Source: Bacteroidota bacterium (GTDB taxonomy: Bacteria > Bacteroidota > Bacteroidia > Palsa-948). From it: 50,024 nucleotides of DNA. Positions 1-50,024 of the stretch are shown here, piece by piece (position 1 is the first letter of the stretch; each line of letters begins with the position of its first letter). The translations under genes and the position numbers were made by a program. The stretch is taken from assembly GCA_003164895.1 (NCBI GenBank), contig PLUL01000011.1, positions 1 to 50,024 on the forward strand, written 5' to 3'. Under the pieces are notes generated by a model. It did no database searches. It was not told the origin of the DNA and saw nothing but the letters and a program-made list of their open reading frames with translations.

Positions 1-248
1 AAAGATTTTGATGAAGAAAAAAATAACCAATGTGCATGAAATAAGGTTGTTTTTACTATACGATTTTTATGTTGAAGTTTGTTTTGACCTCCACAAAAGA
101 AAGATACTACGTGCTGAACCGTTTTTGAATAGTAAATGGCTTGATCTGTATTGTAAGTAGGACATGGTGATGGTTTAGAGTTAATGTGTAACTGGTTGTT
201 CCTCAATGCTGCTCTATTTAGATGGATTTTTATATATAACCCAATACA

Positions 249-710
249 ATGAAAAAAAATAAAACTAAACTATTTCAAAGTGTTGAAATGATTTCTTTCT
301 TTCTTGCGATTTTCTTTAATAGTGCAAGCGCCCAGCAAATTGTGGTAAACACGATGGCAAATGACGGGCAGGAAATTTTGATGAAGCGCGATACGGTAAC
401 GATCGTAAATTTTTTTCCGGTAAAACAGGTTCAGGATACGGCTTATTTAAGTTGGACTGTTCAGAACATGCGCAATAATGGCGTGTTCATACTTTACCGT
501 TCAAGTGATGGAAAAAATTTCATTATGATTGGTACAAAAGAAGTATTTGGCACTCGCTTAAAAAATCCAATTATAAATTATTTCAAAGACACTTCTTGCG
601 GCAGCAAAACAAAATTTTACCGACTTGTTTATATCAATAGTTCTTCGGAATATTTAGTAAGTGAAAAGGTAATCGTAGCCAATGAACAAACAAAGATTGC
701 ACAAAAATAA
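249..710 (+). CDS. small exported protein of unknown function
   Basis: A 153-residue protein with a clear N-terminal signal peptide: a hydrophobic core at about residues 14-26 ending in a typical SASA-QQ cleavage site. It is therefore probably periplasmic or secreted. The mature part is about 120 residues, mostly predicted beta, with the pattern YLSWTVQN ... GVFILYRSSDGKNF ... KFYRLVYI. That pattern resembles the fibronectin-III-like folds common in exported Bacteroidota proteins (the W early, the Y..YR pair late). I do not recognise a named family, and there is no T9SS C-terminal sorting signal. It stands alone, with no same-strand neighbour closer than the small reading frame 47 bases downstream. 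The gene is real with good confidence; the FnIII-like reading is an inference from pattern only. Confidence 0.75.
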   Translation: MKKNKTKLFQSVEMISFFLAIFFNSASAQQIVVNTMANDGQEILMKRDTVTIVNFFPVKQVQDTAYLSWTVQNMRNNGVFILYRSSDGKNFIMIGTKEVFGTRLKNPIINYFKDTSCGSKTKFYRLVYINSSSEYLVSEKVIVANEQTKIAQK

Positions 711-757
711 TCAACGCGCAAACAAAAATCAAACAGCAATTATAAAATCATACCCCC

Positions 758-919
758 ATGTCAAACCAAACAAATGCAGAAGGGAGAAAATCTCCCGTAG
801 GTTTTATTGATGAAATAATTAAAATGGCAGCTATGGCTGCCGCATCTGTTATTGCCTCAGGCGCAATGTGCGAGTATGTTTTGAAACCATTGTGGCATAT
901 TATAATAAACGGACAATAG
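758..919 (+). CDS. possible 53-residue small protein
   Basis: An ATG-started frame of 53 codons between two clear genes on the same strand. The translation starts polar (MSNQTNAEGRKSPVGF) and continues with an Ala/Met-rich hydrophobic stretch at about residues 22-37. It ends in a short aromatic/isoleucine tail (LWHIIINGQ). The middle could be an amphipathic or single membrane helix. No family is recognised and nothing besides reading-frame quality and its position supports expression, so it may be spurious. Confidence 0.35.
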   Translation: MSNQTNAEGRKSPVGFIDEIIKMAAMAAASVIASGAMCEYVLKPLWHIIINGQ

Positions 920-962
920 TTGAAGGTATGATAAGATTACGCCGATAATTTCATGATGTATT

Positions 963-1367
963 ATGCCAAAATTCAAATCTGTAATGCTGATTGATGATGA
1001 ACACATCATCAACTTCATTAACCAAAAAGTGATTGAAAGCATAAACATTACCGAGCGCATAGAATCGTTTACCAGCGCCATGCATGCGCTTGACCATTAT
1101 AAATTGAACCATAAAAATGAGGAATACTGCAATCAGTATATGCCGCAGCTCATCCTGCTCGATCTTGCTATGCCGCATATGGATGGTTTTGAGTTTTTAG
1201 ATGCCTTTGACAAGTTGCATTATTTTAAACAACAGCCCATTGATATTGTAATGCTCTCCTCGTCAGATAATCCGGCAGATATTGAAAAAGCAACTAACCA
1301 CAAAAATTGTTTTGCATACATTATAAAACCATTAACCATTGGCAAACTATTGAAGCATTTGCAATAA
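963..1367 (+). CDS. single-domain response regulator (receiver only)
   Basis: A 134-residue stand-alone receiver domain of the CheY type, cytoplasmic. The acidic pair is D11/D12 (MLIDDEH), the phosphoacceptor is D67 (LLDLAMPHMDG), the switch serines lie around 99-101 (MLSSS), and the conserved lysine is K122 (YIIKPL). The protein ends directly after helix alpha-5, so it has no output domain. Such regulators pass phosphate on or act by protein contact. Bacteroidota carry many receivers with this LAMPHMDGFEFL style sequence. The two-component pair starting at 1656 is a plausible but unproven partner. The 288 bases between this gene and that kinase hold no convincing gene. Confidence 0.9.
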   Translation: MPKFKSVMLIDDEHIINFINQKVIESINITERIESFTSAMHALDHYKLNHKNEEYCNQYMPQLILLDLAMPHMDGFEFLDAFDKLHYFKQQPIDIVMLSSSDNPADIEKATNHKNCFAYIIKPLTIGKLLKHLQ

Positions 1368-1655
1368 ATAATTTAAATATCAAACTAATGACATTGAAGT
1401 TGTTTATTTCAACAAGTGAAGCAAAAACCAATAAAATTACTTATGTAAGCTTTTTCGATAAAATGGTTTTATTTTTTTTTACATTCTCGTAAATTTGTAT
1501 TAGAGTATCATCGAAATTGTTTAAAACCATCTTTACTAAATTATCAATAAAACTATTATCCTCTATGATACTTCTTGGTATTACTTGTTTAAAAATCAAT
1601 CAAAAATTGAACTACAAACAACTTCGTTGTTAATTTTAGCACCTAAGAAAGCAAG

Positions 1656-3782
1656 ATGAAAAATTTGTTTGATCTGGATTTCAGCAGGTGGGGAAGCACC
1701 TCCATCACTTTTGTACCTGCAATAATAAATTTTGGAATATTCCTTTACATTTCTTTTTTCTTACCGCGAAGAAGAACCAACAGCTCTTTTTCTGTTTTTG
1801 TTTTTTTGCTTGGAATGTGGCAATTAGCAAACGGCTTTATGCGGTTGAGCATTTCGGCAGAAGCAGCATATGAATGGATAAAAATTGAAGAGGTTCTATT
1901 GGCTTTGTTAATTCCATTGGGAATTCTCTTTGTACTTTATTTTTCTGAATGGTATAAAAAGATTCCAAACAACCTTACGTTTCCACTACTCTTTTTACCT
2001 ACCATCATTTCATTGTTCTTTATTATTGCCAGATTGAATGATCTTGCCATTGTAAAAACCGAAAATTGGCATTGGGTATCAAATCCAAAACCTACCGTTA
2101 TCTCCTTATTAGTTTACGGTTGGTATGCCATCGGTTCATCAGGCATGTTGATTTTGCTATGGTTATTTTATGCACTTACCCGAAAAGATAAAGGAACACG
2201 AATATCTGCTTTGTTACTTGCATTTGGATTTTCAGTTCCTGCCATTGCAGGAGTTATAGTGGAAATTATTTTTCCAATTGCTTTAGGGTACAATGATATT
2301 CCATTAACCGCTCCCCTTGTTACTGTATTTTCTATTGCTGCGCTGGTGGCGATTATAAAATATAAGTTTCTTAGCTTCTCGCCAAAATACCAGTGGGATA
2401 CCATTGTAGAATCAATGAACGAAGGAATATTGATTGTGAACAACAAAGGGCAAATAATGTATGCCAATAAAATACTTTGCAAATTATTGGAATATGAATT
2501 CGAGGAAATGAAAGGTAAGTCAACTGGTGAAATATTTTTAAATGCTCCCGATCAAATAAAACCATTGAAACATCAGAGAAAAACAAAAACGGGTAATCAA
2601 TCAAGTCAATACGAAATTCAAATAAAAACAAAATCCGGAAAAATAATTTGGATGATCGTAAACAATTCTCCTTACACTGATAGCAGAGGGAAAAAAATTG
2701 GCAGCATTGGCATACATACAAATATAACAGAACGCAAAAACGCAGAAGAAGAATTAAGGAAAAGCGAGGAAAAACACAGAGACATTGTTGAAAATATTTC
2801 GGACATCATCTGCACGCATGATCTTGAAGGACGAATTCTTTCTGTAAACTCGGCTGCCGTGAAATTGCTGGGCTACGAATCGCCGGTTCTTTTAAAGCTG
2901 ACCATTCAGGATATACTTGCTCCCGGCGTAAAACATCTTTATTCCGGTTTCATTTCAACAATCACAAAAAATGGCTATTCAAAAGGACTAATGAAAGTGC
3001 AAACCTCTGCCGGCGTTATGCGTTTTTGGGAATACAGCAATACACTGCGCACTTTTCAAGGAAAACCTATTGTGCAGGCGCTTGCAAGAGATGTTACCGA
3101 AAGTAAAAAAGCGTTCGATAAAATTGTGGAAGCCGAAAATCAGATTCGCAATTTTGCCAAGCATCTTAATAAAGTGATGGAAGATGAAAGAGCCAATATT
3201 GCCAGAGAGATACACGATGAACTTGGACAGCAACTATCAGGAATTAAAATAAATCTTGCCCTATATAAAAAACTCTACCGTGCCGACCCTGTAAATGAAA
3301 AAATAGTGAGCGACTTGATAACCGATATTGACAACACGATGCAATCGTTGCGTAAAATTTCCACGCAGCTTCGCCCTGGAATTTTAGATACGCTCGGTTT
3401 AATTCCTTCGATTCGATGGCTTGCCGAAGAATTTGAAAAACATTCAAAGATTAAATGTCAGGTAGAAATGAATTCAAACCGAGATATGTTTGAAAAAGAT
3501 ATTTCCACTTGCTTTTTTCGAATTTGCCAGGAAGCATTGACAAATATTTCAAAACATGCACAAGCAAGCGAAGTAATTATCCAGATCAATCAAAACCAAA
3601 ACGAATTAGCACTTAAAATTTCTGATAACGGAAAAGGAATAACCAACGAAAAATTAGCAAACCCATTTTCCATGGGATTACTTGGAATGCGAGAACGCGC
3701 AAATATCATTGGAGCTAACCTGCATATCAGCAGCCAAAAAGATTTAGGAACCACTGTGCAATTACAAACACAACTAAATTAA
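1656..3782 (+). CDS. membrane sensor histidine kinase, 7TM-PAS-PAS-HisKA_3 (NarL/DegS class)
   Basis: A 708-residue membrane sensor kinase. Residues 15-236 form about seven hydrophobic segments, as in the histidine-kinase N-terminal 7TM module. Two PAS domains follow, at about 245-360 (ESMNEGILIVNNKGQIMYAN) and 368-485 (VENISDIICTHDLEGRILSV). The HisKA_3 dimerisation helix carries the phosphorylated H520 in REIHDELGQQLSG. The ATPase domain shows the N box around N630 (ICQEALTNISKHA), the G1 box DNGKGI at 657-662 and GLLGMRERA at 674-682. This is the kinase type that partners LuxR-type regulators, and such a regulator starts one base after the stop codon, so the two are almost certainly co-transcribed and functional partners. 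The signal sensed is unknown; the 7TM part suggests a membrane or small-molecule stimulus. Confidence 0.95.
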   Translation: MKNLFDLDFSRWGSTSITFVPAIINFGIFLYISFFLPRRRTNSSFSVFVFLLGMWQLANGFMRLSISAEAAYEWIKIEEVLLALLIPLGILFVLYFSEWYKKIPNNLTFPLLFLPTIISLFFIIARLNDLAIVKTENWHWVSNPKPTVISLLVYGWYAIGSSGMLILLWLFYALTRKDKGTRISALLLAFGFSVPAIAGVIVEIIFPIALGYNDIPLTAPLVTVFSIAALVAIIKYKFLSFSPKYQWDTIVESMNEGILIVNNKGQIMYANKILCKLLEYEFEEMKGKSTGEIFLNAPDQIKPLKHQRKTKTGNQSSQYEIQIKTKSGKIIWMIVNNSPYTDSRGKKIGSIGIHTNITERKNAEEELRKSEEKHRDIVENISDIICTHDLEGRILSVNSAAVKLLGYESPVLLKLTIQDILAPGVKHLYSGFISTITKNGYSKGLMKVQTSAGVMRFWEYSNTLRTFQGKPIVQALARDVTESKKAFDKIVEAENQIRNFAKHLNKVMEDERANIAREIHDELGQQLSGIKINLALYKKLYRADPVNEKIVSDLITDIDNTMQSLRKISTQLRPGILDTLGLIPSIRWLAEEFEKHSKIKCQVEMNSNRDMFEKDISTCFFRICQEALTNISKHAQASEVIIQINQNQNELALKISDNGKGITNEKLANPFSMGLLGMRERANIIGANLHISSQKDLGTTVQLQTQLN

Positions 3783-3783
3783 T

Positions 3784-4413
3784 ATGAAAAGATTTCTTAT
3801 TGCCGATGACCATCCCACAATTCGCAAGGGAGTAAAACTAATTCTTGAAAATGCATTCAGCGAATTAGAAATTGGCGAAGCATCATCGGGCGTTGAAGTT
3901 TTCAAGCAAATAAATAATAAGAAATGGGATATTCTCATTCTGGATATAGACATGCCAGGCAGAAACGGACTTGAAGTACTCAAAGATTTGAGAGAGCGAA
4001 ATATAAAACTACCTGTTCTTGTTTTCAGTTTCCATCCGGAAAAACAAATTGCAATCAGGGTGTTGAAAGCCGGCGCGTGGGGTTATCTTTCCAAAGATGC
4101 TGCATTTGAAGAATTAGCAAATGCAATTAACCAGATATTAAGTGGAAGAAAATACATCACATCCTCACTTGCCGAACAAATGGTTTCCTATATGGAAACT
4201 CCATCAAACAAAGCTCCTCACGAATTATTATCAGATCGTGAATATGAAACTCTTTTGCTTTTTGCTAAAGGGAAAAGTGTTTCTCAGATTGCCGAAGAAC
4301 TTTCACTGGGAACTCCTACCATCAGCACATACCGCGCCCGCATTCTCGAAAAGATGGGTATGACGAACAATGCTGAATTAATGAGTTACGCTCTCCGCAA
4401 CAACTTAGTTTGA
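3784..4413 (+). CDS. LuxR/NarL-family response regulator
   Basis: A 209-residue transcriptional regulator. The receiver domain shows D8/D9 (IADDHP), phosphoacceptor D54 (LILDIDMPGRNG) and K104 (YLSKDA). A LuxR-type helix-turn-helix occupies about residues 145-209 (LSDREYETLLLFAKGKS, then VSQIAEELSLGTPTISTYRARI). The start codon lies one base after the stop of the histidine kinase, so the pair is translationally coupled and this is its cognate regulator by position. Targets cannot be read from the sequence. Length and domain order are normal for the family. Confidence 0.95.
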   Translation: MKRFLIADDHPTIRKGVKLILENAFSELEIGEASSGVEVFKQINNKKWDILILDIDMPGRNGLEVLKDLRERNIKLPVLVFSFHPEKQIAIRVLKAGAWGYLSKDAAFEELANAINQILSGRKYITSSLAEQMVSYMETPSNKAPHELLSDREYETLLLFAKGKSVSQIAEELSLGTPTISTYRARILEKMGMTNNAELMSYALRNNLV

Positions 4414-4425
4414 TTTTTACCGCAT

Positions 4426-4448
4426 CGTGTAGCACTTACAACTACACG
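4426..4448 (+). terminator. hairpin downstream of the kinase/regulator pair
   Basis: A perfect 7-bp stem CGTGTAG/CTACACG with a 9-base loop begins 12 bases after the regulator's stop codon. A second AT-rich palindrome (AATAATAGT/ACTATTTATT) follows at once. There is no good T-run after the first stem, so termination is likely but not certain. Confidence 0.35.
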
Positions 4449-4485
4449 AAAATAATAGTTTCAACTATTTATTATTAATCCTTAT

Positions 4486-4888
4486 ATGCCCTCCTTTAAC
4501 ATATCATTTATTCTCAAGGCAAAAAAAATAAATATACTTTTCATATACGATTCTATATCTATCGCATTGTATGCGAAAATTATTGCTCTGACAGTTCCCG
4601 GAATTTTTAAAAATACAGAAAGCAAATACAGTTGAAAAGGCAAAGATATTATTGAAAAATCAAAAAAATAATTTTGTGATTCTCGATACTTTACTTCCAA
4701 ATGAAAAGAAATTGAAAATGGTTAAATGGATCAAAAAAAACTACCCATTAATTAACATAATTTTTTTTACAAATAATTCTAATTCACTTGCAAGCAAAAC
4801 CGCTATTCATGCAGGTGTAGATTATTTTATAGATAAATAGAGTGGTTTTGAAAAAATAATTCAATTAATAGGCTTCTTCGGAAAATAG
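4486..4888 (+). pseudogene. decayed response-regulator receiver domain
   Basis: Two partial frames together spell a receiver domain. The first starts at ATG 4486 and holds beta-1 (KINILFIYDS) and helix 1 up to a stop at 4633. The second, shifted by one base, is open from about 4622. It continues with KAKILLKNQKNNFVILDTLLP (the phosphoacceptor-Asp strand), INIIFFTNNSN (switch strand) and AGVDYFIDK (conserved Lys strand). An in-frame TAG at 4838 interrupts it, but the same frame goes on as SGFEKIIQLIG to 4888, which reads like helix alpha-5. One frameshift near 4620 and one internal stop therefore break an otherwise recognisable domain. It lies just after the intact two-component pair and is probably a dead paralogue of a receiver protein. 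Confidence 0.6.
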
Positions 4889-4964
4889 TACAATCAACAG
4901 TTGTCGTTTCATAAGATTTGCCATTTCAAGGAATAATACAAGGGCGAAATGAGTTGGTTTAAGA

Positions 4965-5132
4965 ATGTTTTACAAAGAAGTCGAAAGTTTAAAACCCGCG
5001 TTATTCAAACGATTAACCGGGGTTAAGAAAGAAGTTTTCTTACAGATGCTTGCTTGCATCACAACCTTTAAGCCTAAGAGTGCAACAGCCACAATTCTAA
5101 AAAATATCTTTGCTGTTATATTATATTCATAG
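4965..5132 (+). pseudogene. N-terminal stub of an IS transposase
   Basis: A 55-codon frame starting with ATG reads MFYKEVESLKPALFKRLTGV and then KKEVFLQMLA. This resembles the N-terminal helix-turn-helix of DDE transposases of the IS5-like group (HTH_Tnp_4, pattern F.RLTGV....F..ML). The frame stops after 55 residues and no catalytic DDE domain follows. Instead the end of lysC comes 40 bases later on the other strand. I read it as the remnant of an insertion sequence whose rest has been deleted; terminal inverted repeats are not visible. The match is by motif memory only. Confidence 0.45.
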
Positions 5133-5172
5133 CGTAACATCGGATGCTACCATCTTAAAACGGCAAATTAAT

Positions 5173-6432
5173 TCAAACATTTTTCACCACCAACTGTACA
5201 GTGTATCGGCTCTTGTGTTCCAAAAATATTTTCTTTCCGATGCAAACGCGGTCAATAGTGGGCTGGTTGTAATAACGGATGGTTATCAGTTCCAGGTTTT
5301 CGTTGTACAAGACACGAAAGTTTTTCTGCAAGGTTTTTATTAGTTCGGGGATTTTATGTTCGTCATTATCCGTACAAACCGAAAAGCTGATGGCGGAATT
5401 CTGCATTACATTAATTTTCACCTGATGTTCGGCAAAAGTTTTAAATATATCACTGAAATTTTCTTCCACAATAAATGAAAAATCTTTTGGCGAAATGGAA
5501 AGCAAAATCTGATTTACCTTAAAAATAAAACACGGTATCGGTAATTGCGAATGCTGATCGTTTATCACCGTTCCTTTTTTTTCCGGCTGAAGAAACGATT
5601 TTACATAGAGCGGAATTCTTTTATTCTGCAGCGGCTTAATGGTCTTAGGATGAATTACCGTTGCGCCATAATATGCCAGTTCGATCGCATCCTGATACGA
5701 CATCTGGTCAATAAGTTTTGTTTCGTCAAACCATTTCGGGTCGGCATTCATCACACCCGGCACATCTTTCCAAATGGTAACACTCTCGGCATTGGTGCAA
5801 TATGCAAGAATAGATGCTGTATAATCCGAACCTTCGCGCCCGAGAGTGGTGGTAAAATTATCGGGCGTGCAACCGAGAAAGCCCTGTGTGATTGTAATTT
5901 GCTGGTTGGGATTTAAAATACCAACCAACTTTTCTGTTAATTCCCAATTCACTTTTCCTTCGCGAAACGTACTATCAGTTTTTATCACTTCACGAATGTC
6001 TAACCAATTATTTTTTATTCCAACTTCGTTTAAATACGCTCTCACGATTTTCGTTGCGACAATTTCTCCTTGAGAAACTATCTGGTCGTATTCCTTATTA
6101 TAAGAATCTGATGATAGCTTGTTTGTTTTTATTTCCAAATCGGAAAAAATATTTTTTACCTCGCTGTAAATTGGATGAGTAGAATTTGAAAATAAATTTC
6201 CAATAATGTCAAAATGATATTTTTTTATTTCTTCAAGAATAGTTTTTGCATTTCCATTTTTCAAAACAAAATCATCTGTGAGTTTTTCAAGTGCGTTAGT
6301 GGTTTTTCCCATAGCGGAAACTACCACGACAATTTTCTGGTTGGGAAATTGTTTCAAAACAGAAACAACATTCTTTACCGAACCGGCATCTTTCACCGAA
6401 GCGCCACCGAATTTGAAAACTTTCAATTTCAT
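5173..6432 (-). CDS. lysC: aspartate kinase
   Basis: Phosphorylates L-aspartate to 4-phospho-L-aspartate with ATP, the entry step to lysine/diaminopimelate, threonine and methionine. The 419-residue protein starts MKLKVFKFGGASV with the kinase signature KFGG. It carries GREGSDYTAS and IWKDVPGVMNADP in the amino-acid kinase domain, and about 120 C-terminal residues that match the regulatory ACT region. It is monofunctional, with no homoserine dehydrogenase part. I chose ATG 6432. The TTG three bases upstream is a possible start but sits against a TATATTTG promoter element at 6437..6444, which would give an almost leaderless mRNA. The gene follows nuoD at 72 bases on the same strand and probably has its own promoter. 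Confidence 0.95.
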   Translation of the reverse strand: MKLKVFKFGGASVKDAGSVKNVVSVLKQFPNQKIVVVVSAMGKTTNALEKLTDDFVLKNGNAKTILEEIKKYHFDIIGNLFSNSTHPIYSEVKNIFSDLEIKTNKLSSDSYNKEYDQIVSQGEIVATKIVRAYLNEVGIKNNWLDIREVIKTDSTFREGKVNWELTEKLVGILNPNQQITITQGFLGCTPDNFTTTLGREGSDYTASILAYCTNAESVTIWKDVPGVMNADPKWFDETKLIDQMSYQDAIELAYYGATVIHPKTIKPLQNKRIPLYVKSFLQPEKKGTVINDQHSQLPIPCFIFKVNQILLSISPKDFSFIVEENFSDIFKTFAEHQVKINVMQNSAISFSVCTDNDEHKIPELIKTLQKNFRVLYNENLELITIRYYNQPTIDRVCIGKKIFLEHKSRYTVQLVVKNV

Positions 6433-6436
6433 CAAA

Positions 6437-6444
6437 CAAATATA
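6437..6444 (-). promoter_or_regulatory. TAnnTTTG -7 element for lysC
   Basis: On the minus strand the bases read TATATTTG, a full match to the Bacteroidota -7 consensus, ending 4 bases before the lysC ATG. Transcription would begin at or next to the start codon. The -33 side is weak (TTTC at 19 nt spacing). Confidence 0.45.
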
Positions 6445-6504
6445 CGTTCAGTTTTCCAAAGTGGAAATAAATGTTTTGGAAAATTATTTTTCTGGCAATT
6501 GCAA

Positions 6505-7707
6505 TTATGCATCGAGTTCTCCTGCGATCACATTCATCGCGCTCATGGTGAGAATTGCATCAGAAAGAAAACCGCCTTTGATAATTTCGGGATATGCCTG
6601 ATAGTAAATAAAACACGGTCTGCGGAAATGCAAACGATAAGCGCATCTGCCTCCATCGCTTACAAGATAAAAACCAAGTTCACCGTTTCCGCCTTCCACG
6701 CTGTGATATACTTCACCTTTTGGAACTTCATTTTCTCCCATCACAATTTTGAAATGATAGATGAGCGCTTCCATGTTATTATAAACTTCTTCTTTTGGAG
6801 GAAGATAAAACTCAGGAACGTTGGCATGAAACGGTCCGTCAGGAATAGTTGCCATAGCCTGCTTGATGATGCTGAGCGATTCCCACATCTCTTGTTCGCG
6901 CACCATGAAGCGGTCGTACACATCACCGTTTTGTCCTACCGGCACAATGAATTTAAAATCCTGATACGATGAATATGGATTCATCACACGCACATCGTAA
7001 TCCACTCCGGTGGCGCGAAGATTAGGTCCGGTGAAACCATAATTTAGAGCACGTTCTGCAGAAATAGGTCCGCAGCCGATTGCTCTGTCCATAAAAATTC
7101 TATTGCGCACCAAAAGTTTTTCAAACTCTTCAAGAATTTTAGGAATCTCTTCAACAACTTCTTTTAATTTCTTCCAGGTTGTAGCATTGAAGTCGCGTTC
7201 CATTCCGCCAATGCGTCCGATGTTGGTTGTCAATCGCGCTCCGCAGATCTCTTCAAAGATTTCGTAAATATGTTCGCGGGTTTGAAATACATAAAGAAAG
7301 ACAGTCATTGCTCCGCTATCAACACCAATTACGCTATTGCAAACAAGATGGTCGGCAATGCGAGAAAGTTCCATAATTATTACTCGAAGATATTGTGCAC
7401 GCTTTGGAACTTCGCAACCGATAAGTTTTTCCATCGTCATGTGCCAGCCCATATTGTTGATAGGTGACGAACAATAATTCAAGCGGTCGGTGAGAGTCGT
7501 AATCTGATAATACGGTTTGTGTTCAGCAATTTTTTCAAACGCACGGTGAATGTATCCAGCCATCGGCTCAGCTTCCATAATTATTTCTCCGTCCATCTTC
7601 AGAATATTCTGAAAAATTCCATGGGTGGCAGGATGAGTTGGACCGAGGTTAAGCGTGGAATATTCTTTTCCGGCTTCTTTGATGATTGGTTCTGTGGCAG
7701 TTTTCAT
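6505..7707 (-). CDS. nuoD: NADH-quinone oxidoreductase subunit D
   Basis: The 49-kDa-type subunit of respiratory complex I. It is peripheral at the cytoplasmic face and lines the quinone pocket with NuoB. The 400-residue protein has the family start LNLGPTHPATHGIF (quinone-pocket His), GYIHRAFEKIAEH, NRIFMDRAIGCGPIS and the C-terminal RCAYRLHFRRPCFIYYQA. Length is normal for a separate NuoD (not fused to NuoC). It is the last nuo gene of this cluster: the DUF4139 gene ends 9 bases upstream of its ATG, and lysC, not nuoE, follows. Confidence 0.97.
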   Translation of the reverse strand: MKTATEPIIKEAGKEYSTLNLGPTHPATHGIFQNILKMDGEIIMEAEPMAGYIHRAFEKIAEHKPYYQITTLTDRLNYCSSPINNMGWHMTMEKLIGCEVPKRAQYLRVIIMELSRIADHLVCNSVIGVDSGAMTVFLYVFQTREHIYEIFEEICGARLTTNIGRIGGMERDFNATTWKKLKEVVEEIPKILEEFEKLLVRNRIFMDRAIGCGPISAERALNYGFTGPNLRATGVDYDVRVMNPYSSYQDFKFIVPVGQNGDVYDRFMVREQEMWESLSIIKQAMATIPDGPFHANVPEFYLPPKEEVYNNMEALIYHFKIVMGENEVPKGEVYHSVEGGNGELGFYLVSDGGRCAYRLHFRRPCFIYYQAYPEIIKGGFLSDAILTMSAMNVIAGELDA

Positions 7708-7716
7708 AAAAACAAA

Positions 7717-9477
7717 TTAGAATTTTGCTCTGTACCTTGCTTTCGCTTGCGATTTTGTAATTGATTTGTTCTTCGGATATTTTATCGTGAAAGCGAGATT
7801 GAATTTTTTTGTTTCGTCGGATGCAAGAGAAAGATTCCAAGAAAGTTTTCCTGTAATAACATCTTGCTGCGCTTTTGAAATTTCGAGAATATCCACAGAA
7901 ATATCGCCTTGCTTGGAAACAGGAAGCTGGTCTTGAATTTCTATGTTAATTGGATTTTTGCGGTTATTTTTTACAACAAATTCATATGCGTAAGATTCTT
8001 TTTTATTTGTGCCGATATATTTTGTGCTGGTCAAATCCTGTTGTTTTGTACGCGTAACAATAACTTTTCTGTCTCTACCAAGCGAAAGATTGAGTGTGTC
8101 ATCGGTGCTTCGGATATAAATGTAAGAACGTCCGACATACGTTCCGGCATAATAAACATTAGCCGGACCTTCCACCAGATTCAAATCTTCCCATCCGGTG
8201 ATGCGTGCAAGCAAAAAAACATCCTTATCTAATTTTGGCGCACAGAAATGCTGATAAGTTGCTGGGAGTTTGTAATCAGTTACTTCTACAAGATAGGGTT
8301 TTGCATCCGAAGGAATTGTGTAAGGAATTTTTATATCAAACTCAGCGCTAAGTTCCGGAACTTGAATTTCTTCGTAGGTAATATTATCTTTTTTATAGGA
8401 AGGATTTTGTTGAATTGCGCCACTACCATTGAAATTTTGCCTTCCTCCTCTAATACTTACACCAGGCGCAGTACTCAAAACCGAATTTATATTTTGTGAA
8501 GGCATTTGCTGAAATTCCTGTTGTGATTTTTTATCAGCATCAATGATTGATTCATTATCATTTTGAGTATTGTTATAGAGGTAATTAGGATTCAGGTCAT
8601 GGTCATAATTATTCTGATAATCGAGCCACCATGTGTTAAACTGTGGCTGCGAAGCACTTTGCATCGGGTCGGCAGTGGAAAGTTTTAATTTCACATCGTT
8701 CCAATCAACGCCTGAATTATTATACACATTGGCTTTATATTTCAGAGAAATGGGTTTGTCCACATCCTCCGCGCGCAAATCATAAATAGGAGCCCAACCG
8801 GAACTTACAACTAAATATTTTAATTCAATGGTGGCAGAAACTTTTGCATTTGCAGAAAGTAAAACTGTTATTTCGGCTGTTGGCTGATTGAACTTTGCGT
8901 TGAGCTCTAAAAGTTCATTATCTATTTTAATAACTGCTTCAGTGATTTTTTCCTGCTTCCTGTCAATCTTATAAACTTCTCCATTAATTTCTTTTATACG
9001 TTCAAGAAAAAAATCAGCAGAGGATTTTAACGCTGCAAGAGCAACTCCGGTATTCTGTCCGCCAATATATTGGTTGGCGATAAGCATTTTTTTTTCTGTT
9101 TCGTAAGCATCTTTTTCGTTTTGAAGAAGCTTGGAATTGTTATTCAAAAATTCAACCGAGTCCTTCAATTGCTTTATCCGCAAATTCTGTTGCTGTTTGG
9201 AAAGATAATTTACTTTGTCGGAAACCGAAAGAATAGAAACATCGTTCGAAACATTTACCTGCACACTTTTGGAAACCAATTTTGTTGAAAGCCCGACAAA
9301 AACAATTTTATTTCTGCCTGCGCTCAGATTCACTTGCGCATTGTGCGTAACCTCTGCTCCATCGAGATAAAGAATTACGGATTTTACCGGAGAGGAAACT
9401 TCCTGCGTGCTTTCGGGCGTGTTGGCAAATAAAATTGAAGAAGGAAAAAAGATGAAAGACAAAAATATTTTTTTCAT
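7717..9477 (-). CDS. exported DUF4139 (MuiA-like) protein with a plug-like insert
   Basis: A 586-residue protein with a signal peptide (MKKIFLSFIFFPSSILFANT), so it lies outside the cytoplasm. ATG 9477 was chosen because the frame upstream overlaps nuoC and the signal peptide starts there. A DUF4140-type N-terminal domain (about 25-110) is followed by a long coiled coil (about 90-195). The DUF4139 beta domain starts near SGWAPIYDLRA (about 225) and runs to the end. Between about 328 and 350 sits INSVLSTAPGVSIRGGRQNF, which looks like the TonB-receptor plug motif (SVLST.PGV.IRGGR); related Bacteroidota proteins carry a similar insert. The function of the family is not established; it was named for a Pseudomonas mucoidy inhibitor. 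It sits tightly inside the nuo operon, 10 bases after nuoC and 9 before nuoD. Confidence 0.85.
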   Translation of the reverse strand: MKKIFLSFIFFPSSILFANTPESTQEVSSPVKSVILYLDGAEVTHNAQVNLSAGRNKIVFVGLSTKLVSKSVQVNVSNDVSILSVSDKVNYLSKQQQNLRIKQLKDSVEFLNNNSKLLQNEKDAYETEKKMLIANQYIGGQNTGVALAALKSSADFFLERIKEINGEVYKIDRKQEKITEAVIKIDNELLELNAKFNQPTAEITVLLSANAKVSATIELKYLVVSSGWAPIYDLRAEDVDKPISLKYKANVYNNSGVDWNDVKLKLSTADPMQSASQPQFNTWWLDYQNNYDHDLNPNYLYNNTQNDNESIIDADKKSQQEFQQMPSQNINSVLSTAPGVSIRGGRQNFNGSGAIQQNPSYKKDNITYEEIQVPELSAEFDIKIPYTIPSDAKPYLVEVTDYKLPATYQHFCAPKLDKDVFLLARITGWEDLNLVEGPANVYYAGTYVGRSYIYIRSTDDTLNLSLGRDRKVIVTRTKQQDLTSTKYIGTNKKESYAYEFVVKNNRKNPINIEIQDQLPVSKQGDISVDILEISKAQQDVITGKLSWNLSLASDETKKFNLAFTIKYPKNKSITKSQAKARYRAKF

Positions 9478-9487
9478 TGAGTGGGTT

Positions 9488-9991
9488 TTATCGTCCAAAC
9501 ATCGAATCGTTTTTATCCGTTCTCGTTCCATCTTCAAGCGGATATTCTTTTCTCATGGGATGATAATTCATTTCATCCATATTTAAAATACGCTTGAGAT
9601 TTGGATGACCGGTAAATTTAATCCCGAAGAAATCAAACTCCTGTCTTTCCTGCCAATTGGCAGAAGAAAAAAGCGGAGTCAATGTTGGAACTTGCGGGTC
9701 AGCAATCGGAAAAAATGTTTTTAATCGGATGCGCCAGTTCTTCGGCATGTTGTGAAGCTGATACATCATTCCGAGTTCCTGCCCTTTGTTTTCGGGATAA
9801 TGCAAACCGCAAAGCGTGGTAAGAAATTCAAATCCCATTTCGGAATCTTCTTTCAGATACTGAACAATTTCAAAAAGTTTTTCCCGTTTGATAACGTAAA
9901 CAGGAAAATCATAACTCTGTTCGGCAGAAATAATTGCATCACCGAATTTCGCTTGTAATTTCTCGTGAATATGCTGTAAAATATTTTCCAT
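9488..9991 (-). CDS. nuoC: NADH-quinone oxidoreductase subunit C
   Basis: The 30-kDa-type peripheral subunit of complex I, 167 residues. The family signature is present: FLTTLCGLHYPENKG, then LKTFFPIADPQVPTLTPLF, ANWQERQEFDFFGIKFTGHPNLKRIL and the C-terminal RKEYPLEDGTR. It is a stand-alone NuoC rather than a NuoCD fusion. It follows nuoB at 31 bases and is separated from nuoD by the DUF4139 gene, an unusual break in an otherwise strict order. Confidence 0.96.
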   Translation of the reverse strand: MENILQHIHEKLQAKFGDAIISAEQSYDFPVYVIKREKLFEIVQYLKEDSEMGFEFLTTLCGLHYPENKGQELGMMYQLHNMPKNWRIRLKTFFPIADPQVPTLTPLFSSANWQERQEFDFFGIKFTGHPNLKRILNMDEMNYHPMRKEYPLEDGTRTDKNDSMFGR

Positions 9992-10022
9992 ATACGTTAT
10001 TTCAAAAGGGAATATGAAAAAC

Positions 10023-10586
10023 CTACTGGTTCTCCATTCCGTATTTAGTCATCAAATCTCTGTACTCTGGCGACTGTCTTTTTCTGAAAGTTTCTTTTCC
10101 AACCATTTCTTGAATCAACATAATTCCATCAAGAATTTGTTCGGGGCGCGGAGGACAACCGGGCACATACACATCCACCGGAACCACTTTATCAATGCCT
10201 TGTAATACGCTGTAAGTATCAAATATTCCTCCGCTCGATGCACAAGCACCCATAGCCAAAACCCATTTCGGTTCTGCCATTTGCTCGTAAACCTGTCTTA
10301 CGATTGGTCCCATTTTTTTTGAGATGGTTCCCATCACCATTAATAAATCTGCCTGACGCGGAGAAAATGAAAGTCGCTCAGAACCAAACCGTCCTAAGTC
10401 GTAATGTGGAGCCATCATCGCCATGAATTCAATTCCGCAGCAAGAAGTTGCAAAAGGAAGGGGCCAGATTGAATTTTTCCTTGCGAGTCCTACCGCTTTT
10501 TCAAGTGAGGTTGCAAAAAAACCCGGCTGCTGATGTCCATCCGGAGCAGCAACAACATTTACTTTTGGTGTAATTATTTCTGACAT
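10023..10586 (-). CDS. nuoB: NADH-quinone oxidoreductase subunit B
   Basis: The 20-kDa-type complex I subunit that holds cluster N2, the last iron-sulfur centre before quinone. All four cluster ligands are visible in the 187 residues: tandem C49/C50 in ATSCCGIEF, C115 in MGACASSGG and C144 in VPGCPPRPE. RFGSERLSFSPRQADLL is also typical. The start codon lies one base after the nuoA stop, so the two genes are translationally coupled. Confidence 0.97.
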   Translation of the reverse strand: MSEIITPKVNVVAAPDGHQQPGFFATSLEKAVGLARKNSIWPLPFATSCCGIEFMAMMAPHYDLGRFGSERLSFSPRQADLLMVMGTISKKMGPIVRQVYEQMAEPKWVLAMGACASSGGIFDTYSVLQGIDKVVPVDVYVPGCPPRPEQILDGIMLIQEMVGKETFRKRQSPEYRDLMTKYGMENQ

Positions 10587-10587
10587 A

Positions 10588-10953
10588 TTATTCCCACTTT
10601 AAAGCACCTTTCTTCATGATGTAATAAAATCCAACTAAGAAAAATGCAATGAACAATCCCATTTCAATAAATCCGCGAACTCCCAAGTCCTTAAAATTTA
10701 CCGCCCATGGATACATGAAAATAACTTCCACATCGAACAAAACAAAAAGTATCGCCACTAAAAAATATTTTATCGAGAAAGGAATGCGAGCATTTCCTTG
10801 CGCTTCGATTCCACATTCAAAAACATCGTCTTTAATTTTGGAACGCCTCTTGGGTCCAAGCCAGTGAGTGACAAACATTACCAGAACAACAAATCCGGCT
10901 GCAACGATGAAAGTTAGAACAATGGGCAGATAATCAAGTGCTGTGTTTTGCAT
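10588..10953 (-). CDS. nuoA: NADH-quinone oxidoreductase subunit A
   Basis: A three-helix membrane subunit of complex I, 121 residues. Helices lie at about 9-29, 64-84 and 93-113, and the conserved loop DDVFECGIEAQGNARIPFSIKYF and FDVEVIFMYPWA are present. The frame stays open upstream to 11049, but I place the start at ATG 10953 (MQNTALDYLP). That fits the family length, and a TATGTTTG promoter element (10976..10983) would put transcription start about 16 bases before this ATG. It is the first gene of the nuoABC-DUF4139-nuoD run. Confidence 0.95.
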   Translation of the reverse strand: MQNTALDYLPIVLTFIVAAGFVVLVMFVTHWLGPKRRSKIKDDVFECGIEAQGNARIPFSIKYFLVAILFVLFDVEVIFMYPWAVNFKDLGVRGFIEMGLFIAFFLVGFYYIMKKGALKWE

Positions 10954-10975
10954 AAATATGAATTCTGATTGCTGA

Positions 10976-10983
10976 CAAACATA
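10976..10983 (-). promoter_or_regulatory. TAnnTTTG -7 element for the nuo operon
   Basis: Minus-strand TATGTTTG, a full consensus match 22 bases before the nuoA ATG. No clear TTTG lies 19 nt upstream. It supports the short nuoA start. Confidence 0.45.
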
Positions 10984-11197
10984 CATAATATTTGTAAATG
11001 ATTGCATCATTTCAACTATGATTATACTCATAGAATTATCGGCAAGCATTCATCAATAAACCACTAAAAGGAACATCAGTTATCAACTATTTGCCTTTTA
11101 ATATTGTATTTTTCAATCATTTAAGTTTTTAACATTTATTATGTAATGACTTTTGAAAACTCTTATGTATCTTCGTTGAATATAAAAAGTAATTGCC

Positions 11198-11392
11198 ATG
11201 TTTGAAATGTCCAAATTAATTCTTCAGCGCGTAAGTTTTGACAAAAAACTTTTCAGAAAAGAATTGCTCAAAGCGCTCAAGTGGCTAAAGCCAAAAGAAA
11301 AAACTTTGCTTTACGTTTGGTGTCTGGGAAATTTTGGAATGTACAAAGATGTAATCTTAGAAGTTTTCCGACACACCGTTACCAAGGTTTAA
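11198..11392 (+). CDS. small conserved protein of unknown function
   Basis: A 64-residue, basic, probably all-helical cytoplasmic protein ([20 protein letters not shown], then [19 protein letters not shown]). I recall very similar short unnamed proteins in many Bacteroidota, with the same VSFD..LF.KEL.KA.KWL pattern, but know no function. A near-consensus -7 element (TATCTTCG, 11168..11175) lies 22 bases upstream. Its last 36 bases overlap the 3' end of queG on the other strand, so the two genes converge. There is no signal peptide or membrane segment. Confidence 0.7.
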
Positions 11393-12304
11393 GAATTCCA
11401 GATTTCGTTTTATCCCTTTATATTTTGGTCGCTCCAAAGGGGAATCGTGAAATGTTTTGTTAAATGTTTCTTCCGAAATTTCTTCCCATTCTTTTTTTGT
11501 AAAATTTAATATCTCTGGTTTCGGATTGAATTGCGGTTCACTATGCGGTTTGGAAAAACTATTCCAAGGGCAGACATCCTGACAAATATCGCAGCCGAAC
11601 ATCCAGTCATCAAACCTACCCTTCATTTCAGCAGGAATATTTTCTTTCAATTCAATGGTGAAGTAGGAAATACATTTGCTTCCATCCACAACATAAGGTT
11701 GAGAGATTGCATCAGTCGGACACGTATCAATACATTTGGTGCAAGAGCCGCAGTAGTCGGCAATTTCGCTGTCGTACTCTAAATCCAGATCAACGATAAG
11801 TTCAGCGATAAAAAAAAATGAGCCATTGTTTTTGCTGATGAGGTTTGTGTGTTTTCCAATCCAACCCAATCCTGATTTTTTTGCCCATACTTTATCCATT
11901 ACCGGAGCGGAATCTACAAAAGCTCTTGCATTTACATCTCCTATATTTTGTTTTATGAATGCGATAAGTTCTTTTAATTTTTCTTTTATGACGAAATGAT
12001 AATCTTTTCCGTAAGCATATTTGGAAATTTTTGGTGAGTGCTCGTTTTGCTTTTCTGAAGGGAAATAATTCAACAGAAGAGAAATAACCGACTTTGCACC
12101 GGACATTAATTTAGTCGGGTCAAGACGTAGGTCAAAATAATTTTCCATGTATTGCATCTTACCGTGCATTTCATTCTTTAGCCATTTTTCTAAACGAGGA
12201 GCTTCATCTTCTAAAAATTCTGCTTTTGAAATTCCGCAGAAGTCAAAGCCGAGTCGTTTTGATTCCTTTTTAATTAGTTGTGTATGGGTATTCTTTGACT
12301 TCAA
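11357..12304 (-). CDS. queG: epoxyqueuosine reductase
   Basis: Catalyses the last step of queuosine synthesis in tRNA, the cobalamin-dependent reduction of epoxyqueuosine. The 315 residues include [15 protein letters not shown], the catalytic-Asp region [20 protein letters not shown] (about D131) and a bacterial two-[4Fe-4S] ferredoxin part. The cluster ligands are C185-C188-C191-C195 ([12 protein letters not shown]) and C238-C241-C245 (CDICQDVCP). The length fits the short QueG form without C-terminal HEAT repeats. The only start compatible with the family N terminus is TTG 12304, since an in-frame stop lies a few codons upstream. It is adjacent to tRNA-Arg but shares no operon logic with it. 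Confidence 0.95.
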
Positions 12305-12341
12305 TAATCCAACTTCTCATAATGGATTTAAAAAGAAGTTG

Positions 12342-12417
12342 TGGTGCACCCGGAGAGATTCGAACTCCCAACCCTCTGGTCCGAAGCCAGATATTCTATC
12401 CATTGAACTACGGGTGC
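12342..12417 (-). tRNA. tRNA-Arg (anticodon UCG)
   Basis: A full cloverleaf on the minus strand. The acceptor stem is GCACCCG/CGGGTGC, the anticodon stem CTGG/CCAG encloses the loop CTTCGGA (anticodon TCG, reading CGA and CGG), and the T arm is GGGAGTTCGAATCTC. The discriminator is A and the 3' CCA is encoded. Confidence 0.95.
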
Positions 12418-12524
12418 AATTAAATTGAATGGCAAAAATAAGAATTTACATTCCTGATAATAGAGTAAATACAATATCTAATTGGATTTATCGTTACGAT
12501 TTCTTTAGTAACTTAGCGAAAGTG

Positions 12525-14861
12525 ATGACGCGTTTGAAACAAATTTGCACTTCCACAATTTTAATTTTATCCTTTATAATGGGCGGAGATGGTATTGCTC
12601 AACTCGCCATCGGTCAGTGGCGCGATCATCTTTCATATAAAAAGGGAATATCCGTTACACAAAGTGACAACACAGTTTATTGCGCAACACAAAGTGGTAT
12701 TTTCACATTGAACAAAGCGCATAATTCTCTTGAAAGATTATCAAAAATAAACGGGCTCTCCGATGTAGGTGTAAAAACACTTCGCTTCAACGATTATAAT
12801 CAAACGTTGCTCATTGCATATCAAAATGCAAATATTGATTTGGTCGTCAACAAAAACGTTTATAATATTTCTGACATCAAGCAATATATTATGACTGGCA
12901 CTAAAACCATTAATAATATTTACTTTATCAATGGATTTGCCTACCTTGCCTGTGGGTTTGGAATTGTTGTAGTTGATATGAATAAACAAGAAATTAAGGA
13001 TACCTACTATATTGGGAAGAATGGGGGATATATCAATATTCATGACATCGCTTCAGACAATAATTATTTGTATGCAGCCACCGATTCCGGGGTTTACTAT
13101 GCGCCGTGGAGTTCCAATCTTTTAGATTATAATTCATGGAATAAATTTTCATCTTTACAAAAAGGGATTTATAATACCATTATATCTTTTGCCGGCAAAA
13201 TTTATACTAACCTATCAACCAAAAAAAAATGGCCTTCAGATACAATTTTTGAGTATAATGGAACAACGTGGAGTCATTTTATTAACGACACTTTTGCTTT
13301 TGTTCCAGTGCGCAAATTAGATGTGGGCTACAATAAACTTCTTATCTCAAACGTATATGGAACTTATATTTACAATAATAACGATACACTTGCAGGAGTA
13401 ATATATTTGAATGCTTATCAATCCATCATAGACAAAAATGATTCGAATACATACTGGATAGCAGATAATGATCATGGGTTTATTAAAAGTTACAAACTTG
13501 GTTCTGGCACTGCATTTTCTCCTAACGGTCCCAATACTTCTGAAGTTTATGCCATGAGTATTTCAAATGAAGATTTATTGGTGGCACGTGGCAATCATTC
13601 AGATACATGGACTAATGTATACAATCCTGCTGAAGCATACAGGTTCAGCAACGAAAGTTGGTCAAGTTTTACACAAAATAATATTCCTGCTCTTGATACT
13701 ATGTATGATTTTTGCTCTGTTGCAATTGATCCTTCAAATAGTAATCATGTCTATCTTGGTACGCTTGGCACAGGCATCGTTGAAATAAATAATGGCGCGT
13801 TGGTAAATATTTGGAATACAACTAACAGCAGTTTGCAACCACGAGGTGATGCTCCTAATTCTCGTTGGATAGGAAGTTTTGGAATGGCTTATGATACATT
13901 GGGAAATTTGTGGATAACCAATTGCTATGCACCTAATTCCTTATCCGTTTTAAAAACAGATGGCACATGGCAATCATTTAGTTTTTCAGGATTAATGTCT
14001 GCAAACCCCACCATCGGGCAGATTATCGTAAATCGATATAATCAAAAGTGGATGGTACTTCCCCGTCAGCAAGGAATTTTTGTTTATGCCGACAACAGCA
14101 CATGGGCAACAAACGATGACAATAAAATACATCTCACTTTTCCAACTTGTTTAAATGTTGTTTCAAGTGGCAGCGTTCCCACCGATGTACTATGCATGGC
14201 TGAGGATAAGAATGGAGCAATCTGGGTTGGTACCGATGTTGGCATTGTTGTCTTTTTCTGTCCGGATCAGATTTTTTCATCTTCCGGTTGTCAGGCACAG
14301 CAAATTTATGTTCAGCAGGATGGACACACTCAACTTCTTCTTGTTACAGAAAATGTAACTGCTATTGCAGTAGACGGCGCAAACCGAAAATGGATTGGAA
14401 CGCTGAATTCAGGTGTGTTTCTTATGTCGGCAGATGGCACACAACAAATTCAACATTTTACAACGGAAAATAGCCCGCTTCTATCAAATACAATTAGTTC
14501 GATAGTAATAAATCCAAAAACAGGTGAAGTGTTTTTTGGAACTGCTGCCGGAATTATTTCTTATAGAAATGATGCAACGGAAGGATTGCAGGATTTTACG
14601 GATGTATATGTATTTCCAAATCCGGTTAATCCGGGATACGAAGGTCCTATTGCAATTACAGGACTTGTAGCAAATGCCAATGTGAAAATTACGGATATTA
14701 GCGGAACACTTGTTTATGAAACCACTTCACTTGGCGGACAGGCAATCTGGTATGGAAAAAATTTTAAAGGCGAAAGAGCTCATTCCGGAGTTTATATGGT
14801 TTTTTGTGCAAGCTCAGATGGATCAAAAAAATTTGTAACAAAAATTCTTCTTGTTAATTGA
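12525..14861 (+). CDS. porZ: T9SS attachment-complex protein PorZ
   Basis: A surface protein needed for T9SS cargo processing; in Porphyromonas PorZ works with PorU in the attachment complex. The 778-residue protein has a signal peptide (hydrophobic 8-22, then GIAQ) and the PorZ opening IGQWRDHLSYKKGISV. Repeated propeller-type blades follow (for example GLSDVGVKTLRF, GIVVVDMNKQE, LWITNCYAP, GAIWVGTDVGIVVF, RKWIGTLNSGVF). The C-terminal 85 residues form a T9SS type A sorting-like domain (VYVFPNPVNPGYEG ... GVYMVF ... FVTKILLV). The frame is open to 12429, but ATG 12525 (MTRLKQ) begins the signal peptide. A TAACTTAG near-promoter lies just upstream at 12509..12516. Identification rests on architecture and the N-terminal motif. 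Confidence 0.85.
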   Translation: MTRLKQICTSTILILSFIMGGDGIAQLAIGQWRDHLSYKKGISVTQSDNTVYCATQSGIFTLNKAHNSLERLSKINGLSDVGVKTLRFNDYNQTLLIAYQNANIDLVVNKNVYNISDIKQYIMTGTKTINNIYFINGFAYLACGFGIVVVDMNKQEIKDTYYIGKNGGYINIHDIASDNNYLYAATDSGVYYAPWSSNLLDYNSWNKFSSLQKGIYNTIISFAGKIYTNLSTKKKWPSDTIFEYNGTTWSHFINDTFAFVPVRKLDVGYNKLLISNVYGTYIYNNNDTLAGVIYLNAYQSIIDKNDSNTYWIADNDHGFIKSYKLGSGTAFSPNGPNTSEVYAMSISNEDLLVARGNHSDTWTNVYNPAEAYRFSNESWSSFTQNNIPALDTMYDFCSVAIDPSNSNHVYLGTLGTGIVEINNGALVNIWNTTNSSLQPRGDAPNSRWIGSFGMAYDTLGNLWITNCYAPNSLSVLKTDGTWQSFSFSGLMSANPTIGQIIVNRYNQKWMVLPRQQGIFVYADNSTWATNDDNKIHLTFPTCLNVVSSGSVPTDVLCMAEDKNGAIWVGTDVGIVVFFCPDQIFSSSGCQAQQIYVQQDGHTQLLLVTENVTAIAVDGANRKWIGTLNSGVFLMSADGTQQIQHFTTENSPLLSNTISSIVINPKTGEVFFGTAAGIISYRNDATEGLQDFTDVYVFPNPVNPGYEGPIAITGLVANANVKITDISGTLVYETTSLGGQAIWYGKNFKGERAHSGVYMVFCASSDGSKKFVTKILLVN

Positions 14862-14901
14862 TAATTCTTTGAAAATAGATTACCATATCTGAACTTTTAT
14901 T

Positions 14902-14909
14902 CATCTTTG
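14902..14909 (+). promoter_or_regulatory. near-consensus -7 element for the M1 aminopeptidase gene
   Basis: CATCTTTG, one base off TAnnTTTG, lies 18 bases before the ATG at 14928. The alternative TTG start at 14907 falls inside this element and is therefore unlikely. Confidence 0.4.
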
Positions 14910-14927
14910 CACTCATTTACCAACCAG

Positions 14928-17546
14928 ATGAAAAAACTTTCCATCATTATTCTTGCCGCAATTTTTATCGCAAGCTGTACCGCTTCGCATAAAACACAAA
15001 TATCTTCATCCGATAAAATAGTGCTTAAAAAATCGGATTCGCTGGCATCAAAAAAACCTGCTGAAGAATACCAAGCAACTGCCACAAAAAGCATTGACAT
15101 CCTTCACACAAAACTTGAAGTGAATTTTGATTGGGAAAAACAATACATGAATGGAAAAGCAACCATTACTTTAAAGCCGCATTTTTATCCTGCAAAAGAA
15201 ATTACGCTGGATGCAAAAAGTTTCGACATAAAAGAAGTTTCTCTTCTCGCCAAGACAAAAAAAACTCTTCAATATACTTATAACAAAACTCAACTCACAA
15301 TTTCTCTTGATAAAGAATACACCCGAAATGATACCTTGAAAATTTTTATTGATTATGTTGCAAAACCAAATGAGCGCGAAGTAAAAACAGGAAACGCAAT
15401 CACTTCCGATAAAGGATTGTATTTCATCAATCCGCAGGGAAAAGAAAAAAATAAGCCGACAGAAATGTGGACGCAAGGTGAAACCGAATCCAGTTCCTGC
15501 TGGTTTCCAACGGTGGATAAACCGAACCAACGGATGACGCAGGAAATTTATATCACGGTTGATTCTGCACACAAAAATTTTGTTACGCTTTCAAACGGAC
15601 TTCTGCTTTCTTCCAAAAAAAATCCGGATGGCTCTCGCATCGATTACTGGAAACAATCGCTTCCATCTGCGCCTTATTTAACCATGATGGCGATGGGAGA
15701 TTTTGCCATTGTAAAAGATAAATGGAAAAATATGGACGTAAATTATTATGTGGAGCATGAATTTGAACCTTACACAAAAGCAATTTTTGGCCATACTCCG
15801 GAAATGATTGAATTTTTCTCCACGAAACTACAAACGCCATATCCATGGGAAAAATTTTCGCAGATTGTTGTGCGCGATTATGTTTCTGGTGCAATGGAAA
15901 ATACTACGGCAGTCCTGCACGGAGAATTTCTGAATGAAACTGACAGAGAATTGCTCGACAAAAATTTTGAAGACGTAATTTCTCACGAACTTTTTCATCA
16001 TTGGTTTGGAGATTATGTAACCTGCGAATCTTGGTCTAATACCACGCTCAACGAAGGCTTTGCTACCTATGGCGAATATATCTGGCAGGAATATAAATAC
16101 GGTCGCGATGCTGCTGACCAACATGAATTTGAATCCATGTACGGATATATTTCTTCTGCCGCAAAAAATCCAAAACATCTCATTCGCTATTATTACAATC
16201 AGCCGGATGATATGTTTGACCAAAATTCTTATAATAAAGGAGGAGCGATTCTTCACATGCTTCGAAAATATGTTGGCGATGATGCATTTTTTTCTGCGCT
16301 GAAACTTTATCTTGATAAAAATAAATTCTCATCGGTGGAAGCCGACAATCTCCGCCTTGCTTTTGAACAGGTTACCGGAGAAGATTTGCATTGGTTTTTT
16401 GACGAGTGGTTTTTCGGAGAAGGTTATCCAAAATTTTTAATTCAGCACAATTATAATGACTCGCTGAAAAAATACACGGTTCACATTCGCCAGACTCAGG
16501 ATTTGAATACGTTACCGGTTTTCAAACTTCCTATTGATATTGATATTTATGCGGATGGAAAAAAAGAACGCAAACGTTTTTGGATAAAAAATGAAACCGA
16601 AGATTTTTCTTTCGATGTTTCTAAAAAACCTGATTTGGTGAATGTGGATGCCGAAAAATCTTTGATTTGCACGAAGGATGAAAAAAAATCTGTTACCGAA
16701 TGGGCGTTTCAATATAAAAATTGTCCGTTATATGTTGACAGACACGAAGCGCTTAAAAATCTTTCTGCTTTCGGAACTGTTCCCGAAGCTGCGGATGTAA
16801 TTGTTGCTGCGCTGAGTGATAAATTCTGGGAAATCCGTGAAACAGCAATCAGCTATATTGAAAAACTTCCTTCTGACTATAAAAAAACTGTGAAAGAAAA
16901 ACTTATTGCGCTTGCAAAGAGTGATGGAAAATCTTCTGTGCGCTCTGCTGCAATTGAACAACTTGGAAATAATTATAAGGATGATGCTGACCTAATTGCG
17001 CTTTACCGTCAATCTGTGAATGACAAATCTTACGCTGTTGCCGGAGCTTCGCTTGCTTCGCTTGCCAAAAGCGATAAAAAAGAATCCATGCGCATTGCCA
17101 AACAGTTTGAATCTGAAAAAAGTATGGATATGCTGTTGGCAGTTGCGCAGATTTATTCGCAGTATGGAAGCGATGAAAATAATTCTTTCTTCGTAAATCT
17201 CTCTCCCAAAATGAGCGGATGGGATAAAGTTTCTTTTGCGATGACTTACACCGATTTTTTAAAACATTGCAATGATTCTACTATCAATTATGGCATCCTC
17301 GTTCTTCAAGATATAGCAAAAACTGAAAATAATAAATGGATTCGCTATTTCGGACAGAAAGGAATTAAGGACCTTGCACAAATGTACACCGACAAAGAGA
17401 AAAAAGTAACTGACCAAATTACCGGATTGAAAGAAAAACAAAGCAATTCTCCTGAACTGAAAAACCTTGAACTGGAGTTAGCTCAGATACAAAGCCAGAA
17501 GCAAAAACTTACTACGCTATATAATTCTATGGTTACCGCCAACTAA
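14928..17546 (+). CDS. M1-family aminopeptidase lipoprotein
   Basis: A zinc aminopeptidase anchored to the envelope, 872 residues. The lipoprotein signal is MKKLSIIILAAIFIASC with Cys17 as lipid site. The M1 N-terminal saddle domain is followed by GAMENTTAV (the GxMEN substrate motif) and the zinc site HELFHHWFGD with H353, E354, H357. The third ligand is E376 in NEGFATYGEY, at the correct spacing. The C-terminal third (about 640-800) has HEAT-like helical repeats (WEIRETAISYIEKLP, SSVRSAAIEQLGNNY). The last 40 residues are a Lys/Gln-rich coiled coil. It probably trims N-terminal residues from imported or envelope peptides. It is close in kind to APN/cold-active aminopeptidases of Bacteroidota. 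Confidence 0.93.
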   Translation: MKKLSIIILAAIFIASCTASHKTQISSSDKIVLKKSDSLASKKPAEEYQATATKSIDILHTKLEVNFDWEKQYMNGKATITLKPHFYPAKEITLDAKSFDIKEVSLLAKTKKTLQYTYNKTQLTISLDKEYTRNDTLKIFIDYVAKPNEREVKTGNAITSDKGLYFINPQGKEKNKPTEMWTQGETESSSCWFPTVDKPNQRMTQEIYITVDSAHKNFVTLSNGLLLSSKKNPDGSRIDYWKQSLPSAPYLTMMAMGDFAIVKDKWKNMDVNYYVEHEFEPYTKAIFGHTPEMIEFFSTKLQTPYPWEKFSQIVVRDYVSGAMENTTAVLHGEFLNETDRELLDKNFEDVISHELFHHWFGDYVTCESWSNTTLNEGFATYGEYIWQEYKYGRDAADQHEFESMYGYISSAAKNPKHLIRYYYNQPDDMFDQNSYNKGGAILHMLRKYVGDDAFFSALKLYLDKNKFSSVEADNLRLAFEQVTGEDLHWFFDEWFFGEGYPKFLIQHNYNDSLKKYTVHIRQTQDLNTLPVFKLPIDIDIYADGKKERKRFWIKNETEDFSFDVSKKPDLVNVDAEKSLICTKDEKKSVTEWAFQYKNCPLYVDRHEALKNLSAFGTVPEAADVIVAALSDKFWEIRETAISYIEKLPSDYKKTVKEKLIALAKSDGKSSVRSAAIEQLGNNYKDDADLIALYRQSVNDKSYAVAGASLASLAKSDKKESMRIAKQFESEKSMDMLLAVAQIYSQYGSDENNSFFVNLSPKMSGWDKVSFAMTYTDFLKHCNDSTINYGILVLQDIAKTENNKWIRYFGQKGIKDLAQMYTDKEKKVTDQITGLKEKQSNSPELKNLELELAQIQSQKQKLTTLYNSMVTAN

Positions 17547-17655
17547 ATTTAATGGAAAAAATAAATTAACAGTTTATGTTCTTATTTCAAAAATTTATAA
17601 TTTTGTAATACAATCCGAGATGTATCGGAAGATAATATTTTGAAAAACTTCATTT

Positions 17656-17967
17656 ATGAAGAAACCTAAATCAAAAAAAGAAACTAAACCTGCTAAGAAA
17701 GCAGCAAAGAAAAAAGCTGTTTCCGCTCCTGCAAAGAAAAAAGAAAAGGAGTTGAAGAAAAAACATCCTGCTCCATCCGCAGGAAAATCGAAAGTTAAAA
17801 GCGACTGGCAAGAAGATTCTTTGCTTGAGGAAGAGGAAGAAAAAAGCGAAGACGCAGAATTCTTTGCTGACGAAGAGGAGCCAAAATTGGAAAACTTAGA
17901 TGACGCTTTGGCGGATGATGACGATGACGATGAGGATGAATTTTACAACGAAGATACGGCTTTCTAA
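17656..17967 (+). CDS. charge-segregated Lys-rich/Asp-Glu-rich protein
   Basis: A 103-residue protein with two opposite halves. Residues 1-55 are Lys/Ala/Pro-rich with histone-H1-like runs (KPAKKAAKKKAVSAPAKKK). Residues 56-103 are strongly acidic (SLLEEEEEKSEDAEFF and DDDDDDEDEFYNED). There is no signal peptide, no membrane segment and almost certainly no stable fold. Similar polyampholyte proteins are frequent in Bacteroidota and are of unknown role; nucleic-acid binding by the basic half is a guess. Its stop overlaps the anmK stop by 4 bases on the opposite strand. Confidence 0.75.
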   Translation: MKKPKSKKETKPAKKAAKKKAVSAPAKKKEKELKKKHPAPSAGKSKVKSDWQEDSLLEEEEEKSEDAEFFADEEEPKLENLDDALADDDDDDEDEFYNEDTAF

Positions 17968-19034
17968 ATCGGAAAGTAAATTCTTCCTCCTGAACTATTC
18001 CTTTTTGCTCCGGTTACGCTTTTAAGAATATTTATTTCTCCACGCATTTTCAAAGTGCCAAGAAATGCAAATGCCATCGCTTCTTTGAATTGAATAGTTT
18101 TGTCATCAGGAATAATTATTTTGCATTTAGAATGAAATGCGATTCTTTCCACTAGAAATTTATTGTAAGTGCCTCCGCCAGTAACCAACAATGACGAATT
18201 ACGAATTGTGAATGGCGAATTAACAGCATTTGTAATTTGAATCGCGATATGTTCAACAGCTGTTCTTAATTTATCTTGAACTGGAATGTTGAAAGTAAAA
18301 AGGACAGGAATAAATTTATTCTCCACCCATTCTCGTCCCAATGATTTTGGAGATTTTGTTTTGTAAAAAGGTAATGCATTTAATTTTTCAAGGAGCGATT
18401 CGTTTAATTTTCCTTTCGAAGCGAATCTTCCTTCTGAATCAAGTTCTTTTCCCAACAGAGTTGCTAAATCATTCAGAACAAGATTCACGGGACAAATATC
18501 ATAAGCAATTCGTTCTTCTTTTGGATTATCAAAAGAAATATTTGCAATTCCTCCAAGATTAAGACAGAATTCATATTCCGAAAAAAGTATTTTGTCAACT
18601 ATTGGAACAAGCGGTGCACCTTGTCCGCCAAGTGCCACATCACCTGAACGAAAATCATTCACTACTTGTAATTTACAAATAGAAGAAATAATTTTTCCAT
18701 CTCCTATTTGAAGCGTAATACCTTTCTCCGGCTGATGAAAAACTGTATGTCCGTGAGATGAAATAAAATCGGGATATTTTTTTTTTCGGTTCATAAATTT
18801 TAAAACTTCTTTACCGATATAATTTCCATATTCGATATTCAGCGAATCAATATTATTTTTCTTCAGCTTAATTGCTTCACCGAGTTTCGTTTTCCAATCT
18901 TTAGAATATTTTATTGTTTCTGCATGAACAATTTTAAATTTCCACTTCCTGTTTTTCACAAACTCGCAATAAGCAATGTCTAGACCATCAAGCGAAGTGC
19001 CGGACATAATTCCTATCACCTTATACTTAATCAT
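17964..19034 (-). CDS. anmK: anhydro-N-acetylmuramic acid kinase
   Basis: Cleaves and phosphorylates 1,6-anhydro-N-acetylmuramic acid to MurNAc-6-phosphate, recycling peptidoglycan sugar. The 356-residue protein starts with the family signature GIMSGTSLDGLDIAY and has SSHGHTVFHQPEKGITLQIG, NLGGIANISF and LVTGGGTYNKFLVERI. I place the start at ATG 19034, because the longer frame adds residues before the conserved MIKYKVIG. The stretch NSPFTIRNSS before LVTGGG is an apparent insertion, encoded by a tandem GAATT-containing repeat (18191..18221) that looks like intergenic DNA. The gene is divergent from the acyl-CoA dehydrogenase (46 bases between starts) and convergent with the charged protein. 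Confidence 0.94.
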   Translation of the reverse strand: MIKYKVIGIMSGTSLDGLDIAYCEFVKNRKWKFKIVHAETIKYSKDWKTKLGEAIKLKKNNIDSLNIEYGNYIGKEVLKFMNRKKKYPDFISSHGHTVFHQPEKGITLQIGDGKIISSICKLQVVNDFRSGDVALGGQGAPLVPIVDKILFSEYEFCLNLGGIANISFDNPKEERIAYDICPVNLVLNDLATLLGKELDSEGRFASKGKLNESLLEKLNALPFYKTKSPKSLGREWVENKFIPVLFTFNIPVQDKLRTAVEHIAIQITNAVNSPFTIRNSSLLVTGGGTYNKFLVERIAFHSKCKIIIPDDKTIQFKEAMAFAFLGTLKMRGEINILKSVTGAKRNSSGGRIYFPI

Positions 19035-19080
19035 ATTTTTATATCTTAGTGCGAAATTAGAAATTAACAACTTATCGTAT

Positions 19081-20220
19081 ATGAAATTTGAATTATCAGA
19101 AGAACATCTTTCTGTTCAAAAAGCAGCGCGCGACTTTGCTCAGGATATTTTGAAGCCGGGTGTAATTGAACGCGATAATCACCAAAAATTTCCGGCAGAA
19201 GAAATCAAGCAGCTCGGACAGCTTGGATTTTTGGGCATGATGGTTGACCCAAAATACGGCGGTGGTGGAATGGATACTATTTCCTACGTTTTGGCGATGG
19301 AAGAAATTTCTAAAGTGGATGCGTCTTGTTCGGTAGTGATGAGTGTAAATAATTCTCTGGTGTGCTGGGGACTTGAATCATTTGGAACTGAAGAACAAAA
19401 GAAAAAATATCTTATTCCTCTTGCTAAAGGAGAAATCATTGGAGCATTTTGTCTGAGTGAACCGGAAGCGGGAAGCGATGCAACTTCACAAAGAACTACA
19501 GCAATTGACAAAGGCGATTATTATCTTTTGAACGGAACAAAAAACTGGATTACAAATGGCGGTTCAGCTTCGGTATATCTTGTGATGGCGCAAACTCATC
19601 CTGAAAAAGGACATAAAGGGATTAATTGCCTGATCGTTGAAAAAGGAATGCCGGGTTTTGTGGTTGGAAAAAAAGAAGATAAGATGGGAATCCGCGGCAG
19701 CGATACTCACTCGCTTATGTTCACAGATGTGAAAGTGCCAAAGAAAAACAGGATTGGAGAAGATGGGTTTGGGTTTAAGTTCGCAATGAAAACATTGGCA
19801 GGAGGAAGAATTGGAATTGCATCGCAAGCGCTTGGCATTGCATCAGGAGCTTATGAACTTGCACTTGCTTATTCAAAGGAAAGAAAAGCATTCGGTAAGG
19901 AAATTTCTCAGCATCAAGCGATACAATTTAAACTTGCAGACATGGCAACTGAAATTGAAGCGGCTCGATTACTTTGCCTCAAAGCTGCATGGATGAAAGA
20001 CCAACACTTGGACTATGGAACAGCCAGTGCGATGGCAAAAGTTTTTTCTTCACGCGTTGCAATGGAAACTACGGTGGAAGCTGTTCAAATTCACGGTGGC
20101 TACGGCTATGTGAAAGAATATCATGTGGAACGTTTGATGCGCGATGCAAAGATTACTCAGATTTATGAAGGAACCACTGAAGTGCAGAAGATTGTGATCT
20201 CGCGGGCTTTATTGTCTTAA
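19081..20220 (+). CDS. acyl-CoA dehydrogenase (short-chain type)
   Basis: An FAD enzyme that introduces the alpha-beta double bond in acyl-CoA and passes electrons to ETF. The 379-residue protein starts MKFELSEEHLSVQKAARDFA. It shows GAFCLSEPEAGSDATS and NGTKNWITNGG (FAD-binding middle domain), YSKERKAFGKEISQHQAIQF, and QIYEGTTEVQ, where the glutamate is the expected catalytic base. Overall it most resembles butyryl/short-chain dehydrogenases. The longer frame from 18976 was rejected because it overlaps anmK and lacks homologous sequence. A TATCTTAG near-promoter lies at 19042..19049. Its stop overlaps the murF stop by 4 bases. No other beta-oxidation gene is nearby. Confidence 0.93.
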   Translation: MKFELSEEHLSVQKAARDFAQDILKPGVIERDNHQKFPAEEIKQLGQLGFLGMMVDPKYGGGGMDTISYVLAMEEISKVDASCSVVMSVNNSLVCWGLESFGTEEQKKKYLIPLAKGEIIGAFCLSEPEAGSDATSQRTTAIDKGDYYLLNGTKNWITNGGSASVYLVMAQTHPEKGHKGINCLIVEKGMPGFVVGKKEDKMGIRGSDTHSLMFTDVKVPKKNRIGEDGFGFKFAMKTLAGGRIGIASQALGIASGAYELALAYSKERKAFGKEISQHQAIQFKLADMATEIEAARLLCLKAAWMKDQHLDYGTASAMAKVFSSRVAMETTVEAVQIHGGYGYVKEYHVERLMRDAKITQIYEGTTEVQKIVISRALLS

Positions 20221-21524
20221 AGAAATTCGACAACTTTTTCAAGTTTGATTCCGCGCGAACCTTTTATCAGTATTAAGGAAGATTTGTTTATTGGGGAGTT
20301 TTCCTGAAATCTTTTTACCATCTCATCAGCATTTCTGAATAAAAATTGATGAGGAAATTTTATCTTCATTTCGGTTAGTGCCTTTGAAAATCTTTCCCCA
20401 ACCAAAATTACATTTTGAAATTTCTTCTCTTGAATCAACTGAAGAATATTTTTATGCTCCTGAATTTCATATTCTCCAAGCTCAAGCATATCACCAAGTA
20501 TCAGCCATTTATTTTCTCCACTCATGTCATCAAAATTCTCAATCGCAACCCGCATGCTGCTGGGATTGGCATTGTATGCATCCAGAATAAGCATGTTGGT
20601 TTTTGTCTTTTCAACCTGCGAACGATTATTTGATGGGACATATTCCTCAATAGCACTTTTAATTTTTTCTGTTGGAACTCCAAAATATTTTCCAATGCAT
20701 ATCGCAGCAGAAATATTTTCAAAATTATATTTACCAATTAGCTGTGATGAAATTATTTCACCTTCATATTTCATTTTTAAAAACGGGTTCGAGTCAACAA
20801 ACCGGCATGAACAATTTGCTTGTTTAGAAATTCCATAGGTAATTTTATCCATACCGTTTGAATGTGAAATCAGCAAATCATTTTCGGAATTAATAAATAT
20901 TTTTCCTTGATTCTTTCTTATATACTGAAATAATTCTGTTTTTGCTTTTATCACATTTTCAAAACTACCGAACTCGCCAAGATGTGCTCGCCCGATATTG
21001 GTTATCAATCCAAAGTCAGGTTGAGCAATTTCGCACAGCGCAGCAATTTCTCCCGTGTGATTTGCACCCATTTCAATCACAGCAATTTCAATATCGGAAG
21101 TGATGGAAAGAATTGTCAGCGGAACCCCAATGTGATTATTTAGATTTCCGATAGTGGCGAGAACTTTGTATTTTTTTGAAAGAATATTTTTAATTAATTC
21201 TTTCGTAGTGGTTTTGCCGTTACTTCCGGTAATAGCGATAAAAGGGATGTTGAATTTTTCGCGATGATGTTTCGCTAAAGCTTGCAAAGTTGACAGGCAA
21301 TCCTTGACGAGAATATATTTTTCTCCATTATAATATTGTTCGTCATCAATAACCGCGTAATTACATCCTTGTTCCAAAGCAGAAGCAGCAAATTTATTGC
21401 CATCAAAATTATCTCCTTTAAGTGCAAAGAAAATTGAATTTGCAGTTGCATTTCGACTGTCTATAATAACATTCTGAAATTTTAGAAAGATAGAATATGT
21501 TTGGGAGATTTCAGGAAACTTCAT
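20217..21524 (-). CDS. murF: UDP-N-acetylmuramoyl-tripeptide--D-alanyl-D-alanine ligase
   Basis: Adds D-Ala-D-Ala to UDP-MurNAc-tripeptide, the last cytoplasmic step of the peptidoglycan precursor. The 435-residue Mur ligase has the ATP loop at 99-107 (ITGSNGKTTTKEL), the Mg-site region AVIEMGANHTGEIAAL, TNIGRAHLGEFGS, the carboxylysine-side LDAYNANPSSMRVAIE and the C-terminal VLIKGSRGIKLE-type ending (LILIKGSRGIKLEKV). It lies downstream of gldJ on the same strand, an arrangement I recall from Flavobacterium. A hairpin separates the two, and TACTTTCG (minus strand, 21530..21537), one base off the -7 consensus, lies 5 bases before its ATG. It may therefore have its own near-leaderless transcript. 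Confidence 0.96.
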   Translation of the reverse strand: MKFPEISQTYSIFLKFQNVIIDSRNATANSIFFALKGDNFDGNKFAASALEQGCNYAVIDDEQYYNGEKYILVKDCLSTLQALAKHHREKFNIPFIAITGSNGKTTTKELIKNILSKKYKVLATIGNLNNHIGVPLTILSITSDIEIAVIEMGANHTGEIAALCEIAQPDFGLITNIGRAHLGEFGSFENVIKAKTELFQYIRKNQGKIFINSENDLLISHSNGMDKITYGISKQANCSCRFVDSNPFLKMKYEGEIISSQLIGKYNFENISAAICIGKYFGVPTEKIKSAIEEYVPSNNRSQVEKTKTNMLILDAYNANPSSMRVAIENFDDMSGENKWLILGDMLELGEYEIQEHKNILQLIQEKKFQNVILVGERFSKALTEMKIKFPHQFLFRNADEMVKRFQENSPINKSSLILIKGSRGIKLEKVVEFL

Positions 21525-21544
21525 AACTGCGAAAGTACAGAAAC

Positions 21545-21579
21545 AAAAAATCCCGTTACAAATTGTAACGGGATTTTTT
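21545..21579 (-). terminator. strong hairpin terminator between gldJ and murF
   Basis: AAAAAATCCCGTTACAA is followed by its perfect complement TTGTAACGGGATTTTTT. The stem has T-runs on both sides, so it could work in either direction. Here it ends gldJ transcription on the minus strand, 18 bases after the gldJ stop. Confidence 0.8.
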
Positions 21580-21597
21580 CAATTACTTTATATTAGT

Positions 21598-23178
21598 TTA
21601 TTTCTTTTTTCCACTACCTAATCCTTGCGGGCTGCCAACACGAGCCATTGCACATCTGAAACCAAGCCAAGCAAAATCTTGTCGTTGGTCAAGAAACCTA
21701 CGTGTGCCTGGAACCATCCAATACGCCCTGTCTCTCCATGATCCACCTTTATAAACGTGTGCTTTATCGTTTATAAGAGACATTTGACTAGCTTCTCGTC
21801 CAGTTCTTTCAGCCAACGGTTTTGATGAAGGAAATTGATACATTTCATAATTCTTTTCTTCATCAGTGGTAGGAGGTTCGCCTTCATAATTCAGACTTGA
21901 TTTGTGGTCACCATCGCGGTAATTAATATTATCGGCATATTTATAATTTCTGCGTTCATCAAGTTTATCTGCTTTTTCTTTAACATCCACATTGCGCATT
22001 TTTACAAGACCCGGACGGCTTACCACGTTGCTGTCTGCATCATAAAGAAGCGAATCGCCTTGATCAACCATGATTCCATCGTCATCCTTCATCGCAGTTT
22101 TGAAAACATTACCTCGGAAAGGGCGGAAATCATCCATATCCATGTATGAAAGCGGACGATAAACATCCATTACCCATTCGCTTACATTACCTGCCATGTT
22201 ATATAATCCGTAATCATTGGGCCAATAAGAGAATACAGGTGCGGTGATATCTGCAGCATCATTTAAGTGACCTGCAATTCCCATCATGTCACCTCCATTG
22301 ATTTGAAAGTTGCCCATAAAATCACCAATGAATTTATCGTTTGGATTTCTAACTGCGTGACCATTCCAAGGATAAAGACGTCTTTCCAAAATACGTCCTT
22401 CAGACATATTTCCAATTAAACCATAAGCAGCAAATTCCCATTCGGCTTCGGTGGGAAGATGATATTTTGGTAAAAGAATTCCGTCTTCCATACGAACTTT
22501 TCTTTCTGTTCCATCTGGTTTAGGAATCAATTGTTTCACTACTCCTTCATATTTTCCTGCTAAATATGCTTCAGTGTTAAAGTTGTTTGCCAAACTTTGT
22601 CCAAGATCCCAATCAAGAATACCTTCGCGAATCAAAATATATTCATTCACACGATCTGTTCTCCACACGCAGAAATCACTCGCCTGAAGCCAGTTTACGC
22701 CAACTACAGGATAATCGCGATATGCAGGATGACGCAAATAATAATCCACATAAGGATCGTTATATGCTAATCTGGAACGCCATACAAGTGTATCGGGCAA
22801 TGCTCTTTTGTAGATTTGATAGAAAGTTTCATCTGCACCATAAATTCTATTCAGCCAGTGAAGATATTCGAGATAATCCAGATTTCTTATTTCTGTTTCA
22901 TCCATATAAAATGATGAAACGGTTACTCTTCTTGGAATTGTATTCCAATCGTAATTCACATCTTGTTCTACACGTCCCATGGTAAATGTGCCGCCTTCAA
23001 TTAACACCAAACCGGGACCTGTTTCTTGTTCGGCATAAGGAAGAACTTCGAAACCGCCATTGGTGGCATCGTTATAGTTCCATCCGGTAACTGGCGAAGT
23101 ATCTTTCCCGCATGAAGCAAGAATAAGAATACTTCCTGAAAGAAGAGCTGCCTGAGTGATTTTGATGATTGTTTTCAT
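21598..23178 (-). CDS. gldJ: gliding/T9SS lipoprotein GldJ
   Basis: A lipoprotein of the T9SS-linked gliding machinery; in Flavobacterium GldJ stabilises GldK and is needed for motility and secretion. The 526-residue protein has a lipoprotein signal (hydrophobic run ending LILASC, then GKDTSPVTGWNYND). A formylglycine-generating-enzyme-like (SUMF1) fold follows: GPGLVLIEGGTFTMG, VSSFYMDETEIRNLDYLEYL, YPVVGVNWLQASDFC, LPTEAEWEFAAYG, NVSEWVMDVYRP and KGGSWRDRAYW. The TGWNYND opening and the spacing distinguish it from the paralogue GldK. ATG 23178 was chosen because the lipoprotein signal begins there. It lies downstream of a PorP/SprF gene and upstream of murF. Confidence 0.9.
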   Translation of the reverse strand: MKTIIKITQAALLSGSILILASCGKDTSPVTGWNYNDATNGGFEVLPYAEQETGPGLVLIEGGTFTMGRVEQDVNYDWNTIPRRVTVSSFYMDETEIRNLDYLEYLHWLNRIYGADETFYQIYKRALPDTLVWRSRLAYNDPYVDYYLRHPAYRDYPVVGVNWLQASDFCVWRTDRVNEYILIREGILDWDLGQSLANNFNTEAYLAGKYEGVVKQLIPKPDGTERKVRMEDGILLPKYHLPTEAEWEFAAYGLIGNMSEGRILERRLYPWNGHAVRNPNDKFIGDFMGNFQINGGDMMGIAGHLNDAADITAPVFSYWPNDYGLYNMAGNVSEWVMDVYRPLSYMDMDDFRPFRGNVFKTAMKDDDGIMVDQGDSLLYDADSNVVSRPGLVKMRNVDVKEKADKLDERRNYKYADNINYRDGDHKSSLNYEGEPPTTDEEKNYEMYQFPSSKPLAERTGREASQMSLINDKAHVYKGGSWRDRAYWMVPGTRRFLDQRQDFAWLGFRCAMARVGSPQGLGSGKKK

Positions 23179-23243
23179 AGTGTTTTTTTTATGAAATCGA
23201 ATTTTATCCAATAAACGAATCTACTTTAAAAATATTTTATTGT

Positions 23244-24221
23244 TTAGAAAGAAGGACAGCTAACCGTTCTGAACCTTTTATGTCTCGGTTTGCATTTAAA
23301 TAACAACTGAAAAGAAATTTCGTGTGATCCGGATGTTACAATTCCAAGTTTTGAAACAGTTAAATCATAGCTGTATCCAAATCTAACGGGGTTTTGTTGA
23401 AATCCAACCATCAACACAACTGCATCTGCATTTCTGTACCATAATCCGCCAACAATAGGACCTTTGGTAACATACAATCCAAGATTTAATTCCCTGAAAT
23501 CTCCTTGCTGCTGATAAATAATGTTGGGAGAAATATTTGACTGCCCATATCTGCCATCCAATGGAATTACCGCACCTAAATGTCCTGTATATTTCATCGG
23601 TAATGGGCTTGGAACTGCCGCAATAAATGCTTCATCCGGTTGTGTAAGATGGAAAACTGCAAAACCTGCATAAAATCTTTTGCTAAAACCAAGAACACCT
23701 GCTGAAAAATCAGGATAGGAAACTACTGCATGATTTGGTTTCTCAGAAGTCATGTTAATAAATCCATACTTGGGATCAATCATATCTCCAAATGTAAGTT
23801 TTGACCAATCAAGTTTTTTCTGTGCATAAGTTGCTTCTAAACCAAACGCCATTGAAAATTCACGAGTGATTGTTAATTGATAAGCGTACATGGCACTGAA
23901 TCGGGTAGTGGTCATTGTGCCTTGTCCGGCTTGATCATTTAAAAAATGGATTCCTATTCCTCCGGAAATTGCGTCAATACGTGTATCAAACGAAGCACTT
24001 GTAGTAACAAATGTTCCGGCAATATTAGGCCATTGATTTCTATAATTCAAACAAACACGAGGGCATCGGTGGCTGCCTGCAAATGCGGGATTCAAATAAA
24101 GAGGGTTAGCATAAAATTGTGTGAATTGAGGATCTTGCGCTTTAACATCATTGACAACCAAAAAGCTAGATAAAACAATCAAAAAAAGCAAACATTTTCT
24201 AATAGTAATTTCTTTCATCAT
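23244..24221 (-). CDS. porP: PorP/SprF-family T9SS outer-membrane protein
   Basis: A 325-residue beta-barrel-type outer-membrane protein. The signal peptide (LFLIVLSSFLVVNDVKA) is followed by the diagnostic PorP/SprF start QDPQFTQFYANPLYLNPAFAG and by NYRNQWPNIAGTF. Alternating hydrophobic strands and GGLWYRNADAVVLMVGFQ follow. Members of this family bring T9SS or gliding surface proteins to the membrane. Several paralogues per genome are usual, so the exact counterpart (PorP or SprF) cannot be decided. The tail KCKPRHKRFRTVSCPSF is typical for the PorP side. Its start is 217 bases from divergent porU, and a complete promoter lies about 110 bases upstream of the ATG. Confidence 0.9.
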   Translation of the reverse strand: MMKEITIRKCLLFLIVLSSFLVVNDVKAQDPQFTQFYANPLYLNPAFAGSHRCPRVCLNYRNQWPNIAGTFVTTSASFDTRIDAISGGIGIHFLNDQAGQGTMTTTRFSAMYAYQLTITREFSMAFGLEATYAQKKLDWSKLTFGDMIDPKYGFINMTSEKPNHAVVSYPDFSAGVLGFSKRFYAGFAVFHLTQPDEAFIAAVPSPLPMKYTGHLGAVIPLDGRYGQSNISPNIIYQQQGDFRELNLGLYVTKGPIVGGLWYRNADAVVLMVGFQQNPVRFGYSYDLTVSKLGIVTSGSHEISFQLLFKCKPRHKRFRTVSCPSF

Positions 24222-24332
24222 ACTTTTTCTCTAACGATGTTAAATGTTAAATAGTACCAGCAAAATAAAATATTTCAAAAAAACCTACGTTACATGCGAA
24301 TGCTTGCAATATCAACAAGCTACACTGAACTA

Positions 24333-24363
24333 CAAAGGTATTAATATTATTTTATAACGCAAA
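24333..24363 (-). promoter_or_regulatory. complete Bacteroidota promoter for porP-gldJ
   Basis: On the minus strand TTTG (24360..24363), exactly 19 bases, then TACCTTTG (24333..24340). Both elements match the consensus. Predicted transcription start is near 24326, giving a leader of about 105 bases before the porP ATG, unusually long for this window. Confidence 0.7.
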
Positions 24364-24415
24364 TCCTTATTTTAAGAATTAATTCAAGAAATGTCATTTC
24401 CTTCAAAAAATAGTA

Positions 24416-24423
24416 TAAATTTG
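24416..24423 (+). promoter_or_regulatory. TAnnTTTG -7 element for porU
   Basis: TAAATTTG, a full -7 match ending 15 bases before ATG 24439. It lies downstream of the alternative ATG at 24391, so that longer start would be outside the transcript. No TTTG at the usual -33 distance. Confidence 0.45.
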
Positions 24424-24438
24424 AAATTCATTCATTTT

Positions 24439-27400
24439 ATGAAGAATTGGCAGGCAAATATATTATTTTTTATTCTGTTGTCAGGAAATTCATTTGCGCA
24501 GGTAAATAAAAAGACATCTGTGCATCAAACTCCAGCAGTTCCTATTGTGCCTACAGCTTCTACTGTTCACTCACTTCCTCCTAGATCAATAGTAATTTCA
24601 TGGAAAACTCTCAAACAGAGTGAAGCTCCAGGGATAGGCAAGCGTCTGTTTTTAAGTTTCAACAAAGCCGGATATAATTTGAGTAAACATCTATTGCCTA
24701 TTTACTCCGATAGAGTTGCGCTTCCATTCGGAGCAACTGCGGCAAATGTAGAATTATTGGATGAAAAATATATTCCTCTAACTGATGCGGAAAAATCGGC
24801 AATGAATAGTTATAACACGAAAACAAAAAAAACTGTGGAGAATGATATTAAAGTTGAAATTACAGTTGTAATGCAGAAGAAAAGACCTTATGCGTATTTT
24901 CAATTTATTCCGATACGAATAAATAAAATGACAGGAGGTTACGAAAAATTAGTTTCATTTTCGATTAAGGCATCTCCAGTTATTGATGAAAATAAAAAGG
25001 TATCCAAGTTAACTCAAAGAACTTATGCTCAAAACTCAATACTTGCAACGGGAGATTGGTTTAAAATAGCCGTTTCCGCAGATGGAGTTTATAAAATGAA
25101 TTATTCTTTTCTGAAAAAACTTGGATTGAAATTAGATTCATCTTTGAATCCAAAGAGTATTCGGCTTTTTGGAAATGGCGGTGGGCAACTTCCTTATGCA
25201 AATTCAGCATTCAGATATGATGATTTGCAGGAAAATGCCATCTATGTTCATGATGGCGGAAAACCGAATATTTTTGATTCAACCGATTATGTTTTGTTTT
25301 ATGGGCAAACACAACATAGGTGGCAATACAATAGCACCGATAAAAAATTTCATCACAACCTCAATGTTTATTCTGATTCCACCTATTATTTTATTACAGT
25401 AGATTTAGCAGGTGCCGGAAAAAGAATTACATCTCAGAATTCTTCCATTATTCCTCCAACGAATACTGTTAATTCTTTTGATGATTACCAGTTTCACGAA
25501 ATTGAAGGTGAAAACTTAATAACTTCAGGTAGAATTTGGTTTGGTGAAATATTCGATATTATTACTTCTTACAATTTTAATTTTAGTTTTTCAAACATTG
25601 TAACTCCTTCCATTGTTTATGCAAAAATTGATCTTGCAGCAAGGTGTGATAACACAACATATTTTAATTGGACTATTGGAAGTTCCGCCTCAACTTTTAC
25701 TGTTGCTGGGGTTACCACAACAAATATTGACGGTGTATATTATGCGGAAAATTCAGATACCTTATCCTTTTTATCTTCTTCCGGATCAATTCCTTTAACA
25801 ATTTCTAAAACAACTCCTTCTCCTTCCATCGGATGGTTGAATTTCATAGAATTAAATGCGAGAAGAAATCTTTCAATGACAGGAAACCAAATGATTTTTA
25901 GAGATATGAATTCGGTTGGTGCCGGAAAAATTTCTCAATTTACTATTTCAAATGCTTCCTCTGCATTACAAGTTTGGGATGTTACTGATCGCATCAATGT
26001 AAAACTTCAGAAAGACACACTTATAGGAAACAATCTTCAATTTATTTTACCAACAGATTCGCTGAGAGAATTTCTTGCTTTCGACGGATTAAATTATTTA
26101 TCTCCAACAGCTTTTGGCAAAGTTCAGAATCAGAATTTACACAGCATGACGCAGGCAGATTTGATTATTGTTACCAATCCGCTTTTTCTGCATCAAGCAA
26201 ATACTCTTGCTAATTTACATCGCACGCAGGATAATTTAAATGTAGAAGTTGCAACCACAGATCAAATCTTCAACGAGTTTGGTTCTGGTTCACAAGATGT
26301 TTCAGCCATTCGTGATTTTGTAAAAATGTTTTACGATCGCGCTACTGATTCCACTCAACTTCCCAAATACTTGCTCCTCTTTGGAAGGGGTTCCTATAAT
26401 CTGAAATCAACAGTAAATAATACAAATTATGTTCCTGCTTATGAATCATTAAATTCCTCAGATGTAACCGCATCCTATGTGTCGGATGATTTTTATGGAA
26501 TGTTAGATGATAATGAAGGAAACTGGGATGTTACACCTGGTATGCTTGATATTGGTGTAGGTCGTTTGCCGATCACAAATGTAAGTGAAGCAAATGTTGC
26601 AGTAAATAAAATTACAACTTATACAAGTGTGCCGGGAACAATTGCAACAGGAAATTCTTGTTCAAGCGGAATGTGTTACGGATTGGGAGACTGGGTGAAT
26701 ACAGTTACGTTTATTGCAGATGCATATAGTGACGGAGGGTTTGCAGGCGGATTTGAAGGTCAGGCAGACCAAGAGGCAACAAAAGTTGATACCACTTATA
26801 GAAATTACAATATTGACAAAATATATTTAGATGCTTATCAGATAGTTTCAACTCCTGGAGGAGATCGTGTGCCGGATGCATCTGCCGCATTTAACCAGCA
26901 AATGGAACGAGGATGTTTAATTGTAAATTATACAGGACATGGCGGGCAATTAGGTTTTGGAAATTCACGATTTATGGGAGTTTCTGACATAAATTCATGG
27001 TCAAACTTATGCCGACTTCCTTTGTTCTTTACTGCAACTTGTGAATTCAGCACTTGGGATAATCCGGCATTAATTTCAGCGGGCGAATTAACTTTCTTGA
27101 ATCCGGGAGGAGGCACCATTGGTTTGATGTCAACTACACGCGTTGTTTACTCGGGACCAAATTTTGCACTTAACGATAGCTTTTACAACTATGCATTTAA
27201 ACCAATGCCGAATGGAAAAATGCCACGACTCGGAGATTTAGACTTTCTCACAAAAAACAGTATGTCTCCGAGCGACGTCAACCATCGCAATTTTTCTTTG
27301 CTTGCCGACCCAGCTCTTATGCTTCATTACCCAAAATATGATGTTATTACGACTGGGATAAATGGAATGCCTATAAATTTATCTAAACTTGATACAGTAA

Positions 27401-28416
27401 AAGCACTGAGTAAAATGACAGTTAATGGAGAGATCCGAGACCAAAACGGAACGCTTCTTACAAACTTTAATGGAATTATATATCCTACAGTTTATGATAA
27501 AGCAACACAAATTACCACACTTGGTAATAATGGTGATTCTCCTGGTACATTTTCTCAGCAACAAAATGTTCTTTTCAAAGGAAAGGCAAGCGTTACAAAT
27601 GGAAAATTTTCATTTACATTCATCGTTCCTAAAGATATAAATTACAATTATGGTAACGGGAGAATAAGCTACTACGCACACAATGGTTATTTAGATGCAA
27701 ACGGATATTTTGAATCTTTCATTATTGGCGGAACAAATAATTCAGCTAAAAAAGATACCATTGGACCAAACCTCAAGCTTTATATGAATGATAACAATTT
27801 TGTTTATGGAGGTGCTACAAATGGAAATCCCAAAATTTATGCTGTCATGAGCGATTCAAGCGGTATAAATACTGCCGGTACTGGAATCGGTCATAGTCTC
27901 ACTGCTGTTCTTGATAACAATATCACAAATCCATTAATTCTCAACGACTATTACGAATCGGATATGAATAGTTATAAAAGTGGAAGTATTTTATACCCTT
28001 TGACAAATTTATCTCAAGGAACTCATACGCTTACCATGCGTGTATGGGATGTTTACAATAATTCATCTTCAGCAACTACTGAATTTGTTGTTGCTGCATC
28101 TGCAAAACTTGCCTTATCGCATGTGCTGAATTATCCAAACCCATTCACTACAAAAACTTCCTTCTATTTTGAACACAACGAATGCTGCATTAACATGGAT
28201 GTGCAGATTCAAATATTTACAGTTTCAGGTAAATTAGTAAAATCAATTCATCAGTTTGTTAACATGGAAGGTTTCCGTTCCGAACCGATTGACTGGGATG
28301 GCAAGGACGATTATGGTGAAAAAATAGGCAGAGGAGTGTATATTTACCGACTGAGGGTAAAAACCTCCTCCAACGAAACGGCAGAACAATACGAAAAGTT
28401 AGTCATACTAAAATAA
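24439..28416 (+). CDS. porU: T9SS sortase PorU (gingipain-like C25 peptidase)
   Basis: The cell-surface sortase that cuts the C-terminal signal from T9SS cargo and attaches A-LPS. The 1325-residue protein starts with a signal peptide (MKNWQANILFFILLSG, then NSFAQ). The C25 catalytic dyad is visible: H834 in LIVNYTGHGGQLGFG and C868 in FFTATCEFSTWDNP, preceded by the conserved YLLLFGRGSYNLKS and YVSDDFYGMLDD. After the protease domain come beta-rich segments and a C-terminal sorting-like domain (LNYPNPFTTKTSFYFEHN, then IDWDGKDDYGEKIGRGVYIY). ATG 24439 is preferred over 24391 on signal-peptide and promoter grounds. porV follows after 50 bases, the order I recall from other Bacteroidota. Confidence 0.95.
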   Translation: MKNWQANILFFILLSGNSFAQVNKKTSVHQTPAVPIVPTASTVHSLPPRSIVISWKTLKQSEAPGIGKRLFLSFNKAGYNLSKHLLPIYSDRVALPFGATAANVELLDEKYIPLTDAEKSAMNSYNTKTKKTVENDIKVEITVVMQKKRPYAYFQFIPIRINKMTGGYEKLVSFSIKASPVIDENKKVSKLTQRTYAQNSILATGDWFKIAVSADGVYKMNYSFLKKLGLKLDSSLNPKSIRLFGNGGGQLPYANSAFRYDDLQENAIYVHDGGKPNIFDSTDYVLFYGQTQHRWQYNSTDKKFHHNLNVYSDSTYYFITVDLAGAGKRITSQNSSIIPPTNTVNSFDDYQFHEIEGENLITSGRIWFGEIFDIITSYNFNFSFSNIVTPSIVYAKIDLAARCDNTTYFNWTIGSSASTFTVAGVTTTNIDGVYYAENSDTLSFLSSSGSIPLTISKTTPSPSIGWLNFIELNARRNLSMTGNQMIFRDMNSVGAGKISQFTISNASSALQVWDVTDRINVKLQKDTLIGNNLQFILPTDSLREFLAFDGLNYLSPTAFGKVQNQNLHSMTQADLIIVTNPLFLHQANTLANLHRTQDNLNVEVATTDQIFNEFGSGSQDVSAIRDFVKMFYDRATDSTQLPKYLLLFGRGSYNLKSTVNNTNYVPAYESLNSSDVTASYVSDDFYGMLDDNEGNWDVTPGMLDIGVGRLPITNVSEANVAVNKITTYTSVPGTIATGNSCSSGMCYGLGDWVNTVTFIADAYSDGGFAGGFEGQADQEATKVDTTYRNYNIDKIYLDAYQIVSTPGGDRVPDASAAFNQQMERGCLIVNYTGHGGQLGFGNSRFMGVSDINSWSNLCRLPLFFTATCEFSTWDNPALISAGELTFLNPGGGTIGLMSTTRVVYSGPNFALNDSFYNYAFKPMPNGKMPRLGDLDFLTKNSMSPSDVNHRNFSLLADPALMLHYPKYDVITTGINGMPINLSKLDTVKALSKMTVNGEIRDQNGTLLTNFNGIIYPTVYDKATQITTLGNNGDSPGTFSQQQNVLFKGKASVTNGKFSFTFIVPKDINYNYGNGRISYYAHNGYLDANGYFESFIIGGTNNSAKKDTIGPNLKLYMNDNNFVYGGATNGNPKIYAVMSDSSGINTAGTGIGHSLTAVLDNNITNPLILNDYYESDMNSYKSGSILYPLTNLSQGTHTLTMRVWDVYNNSSSATTEFVVAASAKLALSHVLNYPNPFTTKTSFYFEHNECCINMDVQIQIFTVSGKLVKSIHQFVNMEGFRSEPIDWDGKDDYGEKIGRGVYIYRLRVKTSSNETAEQYEKLVILK

Positions 28417-28421
28417 ATTTT

Positions 28422-28429
28422 TATCTTTG
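28422..28429 (+). promoter_or_regulatory. TAnnTTTG -7 element for porV
   Basis: TATCTTTG, a full match, begins 5 bases after the porU stop and lies 37 bases before the porV ATG; TTAG stands at the -33 distance. porV can thus be transcribed apart from porU, in keeping with PorV being needed in larger amounts. Confidence 0.5.
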
Positions 28430-28466
28430 ACGTTCTTTTGCAATAATCCCAAAATAGTACCTGATA

Positions 28467-29720
28467 ATGACCATTAGTAAAATAAAAAGCGCACTTATTC
28501 TTGTTCTGATTGTTTCAGAAACTTTTTTTAGTTTTTCTGTAAACGCACAGCAATTAACTACCAAACAATTGCTCGGTCAGCTTAATACAGTTACTACTGC
28601 GGTTCCTTTTCTTCTGATTACTCCCGATGCACGGGCGGGTGCAATGGGCGATGCCGGTGTTGCCACTTCACCCGATGTAAATTCCATGCATTGGAATCCT
28701 TCCAAATACGGATTCATTGATAAGCAAATGGGAGTTTCCATGTCTGTCACTCCTTGGTTGCGAGAATTAGTTCCCGATATCAATTTATATAATTTAACCG
28801 GATTTTATAAATTGCCCAAGAACGTGGGAACCGTTGCTGCATCGCTTAATTATTTTTCACTTGGCGATATAACTTTTACAGATATGGTTGGAAATACTAT
28901 CGGTCAATTCCGTCCGAATGAATTTTCGTTCGATGTTGGTTTTGCAAAAAAGCTTGGAGATCATTTTTCAGGAGGTGGAGCGTTACGATTCATTCACTCA
29001 AATCTGACTGGAAACATTACAGTTGAAAATGCACAAACGCATGCGGGAAATTCAGTAGCCGGAGATATTTCAGGATATTATCAAAGCAGTGAAAAAGAAA
29101 TTGGCGGGAAAAAATCTATCATCCGTTTTGGAGTTCTTATTTCGAATATGGGTGCAAAAATTTCTTACAGTTCTACCGGACAAAAAGATTTTATTCCTAT
29201 TAATTTAAAATTAGGTCCTTCTCTTCACATGCAATTGGATGAATTCAATGAACTGAATTTTACTGTGGATGCTAACAAACTTTTGGTTCCAACACCTCCT
29301 ATTTATAAGGATTCTGCAGGAATTCCTTTAAAAGATTCTCAAGGAAATTATATCATTTGGAAAGGAATGGATCCAAATGTTGGTATAGTAAGCGGAATGC
29401 TTCAATCGTTTTATGATGCTCCCGGAGGTTATCGAGAAGAACTAAATGAAATAACTCTCGGAGGAGGGATGGAATACTGGTATGCAAAACAATTTGCATT
29501 GCGTGCAGGTTATTTCAATGAAGCAAATACAAAAGGTGGAAGAAAATATTTCACATTTGGTCTTGGAGTACGATGGACTGTTTTTACGCTTGACTTTTCT
29601 TATCTGGTTCCCGATCATGTGCGAAATCCATTACAGAATACTCTTCGCTTCACGCTACTTTTCAATTTTGATGCGCCAAAGAACACTGCGAATACTGTAG
29701 GGTCGGATCCCAAAAAATAA
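28467..29720 (+). CDS. porV: T9SS outer-membrane shuttle protein PorV (LptO)
   Basis: A 14-strand-type outer-membrane barrel that collects cargo at the translocon and delivers it to PorU. The 417-residue protein has a signal peptide (ending SFSVNAQQ) and the strongly conserved N-terminal PFLLITPDARAGAMGDAGVA, then SPDVNSMHWNPSKYGF and a FadL-like barrel with the C-terminal VRWTVFTLDFSYLVP and TLRFTLLFNFD. Length is normal. It follows porU on the same strand, and ispF begins 13 bases after its stop, so ispF, the DUF4286 gene and rsmA may be read from the same transcript. Confidence 0.95.
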   Translation: MTISKIKSALILVLIVSETFFSFSVNAQQLTTKQLLGQLNTVTTAVPFLLITPDARAGAMGDAGVATSPDVNSMHWNPSKYGFIDKQMGVSMSVTPWLRELVPDINLYNLTGFYKLPKNVGTVAASLNYFSLGDITFTDMVGNTIGQFRPNEFSFDVGFAKKLGDHFSGGGALRFIHSNLTGNITVENAQTHAGNSVAGDISGYYQSSEKEIGGKKSIIRFGVLISNMGAKISYSSTGQKDFIPINLKLGPSLHMQLDEFNELNFTVDANKLLVPTPPIYKDSAGIPLKDSQGNYIIWKGMDPNVGIVSGMLQSFYDAPGGYREELNEITLGGGMEYWYAKQFALRAGYFNEANTKGGRKYFTFGLGVRWTVFTLDFSYLVPDHVRNPLQNTLRFTLLFNFDAPKNTANTVGSDPKK

Positions 29721-29733
29721 TTTCACATTCTGT

Positions 29734-30213
29734 ATGAATATACGAGTTGGTTTTGGGTACGATGTTCATCCGCTCAAAGAAGGAAAAGATTTTTGGCTGG
29801 GAGGAATAAAAATTTCTCACACCAAAGGCGCTGAAGGACATTCCGATGCCGATACTCTGATACATGCAATTTGCGATGCGCTTCTTGGCGCTGCAAATTT
29901 GGGCGATATCGGCATACATTTTCCAAATACTTCTGCAGAGTTTAAAGGAATTGACAGCAAAAAATTGTTGAAGAGAGTTGCAGAATTGATTAAGAAAGAA
30001 AAATATGAAATCGGAAATTTAGATTGCACAGTTACACTTGAATTGCCAAAAATCGTTCCTTACATTCCTGAAATGAAAAAAATTCTTGCTGAAACGCTCA
30101 GCATTTCTCCGAAAAATATTTCTATCAAAGCCACAACGACCGAACATCTTGGTTTTGTCGGAAGGGAAGAAGGTATTGCTGCGTACGCGATTTGCCTGCT
30201 CCAAGGAAATTAA
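29734..30213 (+). CDS. ispF: 2-C-methyl-D-erythritol 2,4-cyclodiphosphate synthase
   Basis: Closes the cyclic diphosphate in the MEP isoprenoid pathway. The 159-residue protein has the metal ligands in GYDVHPL (D10 and H12) and the following His in AEGHSDADTLIHAICDALLGA. It also has DIGIHFPNT and the C-terminal KATTTEHLGFVGREEGIAAYA. The usual TTTEKLGFTGR reads TTTEHLGFVGR here, a mild variant. It is separate from ispD, and dxs of the same pathway is 6 kb away on the other strand. The short gap after porV suggests co-transcription. Confidence 0.96.
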   Translation: MNIRVGFGYDVHPLKEGKDFWLGGIKISHTKGAEGHSDADTLIHAICDALLGAANLGDIGIHFPNTSAEFKGIDSKKLLKRVAELIKKEKYEIGNLDCTVTLELPKIVPYIPEMKKILAETLSISPKNISIKATTTEHLGFVGREEGIAAYAICLLQGN

Positions 30214-30237
30214 TTTCAATGTTTAACTACTGAATTG

Positions 30238-30534
30238 ATGTTCATCTACAATGTAACAGTTACTCTGGAAAAAGAAATTCACGCAGATTGGCTGAAGTGG
30301 ATGAAAGAAATTCATGTACCGGATGTGATGCGTACAGGTTTGTTTATTGAAAACAAGATCTGCAAACTTATTACGGAAGAAACGGAAACTACGTATGCAA
30401 TCCAATATACTTTCCGTGAGATGGATGATCTGAATAAATACAACAAGGAATTTGCACCCAGGCTACAACAGGATCACAGAGAAAAATTCAAAAATAAATT
30501 TGCTGCTTTCCGAACCGTACTTGAAATCATCTGA
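30238..30534 (+). CDS. DUF4286 family protein
   Basis: A 98-residue cytoplasmic protein beginning MFIYNVTVTLEKEIHADWLK, with HVPDVMRTGLF and TYAIQYTFREMDDLNKY, the pattern of DUF4286. This is a small ferredoxin-like alpha/beta family restricted largely to Bacteroidota and of unknown function. ATG 30238 is preferred to the TTG one codon before. Its stop codon overlaps the rsmA start (TGATG), so the two are translationally coupled, a neighbourhood that hints at a link to ribosome maturation without proving it. Confidence 0.85.
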   Translation: MFIYNVTVTLEKEIHADWLKWMKEIHVPDVMRTGLFIENKICKLITEETETTYAIQYTFREMDDLNKYNKEFAPRLQQDHREKFKNKFAAFRTVLEII

Positions 30535-31328
30535 TGTCAAATTTTGTCTCTCCCAAAAAACACCTCGGCCAGCATTTTCTGAAGGATGAAAATATTGCAA
30601 AGAAAATTGTCCGTTCCCTTGCCTTAAAAGAAAAATACAAAACAACAGTTGAAGTGGGTGCCGGCACAGGTGTTCTCACAAAATATCTTTTGCAGGAAAA
30701 TGATTTTGAAACTTTTGTTGTAGAGATTGACAGGGAATCCATCGCCTTTCTGAAAAAAAACTTTTCTCATCTGGAAGGAAGGATTATTGAAAAAGATTTT
30801 TTAGGTTTTACAACCGACTTATTGCCATCTGTCATTTGTCGTTTGCCGTTTGCCATCATAGGAAATTTCCCTTATAATATTTCCACACAAATACTTTTCA
30901 AAGTTTTGGAATTCAGAAATCAAATTCCGGAAGTGGTCGGCATGTTCCAAAAAGAAGTGGCTGAACGGATTGCTTCTCCTCCCGGAAATAAAACATACGG
31001 CATCCTCAGCGTGTTAATGCAGGCATATTATAAAATCGAATATTTGTTTACTGTAAATCCGCAGGTATTCAATCCTCCGCCTCATGTTAAATCAGCAGTT
31101 ATACGGTTAACAAGAAACGATGTGATGAAATTAGATTGCGATGAAGAATTATTTTTTAAGGTGGTGAAAGCGGGATTTAACCAGAGAAGAAAAACACTCA
31201 GAAATTCATTGGGTACAATGTTTAAGGTTCAAAGTTTAAAGTCGGAACTTTTGACTAAACGTGCAGAACAGCTTTCGGTAAATGATTTTGTAGAATTAAC
31301 AAGAATGATTTCTGCTGTTCAAGCTTAA
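30534..31328 (+). CDS. rsmA: 16S rRNA (adenine1518/1519-N6)-dimethyltransferase
   Basis: Dimethylates two adjacent adenines in helix 45 of 16S rRNA. The 264-residue protein has KKHLGQHFLKDENIAKKIV, the SAM loop VEVGAGTGVLT, the catalytic NFPYNIS (motif IV) and the C-terminal SVNDFVELTRMI. Two stretches look like intergenic simple-repeat DNA read in frame: LLPSVICRLPFA before NFPYN (30823..30858, TTTGCC/CATC-type repeats) and MFKVQSLKSEL (31220..31248, GTTTAAGGTTCAAAGTTTAAAG type). Both lie where homologues are variable in length, so function is probably kept. The start overlaps the DUF4286 stop. Confidence 0.95.
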   Translation: MSNFVSPKKHLGQHFLKDENIAKKIVRSLALKEKYKTTVEVGAGTGVLTKYLLQENDFETFVVEIDRESIAFLKKNFSHLEGRIIEKDFLGFTTDLLPSVICRLPFAIIGNFPYNISTQILFKVLEFRNQIPEVVGMFQKEVAERIASPPGNKTYGILSVLMQAYYKIEYLFTVNPQVFNPPPHVKSAVIRLTRNDVMKLDCDEELFFKVVKAGFNQRRKTLRNSLGTMFKVQSLKSELLTKRAEQLSVNDFVELTRMISAVQA

Positions 31329-31336
31329 ACCTGAAA

Positions 31337-31798
31337 CTATTTCAGCGTTCCCAAACTATCCAGTTCTTCCACGCTTAAACTGGGAGGCATGATATTATTG
31401 CGAATCTTGTAAATCACAAACTCAGCAGCTTTTGTCGCCTGCTCTTTTGTTTTGAAGCCACGGTTGCCGTTGATGGCTGGAATGTGCGGCTGGTGAACAT
31501 ACAGCGCATCGTAAATTAAAATGTTATAGCCGAATCCTGTAAGTTTCGTTTCTTGTTTTACCGTATCGTTTTTGAAAATCTGAATATCAATCTTGGCATT
31601 CTTATACGGACTTTCCTTGGGTTTTTCATTTTTCTGTTTCGCAGCCATTTCTTTCATTTCTTTTTCTTCCATATTCATCGGTTGTGTCGATTTATTTTCA
31701 GAAGCGGAATTGTTTTCTTCTTTTTTGTTTTCGGTATTTTTATTTCCACAGGAGAAAATGAAGATTATTGCCGGAAGGATAATTAAAAACGTTTTCAT
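31337..31798 (-). CDS. DUF4907 lipoprotein
   Basis: A 153-residue lipoprotein with signal MKTFLIILPAIIFIFSC and lipid-site Cys17. A Lys/Glu/Asn-rich linker (about 18-65) is followed by a compact domain with GFGYNILIYDALYVHQPHIP, AINGNRGFKTKEQATKAAEF and MPPSLSVEELDSLG. This last part matches the DUF4907 pattern of small Bacteroidota exported proteins. Function unknown. The envelope location follows from the signal. It converges with rsmA, with only 8 bases between the stop codons, and lies 40 bases after the TPM-domain gene on its own strand. Confidence 0.8.
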   Translation of the reverse strand: MKTFLIILPAIIFIFSCGNKNTENKKEENNSASENKSTQPMNMEEKEMKEMAAKQKNEKPKESPYKNAKIDIQIFKNDTVKQETKLTGFGYNILIYDALYVHQPHIPAINGNRGFKTKEQATKAAEFVIYKIRNNIMPPSLSVEELDSLGTLK

Positions 31799-31838
31799 TG
31801 ATATTATTTTTTGGTTGCGAATTTATAATAAATCTTTT

Positions 31839-32627
31839 TTACCAATTGCCTCCGGCGCCGCCACCGCCAAAACTTCCGCCACCAAATCCCCCGAATCCGC
31901 CACCGTCACCTCCTGAACTTCCGCCACCAAAACCGCCAAACCCTCCCCACATGCCGCCATAGTAAGTTCTTCCGCCAACTGTATGTCCGGATTTTCTTGA
32001 ACTTAAAATACGGATCAAAATAAAAACAAAAAAGAAACCAACAATTAACCAGGGAAAATTTCCGGAGCTATTTTTCTTTCCGTACTCATCGCTGCTGAAT
32101 TCTTTTTTTGCCAGACTCATCAACACAGTTGTACTCGCATCCAACGCTCCGTAATTATCCTGATTTTTAAATCGTGGAATTATTTCATTGTTCAGAATTT
32201 GCTTTGCGGTGATGTCAGGAATAATTCCTTCAAGACCATAGCCAACCGCAATGTATGCATTCCTCCGCCCTGAGCCGCCTGTCGGTTTAATCATTACAAC
32301 AATTCCATTTTTAAATTTCCCCTGTCCCACTCCCCATGCTTTACCAAGCAATGTGGAAAATTCATTTGCATCGTAGCCGCACAAATCATCTACAATTACA
32401 ACTACAATTTGGTTAGAAGTTTCAGCGTTAAACTTATCCAGTTTGTCCTCGAGTATCTGCTCTTCGTTTGCAGAAATAAAATTTGGAAATTCTTTCGAAA
32501 GATTATTTACAAGATGCGGTGGTGACGGTTGTTTTGGAATACAATCTTCAGAAGCGAAAGACGCTTCAACTCCGCTTAGAAAAAAAGCCAATATCCAATA
32601 ACAAGCGACAAGAAATAATTTTTTCAT
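31839..32627 (-). CDS. TPM-domain membrane protein (YgcG type) with Gly-rich tail
   Basis: A 262-residue protein with a signal peptide, a TPM (Psb32/YgcG) domain at about 40-175 (ETSNQIVVVIVDDLCGYDANEF, KNGIVVMIKP, AYIAVGYGLEGIIPD), one membrane helix at about 191-208 and a long glycine/phenylalanine tail (GGFGGFGGGS repeats) ending in NW. TPM domains in bacteria accompany LemA proteins, and plant relatives are phosphatases of photosystem II repair. The bacterial role is unclear, probably envelope maintenance. The start overlaps the stop of the second TPM gene by 4 bases (ATGA), and lemA lies just upstream of that. Confidence 0.9.
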   Translation of the reverse strand: MKKLFLVACYWILAFFLSGVEASFASEDCIPKQPSPPHLVNNLSKEFPNFISANEEQILEDKLDKFNAETSNQIVVVIVDDLCGYDANEFSTLLGKAWGVGQGKFKNGIVVMIKPTGGSGRRNAYIAVGYGLEGIIPDITAKQILNNEIIPRFKNQDNYGALDASTTVLMSLAKKEFSSDEYGKKNSSGNFPWLIVGFFFVFILIRILSSRKSGHTVGGRTYYGGMWGGFGGFGGGSSGGDGGGFGGFGGGSFGGGGAGGNW

Positions 32628-33067
32628 TTTTTGCCAAATGTTACTTCGTTGGAAAGTTCGTTCTTATCCGTTGCCAGATGCGGAAAATATTTTTTCAGTT
32701 CTATTCCTGTCATTTCAATGCCTGCACAAAGTCCTTCTGTGAATTTTCCCTGTTTGAATTGTTCCAGCATTTTATCTCGCACAAGATCCCAAAATCCTTC
32801 GGGAACATTTTTGTGAATTCCTTCATCGCCTATCACAGCAAATTTTTTGTCCTGCACTGCCAGAAAGAACAAAACCCCGTTGCGGAGTTCTGTTTTGTGC
32901 ATTTTCAGTTTGTGAAAATAGTTGGTGGCATGTTCCACCGGATTTCCTTTGCATTTGTTTTCGATGTGAACGCAAATTTCTCCTGAAGAATTATTTTCAG
33001 CCGATTCAATGGCGGATTCAATTTGCTTTATTTGTTCAGCCGAGAAAAATGTTTTTGCAGAATGCAT
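32624..33067 (-). CDS. second TPM-domain protein
   Basis: A 147-residue TPM-domain protein without signal peptide or membrane helix, so likely cytoplasmic. It has the family pattern IESAENNSSGEICVHIE, RNGVLFFLAVQDKKFAVIGDEGIH and EGLCAGIEMTGIELKKYFP. It sits between lemA (1 base between genes) and the membrane-bound TPM protein (4-base overlap); the three clearly form one operon. The pairing of a soluble and a membrane TPM protein with LemA recurs widely in Bacteroidota. Confidence 0.9.
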   Translation of the reverse strand: MHSAKTFFSAEQIKQIESAIESAENNSSGEICVHIENKCKGNPVEHATNYFHKLKMHKTELRNGVLFFLAVQDKKFAVIGDEGIHKNVPEGFWDLVRDKMLEQFKQGKFTEGLCAGIEMTGIELKKYFPHLATDKNELSNEVTFGKK

Positions 33068-33068
33068 T

Positions 33069-33677
33069 TTACTTCGTATCGAATTTTACCGTTGGAGCTT
33101 TCGCAGCTGCTTCGTCCGATTCAAAGTACGCGCGCTTTTGTATGCCGAACAATCCAGCCCATATATTTCTCGGGAACGTGCGGATGTAAGTGTTCAGATC
33201 CTGAGCGGCAAGATTAAATTCTCTACGCTGCTCGGCAATTCTGTTTTCGGTTCCTTCCAATTGAGTTTGAAGATCAAGAAAATTTGTATTTGCTTTTAAT
33301 TCAGGATATTTTTCGGCAACAACAAGTAATCGCGAAAGCGCAGAACCCAGATTTCCTTGAGCCTGCTGAAAGTTTTTCAAACTAGCTTCGTCCAGATGGC
33401 TCGGATCAATTTTCACTTGTCCGACACTTGCGCGCGCTTCGGTTACCGCTACGATGGTTGACTTTTCAAAATTTGCATAACCCTGAACGGTGTTCACTAA
33501 ATTCGGAATCAAATCCATCCTGCGCTGATACGCCACTTCCACATTGTGCCATTGCGCAGAAACATTTTCATCCTTGGTTACCATATTATTGTAAGAGCCG
33601 CATCCGGAAAAACAGATAAGAAGAATTACGAAAAAGAATCCGCCCCAGATTACGAGTTTTTGAATTTGTGGTGTCAT
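33069..33677 (-). CDS. lemA: LemA family protein
   Basis: A 202-residue membrane-anchored coiled-coil protein. The N-terminal hydrophobic helix (about 10-25) ends in a Cys-containing ICFSGCGSYN, so it may be lipidated. Then follows the LemA signature NVEVAYQRRMDLIPNLVNTV, ESTIVAVTEARA-like region, NTNFLDLQTQLEGTENRIA and RREFNLAAQDLN. The last part, FPRNIWAGLFGI, is the family C terminus. Function is unknown; the domain is cytoplasmic or periplasmic depending on anchor type. First gene of the lemA-TPM-TPM operon. Confidence 0.93.
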   Translation of the reverse strand: MTPQIQKLVIWGGFFFVILLICFSGCGSYNNMVTKDENVSAQWHNVEVAYQRRMDLIPNLVNTVQGYANFEKSTIVAVTEARASVGQVKIDPSHLDEASLKNFQQAQGNLGSALSRLLVVAEKYPELKANTNFLDLQTQLEGTENRIAEQRREFNLAAQDLNTYIRTFPRNIWAGLFGIQKRAYFESDEAAAKAPTVKFDTK

Positions 33678-33708
33678 TGTAAATTAGAGATTAAAAATTA
33701 ATTATGAA

Positions 33709-33945
33709 TTATAAATTTATTGCTTCAACAGTTTTTATTTCGGGAACCGCGTTGCGAATGGCTTCTTCAATTCCGGCTTTCATGGTGATGTGGCTGATGG
33801 AACATCCTTTGCAGGCGCCATGCAGTTGAATCCTCACGGTGTTGTCATCTGTAATATCGACAAACGACACATCGCCTCCATCCGCTTTTAAAAAAGGGCG
33901 AACCTGCTCAAGTGCTTTTTCTATTTTGGAAATTCTATCTTGCAT
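33709..33945 (-). CDS. NifU C-terminal-like iron-sulfur scaffold (Nfu)
   Basis: A 78-residue single-domain Nfu protein that can carry a bridging [4Fe-4S] cluster on a CxxC pair. It has VRPFLKADGGDVSFVDI and HGACKGCSISHITMK with C45 and C48. The usual CPSS after the second Cys reads CSIS here, as in a number of Bacteroidota. I prefer ATG 33945 to the upstream GTG 33957. The Mrp ATPase, another iron-sulfur carrier, is encoded two genes upstream on the same strand, so they may act together. Confidence 0.92.
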   Translation of the reverse strand: MQDRISKIEKALEQVRPFLKADGGDVSFVDITDDNTVRIQLHGACKGCSISHITMKAGIEEAIRNAVPEIKTVEAINL

Positions 33946-34008
33946 GGTGCGAATCACGAATGATTACGAATTTACGAATAAATACAAACGCATCGGGGAT
34001 TAATGAAG

Positions 34009-34446
34009 TTATGCGTTCGTGCTTCCTTTGCTACGCAATTCTTCCATTTGACGGTCCACTTGTTTGGTTATTTTAGATTTTGTTTCTTCTAATTTATTGA
34101 TAAAGTATCTACTAATAGAAAAGGTGATGTGTCCGTATGTATAACACAAGAAAAATATATTGGCGTAACTATTCCATACGAAACCAAATATTAGCGAATA
34201 TGCTATCGTTATAATTAAAGCAATTACTATCCATATATTTGCGATTGAAAGCATTCCGCCAATATTTGAAAATAATATTCCCAAAAGCAGCCACCAATCA
34301 TGAAAACAAAAAGATATCACGGGAAATATTATAAATGGTGACAACGTAGATATTCTATTGGATATAAGTATGTTTTTATGATTTGATAGAAATTCATTTC
34401 CATATTGTTTTCCTTCTGGTGGTAAATTAAAATTTTCTTTTGTCAT
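34009..34446 (-). CDS. membrane protein of unknown function
   Basis: A 145-residue protein with three hydrophobic segments at about 36-58, 65-86 and 92-110, separated by short loops, and a charged coiled-coil-like C terminus (EETKSKITKQVDRQMEELRS). No family recognised. It stands between mrp and nfu on their strand, with 59 and 63 bases to its neighbours, and is more AT-rich than either. It could be a late insertion in an iron-sulfur gene pair. Confidence 0.65.
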   Translation of the reverse strand: MTKENFNLPPEGKQYGNEFLSNHKNILISNRISTLSPFIIFPVISFCFHDWWLLLGILFSNIGGMLSIANIWIVIALIITIAYSLIFGFVWNSYANIFFLCYTYGHITFSISRYFINKLEETKSKITKQVDRQMEELRSKGSTNA

Positions 34447-34505
34447 GTTTAAAGTTGTTTATTCGTTTAGATTTTTCTCACCGTCAAAGTATAACGGTAC
34501 CATGT

Positions 34506-35597
34506 CTAAACTTCAACCTTGGCTTCAACATTTTTCTTTGAATTCGTAATGGCAACCTGCTGAACAATTTTATTTACCATTTCCATCAGCGCAATTGCTT
34601 GCGGAGTATTGTCTTGAAGGATTGCTGGTCTTCCCGCATCGCCCGATTCGCGGATGCTTTGCACGATTGGAATCTGCCCGAGAAGCGGCACTCCGATTTC
34701 TTCGGCAAGATCTTTCGCGCCTTCTTTTCCAAAGATGAAATATTTATTGTTCGGAAGTTCTGCGGGTGTGAAGTATGCCATGTTCTCCACGATGCCAAGC
34801 ACCGGAACATTTATTTTATCCATGCGGAACATACCCACCGCTTTGCGCGCATCGGCAAGAGCCACCAGCTGAGGCGTACTCACGATCACCGCGCCCGTTA
34901 CCGGGATCTGCTGCACGAACGAAAGATGAATATCGCCTGTGCCGGGAGGGAGATCCACGATCATATAATCCAGTTCACCCCAATCGGCATCTGAAAATAA
35001 TTGAATGAGCGCGCGCGATGCCATGGGTCCGCGCCAGGGAATTGCCTGTCCGGTGGCTGCAAAAAAACCAATGGAAAGAAGTTTCACTCCGTAACTTTCC
35101 ACGGGAAGCATCTTATTTACTTCACCCGATTGCGACATTTTTGGTTTTTCATTCTGCACATCGAACATGATGGTTTGCGATGGACCATAAATATCCGCAT
35201 CGATCAAACCAACTTTTGCTCCGAGTTTGGCAAGTCCGGCAGCAAGATTGGCAGCGATGGTAGATTTTCCAACTCCGCCTTTTCCCGATGCAACCGCAAT
35301 TACATTTTTTACATTCGGAAGAAGCACATGTCCATCCGTTCTGTGAGTAGAAGTATTGGAAGTCATTATCACATTCACTTTTGCTTCCTTATCAACGAAA
35401 TGAATAATTGCATTGACGCAGGCACGCTGAATCATTTCTTTCATCGGGCAAGCGGGCGTGGTAAGCACCACTTTGAAGGAAACATTTTTTCCGTCAATAA
35501 TAATATCCTGCACCATGCCGAGTGTAACGATGTCCTTGTGGAGATCGGGATCGTCCACATTGCGGAGGGCTTCTAAAACTTTTTCTTGAATGATCAT
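34506..35597 (-). CDS. mrp: Mrp/NBP35-type P-loop ATPase (ApbC), iron-sulfur carrier
   Basis: A 363-residue cytoplasmic ATPase that transfers iron-sulfur clusters. The N-terminal MIP18-type domain (about 1-90: ALRNVDDPDLHKDIVTLGMV, TTPACPMKEMI) is followed by the deviant Walker A at 105-113 (ASGKGGVGKSTIAANLA), GLIDADIYGPSQ and DYMIVDLPPGTGDIHLS. Where most Mrp proteins have a CxxC (VENMSYF.CP.CG), this one reads ENMAYFTPAELPNNKYFIFG, without any cysteine; I recall this as the common Bacteroidota form. The cysteine in TPACPMK of the first domain remains. It heads a minus-strand run with the orphan membrane gene and nfu. Confidence 0.94.
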   Translation of the reverse strand: MIIQEKVLEALRNVDDPDLHKDIVTLGMVQDIIIDGKNVSFKVVLTTPACPMKEMIQRACVNAIIHFVDKEAKVNVIMTSNTSTHRTDGHVLLPNVKNVIAVASGKGGVGKSTIAANLAAGLAKLGAKVGLIDADIYGPSQTIMFDVQNEKPKMSQSGEVNKMLPVESYGVKLLSIGFFAATGQAIPWRGPMASRALIQLFSDADWGELDYMIVDLPPGTGDIHLSFVQQIPVTGAVIVSTPQLVALADARKAVGMFRMDKINVPVLGIVENMAYFTPAELPNNKYFIFGKEGAKDLAEEIGVPLLGQIPIVQSIRESGDAGRPAILQDNTPQAIALMEMVNKIVQQVAITNSKKNVEAKVEV

Positions 35598-35654
35598 AAA
35601 ATTTTATTTGTACGAATTTACGAAAAATGGAAATTAAAAACGTGAAAACTGAAA

Positions 35655-36206
35655 CTATTTCCCTTTGCATTCACATCCTACCAAATGGTCGTCCACCATG
35701 CCAGCTGCTTGCATGAATGCATAACAAATAGTAGAGCCGCGAAATTTGAAACCGCGTTTGCCCATGTCCTCGCTCATGGCATCGCTTATCTTTGTTTTAG
35801 CGGGAAGGTCTTTGAGCGATTTGGGTTTATTCACGATGGTCTTATGATTCACAAAACTCCATACATATTTATCAAACGAACCGAACTCTTTTTGCAACTG
35901 CAAAAAACATTTTGCGTTATTGATGGCAGCTTCAATCTTCAAACGATTACGGATGATGCCTGCATCCATCATCAATGAGTTGAATTTCTTTTTATCGAAG
36001 CTGGAAATTTTTTTAGCATCAAAGTCTGCAAATGCTTTGCGAAAGTTTTCGCGTTTGTGCAAAACGGTTCTCCAGCTCAAGCCCGCCTGAAAAGATTCGA
36101 GCACAAGGAACTCAAAAAGTTTTTTGTCATCATGCAAAGGTTTTCCCCACTCTTTGTCATGGTATTCTATCATCAGCGGGTCGTTGGATGGCCAAGGGCA
36201 TCTCAT
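35655..36206 (-). CDS. tag: DNA-3-methyladenine glycosylase I
   Basis: Removes 3-methyladenine from alkylated DNA. The 183-residue protein has the N-terminal MRCPWPSNDPLMIEYHDKEWG and SFQAGLSWRTVLHKRENFR. The four zinc ligands of the Tag family are all visible: C3, H16 and the C-terminal His and Cys of DDHLVGCEC at the right spacing. ATG 36206 is chosen because the family begins at MRCPW; the longer frame has no support. It ends close to mrp (57 bases) and lies downstream of dxs on the same strand. Confidence 0.95.
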   Translation of the reverse strand: MRCPWPSNDPLMIEYHDKEWGKPLHDDKKLFEFLVLESFQAGLSWRTVLHKRENFRKAFADFDAKKISSFDKKKFNSLMMDAGIIRNRLKIEAAINNAKCFLQLQKEFGSFDKYVWSFVNHKTIVNKPKSLKDLPAKTKISDAMSEDMGKRGFKFRGSTICYAFMQAAGMVDDHLVGCECKGK

Positions 36207-36258
36207 AATTTTGGAATTAAAAATGAAAAAATACTTTTGGGATTTAGAAGAATTCAAA

Positions 36259-38184
36259 TTAACTTGCCATTGCTTTCTTTATACCTACTAATTCAATAGC
36301 AGTTTTGATAATGGCGTTTACATCGTACTCACATTCGGCATAAAGTTCCTTTTGTTCACCGTGTTCAATCACGCTGTCGGGAATACCAAGGCGTTTAACC
36401 TGTGCGCTATAATTATTTTCTGACATGAATTCAAGAACTGCGCTTCCCATTCCCCCCATGATGCAGCCGTCTTCTACCGTAATTACTTTATCGAATTTTG
36501 AAAACACTTCGTGCAAAAGATCTTCATCTAACGGTTTTACAAATCGCATATCATAATGCGCTGCATCAATTCCTTGTTTTACTAATTCAGCACAGGCATT
36601 GACAGCCAGATTTCCAATCGTCCCGATGGTGAGAATTGCAATATCTTCTCCGCTTTTAATTTTTCTTCCTGTACCGATCTCTATTTTTGAAAATGGTTTT
36701 CTCCATTCAGCCATAACACCATTTCCTCTCGGGTAACGAATTGAAAAAGGAAGTTTCACTTCATCTAATTGAGCGGTGTACATCAGATTGCGAAGCTCTT
36801 CTTCGTTCATCGGTGCGCTCACAATCATATTCGGAATGCATCGGAAATAAGCAAAATCATACGCGCCATGATGAGTTGGTCCGTCAGCACCCGCAAATCC
36901 TCCTCTATCGAGACAAAAAATAACTTTTAATTTTTGAATTGCCACATCGTGAATTACTTGGTCATAAGCACGCTGCATAAATGAAGAATAAATGTTGCAG
37001 AATGGCACCAGTCCTTGTGTTGCAAGTCCGGCAGAAAAAGTTACTGCGTGTTGTTCTGCAATTCCCACATCAAACGCGCGGCCAGGCATTGCTTTCATCA
37101 TAATATTCAGCGAAGAACCTGATGCCATTGCAGGAGTGATTCCGACAATTTTTGGATTTTTTTCCGCAAGCTCTACCATTGTATGCCCGAACACATCCTG
37201 ATATCGTGGCGGCTGTGGAGTTTTTGGAACAGATTTAATTATCTCTCCTGTTTCTTTGTTGAAAATTCCGGGAGAATGCCAAACAGTTGGGTTTCCTTCT
37301 TCCGAAAATTTATAACCTTTTCCTTTTGTGGTGAGCGCATGAAGAATTTTTGGACCGGGAATATCTTTCAGGTCTTTTAGAATTCTCACAAGGCGTATCA
37401 CATCGTGCCCGTCAATGGGACCAAAGTAGCGAAACTTTAATGATTCAAATAAATTACTTTGCTTGAGAAGAAAAGTTTTTGTTGCATTGTCAATTTTTGA
37501 AACTATGTCCTGCACACTTTGCCCGAAGTTGCTCAGTTTGCCAAGCATGGACCAAATATCATCCTTAAATTTATTGTATGTGTGCGAAGTAGTGATGTCG
37601 GTTAAATATTCTTTCATCGCACCAACATTCGGGTCAATGCTCATGCAGTTGTCGTTGAGAATGACAAGCAAATCTGCATTTTCTGAACCGGCATTATTCA
37701 ATCCTTCGTAGGCAAGTCCAGCGGTAATCGCTCCATCGCCAATCACGGCAATAACTTTTTTGTTTTCTTTTTTGTGACGATTCGCAACTGCCATTCCCAA
37801 TCCTGCAGAAACGGAAGTAGAAGAATGTCCAACACCAAATGTATCGTATTCACTTTCGCTTCGTTTTGGAAACCCGCTGATGCCTTTGTAAATCCGATTG
37901 GTGTGAAAATTTTCTCTGCGACCGGTAAGAATTTTATGTCCGTATGCCTGATGACCGACATCCCAAACAAGTTGATCATCGGGAGTATTGAAAACATAAT
38001 GAACAGCCACCGTAAGTTCCACCACTCCAAGCGAAGCACCAAAGTGTCCGCCTTTTTCTGAAACGACATCAATAATATATTGGCGTAACTCTTTGCACAA
38101 CTGCGGAAGCTCTTCTTCCTTCAACTTTCTAAGGTCAGAAGGGAAATTTACTTTTTCAAGAAGTGGTCCTGCTTTATAAGGCAT
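36259..38184 (-). CDS. dxs: 1-deoxy-D-xylulose-5-phosphate synthase
   Basis: A thiamine-diphosphate enzyme condensing pyruvate and glyceraldehyde-3-phosphate, the first step of the MEP pathway. The 641-residue protein has GHFGASLGVVELTVAVHYVF, WDVGHQAYGHKILTGR, VIGDGAITAGLAYEGLNNAG (ThDP/Mg site) and GPIDGHDVIRLVRIL. It also has DVGIAEQHAVTFSAGLA (catalytic Glu) and GPTHHGAYDFAYFRCIPN. The frame is open to 38211, but a TAAATTTG promoter element (38209..38216) covers that start, so ATG 38184 (MPYKAG) is used. Normal length. Confidence 0.97.
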   Translation of the reverse strand: MPYKAGPLLEKVNFPSDLRKLKEEELPQLCKELRQYIIDVVSEKGGHFGASLGVVELTVAVHYVFNTPDDQLVWDVGHQAYGHKILTGRRENFHTNRIYKGISGFPKRSESEYDTFGVGHSSTSVSAGLGMAVANRHKKENKKVIAVIGDGAITAGLAYEGLNNAGSENADLLVILNDNCMSIDPNVGAMKEYLTDITTSHTYNKFKDDIWSMLGKLSNFGQSVQDIVSKIDNATKTFLLKQSNLFESLKFRYFGPIDGHDVIRLVRILKDLKDIPGPKILHALTTKGKGYKFSEEGNPTVWHSPGIFNKETGEIIKSVPKTPQPPRYQDVFGHTMVELAEKNPKIVGITPAMASGSSLNIMMKAMPGRAFDVGIAEQHAVTFSAGLATQGLVPFCNIYSSFMQRAYDQVIHDVAIQKLKVIFCLDRGGFAGADGPTHHGAYDFAYFRCIPNMIVSAPMNEEELRNLMYTAQLDEVKLPFSIRYPRGNGVMAEWRKPFSKIEIGTGRKIKSGEDIAILTIGTIGNLAVNACAELVKQGIDAAHYDMRFVKPLDEDLLHEVFSKFDKVITVEDGCIMGGMGSAVLEFMSENNYSAQVKRLGIPDSVIEHGEQKELYAECEYDVNAIIKTAIELVGIKKAMAS

Positions 38185-38208
38185 TCGTACGTTATAAATA
38201 TTAAACAA

Positions 38209-38216
38209 CAAATTTA
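38209..38216 (-). promoter_or_regulatory. TAnnTTTG -7 element for dxs
   Basis: Minus-strand TAAATTTG, a full consensus match 24 bases before the dxs ATG. No TTTG at 19-nt spacing. Confidence 0.4.
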
Positions 38217-38305
38217 ACTATTATTCTTAATTGAGAATATGAGTTTCAACGGATATAAAACTGAATTATTTGAATAGTTTTGCCTTGAATAAATTTTTTA
38301 TTGTC

Positions 38306-38701
38306 ATGAAAAACTTTCTCATTCTTCTTTTCAGCATAGGAATTACGCTTTGCAAAGCGCAATCTTTCCAATCGCTCGATACCATCAAACCTCCGGCATC
38401 CTACGAAAATATTTACAACCGTCCGATTTTTTCTGATTCGCTCACCAGCAGTTTTGTCATCTTCATTAAAAAAGAAGTAAAGAAACACAAGCATGTTACT
38501 CACACCGAGCAAGTTTATATTCTGGATGGCGAAGGTGAAATGATGGTAGGCGACAAAAAAATGAAAGTCAAAAAAGGCGATATTGTTTTAATTCCAAAAA
38601 ATACTTTTCACTCGCTAAAAGTTACTTCGCAAACTCCTATGAAAGTTCTTTCCGTTCAATCTCCCCAATTTGACGGCAAGGATAGAATAATGACGGAATA
38701 A
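38306..38701 (+). CDS. exported cupin-domain protein
   Basis: A 131-residue protein with a signal peptide (MKNFLILLFSIGITLCKAQ) and one cupin beta-barrel. The metal-type motifs are HKHVTHTEQVYILDGEGEM in the first box and GDIVLIPKNTFHSLK in the second. Histidines in both boxes suggest a bound metal. Exported single-domain cupins have diverse or unknown roles, so I do not name an activity. ATG 38306 begins the signal peptide; TAGTTTTG (38275..38282), matching the -7 consensus, precedes it by 23 bases. Divergent from dxs. Confidence 0.85.
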   Translation: MKNFLILLFSIGITLCKAQSFQSLDTIKPPASYENIYNRPIFSDSLTSSFVIFIKKEVKKHKHVTHTEQVYILDGEGEMMVGDKKMKVKKGDIVLIPKNTFHSLKVTSQTPMKVLSVQSPQFDGKDRIMTE

Positions 38702-38778
38702 ACCAAAATTATATTTTTTTAAAAAATTGCCCTATGTAGAACAAGTTTAAACAACGAAAAATAATTTCTTGAAAACCC

Positions 38779-38809
38779 TTTGATTTTATAAATATTAATT
38801 CCACCTTTG
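38779..38809 (+). promoter_or_regulatory. promoter for ilvE, TTTG-N19-CACCTTTG
   Basis: TTTG (38779..38782), 19 bases, then CACCTTTG (38802..38809), one base off TAnnTTTG. The spacing equals that of the porP promoter. The GTG at 38809 is the last base of the -7 box, so it cannot be the translation start. Confidence 0.6.
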
Positions 38810-38829
38810 TGAACCCTAAAACCAACTAT

Positions 38830-39900
38830 ATGACAACAGACACAATGCACATTGAAGTAACAAAAACAAAGCACTCGCACTTGTCGGAAATTGACCAAAC
38901 AAAACTCGGATTCGGAACTTATTTTTCTGATCACATTTTTGTTTCAAATTATGCAAAAGGGCAATGGAAAAATCCGAGAATTATTCCGTTCGCAAATTTT
39001 GAAGTTAGTCCTTGCATGTCTGCCTTGCATTACGGGCAATCTATTTTTGAAGGAATGAAAGCATATCGCTACGACAATGGCGATATTTATATGTTCCGTC
39101 CGCTTGAAAATTTTAAACGCTTCAATCAATCTGCAGAGAGAATGGCAATGCCTACTATTCCTGAAGATGTTTTTATGGAAGGATTGGTTCAGCTTATTCG
39201 AACCGATAAAAACTGGGTGCCATCCGGAAAAGGATGTTCGCTTTATATCCGACCAGTTGCTTTTGCAACCGAAGCTCATATCGGTGTAAAAATTTCGGAC
39301 ACGTATGATTTTATGATTATTACTTCTCCTGTGGGATTATATTATTCTCAGCCTGTAAAAGTTTTGGTGGAAACACATTTTACCCGTGCAGTTCCAGGCG
39401 GAGTCGGGTTTGCAAAAACTTCTGGCAATTACGGTCGATCGCACCTTCCAACAAAACTTGCAAAGGAAAAAGGATATGATCAAATTATATGGACAGATGG
39501 ATATTCTCATAAATATCTGGAAGAATCAGGAACAATGAATCTGATGTGTGTGATTAATGATACTCTTATTACTCCTGAACTTCATGATACAATTTTGAAC
39601 GGCATTACACGCAAAAGTGTTATTACTCTTGCCAGAGAAGACTTGGGAATAAAAGTTGAAGAACGCAAAATCACCGTGGATGAATTGGTAGATGCACACG
39701 ATAAAGGGAAGTTGCAGGAAATGTTTGGTGCAGGAACTGCTGCCACCATTGCTCCAATTTCTCTGTTTGGGTATAATGGTAAAGATTATACTTTGCCATC
39801 TACTAATGAAAAATCAATTGGCAATAGAATCAAAAAAGAATTAGACGGTATTCGTTCCGGAAAAATTGCCGACAAACATAATTGGATGTATAAAGTGTAA
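38830..39900 (+). CDS. ilvE: branched-chain amino-acid aminotransferase (type II)
   Basis: A pyridoxal-phosphate transaminase interconverting leucine, isoleucine and valine with their 2-oxo acids. The 356-residue fold-type IV protein has ALHYGQSIFEGMKAYR and YIRPVAFATEAHIGVK. The cofactor lysine K196 is in GGVGFAKTSGNYGRS, followed by DQIIWTDG and YLEESGTMNLM, and GTAATIAPIS near the C-terminal end. ATG 38830 is used because the promoter -7 element ends at 38809. A clear terminator and REP-like repeats follow. Confidence 0.95.
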   Translation: MTTDTMHIEVTKTKHSHLSEIDQTKLGFGTYFSDHIFVSNYAKGQWKNPRIIPFANFEVSPCMSALHYGQSIFEGMKAYRYDNGDIYMFRPLENFKRFNQSAERMAMPTIPEDVFMEGLVQLIRTDKNWVPSGKGCSLYIRPVAFATEAHIGVKISDTYDFMIITSPVGLYYSQPVKVLVETHFTRAVPGGVGFAKTSGNYGRSHLPTKLAKEKGYDQIIWTDGYSHKYLEESGTMNLMCVINDTLITPELHDTILNGITRKSVITLAREDLGIKVEERKITVDELVDAHDKGKLQEMFGAGTAATIAPISLFGYNGKDYTLPSTNEKSIGNRIKKELDGIRSGKIADKHNWMYKV

Positions 39901-39904
39901 GGAG

Positions 39905-39937
39905 CCCCACCTAAATCCTCCCCTTCAGGGAGGACTT
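39905..39937. repeat. REP-like palindromic element, copy 1
   Basis: CCCCACCTAAATCCTCCC then CTTCAGGGAGGACTTT: a conserved head followed by a 7-bp stem TCCTCCC/GGGAGGA with loop CTTCA. It is a diverged copy, in opposite orientation, of the element at 39979..40010. Confidence 0.6.
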
Positions 39938-39944
39938 TAAAGCA

Positions 39945-39978
39945 AAACGCAGGAAAATTTCTCTGCGTTTCGTTTTTC
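39945..39978 (+). terminator. rho-independent terminator of ilvE
   Basis: The stem AAACGCAG/CTGCGTTT (8 bp, 10-base loop) is followed by CGTTTTTCTC. It lies 44 bases after the ilvE stop, between two inverted REP-like elements. Confidence 0.7.
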
Positions 39979-40010
39979 TCCCTCTCTGAAGGAGAGGGTT
40001 GGGGTGAGGC
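39979..40010. repeat. REP-like palindromic element, copy 2 (inverted)
   Basis: CCCTCTC TGAAG GAGAGGG hairpin followed by TTGGGGTGAGGC. Its reverse complement (GCCTCACCCCAACCCTCTC then CTTCAGAGAGGG) aligns with copy 1 over head and stem, so the two form an inverted pair around the ilvE terminator. It borders the guaB promoter. Confidence 0.6.
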
Positions 40011-40018
40011 AATTTTTC

Positions 40019-40026
40019 TATCTTTG
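40019..40026 (+). promoter_or_regulatory. TAnnTTTG -7 element for guaB
   Basis: TATCTTTG, a full match, 22 bases before the guaB ATG. A TTG at 39999..40001, part of the REP-like element, is 17 nt upstream, so the repeat may supply the -33 side. Confidence 0.55.
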
Positions 40027-40048
40027 CACGCATATATTCCATTAATAT

Positions 40049-41518
40049 ATGTCAGCAGAAATACAAGATAGATTCAGCAAAGAAGGTTTAACATATGATG
40101 ATGTTCTTCTTGTACCTGCATATTCTGAAGTACTTCCAAAAGAAACCGACACTTCTTCTTACTTTACCCGCGAAATAAAACTGAAAGTTCCTGTTGTATC
40201 TGCAGCAATGGATACAGTTACAGAATATCAACTTGCCATCACCATTGCGCAGGAAGGCGGTATAGGGGTAATTCACAAAAATATGACGATTGCCGAACAG
40301 GCAGAACAAGTACGTAAAGTGAAGCGATCTGAAAGCGGAATGATCATGGATCCTGTTACGCTGAGTGAAACTGCAACTGTTCAGGATGCGTTGACGCTAA
40401 TGAAAGAGAATAAGATTGGCGGAATTCCCATCGTCAAAAAAAATAAAGAACTTGTAGGCATTGTTACCAATCGCGATCTGCGTTTTGAAAAAGAAATGAC
40501 TCGCCCCATTGTGGATATAATGACGAAAAGCAATCTTATCACAGCAAGGCAAGGAACAAATCTTACAAAGGCGGAAATTATCCTCCGTGAAAATAAAATT
40601 GAAAAACTTCCTATCACAGATACGCACAATAAACTTGTCGGGCTCATCACATTCAAAGATATTATGAAAGTGAAGTCGCGTCCAAACTCAACGAAGGATG
40701 CATTCGGAAGATTGCGCGTTGCCGCTGCCGTTGGTGCCAATCACGAATCGCTCGAACGAGTGGAAGCGTTGGCAAAAGCCGGAGTTGATGCTGTAGTGGT
40801 TGATACTGCGCACGGGCATTCAATTGGTGTAATTGAAACTGTAAAAAAAATAAAATTACAATTTCCAGAAATGCAAGTGGTGGCAGGAAATATAGCAACT
40901 GCTGATGCCGCAATTGCGCTCATGAAAGCAGGAGCAGATGCGGTAAAGGTCGGAATTGGTCCGGGAGCAATTTGCACCACGCGTGTAATTGCAGGGGTTG
41001 GTGTTCCGCAGTTAACCGCTGTGAATGATATTGCAAACGCTGTAAAAGGAAAAGTTGGCGTCATTGCCGATGGTGGAATTCGTTATTCAGGTGATGTAGT
41101 GAAAGCGCTGGCGGCCGGTGCATCTTGCGTAATGATGGGTTCCATGTTTGCAGGTGTGGAAGAATCTCCGGGTGAAACAATTATTTTTGAAGGAAGAAAA
41201 TTCAAAACATATCGGGGAATGGGCTCTTTAGAAGCTATGCAAAAAGGAAGTAAGGACAGATATTTTCAGGATGAAGAAGATGAGATTGCAAAACTTGTAC
41301 CCGAAGGAATTTCCGGGCGAGTTCCATACAAAGGTTCGCTTGCGGAAGTAATGTATCAGATCATTGGCGGTCTCAGGGCAGGGATGGGATACTGCGGATC
41401 GAAAAATATGGGCGAGCTTCAAAAAGCAAAATTTGTGCGCATCACTTCTTCCGGTATTCGTGAAAATCATCCGCATGATATTACCATTACGAGCGAAGCT
41501 CCGAACTATTCTCGTTAA
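40049..41518 (+). CDS. guaB: IMP dehydrogenase
   Basis: Oxidises IMP to XMP, the committed step to GMP. The 489-residue protein has [18 protein letters not shown] and two CBS domains at about 95-210 ([40 protein letters not shown]). The catalytic C309 lies in [20 protein letters not shown], followed by [18 protein letters not shown], the flap [20 protein letters not shown] and the C-terminal [25 protein letters not shown]. Length and order are normal. After the stop a 6-bp AACTCC/GGAGTT hairpin (41533..41552) lacks a T-run and is only a weak terminator candidate. Confidence 0.97.
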
Positions 41519-41580
41519 CAATTAATTTTTGAAACTCCTTCCAGTTGGAGTTGAATCCAGGTTTGGATTAATTGATATTT

Positions 41581-42123
41581 TTATTCCGCATTTTCATAAA
41601 TGTCTTTCCATTGATTCTCTGTCGGTTCAAAAAGCTGATTTAATTGGTACTGATATTCTTTACCACCACCTAAAGCAGTATATTTTATGAATATTAACCT
41701 AGTCAAATTTATTTTATCAGAATCAGGACGATTCATTATTTTTTCAAAATCAATTTTTCCAATACTATATGACCACTCAGATTTCTCATCTGGAAATCTC
41801 ACAATATTCTCAATCACATTAGAAAATAATATTTCAGTCCTATATTTAATCTCCACTTTTACACAAACTATTTGAGCTGGCGTATTTTTAACTCTAAATC
41901 CAATGCGAAAAGGAATAGGTATAATATTTTTTTTCTCCACATCTATTACTCCATAATTTGAAGCCCATACAAAAGGTCTACTACTTTTAACATATGCTTG
42001 TCTTGTTAAGTAAAGTGAAACTATTGAAGTTACTAAAGCTATAAGAGCTATTATTATAGGCATCCAGTCCTTAAACCAAGGATTATTTGGCCAATTATCA
42101 ATCAGTACTTTTGTTTCGTTCAT
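41581..42123 (-). CDS. single-pass membrane protein of unknown function
   Basis: A 180-residue protein with a short polar N terminus, one membrane helix at about 21-41 (WMPIIIALIALVTSIVSLYL) and a soluble domain of about 135 residues. That domain contains SSRPFVWASNYGVID, FRIGFRVKNTPAQIVCVKVEIKY and the C-terminal KEYQYQLNQLF. Similar one-helix proteins occur scattered in Bacteroidota without known role. It is on the minus strand between two plus-strand metabolic genes and is AT-rich, in keeping with an acquired gene. The 230 bases between it and fahA contain only the fahA promoter and a GGTTAAAAGGTTAAAAAG-type simple repeat. Confidence 0.65.
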   Translation of the reverse strand: MNETKVLIDNWPNNPWFKDWMPIIIALIALVTSIVSLYLTRQAYVKSSRPFVWASNYGVIDVEKKNIIPIPFRIGFRVKNTPAQIVCVKVEIKYRTEILFSNVIENIVRFPDEKSEWSYSIGKIDFEKIMNRPDSDKINLTRLIFIKYTALGGGKEYQYQLNQLFEPTENQWKDIYENAE

Positions 42124-42335
42124 TTTAAAAATATTTATATACAATCTCCCCAATTATACTCAACCTTCCTATTTTGCCTAACCAAATTGCGTCTATCTAT
42201 TAACATATAATAGAGATTGCCACCACAAATATACTTCTTATCCTTATTATTATGATTTACATTTCAATCTTAAGGTTAAAAGGTTAAAAAGTAAAAAAAT
42301 ATTTTAACTTTCTGATAGTTTTTATTCGTACTTCG

Positions 42336-42343
42336 TATCTTTG
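42336..42343 (+). promoter_or_regulatory. TAnnTTTG -7 element for fahA
   Basis: TATCTTTG, a full match, 10 bases before the fahA ATG, implying a leader of only a few bases. Confidence 0.5.
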
Positions 42344-42353
42344 CTAAACAATT

Positions 42354-43634
42354 ATGACAAACCAAAAATTAAAATCATGGATCCCTGTTGACAAGAACAG
42401 CGATTTCCCTATTCAGAATCTTCCGTTCGGAATTTTCTCTCCTCCAAAAGAAGTAATAGCAAAACACGATAAGGCAAAAGATATTTTACCCCGTGTTGGA
42501 GTGGCAATTGGCGACCAAGTGCTTGATTTACTTGAACTAAAAAAAACAGGCGTATTTAATTCATTGAATTTCGATACAAATGTTTTTGCGAAATCAACTT
42601 TGAATGATTTTATTTCTCTCGGGAAGAAAACTACTAATGCAGTTCGCCAAAGGATTTCTAAACTTCTTGAAGAAAGAAATCCAGAGTTGCGTGACGATGA
42701 AAAGACCAAAGCAAAAGTGCTTCACAAAATGAGTGATGTAGAAATGCTTTTACCCCTTGAAATAAAAGACTACACCGATTTTTATTCCAGTATGGAACAC
42801 GCACGAAATGTCGGCACAATGTTCCGCGACCCTGCAAATGCGCTGTTGCCGAACTGGAAACATTTACCGGTTGGTTATCACGGAAGAAGTTCTTCCATCG
42901 TTGTATCAGGAACAAATTTTCACCGTCCGAAAGGACAAATGAAACCTGCTGATTCCGATCAGCCTGTTTTTGGTCCATCCAAACAATTGGACTTTGAATT
43001 GGAAATGGCTTTTGTCGTAGGAAAAGAAACAAAACTTGGAGAAAGTGTAACAACAAAAAATGCGGAAGAATATATTTTCGGCATGATGCTTTTCAACGAC
43101 TGGAGCGCGCGCGATATTCAGTCGTGGGAATATGTTCCGCTTGGTCCTTTTCTTGGAAAAAACTTTTGTTCTTCTGTTTCTCCCTGGATAGTAACAATGG
43201 AAGCGCTTGAACCTTTTCGCGTTACGGGACCAAAACAAGAACCCGAAGTTCTTCCGTATCTACAATTTTCCGGACAAAAAAATTACGACATCAATCTTGA
43301 AGTTTTGATAAACGACACAACCGTTGCAAAATCAAATTTCAAATATATGTACTGGAATATGTGCCAGCAGTTGGCACATCACACGGTGAACGGGTGCAAC
43401 ATCCGCATTGGCGACCTGATGGCATCGGGCACCATCAGCGGACCAACTCCTGATTCTTTCGGCTCCATGCTTGAACTTGCATGGAAAGGAACCAAACCAA
43501 TAAAAATGCAAGATGGTTCGGAAAGAAAATTTATCAATGACAACGATACGGTTATCATGCGGGGATTTTCTGAGAAAGACGGAGTAAGAATTGGATTTGG
43601 AGAAGTGAGAGGGAAAGTATTGCCTCCAAAATAA
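42354..43634 (+). CDS. fahA: fumarylacetoacetase
   Basis: Hydrolyses fumarylacetoacetate to fumarate and acetoacetate, the last step of tyrosine breakdown. The 426-residue protein has the N-terminal FAH domain (FPIQNLPFGIFS, RVGVAIGDQVLDL). Its catalytic barrel shows DYTDFYSSMEHARNVGTMF, LPVGYHGRSSSIVVSG, DFELEMAFVVG (metal acids), MLFNDWSARDIQSWEYVPLG and NIRIGDLMASGTISGP. Length matches the eukaryote-like long FAH rather than short FAH-domain hydrolases. No other tyrosine-degradation gene is in the window. Its stop is 3 bases from the convergent ppx stop. Confidence 0.96.
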   Translation: MTNQKLKSWIPVDKNSDFPIQNLPFGIFSPPKEVIAKHDKAKDILPRVGVAIGDQVLDLLELKKTGVFNSLNFDTNVFAKSTLNDFISLGKKTTNAVRQRISKLLEERNPELRDDEKTKAKVLHKMSDVEMLLPLEIKDYTDFYSSMEHARNVGTMFRDPANALLPNWKHLPVGYHGRSSSIVVSGTNFHRPKGQMKPADSDQPVFGPSKQLDFELEMAFVVGKETKLGESVTTKNAEEYIFGMMLFNDWSARDIQSWEYVPLGPFLGKNFCSSVSPWIVTMEALEPFRVTGPKQEPEVLPYLQFSGQKNYDINLEVLINDTTVAKSNFKYMYWNMCQQLAHHTVNGCNIRIGDLMASGTISGPTPDSFGSMLELAWKGTKPIKMQDGSERKFINDNDTVIMRGFSEKDGVRIGFGEVRGKVLPPK

Positions 43635-43637
43635 TTT

Positions 43638-44528
43638 CTATTTTTTTCTTTTTTTGCTGTACGCTTCATACAGTTCATGAATGAGTCCATCCGCCAAACC
43701 AATTTGAGGAACGATCATTTCATCTATCTCAGCAGTTTTCATCACCGCAAGAACAATTTTTGAAGCAGGCACAATTACATCGGCACGATCCACATGCAAG
43801 CCAAGAAATTTTATTCTGTCTTCATAACTATACGATTCTATTTTTTCTGAAAGAGTTTTTAATTTTTTGTACGACACGGCTTTGTTGCCATTTTTGTCGG
43901 ACATTTTATACAATTTATTAATGTTTCCACCCGAGCCAATCGCAATAAGCGGTTTGATATTTTTAGTTTCAAGTTTTATCCATGCACGAAAAAAATCCCA
44001 ATATTCTTTATTCACTTTTTTGTGTAGTAAACGGATCGTACCAATGTTGAACGATTGAGAAGTAAGACATTTTCCTTTTGAAAAAAGTGTAAGTTCCGTA
44101 CTGCCACCGCCCACATCAATATATAGGTATGAATTTTTCTTGTTCAGATGTTCTTCAACGTGATTGGAATAAATAATTCCGGCTTCCGATTTGCCGTCAA
44201 TCAGCTCTACTTTAATTTTCGCTTCACGCCAAATTTGCTTTATTATTTCAGAAGAATTTTTTGCATCGCGCATCGAAGAAGTAGCGCAAGCGCGATACGA
44301 AACAACATCAAAAGCATCAATTAAATTCCTAAATGCTTTCATCGAAGAAATCAATTTGCGAATCTTTGCATTGCTGATTTTTCCGGTTAAGAATGCATCT
44401 TCTCCAAGCCGAAGTGGCACACGAACTAATTCTGCTTTTTTGAAAACCACGGTGCCTTTACTTTCAAAAACATCCGAAAGCAAAAGACGCACTGCATTGG
44501 AACCGATATCGATGGAAGCGAAATGCAA
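43638..44528 (-). CDS. ppx: exopolyphosphatase / Ppx-GppA family phosphatase
   Basis: Releases phosphate from polyphosphate (or from pppGpp). The 296-residue protein carries only the two actin-like subdomains of the family, with SIDIGSNAVRLLLSDV, SYRACATSSMRDAKNSSEII, YLYIDVGGGSTELTLF, IGSGGNINKLYKM and RADVIVPASKIVLAVM. It lacks the C-terminal HD-type domain of longer Ppx proteins. The ppk1 stop lies 4 bases upstream of its start on the same strand, so the two form a polyphosphate operon; that context favours exopolyphosphatase over GppA. Confidence 0.92.
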   Translation of the reverse strand: MHFASIDIGSNAVRLLLSDVFESKGTVVFKKAELVRVPLRLGEDAFLTGKISNAKIRKLISSMKAFRNLIDAFDVVSYRACATSSMRDAKNSSEIIKQIWREAKIKVELIDGKSEAGIIYSNHVEEHLNKKNSYLYIDVGGGSTELTLFSKGKCLTSQSFNIGTIRLLHKKVNKEYWDFFRAWIKLETKNIKPLIAIGSGGNINKLYKMSDKNGNKAVSYKKLKTLSEKIESYSYEDRIKFLGLHVDRADVIVPASKIVLAVMKTAEIDEMIVPQIGLADGLIHELYEAYSKKRKK

Positions 44529-44532
44529 AAAA

Positions 44533-46608
44533 TTAATTTATTATTAAGCGGGCTGCTAATTGATTTTTGAAATAATTATAGATTTCGTCTTGTGCGCGCA
44601 CTTTTTTTGTACCCGCACTGGCAAATTTATAATTATTGTTTTGTTCTTTATCAATAATTCTTGCTTTTGTATTGTCGGTTAATTGAAGGTTCAGAAGTGT
44701 TTTCAGTTCTTTCTTTATTCTGTTGTCATAAATGGGAACCGCAGTTTCGCTGCGTTGATCAAAATTTCTGAACATCCAGTCGGCAGATGAAAGAAAGATT
44801 TTTTCATCCCCATCGTTACAGAATAGAAAGATTCGTGAATGTTCTAATAATTTATCTACAATGCTGATGACTTCAATATTTTCGCTTTGATCTTTTAATC
44901 CCGGAACAATGGAGCAGCTGCCTCTAACAATGAGTTTTATTTTTACTCCCGATTTACTTGCCTGATATAATTTTCTGACCATGTCTCTGTCGGCAAGGGA
45001 ATTCAGTTTTAAAATGATGTAAGCATCTTTTCCCAGTTCAGCATTTTCAATTTCGCGGTTAACAAGTTTTGTAAATCGTTTGCGCATGTAGAATGGCGCA
45101 ATCACCAAATGCTTGTAACTACCGGTCTTGAAATTATTGCTGTAAAAAATGAAAACTTTTGCTACTTCTTCAGTGATGCGTTCATCAGCTGTCAGTAAAC
45201 TGTGATCGCAATACACGTTTGCGGTGTCTTCATTAAAATTTCCTGTGCCGATGTGGGCGTAATCAACAGGTCCTTTATCTTCTTTGCGTGTGATAAGAAA
45301 AAGTTTTGAATGCACTTTCAATCCAGGAACTCCGTAGATAACATTCGCTCCTTCCTCTTTTAATTGATTCGCCCAAAAAATATTTGCTTCCTCATCAAAC
45401 CTCGCCTGCAATTCCACAACCACAGTAACCGATTTTCCGTTTTTGATTGCGTTGGTAAGCGAAGAAATAATATTTGAATTTTTTGCCGCACGATAGAGAG
45501 TGATCTTGATGGAAGCTACTTTAGGATCAATGGAAGCTTCGCGAAGCAGATCAATGATGTGATTAAACGATTGATAAGGATAACTGAGAAGAATATCTTT
45601 TTTCCGAATTGCCTTGAACAAACTTTTTGTATTTTCCAAATCAGGATGATGAAGCGGTTTAATTGGGGTGTATTGCAGTTCACGACTTCCAACTTTCGGA
45701 AAATTAATAAAGTCGCGGAAATTATGGTAGCGACCTCCCGGAAGAAGATTGGACGACTTCTTCATCTTTATTTTCTTTGTGATAAAATTCAAAAGGTCCG
45801 AAGGAATTTCGCTATCGTAAACCAACCGAACTAATTTTCCTTTCTTACGCTGCTTCAAACTTTTTTCAATTTTTTCCGAAATACTTTTTGAAAGATCGTT
45901 GTCAATATCCAGTTCGGCATCGCGCGTAAGTTTAATGGTATATGCTTCGGCTTTATCGAAATCAAAAATGGAAAAAACTTCCTTCAGACAAAAGCGGATC
46001 ACATCATCAAGTAAAATAATATACTGCTTATCATTTTTTTTTGGTAATACCAAAAAGCGGGATAATATTTTTGCGGGAATTTCAATGAGAGAATATTTTA
46101 TTCCCCTTGCACCTTCCTCTTTGCGTGAAAGTTTTACAGCAAGATAAATGGATTTATCTCTCAGGTAAGGAAATTTGGGCGCAGTATCTATCATTATCGG
46201 AACAAGCGTAGGTAGAACGGTTTCCTCAAAATATTTTTTTACAAAAACAGATTGCTCCCCATCTAATTGTTTTTCGTTTACGATAAAAATATTTTTTGAC
46301 GCAAGTTCTTTAATAATCTCTCTATATGTTTCTTCAAATTTCGCTTGCTGTCTGACAATAATTTTGTGAATTTGTTTTAATATTTTTGAAGGACTTTCTC
46401 CAATCACAACTTTCGCTTTCTTTTTAAACTCAGTCATTCGTTTCAGCGTTGCAACTCGCACACGAAAAAATTCATCCAGATTATTGGAAAAAATTCCCAG
46501 AAATTTTATTCGCTCGATCAAAGGAACCGTTTTATCTTCAGCTTCCTGAAGCACACGTCCATTAAACGAAAGCCAACTGATTTCCCGAGGTATGTACTTG
46601 AGTTTCAT
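44533..46608 (-). CDS. ppk1: polyphosphate kinase 1
   Basis: Transfers the ATP gamma-phosphate to growing polyphosphate, reversibly. The 691-residue protein starts YIPREISWLSFNGRVLQEA and has SNNLDEFFRVRVA. The autophosphorylated H433 is in PGLKVHSKLFLITR, the second active-site H590 is in LLEHSRIFLFCN, and AHIGTGNFNEDTANVYCDHS and SSADWMFRNFDQR complete the PLD-like domains. Length is normal. First gene of the ppk1-ppx pair; sixA lies upstream on the same strand and is often linked to polyphosphate genes. Confidence 0.97.
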   Translation of the reverse strand: MKLKYIPREISWLSFNGRVLQEAEDKTVPLIERIKFLGIFSNNLDEFFRVRVATLKRMTEFKKKAKVVIGESPSKILKQIHKIIVRQQAKFEETYREIIKELASKNIFIVNEKQLDGEQSVFVKKYFEETVLPTLVPIMIDTAPKFPYLRDKSIYLAVKLSRKEEGARGIKYSLIEIPAKILSRFLVLPKKNDKQYIILLDDVIRFCLKEVFSIFDFDKAEAYTIKLTRDAELDIDNDLSKSISEKIEKSLKQRKKGKLVRLVYDSEIPSDLLNFITKKIKMKKSSNLLPGGRYHNFRDFINFPKVGSRELQYTPIKPLHHPDLENTKSLFKAIRKKDILLSYPYQSFNHIIDLLREASIDPKVASIKITLYRAAKNSNIISSLTNAIKNGKSVTVVVELQARFDEEANIFWANQLKEEGANVIYGVPGLKVHSKLFLITRKEDKGPVDYAHIGTGNFNEDTANVYCDHSLLTADERITEEVAKVFIFYSNNFKTGSYKHLVIAPFYMRKRFTKLVNREIENAELGKDAYIILKLNSLADRDMVRKLYQASKSGVKIKLIVRGSCSIVPGLKDQSENIEVISIVDKLLEHSRIFLFCNDGDEKIFLSSADWMFRNFDQRSETAVPIYDNRIKKELKTLLNLQLTDNTKARIIDKEQNNNYKFASAGTKKVRAQDEIYNYFKNQLAARLIIN

Positions 46609-46691
46609 TTAAAATTGCAATGTAAATTTGAAATAAATTTCGACTTGGCGGTATTGGAAAGGAGAATTTAATAATAAGTTAACATTTTGAC

Positions 46692-47177
46692 TTATTTTCC
46701 TGTTTCCACAAAGACACTTTTTCCTTTTTTGGTGAGAATTTTATTCCAGTCATCCATTTCAAATTGAATACAGCAAACTGCTGAAGTAGATAAATGAGCA
46801 AGTTTTTCCTCGGAAAGAATATTGTATAATTCAGTCCAAACAGGATTGTGACCGAATACCATCAAGGAAGAAATTTCATTGCTTTGTTCGCTGATAATAT
46901 CGATAATGTCGCTTGAATTATTTCCATAAAACCCAGTTGTGATTTCTATATTGTTTACAGGATATTCCAGATTTTTAGCAAAAATTATTGCTGTGTTGAT
47001 CGCCCGAAAAGCATGGCTCGAAATAATTTTATCGGGATAAGTTTTTTTCTTTTTCAGAATGCCGGAAATTTTATTTGCGCGTTCTATTCCTATGTCCATT
47101 AAAGGACGTTCCAAATCTTTTATTCCGGTTACATTTTGTGATGCCTTTGCGTGCCGAACGATGTAAAGTGTTTTCAT
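46692..47177 (-). CDS. sixA: SixA-type histidine phosphatase
   Basis: A 161-residue member of the histidine (phosphoglycerate-mutase-like) phosphatase superfamily. The catalytic LYIVRHAKAS holds R8/H9, DLERPLMDIGIERA follows, then IISSHAFRAINTA and the second His in LMVFGHNPVWTEL. SixA proteins remove phosphate from phosphohistidine in E. coli; in Bacteroidota the substrate is not established. It precedes ppk1 by 83 bases on the same strand. Confidence 0.9.
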   Translation of the reverse strand: MKTLYIVRHAKASQNVTGIKDLERPLMDIGIERANKISGILKKKKTYPDKIISSHAFRAINTAIIFAKNLEYPVNNIEITTGFYGNNSSDIIDIISEQSNEISSLMVFGHNPVWTELYNILSEEKLAHLSTSAVCCIQFEMDDWNKILTKKGKSVFVETGK

Positions 47178-47218
47178 ATTTAATTATGTTCTAAACTTTT
47201 TTTGCCTAATTCAAACAC

Positions 47219-47255
47219 CAAAAGGTAATCCTCTTTTTAGAAGAATCACCTTTTG
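47219..47255 (-). terminator. long hairpin between the Lys/Ala-rich peptide gene and sixA
   Basis: CAAAAGGTAATCCTCTT pairs with AAGAATCACCTTTTG with one or two mismatches. It lies 20 bases after the stop of the minus-strand gene at 47275. The following bases on that strand are only moderately T-rich (GGTGTTTG). Confidence 0.5.
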
Positions 47256-47274
47256 ATTTTAAGAAAAAAATAGT

Positions 47275-47493
47275 TTACTTTTTCTCTGGAGCCGTTTGCT
47301 TAACTTCTGCTTTTTTGGTTTCCTTTACCGGCTTGACTTCTTTTTTAGGAGCAGGTTTGCTTTCGGTTTTTGCCGGAGCTGCTTTTTCAGTTGCTGGCTT
47401 TTTAGCAGCATCTTGTTTTGTTTTGTTGCCAGTGCTTGCAAACGTTCCGATTGCAAAGAGGCATACTACTGATAACATGATTAACTTTTTCAT
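47275..47493 (-). CDS. exported Lys/Ala-rich small protein
   Basis: A 72-residue protein with a signal peptide (MKKLIMLSVVCLFAIGTFAS) and a mature part of about 50 residues made almost only of Lys, Ala, Glu, Pro and Thr (AKTESKPAPKKEVKPVKE). It is intrinsically disordered and basic. Such small exported KAP-rich peptides are frequent in Bacteroidota, of unknown role. A longer overlapping frame to 47686 in another reading was rejected as it lacks the signal peptide and any homologous look. Confidence 0.75.
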   Translation of the reverse strand: MKKLIMLSVVCLFAIGTFASTGNKTKQDAAKKPATEKAAPAKTESKPAPKKEVKPVKETKKAEVKQTAPEKK

Positions 47494-47725
47494 AGTGTTT
47501 TAGTTTTAGATTGTTGTTTGTTTTAAGTTTCTGAAATAGGTAATACAATTCCCGTGCCAAGAAATTTTCAAGCGTAAATTCACTTATTCTATTTAGTAAG
47601 CAATTTGCATCCAGTTGTAGAATTTTTTCTTCATTGTATGGTTCTATATATAAGATTTTTACCTGTAATAAATTGTATATTCGCACCCGATATACGTTCA
47701 GATTTTTTTAAGAAGTGAATAATTT

Positions 47726-47810
47726 GCCGAAGTGGCGGAATTGGTAGACGCGCTGGTCTCAAACACCAGTGGGCTTAACACCTGTACGAGTTCGACTCTC
47801 GTCTTCGGTA
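47726..47810 (+). tRNA. tRNA-Leu (anticodon CAA)
   Basis: An 85-base class II tRNA. The acceptor is GCCGAAG/CTTCGGT, the D arm GTGGCGGAATTGGTAGACGC, the anticodon stem CTGGT/ACCAG with loop CTCAAAC (anticodon CAA, reading UUG). A variable arm GGGCTTAACACCT and T arm GAGTTCGACTC follow. CCA is not encoded. TATATTCG at 47676..47683 is a likely -7 element. The 3' half is overlapped antisense by the serine recombinase gene, as expected when an element integrates at a tRNA 3' end. Confidence 0.95.
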
Positions 47811-49340
47811 CATAGTGAGAAGTTCTTTTTTCTCATCCCCTTTTTTATACTCCGCTTCTGCGGAGTTTTTTGTTTTCTGTGTTTGTATCTCCCTGTCTTT
47901 GGCGAGAATAGCAAAATGCGGCAACCAATCAAATACAATTTTTTTATCCTTCAAAAGACGGTTCGACCCGGTTTTATCGGAAAGTTCTTTGTACTCTGAT
48001 AAATCCATATCAGAGTTTGCAAGTTTCCCCGCGTAATTTGCAGTTTTCACCCAGTTGCGTAATGGTTCGACCCAGCTTTGCCCTTTCTTCTGTCCGTAGC
48101 TCGAACTCTTTAATTTCAAATCGGATTTTTGTTTCAATAGTTCGTCTTTCTTTTTGAGATAGTTTGTCTTTTCGATTTCTCCTTCCAAATATCCGCTTAC
48201 TAATTTATCCATCTTGCCCTCTATGTTTTTAAACTGTGCATCCATGTTTTGATTCTGGGATTTTGATTTCAGTTGTTCGTCTTTTTGCCAACGATCAATT
48301 TCTTTCATCATATTTTCAGCCCAATAATTTGTAATCGCAATCTTTTGAAACTGGTCTTTCAGTTGTTGAACGAGCAAGTCTTCGCGCAAATAGCCCTGTT
48401 TGCATGTGCCGAATTTTTTAGTGCAACGGTAGTAGCGATATGTTCCTCCATTGCCTTTTGCATATTGAGCTGTTATTTGTCCTCCGCATTCGGCACATTT
48501 AAACATACCCCGAAAAGGAAAGTAATGTTGTTTATCGCTTTTTCTTTTTCTTGCTCGTTCCTTTAATATTCTTTGTACAGTTTCAAAAGTTGCTTTATCT
48601 ATCAGGGGCTGAAATTTTCCTTCATACACTTCTCCTTTGTGTTCTAACAAACCTATATAGGTTTTGGTGGTTAAAAGACGATACACCATGAAAGGAGTAA
48701 AAGGTTTTCCATTTGCACACTCCACTCCTAAAGAACTCAGGTAATGCCTTCCGCTTTCCAAATTATAAGTCCCTCCTGAAAATTCTTTGTAAAAGTGTTG
48801 AATAATTTTTGCTTTTACAGGATCGGGGTCTATGTTTCTTGTCTTGGGGTTATTGATATATCCTACCGGAGCTTTATGTCCATATTCTCCGCGTCTTAGC
48901 TTTTGGCGAATGCCACGCTTTACATTTTCAGAAAGATTATCGGAATAATATTTGCTTTGTCCGAAAGCCACTTGCAGCATGAATAGTCCCTGCGGAGTTG
49001 GTTCAAACCAAAAAGTAGAAAACTTTAGACCGCAAATCTTCTGAGTATCTATGAGATAAATAATCTGTCCTCCATCTACGGAATTACGCGCGAGCCTGTC
49101 GGGATGCCATGCGAGTATTCCGACCGGCTCTTTGCTTGCATTTATTTTTTCAAGCATACGGTTGAACTCTGTTCGTCCGGGTTGCTTCGCGCTTTTGCTT
49201 TCTATAAAAGTTTCTGCTATGAAAATATTTTCGCGCTTTGCAAACTCGGTGAGTTCAACTAATTGCGCCTCGATGGACATCACTTGTCTTTCTTCTGCTT
49301 CGGAAGATTTGCGGGCATACAGGAAAAATTTGGTTGCCAT
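47775..49340 (-). CDS. serine recombinase (resolvase/large serine integrase type)
   Basis: A 521-residue site-specific recombinase. The catalytic N-terminal domain has YARKSSEAEERQ (nucleophile S12 expected), LAWHPDRLARN (DRLAR at 81-85) and KRGIRQKLRRGEYGHKAPVGY leading into the Recombinase domain. A zinc ribbon follows with C282/C285 (FKCAECGGQ) and C306/C313, then a coiled coil (about 330-430). The frame is open to 49385, but ATG 49340 starts the conserved part. The last 48 codons before RRRESNSYRC are inside a perfect 146-bp inverted repeat, and RRRESNSYRC itself is encoded by the antisense strand of tRNA-Leu. The gene is the recognisable end of an integrated element reaching beyond the window. 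Confidence 0.93.
   Translation of the reverse strand: MATKFFLYARKSSEAEERQVMSIEAQLVELTEFAKRENIFIAETFIESKSAKQPGRTEFNRMLEKINASKEPVGILAWHPDRLARNSVDGGQIIYLIDTQKICGLKFSTFWFEPTPQGLFMLQVAFGQSKYYSDNLSENVKRGIRQKLRRGEYGHKAPVGYINNPKTRNIDPDPVKAKIIQHFYKEFSGGTYNLESGRHYLSSLGVECANGKPFTPFMVYRLLTTKTYIGLLEHKGEVYEGKFQPLIDKATFETVQRILKERARKRKSDKQHYFPFRGMFKCAECGGQITAQYAKGNGGTYRYYRCTKKFGTCKQGYLREDLLVQQLKDQFQKIAITNYWAENMMKEIDRWQKDEQLKSKSQNQNMDAQFKNIEGKMDKLVSGYLEGEIEKTNYLKKKDELLKQKSDLKLKSSSYGQKKGQSWVEPLRNWVKTANYAGKLANSDMDLSEYKELSDKTGSNRLLKDKKIVFDWLPHFAILAKDREIQTQKTKNSAEAEYKKGDEKKELLTMYRRRESNSYRC
47808..47953. repeat. 146-bp perfect inverted repeat, left copy
   Basis: Identical over all 146 bases to the reverse complement of 49858..50003. 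It begins in the last three bases of tRNA-Leu, contains the tRNA terminator and codes for the last 48 shared residues of the recombinase. Outside it the two copies diverge at once. Confidence 0.95.
47849..47872 (+). terminator. terminator of tRNA-Leu, inside the recombinase frame
   Basis: ACTCCGC TTCT GCGGAGT followed by TTTTTTG, a compact GC-rich rho-independent terminator 38 bases after the tRNA. It lies within the recombinase coding region, where it reads NSAEAEY. The mirror copy is at 49939..49962. Confidence 0.8.
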
Positions 49341-49455
49341 GTTTTCTACTTTTTTGTTTGTGAAATTTTTTGAATGTGCAAACATAGTGAATAGGAATGT
49401 GTAGATTTTAATTGTTCAAAAATTATTTCCGCTGCAAGTGCTTTCTATGACACAA

Positions 49456-49681
49456 GAGATGAGCGTAAACAAAACAATTGGAAATTTTCTACGCTTTTAT
49501 TGCACAGATTAAATTTTGGCATAGTTTTTAAATTTCAAAAACAATACGCCAAAATTTAATCTGCATCACGCTTTAAGTACGCATTACAAGAGAAGAGCAA
49601 GGAGTAGTTTATTTTCTGGTAAGAACCTTGCACATCTCTTGTAACGCTTTTGCACATTTGTTTTGTTTACGCTTTCATCTC
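49456..49681. repeat. nested palindromes upstream of the recombinase
   Basis: A noncoding stretch with three inverted repeats in one frame. The outer one is GAGATGAGCGTAAACAAAAC (49456..49475) with GTTTTGTTTACGCTTTCATCTC (49660..49681). Inside lie AGATTAAATTTTGGC (49506..49520) with GCCAAAATTTAATCT (49548..49562), and a 22-base arm (49581..49602) pairing with 49626..49647 with three mismatches. It could fold into one branched structure in DNA or RNA. No gene is visible in 49341..49856. Confidence 0.75.
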
Positions 49682-49717
49682 AAATACAGTTTTAAAAAGC
49701 GGAAAAGAAAAAATCGC

Positions 49718-49817
49718 TTCCTGAAATTTCTTATTCCTTTGTTTAATTTTTCGGTATGGTTTTCAAATACCAAAAACGCACACCTAAAAATAAGACCCTT
49801 TCGTAATATTTCAGGAA
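49718..49817. repeat. second palindromic structure
   Basis: TTCCTGAAAT (49718..49727) pairs with ATTTCAGGAA (49808..49817) and encloses a smaller hairpin GGTAT/ATACC (49753..49771). The centre GTTTTCAAATACCAAAAAC resembles GTTTTTAAATTTCAAAAAC at the centre of the 49506..49562 palindrome, so the two structures seem related. Confidence 0.6.
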
Positions 49818-49856
49818 ACTGATTTTTTTCTTTGCTTTATTTGTCCATTCTGTCTA

Positions 49857-50024
49857 ATGAAGGATAAAAAAATTGTATTTGATTGGTTGCCGCATTTTGC
49901 TATTCTCGCCAAAGACAGGGAGATACAAACACAGAAAACAAAAAACTCCGCAGAAGCGGAGTATAAAAAAGGGGATGAGAAAAAAGAACTTCTCACTATG
50001 TACGGCTATCTTCATCTTGCGCGA
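49857..50024 (+). pseudogene. 3' fragment of a second recombinase copy, opposite strand, cut by window end
   Basis: From ATG 49857 the frame is open to the last base (56 codons). It repeats exactly the last 48 shared residues of the recombinase (KDKKIVFDWLPHF ... ELLTMY), then continues with a different tail, GYLHLAR, instead of RRRESNSYRC. Upstream there is no recombinase sequence, so this is a gene fragment in the present orientation. An inversion across the repeats would make it the end of the full gene. Confidence 0.75.
49858..50003. repeat. 146-bp perfect inverted repeat, right copy
   Basis: Exact reverse complement of 47808..47953, compared base by base. Only 21 unique bases follow before the window ends. 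Confidence 0.95.

Follow-up and report, generated by a model that had tools for sequence, protein, structure and literature searches.

A long inverted repeat in a Bacteroidota contig very probably encloses the recombinase module of a tRNA-inserting element that carries attP twice

Results

The window, i.e. the whole stretch of DNA analysed here (50,024 nt; Bacteroidota bacterium, assembly GCA_003164895.1, contig PLUL01000011.1), is the full length of the contig that we call C31, so that its right edge is a true contig end. Near this edge, two arms in opposite orientation enclose most of a large serine recombinase gene, the left one abutting a tRNA-Leu gene (Table 1). The arms are identical over their 146 nt, an inverted match that cannot be due to chance, and lengthen to 152 nt (47808-47959 and 49852-50003) if two mismatches near their inner edge are allowed; the contig terminates 21 nt beyond the right arm. 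This repeat had been noticed in a sequence-only reading of the DNA, and its coordinates and identity, as well as the 1904 bp lying between the arms, were re-derived here. The same reading had remarked that each arm encodes the same ~48 C-terminal residues (LKDKKIVFDW...LLTMY) and that the frame stays intact through either arm. Both statements hold, the gene reading through the left arm and the same frame being open in the right one.

Table 1. Features at the right end of the window (T, tRNA half-site; T', T-arm mimic; P, repeat arm; att assignments are putative)
Feature	Position	Strand	Remarks
tRNA-Leu(CAA)	47726..47811	+	ARAGORN; Rfam tRNA 56 bits
Large serine recombinase gene	47775..49340	-	521 aa; Pfam PF00239, PF07508, PF13408
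Left (tRNA-side) P arm	47808..47953	+	146 nt perfect; junction would be attL (T/P)
Terminator-like hairpin, left arm	47849..47866	+	points away from tRNA
Structured noncoding spacer upstream of recombinase gene	49386..49857	-	z about -8 to -10
Right P arm	49858..50003	-	inverted copy of left arm; junction with 50004 onward would be internal attP (P/T')
Same terminator-like hairpin, right arm	49945..49962	-	points into module
Core GTAC and first 21 nt of T' (tRNA T-arm mimic)	50000..50024	-	

The recombinase frame is open back to 49385; the ATG at 49340 is supported as start by an alignment, and in a second copy of the element, on contig C38, a stop precedes the same Met. Its last codons lie within the left arm and then run antisense to tRNA-Leu(CAA). 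The protein displays a Resolvase catalytic domain, then a Recombinase domain and a Zn-ribbon, the order of large serine integrases, and a profile search gave SPbeta YokA and the A118 integrase as closest PDB relatives. Its scores fall far below the cut-offs of the family profiles, with XisF as best NCBIfam match (80 bits, within a range of 80-117, vs 375) and Ccr at 75 bits vs 900. Plasmid, phage and viral-contig sequences queried with the recombinase returned no match.

The left arm starts exactly at the 3' end of tRNA-Leu(CAA), a feature left unremarked by the earlier reading. The outer arm bases GTAC are the likely crossover core. The proposal that the 3' end of the gene is itself the crossover arm stands in part: the arms do relate to crossover sites, and the crossover is placed at their outer edge (the tRNA 3' end, or CCA core) and not within them. 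On the tRNA side, the half-site T consists of the T-arm GTTCG (from 47790) and the 3' end of the tRNA. Beyond the right arm the window enters a T-arm mimic, T', which appears to continue in contig C57 as ...GGTTCGCGCAAGATGAAGATAGCC followed directly by GTAC. The GTTC motif lies 18 nt from the core in the tRNA vs 23 nt in the mimic.

The last 25 nt of the window recur unchanged where contig C57 ends and where contig C78 begins. C57 carries an RND efflux system, rhodanese genes and a gene for a DUF5712 family protein, probably a relaxase. The sequence that directly follows tRNA-Leu(CAA) in a congener (L224) matches C78, which places C78 beyond the element. Judged from these overlaps, the three contigs appear to belong to one element, with tRNA-Leu and the recombinase module on C31, the cargo on C57 and the chromosome on C78. 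The joins rest on the 25-nt overlaps. Against this reading, C78 resembles, after the core, the tmRNA-adjacent arm and not the tRNA-Leu arm, and 5.2 kb separate this sequence from the congener-homologous stretch. Nor was the second T' arm, an inverted copy of the T' end of C57, found at the start of C57, its other end.

The same genome harbors further copies. The one on C38 is complete and lies at tRNA-Ser(GGA), with 82% DNA identity to the window copy and its own 151-nt arms at 94%; two undetermined bases within an arm of this copy (L044, 2104-2110) hint at an unresolved assembly repeat. Arms are present at contig ends beside tRNA-Ser(GCT) and tRNA-Ser(TGA), and truncated copies at tRNA-Asp and tmRNA. 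The tmRNA locus (L040 on C8, 7136-8200) is a decayed element end, in which the recombinase is reduced to its C-terminal half and fused to a truncated chloride-channel-like gene.

Upstream of the recombinase gene, the spacer is strongly structured in both the window and the C38 copies (z about -8 to -14 vs base shuffles), with six compensatory pair changes between them. It is possibly a structured RNA or a single-strand DNA element. Two other copies from the window's class have similarly structured spacers; elsewhere the spacer has a median of only ~100 nt. Outside the window, structured spacers were recorded at L044 (140-650), L101 and L049. Searched against Rfam, the region gave the tRNA alone, other matches of the spacer being far below cut-off. 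As for the arm hairpins, T-run terminators point inward in 10 of 72 arms and outward in 1, counts that lend a general insulating role of the arms weak support.

A 16-sequence profile was run against 395 genomes of the window's phylum and 380 of Patescibacteria (the phylum of a Kerfeldbacteria genome). At E <= 1e-90, matches, which include related integrases devoid of repeats, occur in 6 and 128 genomes, respectively. The surroundings of 127 recombinase genes were analysed, from loci picked for their long contigs and hence not a random sample. Of the 77 genes scoring 540 bits or more, 74 were assessable: inverted arms flank the gene in 72, mostly from Patescibacteria, with a median length of 121 nt and an identity of 98% or better in 46 of the 72. 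Among more distant integrases no inverted arms were seen (0/35), yet 29/43 likewise end at a tRNA. In a tree built by a quick method, all repeat-bearing genes fall into one supported clade, with a few apparent losses. Within it, recombinase subclades favour one tRNA isotype, Ala in one and Ser in another (L137, L151, L154, L156, L161, L212; L143, L197-L202). The modules of L102/L171 (G287, window's phylum) and of L147 (G586, Patescibacteria) are 90% identical in DNA, which suggests recent transfer or a mis-binned contig.

In these relatives, the arm at the 3' end of the gene adjoins the 3' end of a tRNA or tmRNA, most isotypes being covered, and the other, internal arm adjoins a tRNA T-arm mimic. 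The motif [GT]TTC[GT] is found 20-25 nt before the core in 41/56 internal-arm flanks vs 1.2 expected in shuffles. Taking the core as the repeat edge, which may be off by a few nt, the GTTC distance in the mimic exceeds that in the tRNA by 5 nt in 19/29 loci and by 3, 4 or 6 nt in nearly all others. At ~30 loci the mimic opens a second module with inverted arms of its own, which have their core in common with the recombinase arm; at the far end the order is mimic, core, chromosome. These complete elements, of the form tRNA/P-recombinase-P/T'-cargo-T'/B, lie on one contig and measure 2.3-10 kb, the putative attL being next to the tRNA and the putative attR at the opposite end; for the genome of the window this layout is seen through contig overlaps only.

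The cargo in relatives includes type II and III restriction genes, an OLD-family nuclease, a P-type ATPase, a sodium symporter, a carbamoyltransferase and a dehydrogenase. At L141 (G619), two opposed elements occupy neighbouring tRNA-Leu and tRNA-Gln genes; one has a cargo module of ~0.5 kb without any ORF of 80 aa, making a 2.3 kb element with little beyond the recombinase.

In all 61 tRNA-adjacent copies the 3' end of the gene faces the tRNA (reverse, 0). Over their first 70 nt, the arms of one element match each other fully (median 100%) and those of different elements are unrelated (29%), so something homogenises the arms. How far they extend outward from the cores varies on both sides, as might be expected of repair or conversion tracts begun at cut cores.

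Discussion

Our results make it highly probable that the inverted repeat bounds the recombinase module of a mobile element which inserts at the 3' ends of tRNA and tmRNA genes by means of a large serine integrase, and which has two copies of attP, inverted relative to each other. The architecture, the three junctions of the relatives and the mimic with its 5-bp shift can be read from the sequences themselves, as can the single clade, the fixed orientation and the arms that are alike within and unrelated between elements. According to PMC3783163, the zinc-domain motif of A118-type integrases lies 5 bp closer to the core in attB than in attP. The outer motif is shifted in the same way here, for the T and T' halves of the sites. 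In agreement with this rule, tRNA/downstream would be attB, mimic/arm attP, tRNA/arm attL and mimic/downstream attR.

According to the proposed model, the integrase would read the conserved tRNA T-arm (GTTCG) as one half of attB, and in attP the core would have the mimic T' and the P arm as its two flanks. Integration would join attP and attB and use up one of the two inverted attP copies carried by the element, leaving attL (tRNA/P) near the end of the gene and attR (T'/chromosome) at the far end. The other attP would stay intact inside and split the element into two modules, one with the recombinase and one with the cargo, each flanked by arms. Recombination or repair initiated at the cores may keep the arms identical. 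The constant orientation of the gene is surprising where two near-identical attP copies are present, and counts against this explanation; the roles proposed below for the spare attP are tentative. Among the possibilities raised by the sequence-only reading, that of two opposed element ends comes nearest to the truth, since both arms would be the P sides of attP copies in opposite orientation.

That reading had put forward a self-inverting unit, in which the recombinase itself flips 47954-49857 via two outer sites, as Hin does. Two sites with the same core in inverted orientation do border the segment, with the gene inside and its frame preserved both ways. Free inversion should however leave both orientations among relatives, where 61 copies to none were counted; the sites would be of attL (T/P) and attP (T'/P) types, a pair that known serine integrases do not recombine (PMC3783163); and the protein is no small invertase but a 521-aa integrase with its three domains. 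Orientation and site types together do not support free self-inversion, which we regard as very improbable. The idea of a plain transposon with terminal inverted repeats, its recombinase and arms moving alone, would account for a module bounded by such repeats at several tRNA sites of one genome, but a T-arm mimic at fixed distance regularly forms the outer flank, a cargo module with its own arms directly follows in ~30 loci, and none was seen whose far side is plain tRNA-downstream DNA without mimic, so that it is hardly credible. As for an assembly palindrome, also considered earlier and brought to mind by a contig ending so close to the arm, it is refuted by independent copies: the second copy, at 82% identity, has the same design, as do elements in dozens of further genomes, several of them on contigs of 0.8-1.1 Mb, and the chances of a palindrome are practically nil.

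Two further readings concern what the duplicated site and arms could be for, and both are compatible with the tRNA-inserting element proposed here. Inversion by homologous recombination between the arms is possible, if rare, and might act as a switch: the gene would be off in its stored orientation and, once flipped, would be transcribed from the tRNA side and trigger excision. The arms span the 3' end of the gene, which therefore stays whole on flipping, their identity within elements against their divergence between elements implies recurrent exchange, and a single orientation was observed. On the other hand, the flipped form was never observed, the inward terminator in the arms of the window would blunt tRNA read-through, and gene conversion accounts for arm identity without inversion; we hold such a switch to be quite unlikely. 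Somewhat less doubtful, while still unlikely, is a natural cassette exchange in which the inverted attP copies let recombinase and cargo modules reassort. Near-identical recombinase modules lose DNA homology 0-47 bp past the core (L143/L201, L151/L161, L143/L197), of which the L143/L201 alignment, like L198/L199, stops at a contig end and adds nothing to the pattern. The cargo arms of L143 and L167 are 96% alike, whereas their recombinase DNA is only ~64% so over a short stretch. This pattern of shared modules suggests their reassortment. Yet homology passes the core by ~20-45 bp in most close pairs compared, so the swap point is not the crossover and a swap exactly at the core was rejected; some alignments end at contig ends, and ordinary homologous recombination could suffice.

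A puzzling repeat would be accounted for by a widespread element design. In a literature search on tRNA-targeting serine recombinases with inverted repeats, and on those of Patescibacteria, in which subscription papers and preprints were thinly covered, no two-attP design was described, and the design is apparently undescribed. A T-arm serving as half target would explain insertion at nearly every tRNA isotype, and each tRNA site paired with its mimic offers a natural, many-fold test of the 5-bp attP/attB rule. With restriction systems, transporters and metabolic genes on board in Patescibacteria genomes of ~1 Mb, the elements are candidate carriers of accessory genes there. More tentatively, and with less than even confidence, we could imagine bipartite elements that abound in Patescibacteria and occur in the window's phylum too, whose integrase reads the universal tRNA T-arm and whose doubled, inverted attP makes recombinase and cargo modules exchangeable, as a natural form of recombinase-mediated cassette exchange.

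These properties can be compared with those of known systems. Islands inserted by tyrosine integrases likewise occupy tRNA 3' ends without disrupting the tRNA, but they use another enzyme family and a single attP. In Hin systems, the serine recombinase gene is inside a segment bounded by inverted sites; Hin and Gin are however small invertases acting with an enhancer on sites of ~26 bp, whereas a large integrase, arms of ~120 bp and a fixed orientation are found here. XisF, to which the recombinase comes closest in NCBIfam while staying under the cut-off, excises a developmental element, the fdxN element. In SCCmec and other cassette chromosomes, serine recombinases (CcrA, CcrB, CcrC) insert modular cassettes at the 3' end of a conserved gene, which is rlmH and not a tRNA; the recombinase described here is far below the Ccr cut-offs, and we know of no SCCmec recombinase module within long identical arms. 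The large serine integrases (A118, SPbeta YokA and the phiC31 group) are alike in domain order, in the logic of attP and attB and in the 5-bp shift of the outer motif. The element of the window would differ from them in using tRNA T-arms as half attB, and in carrying attP twice, inverted, with one copy intact after integration.
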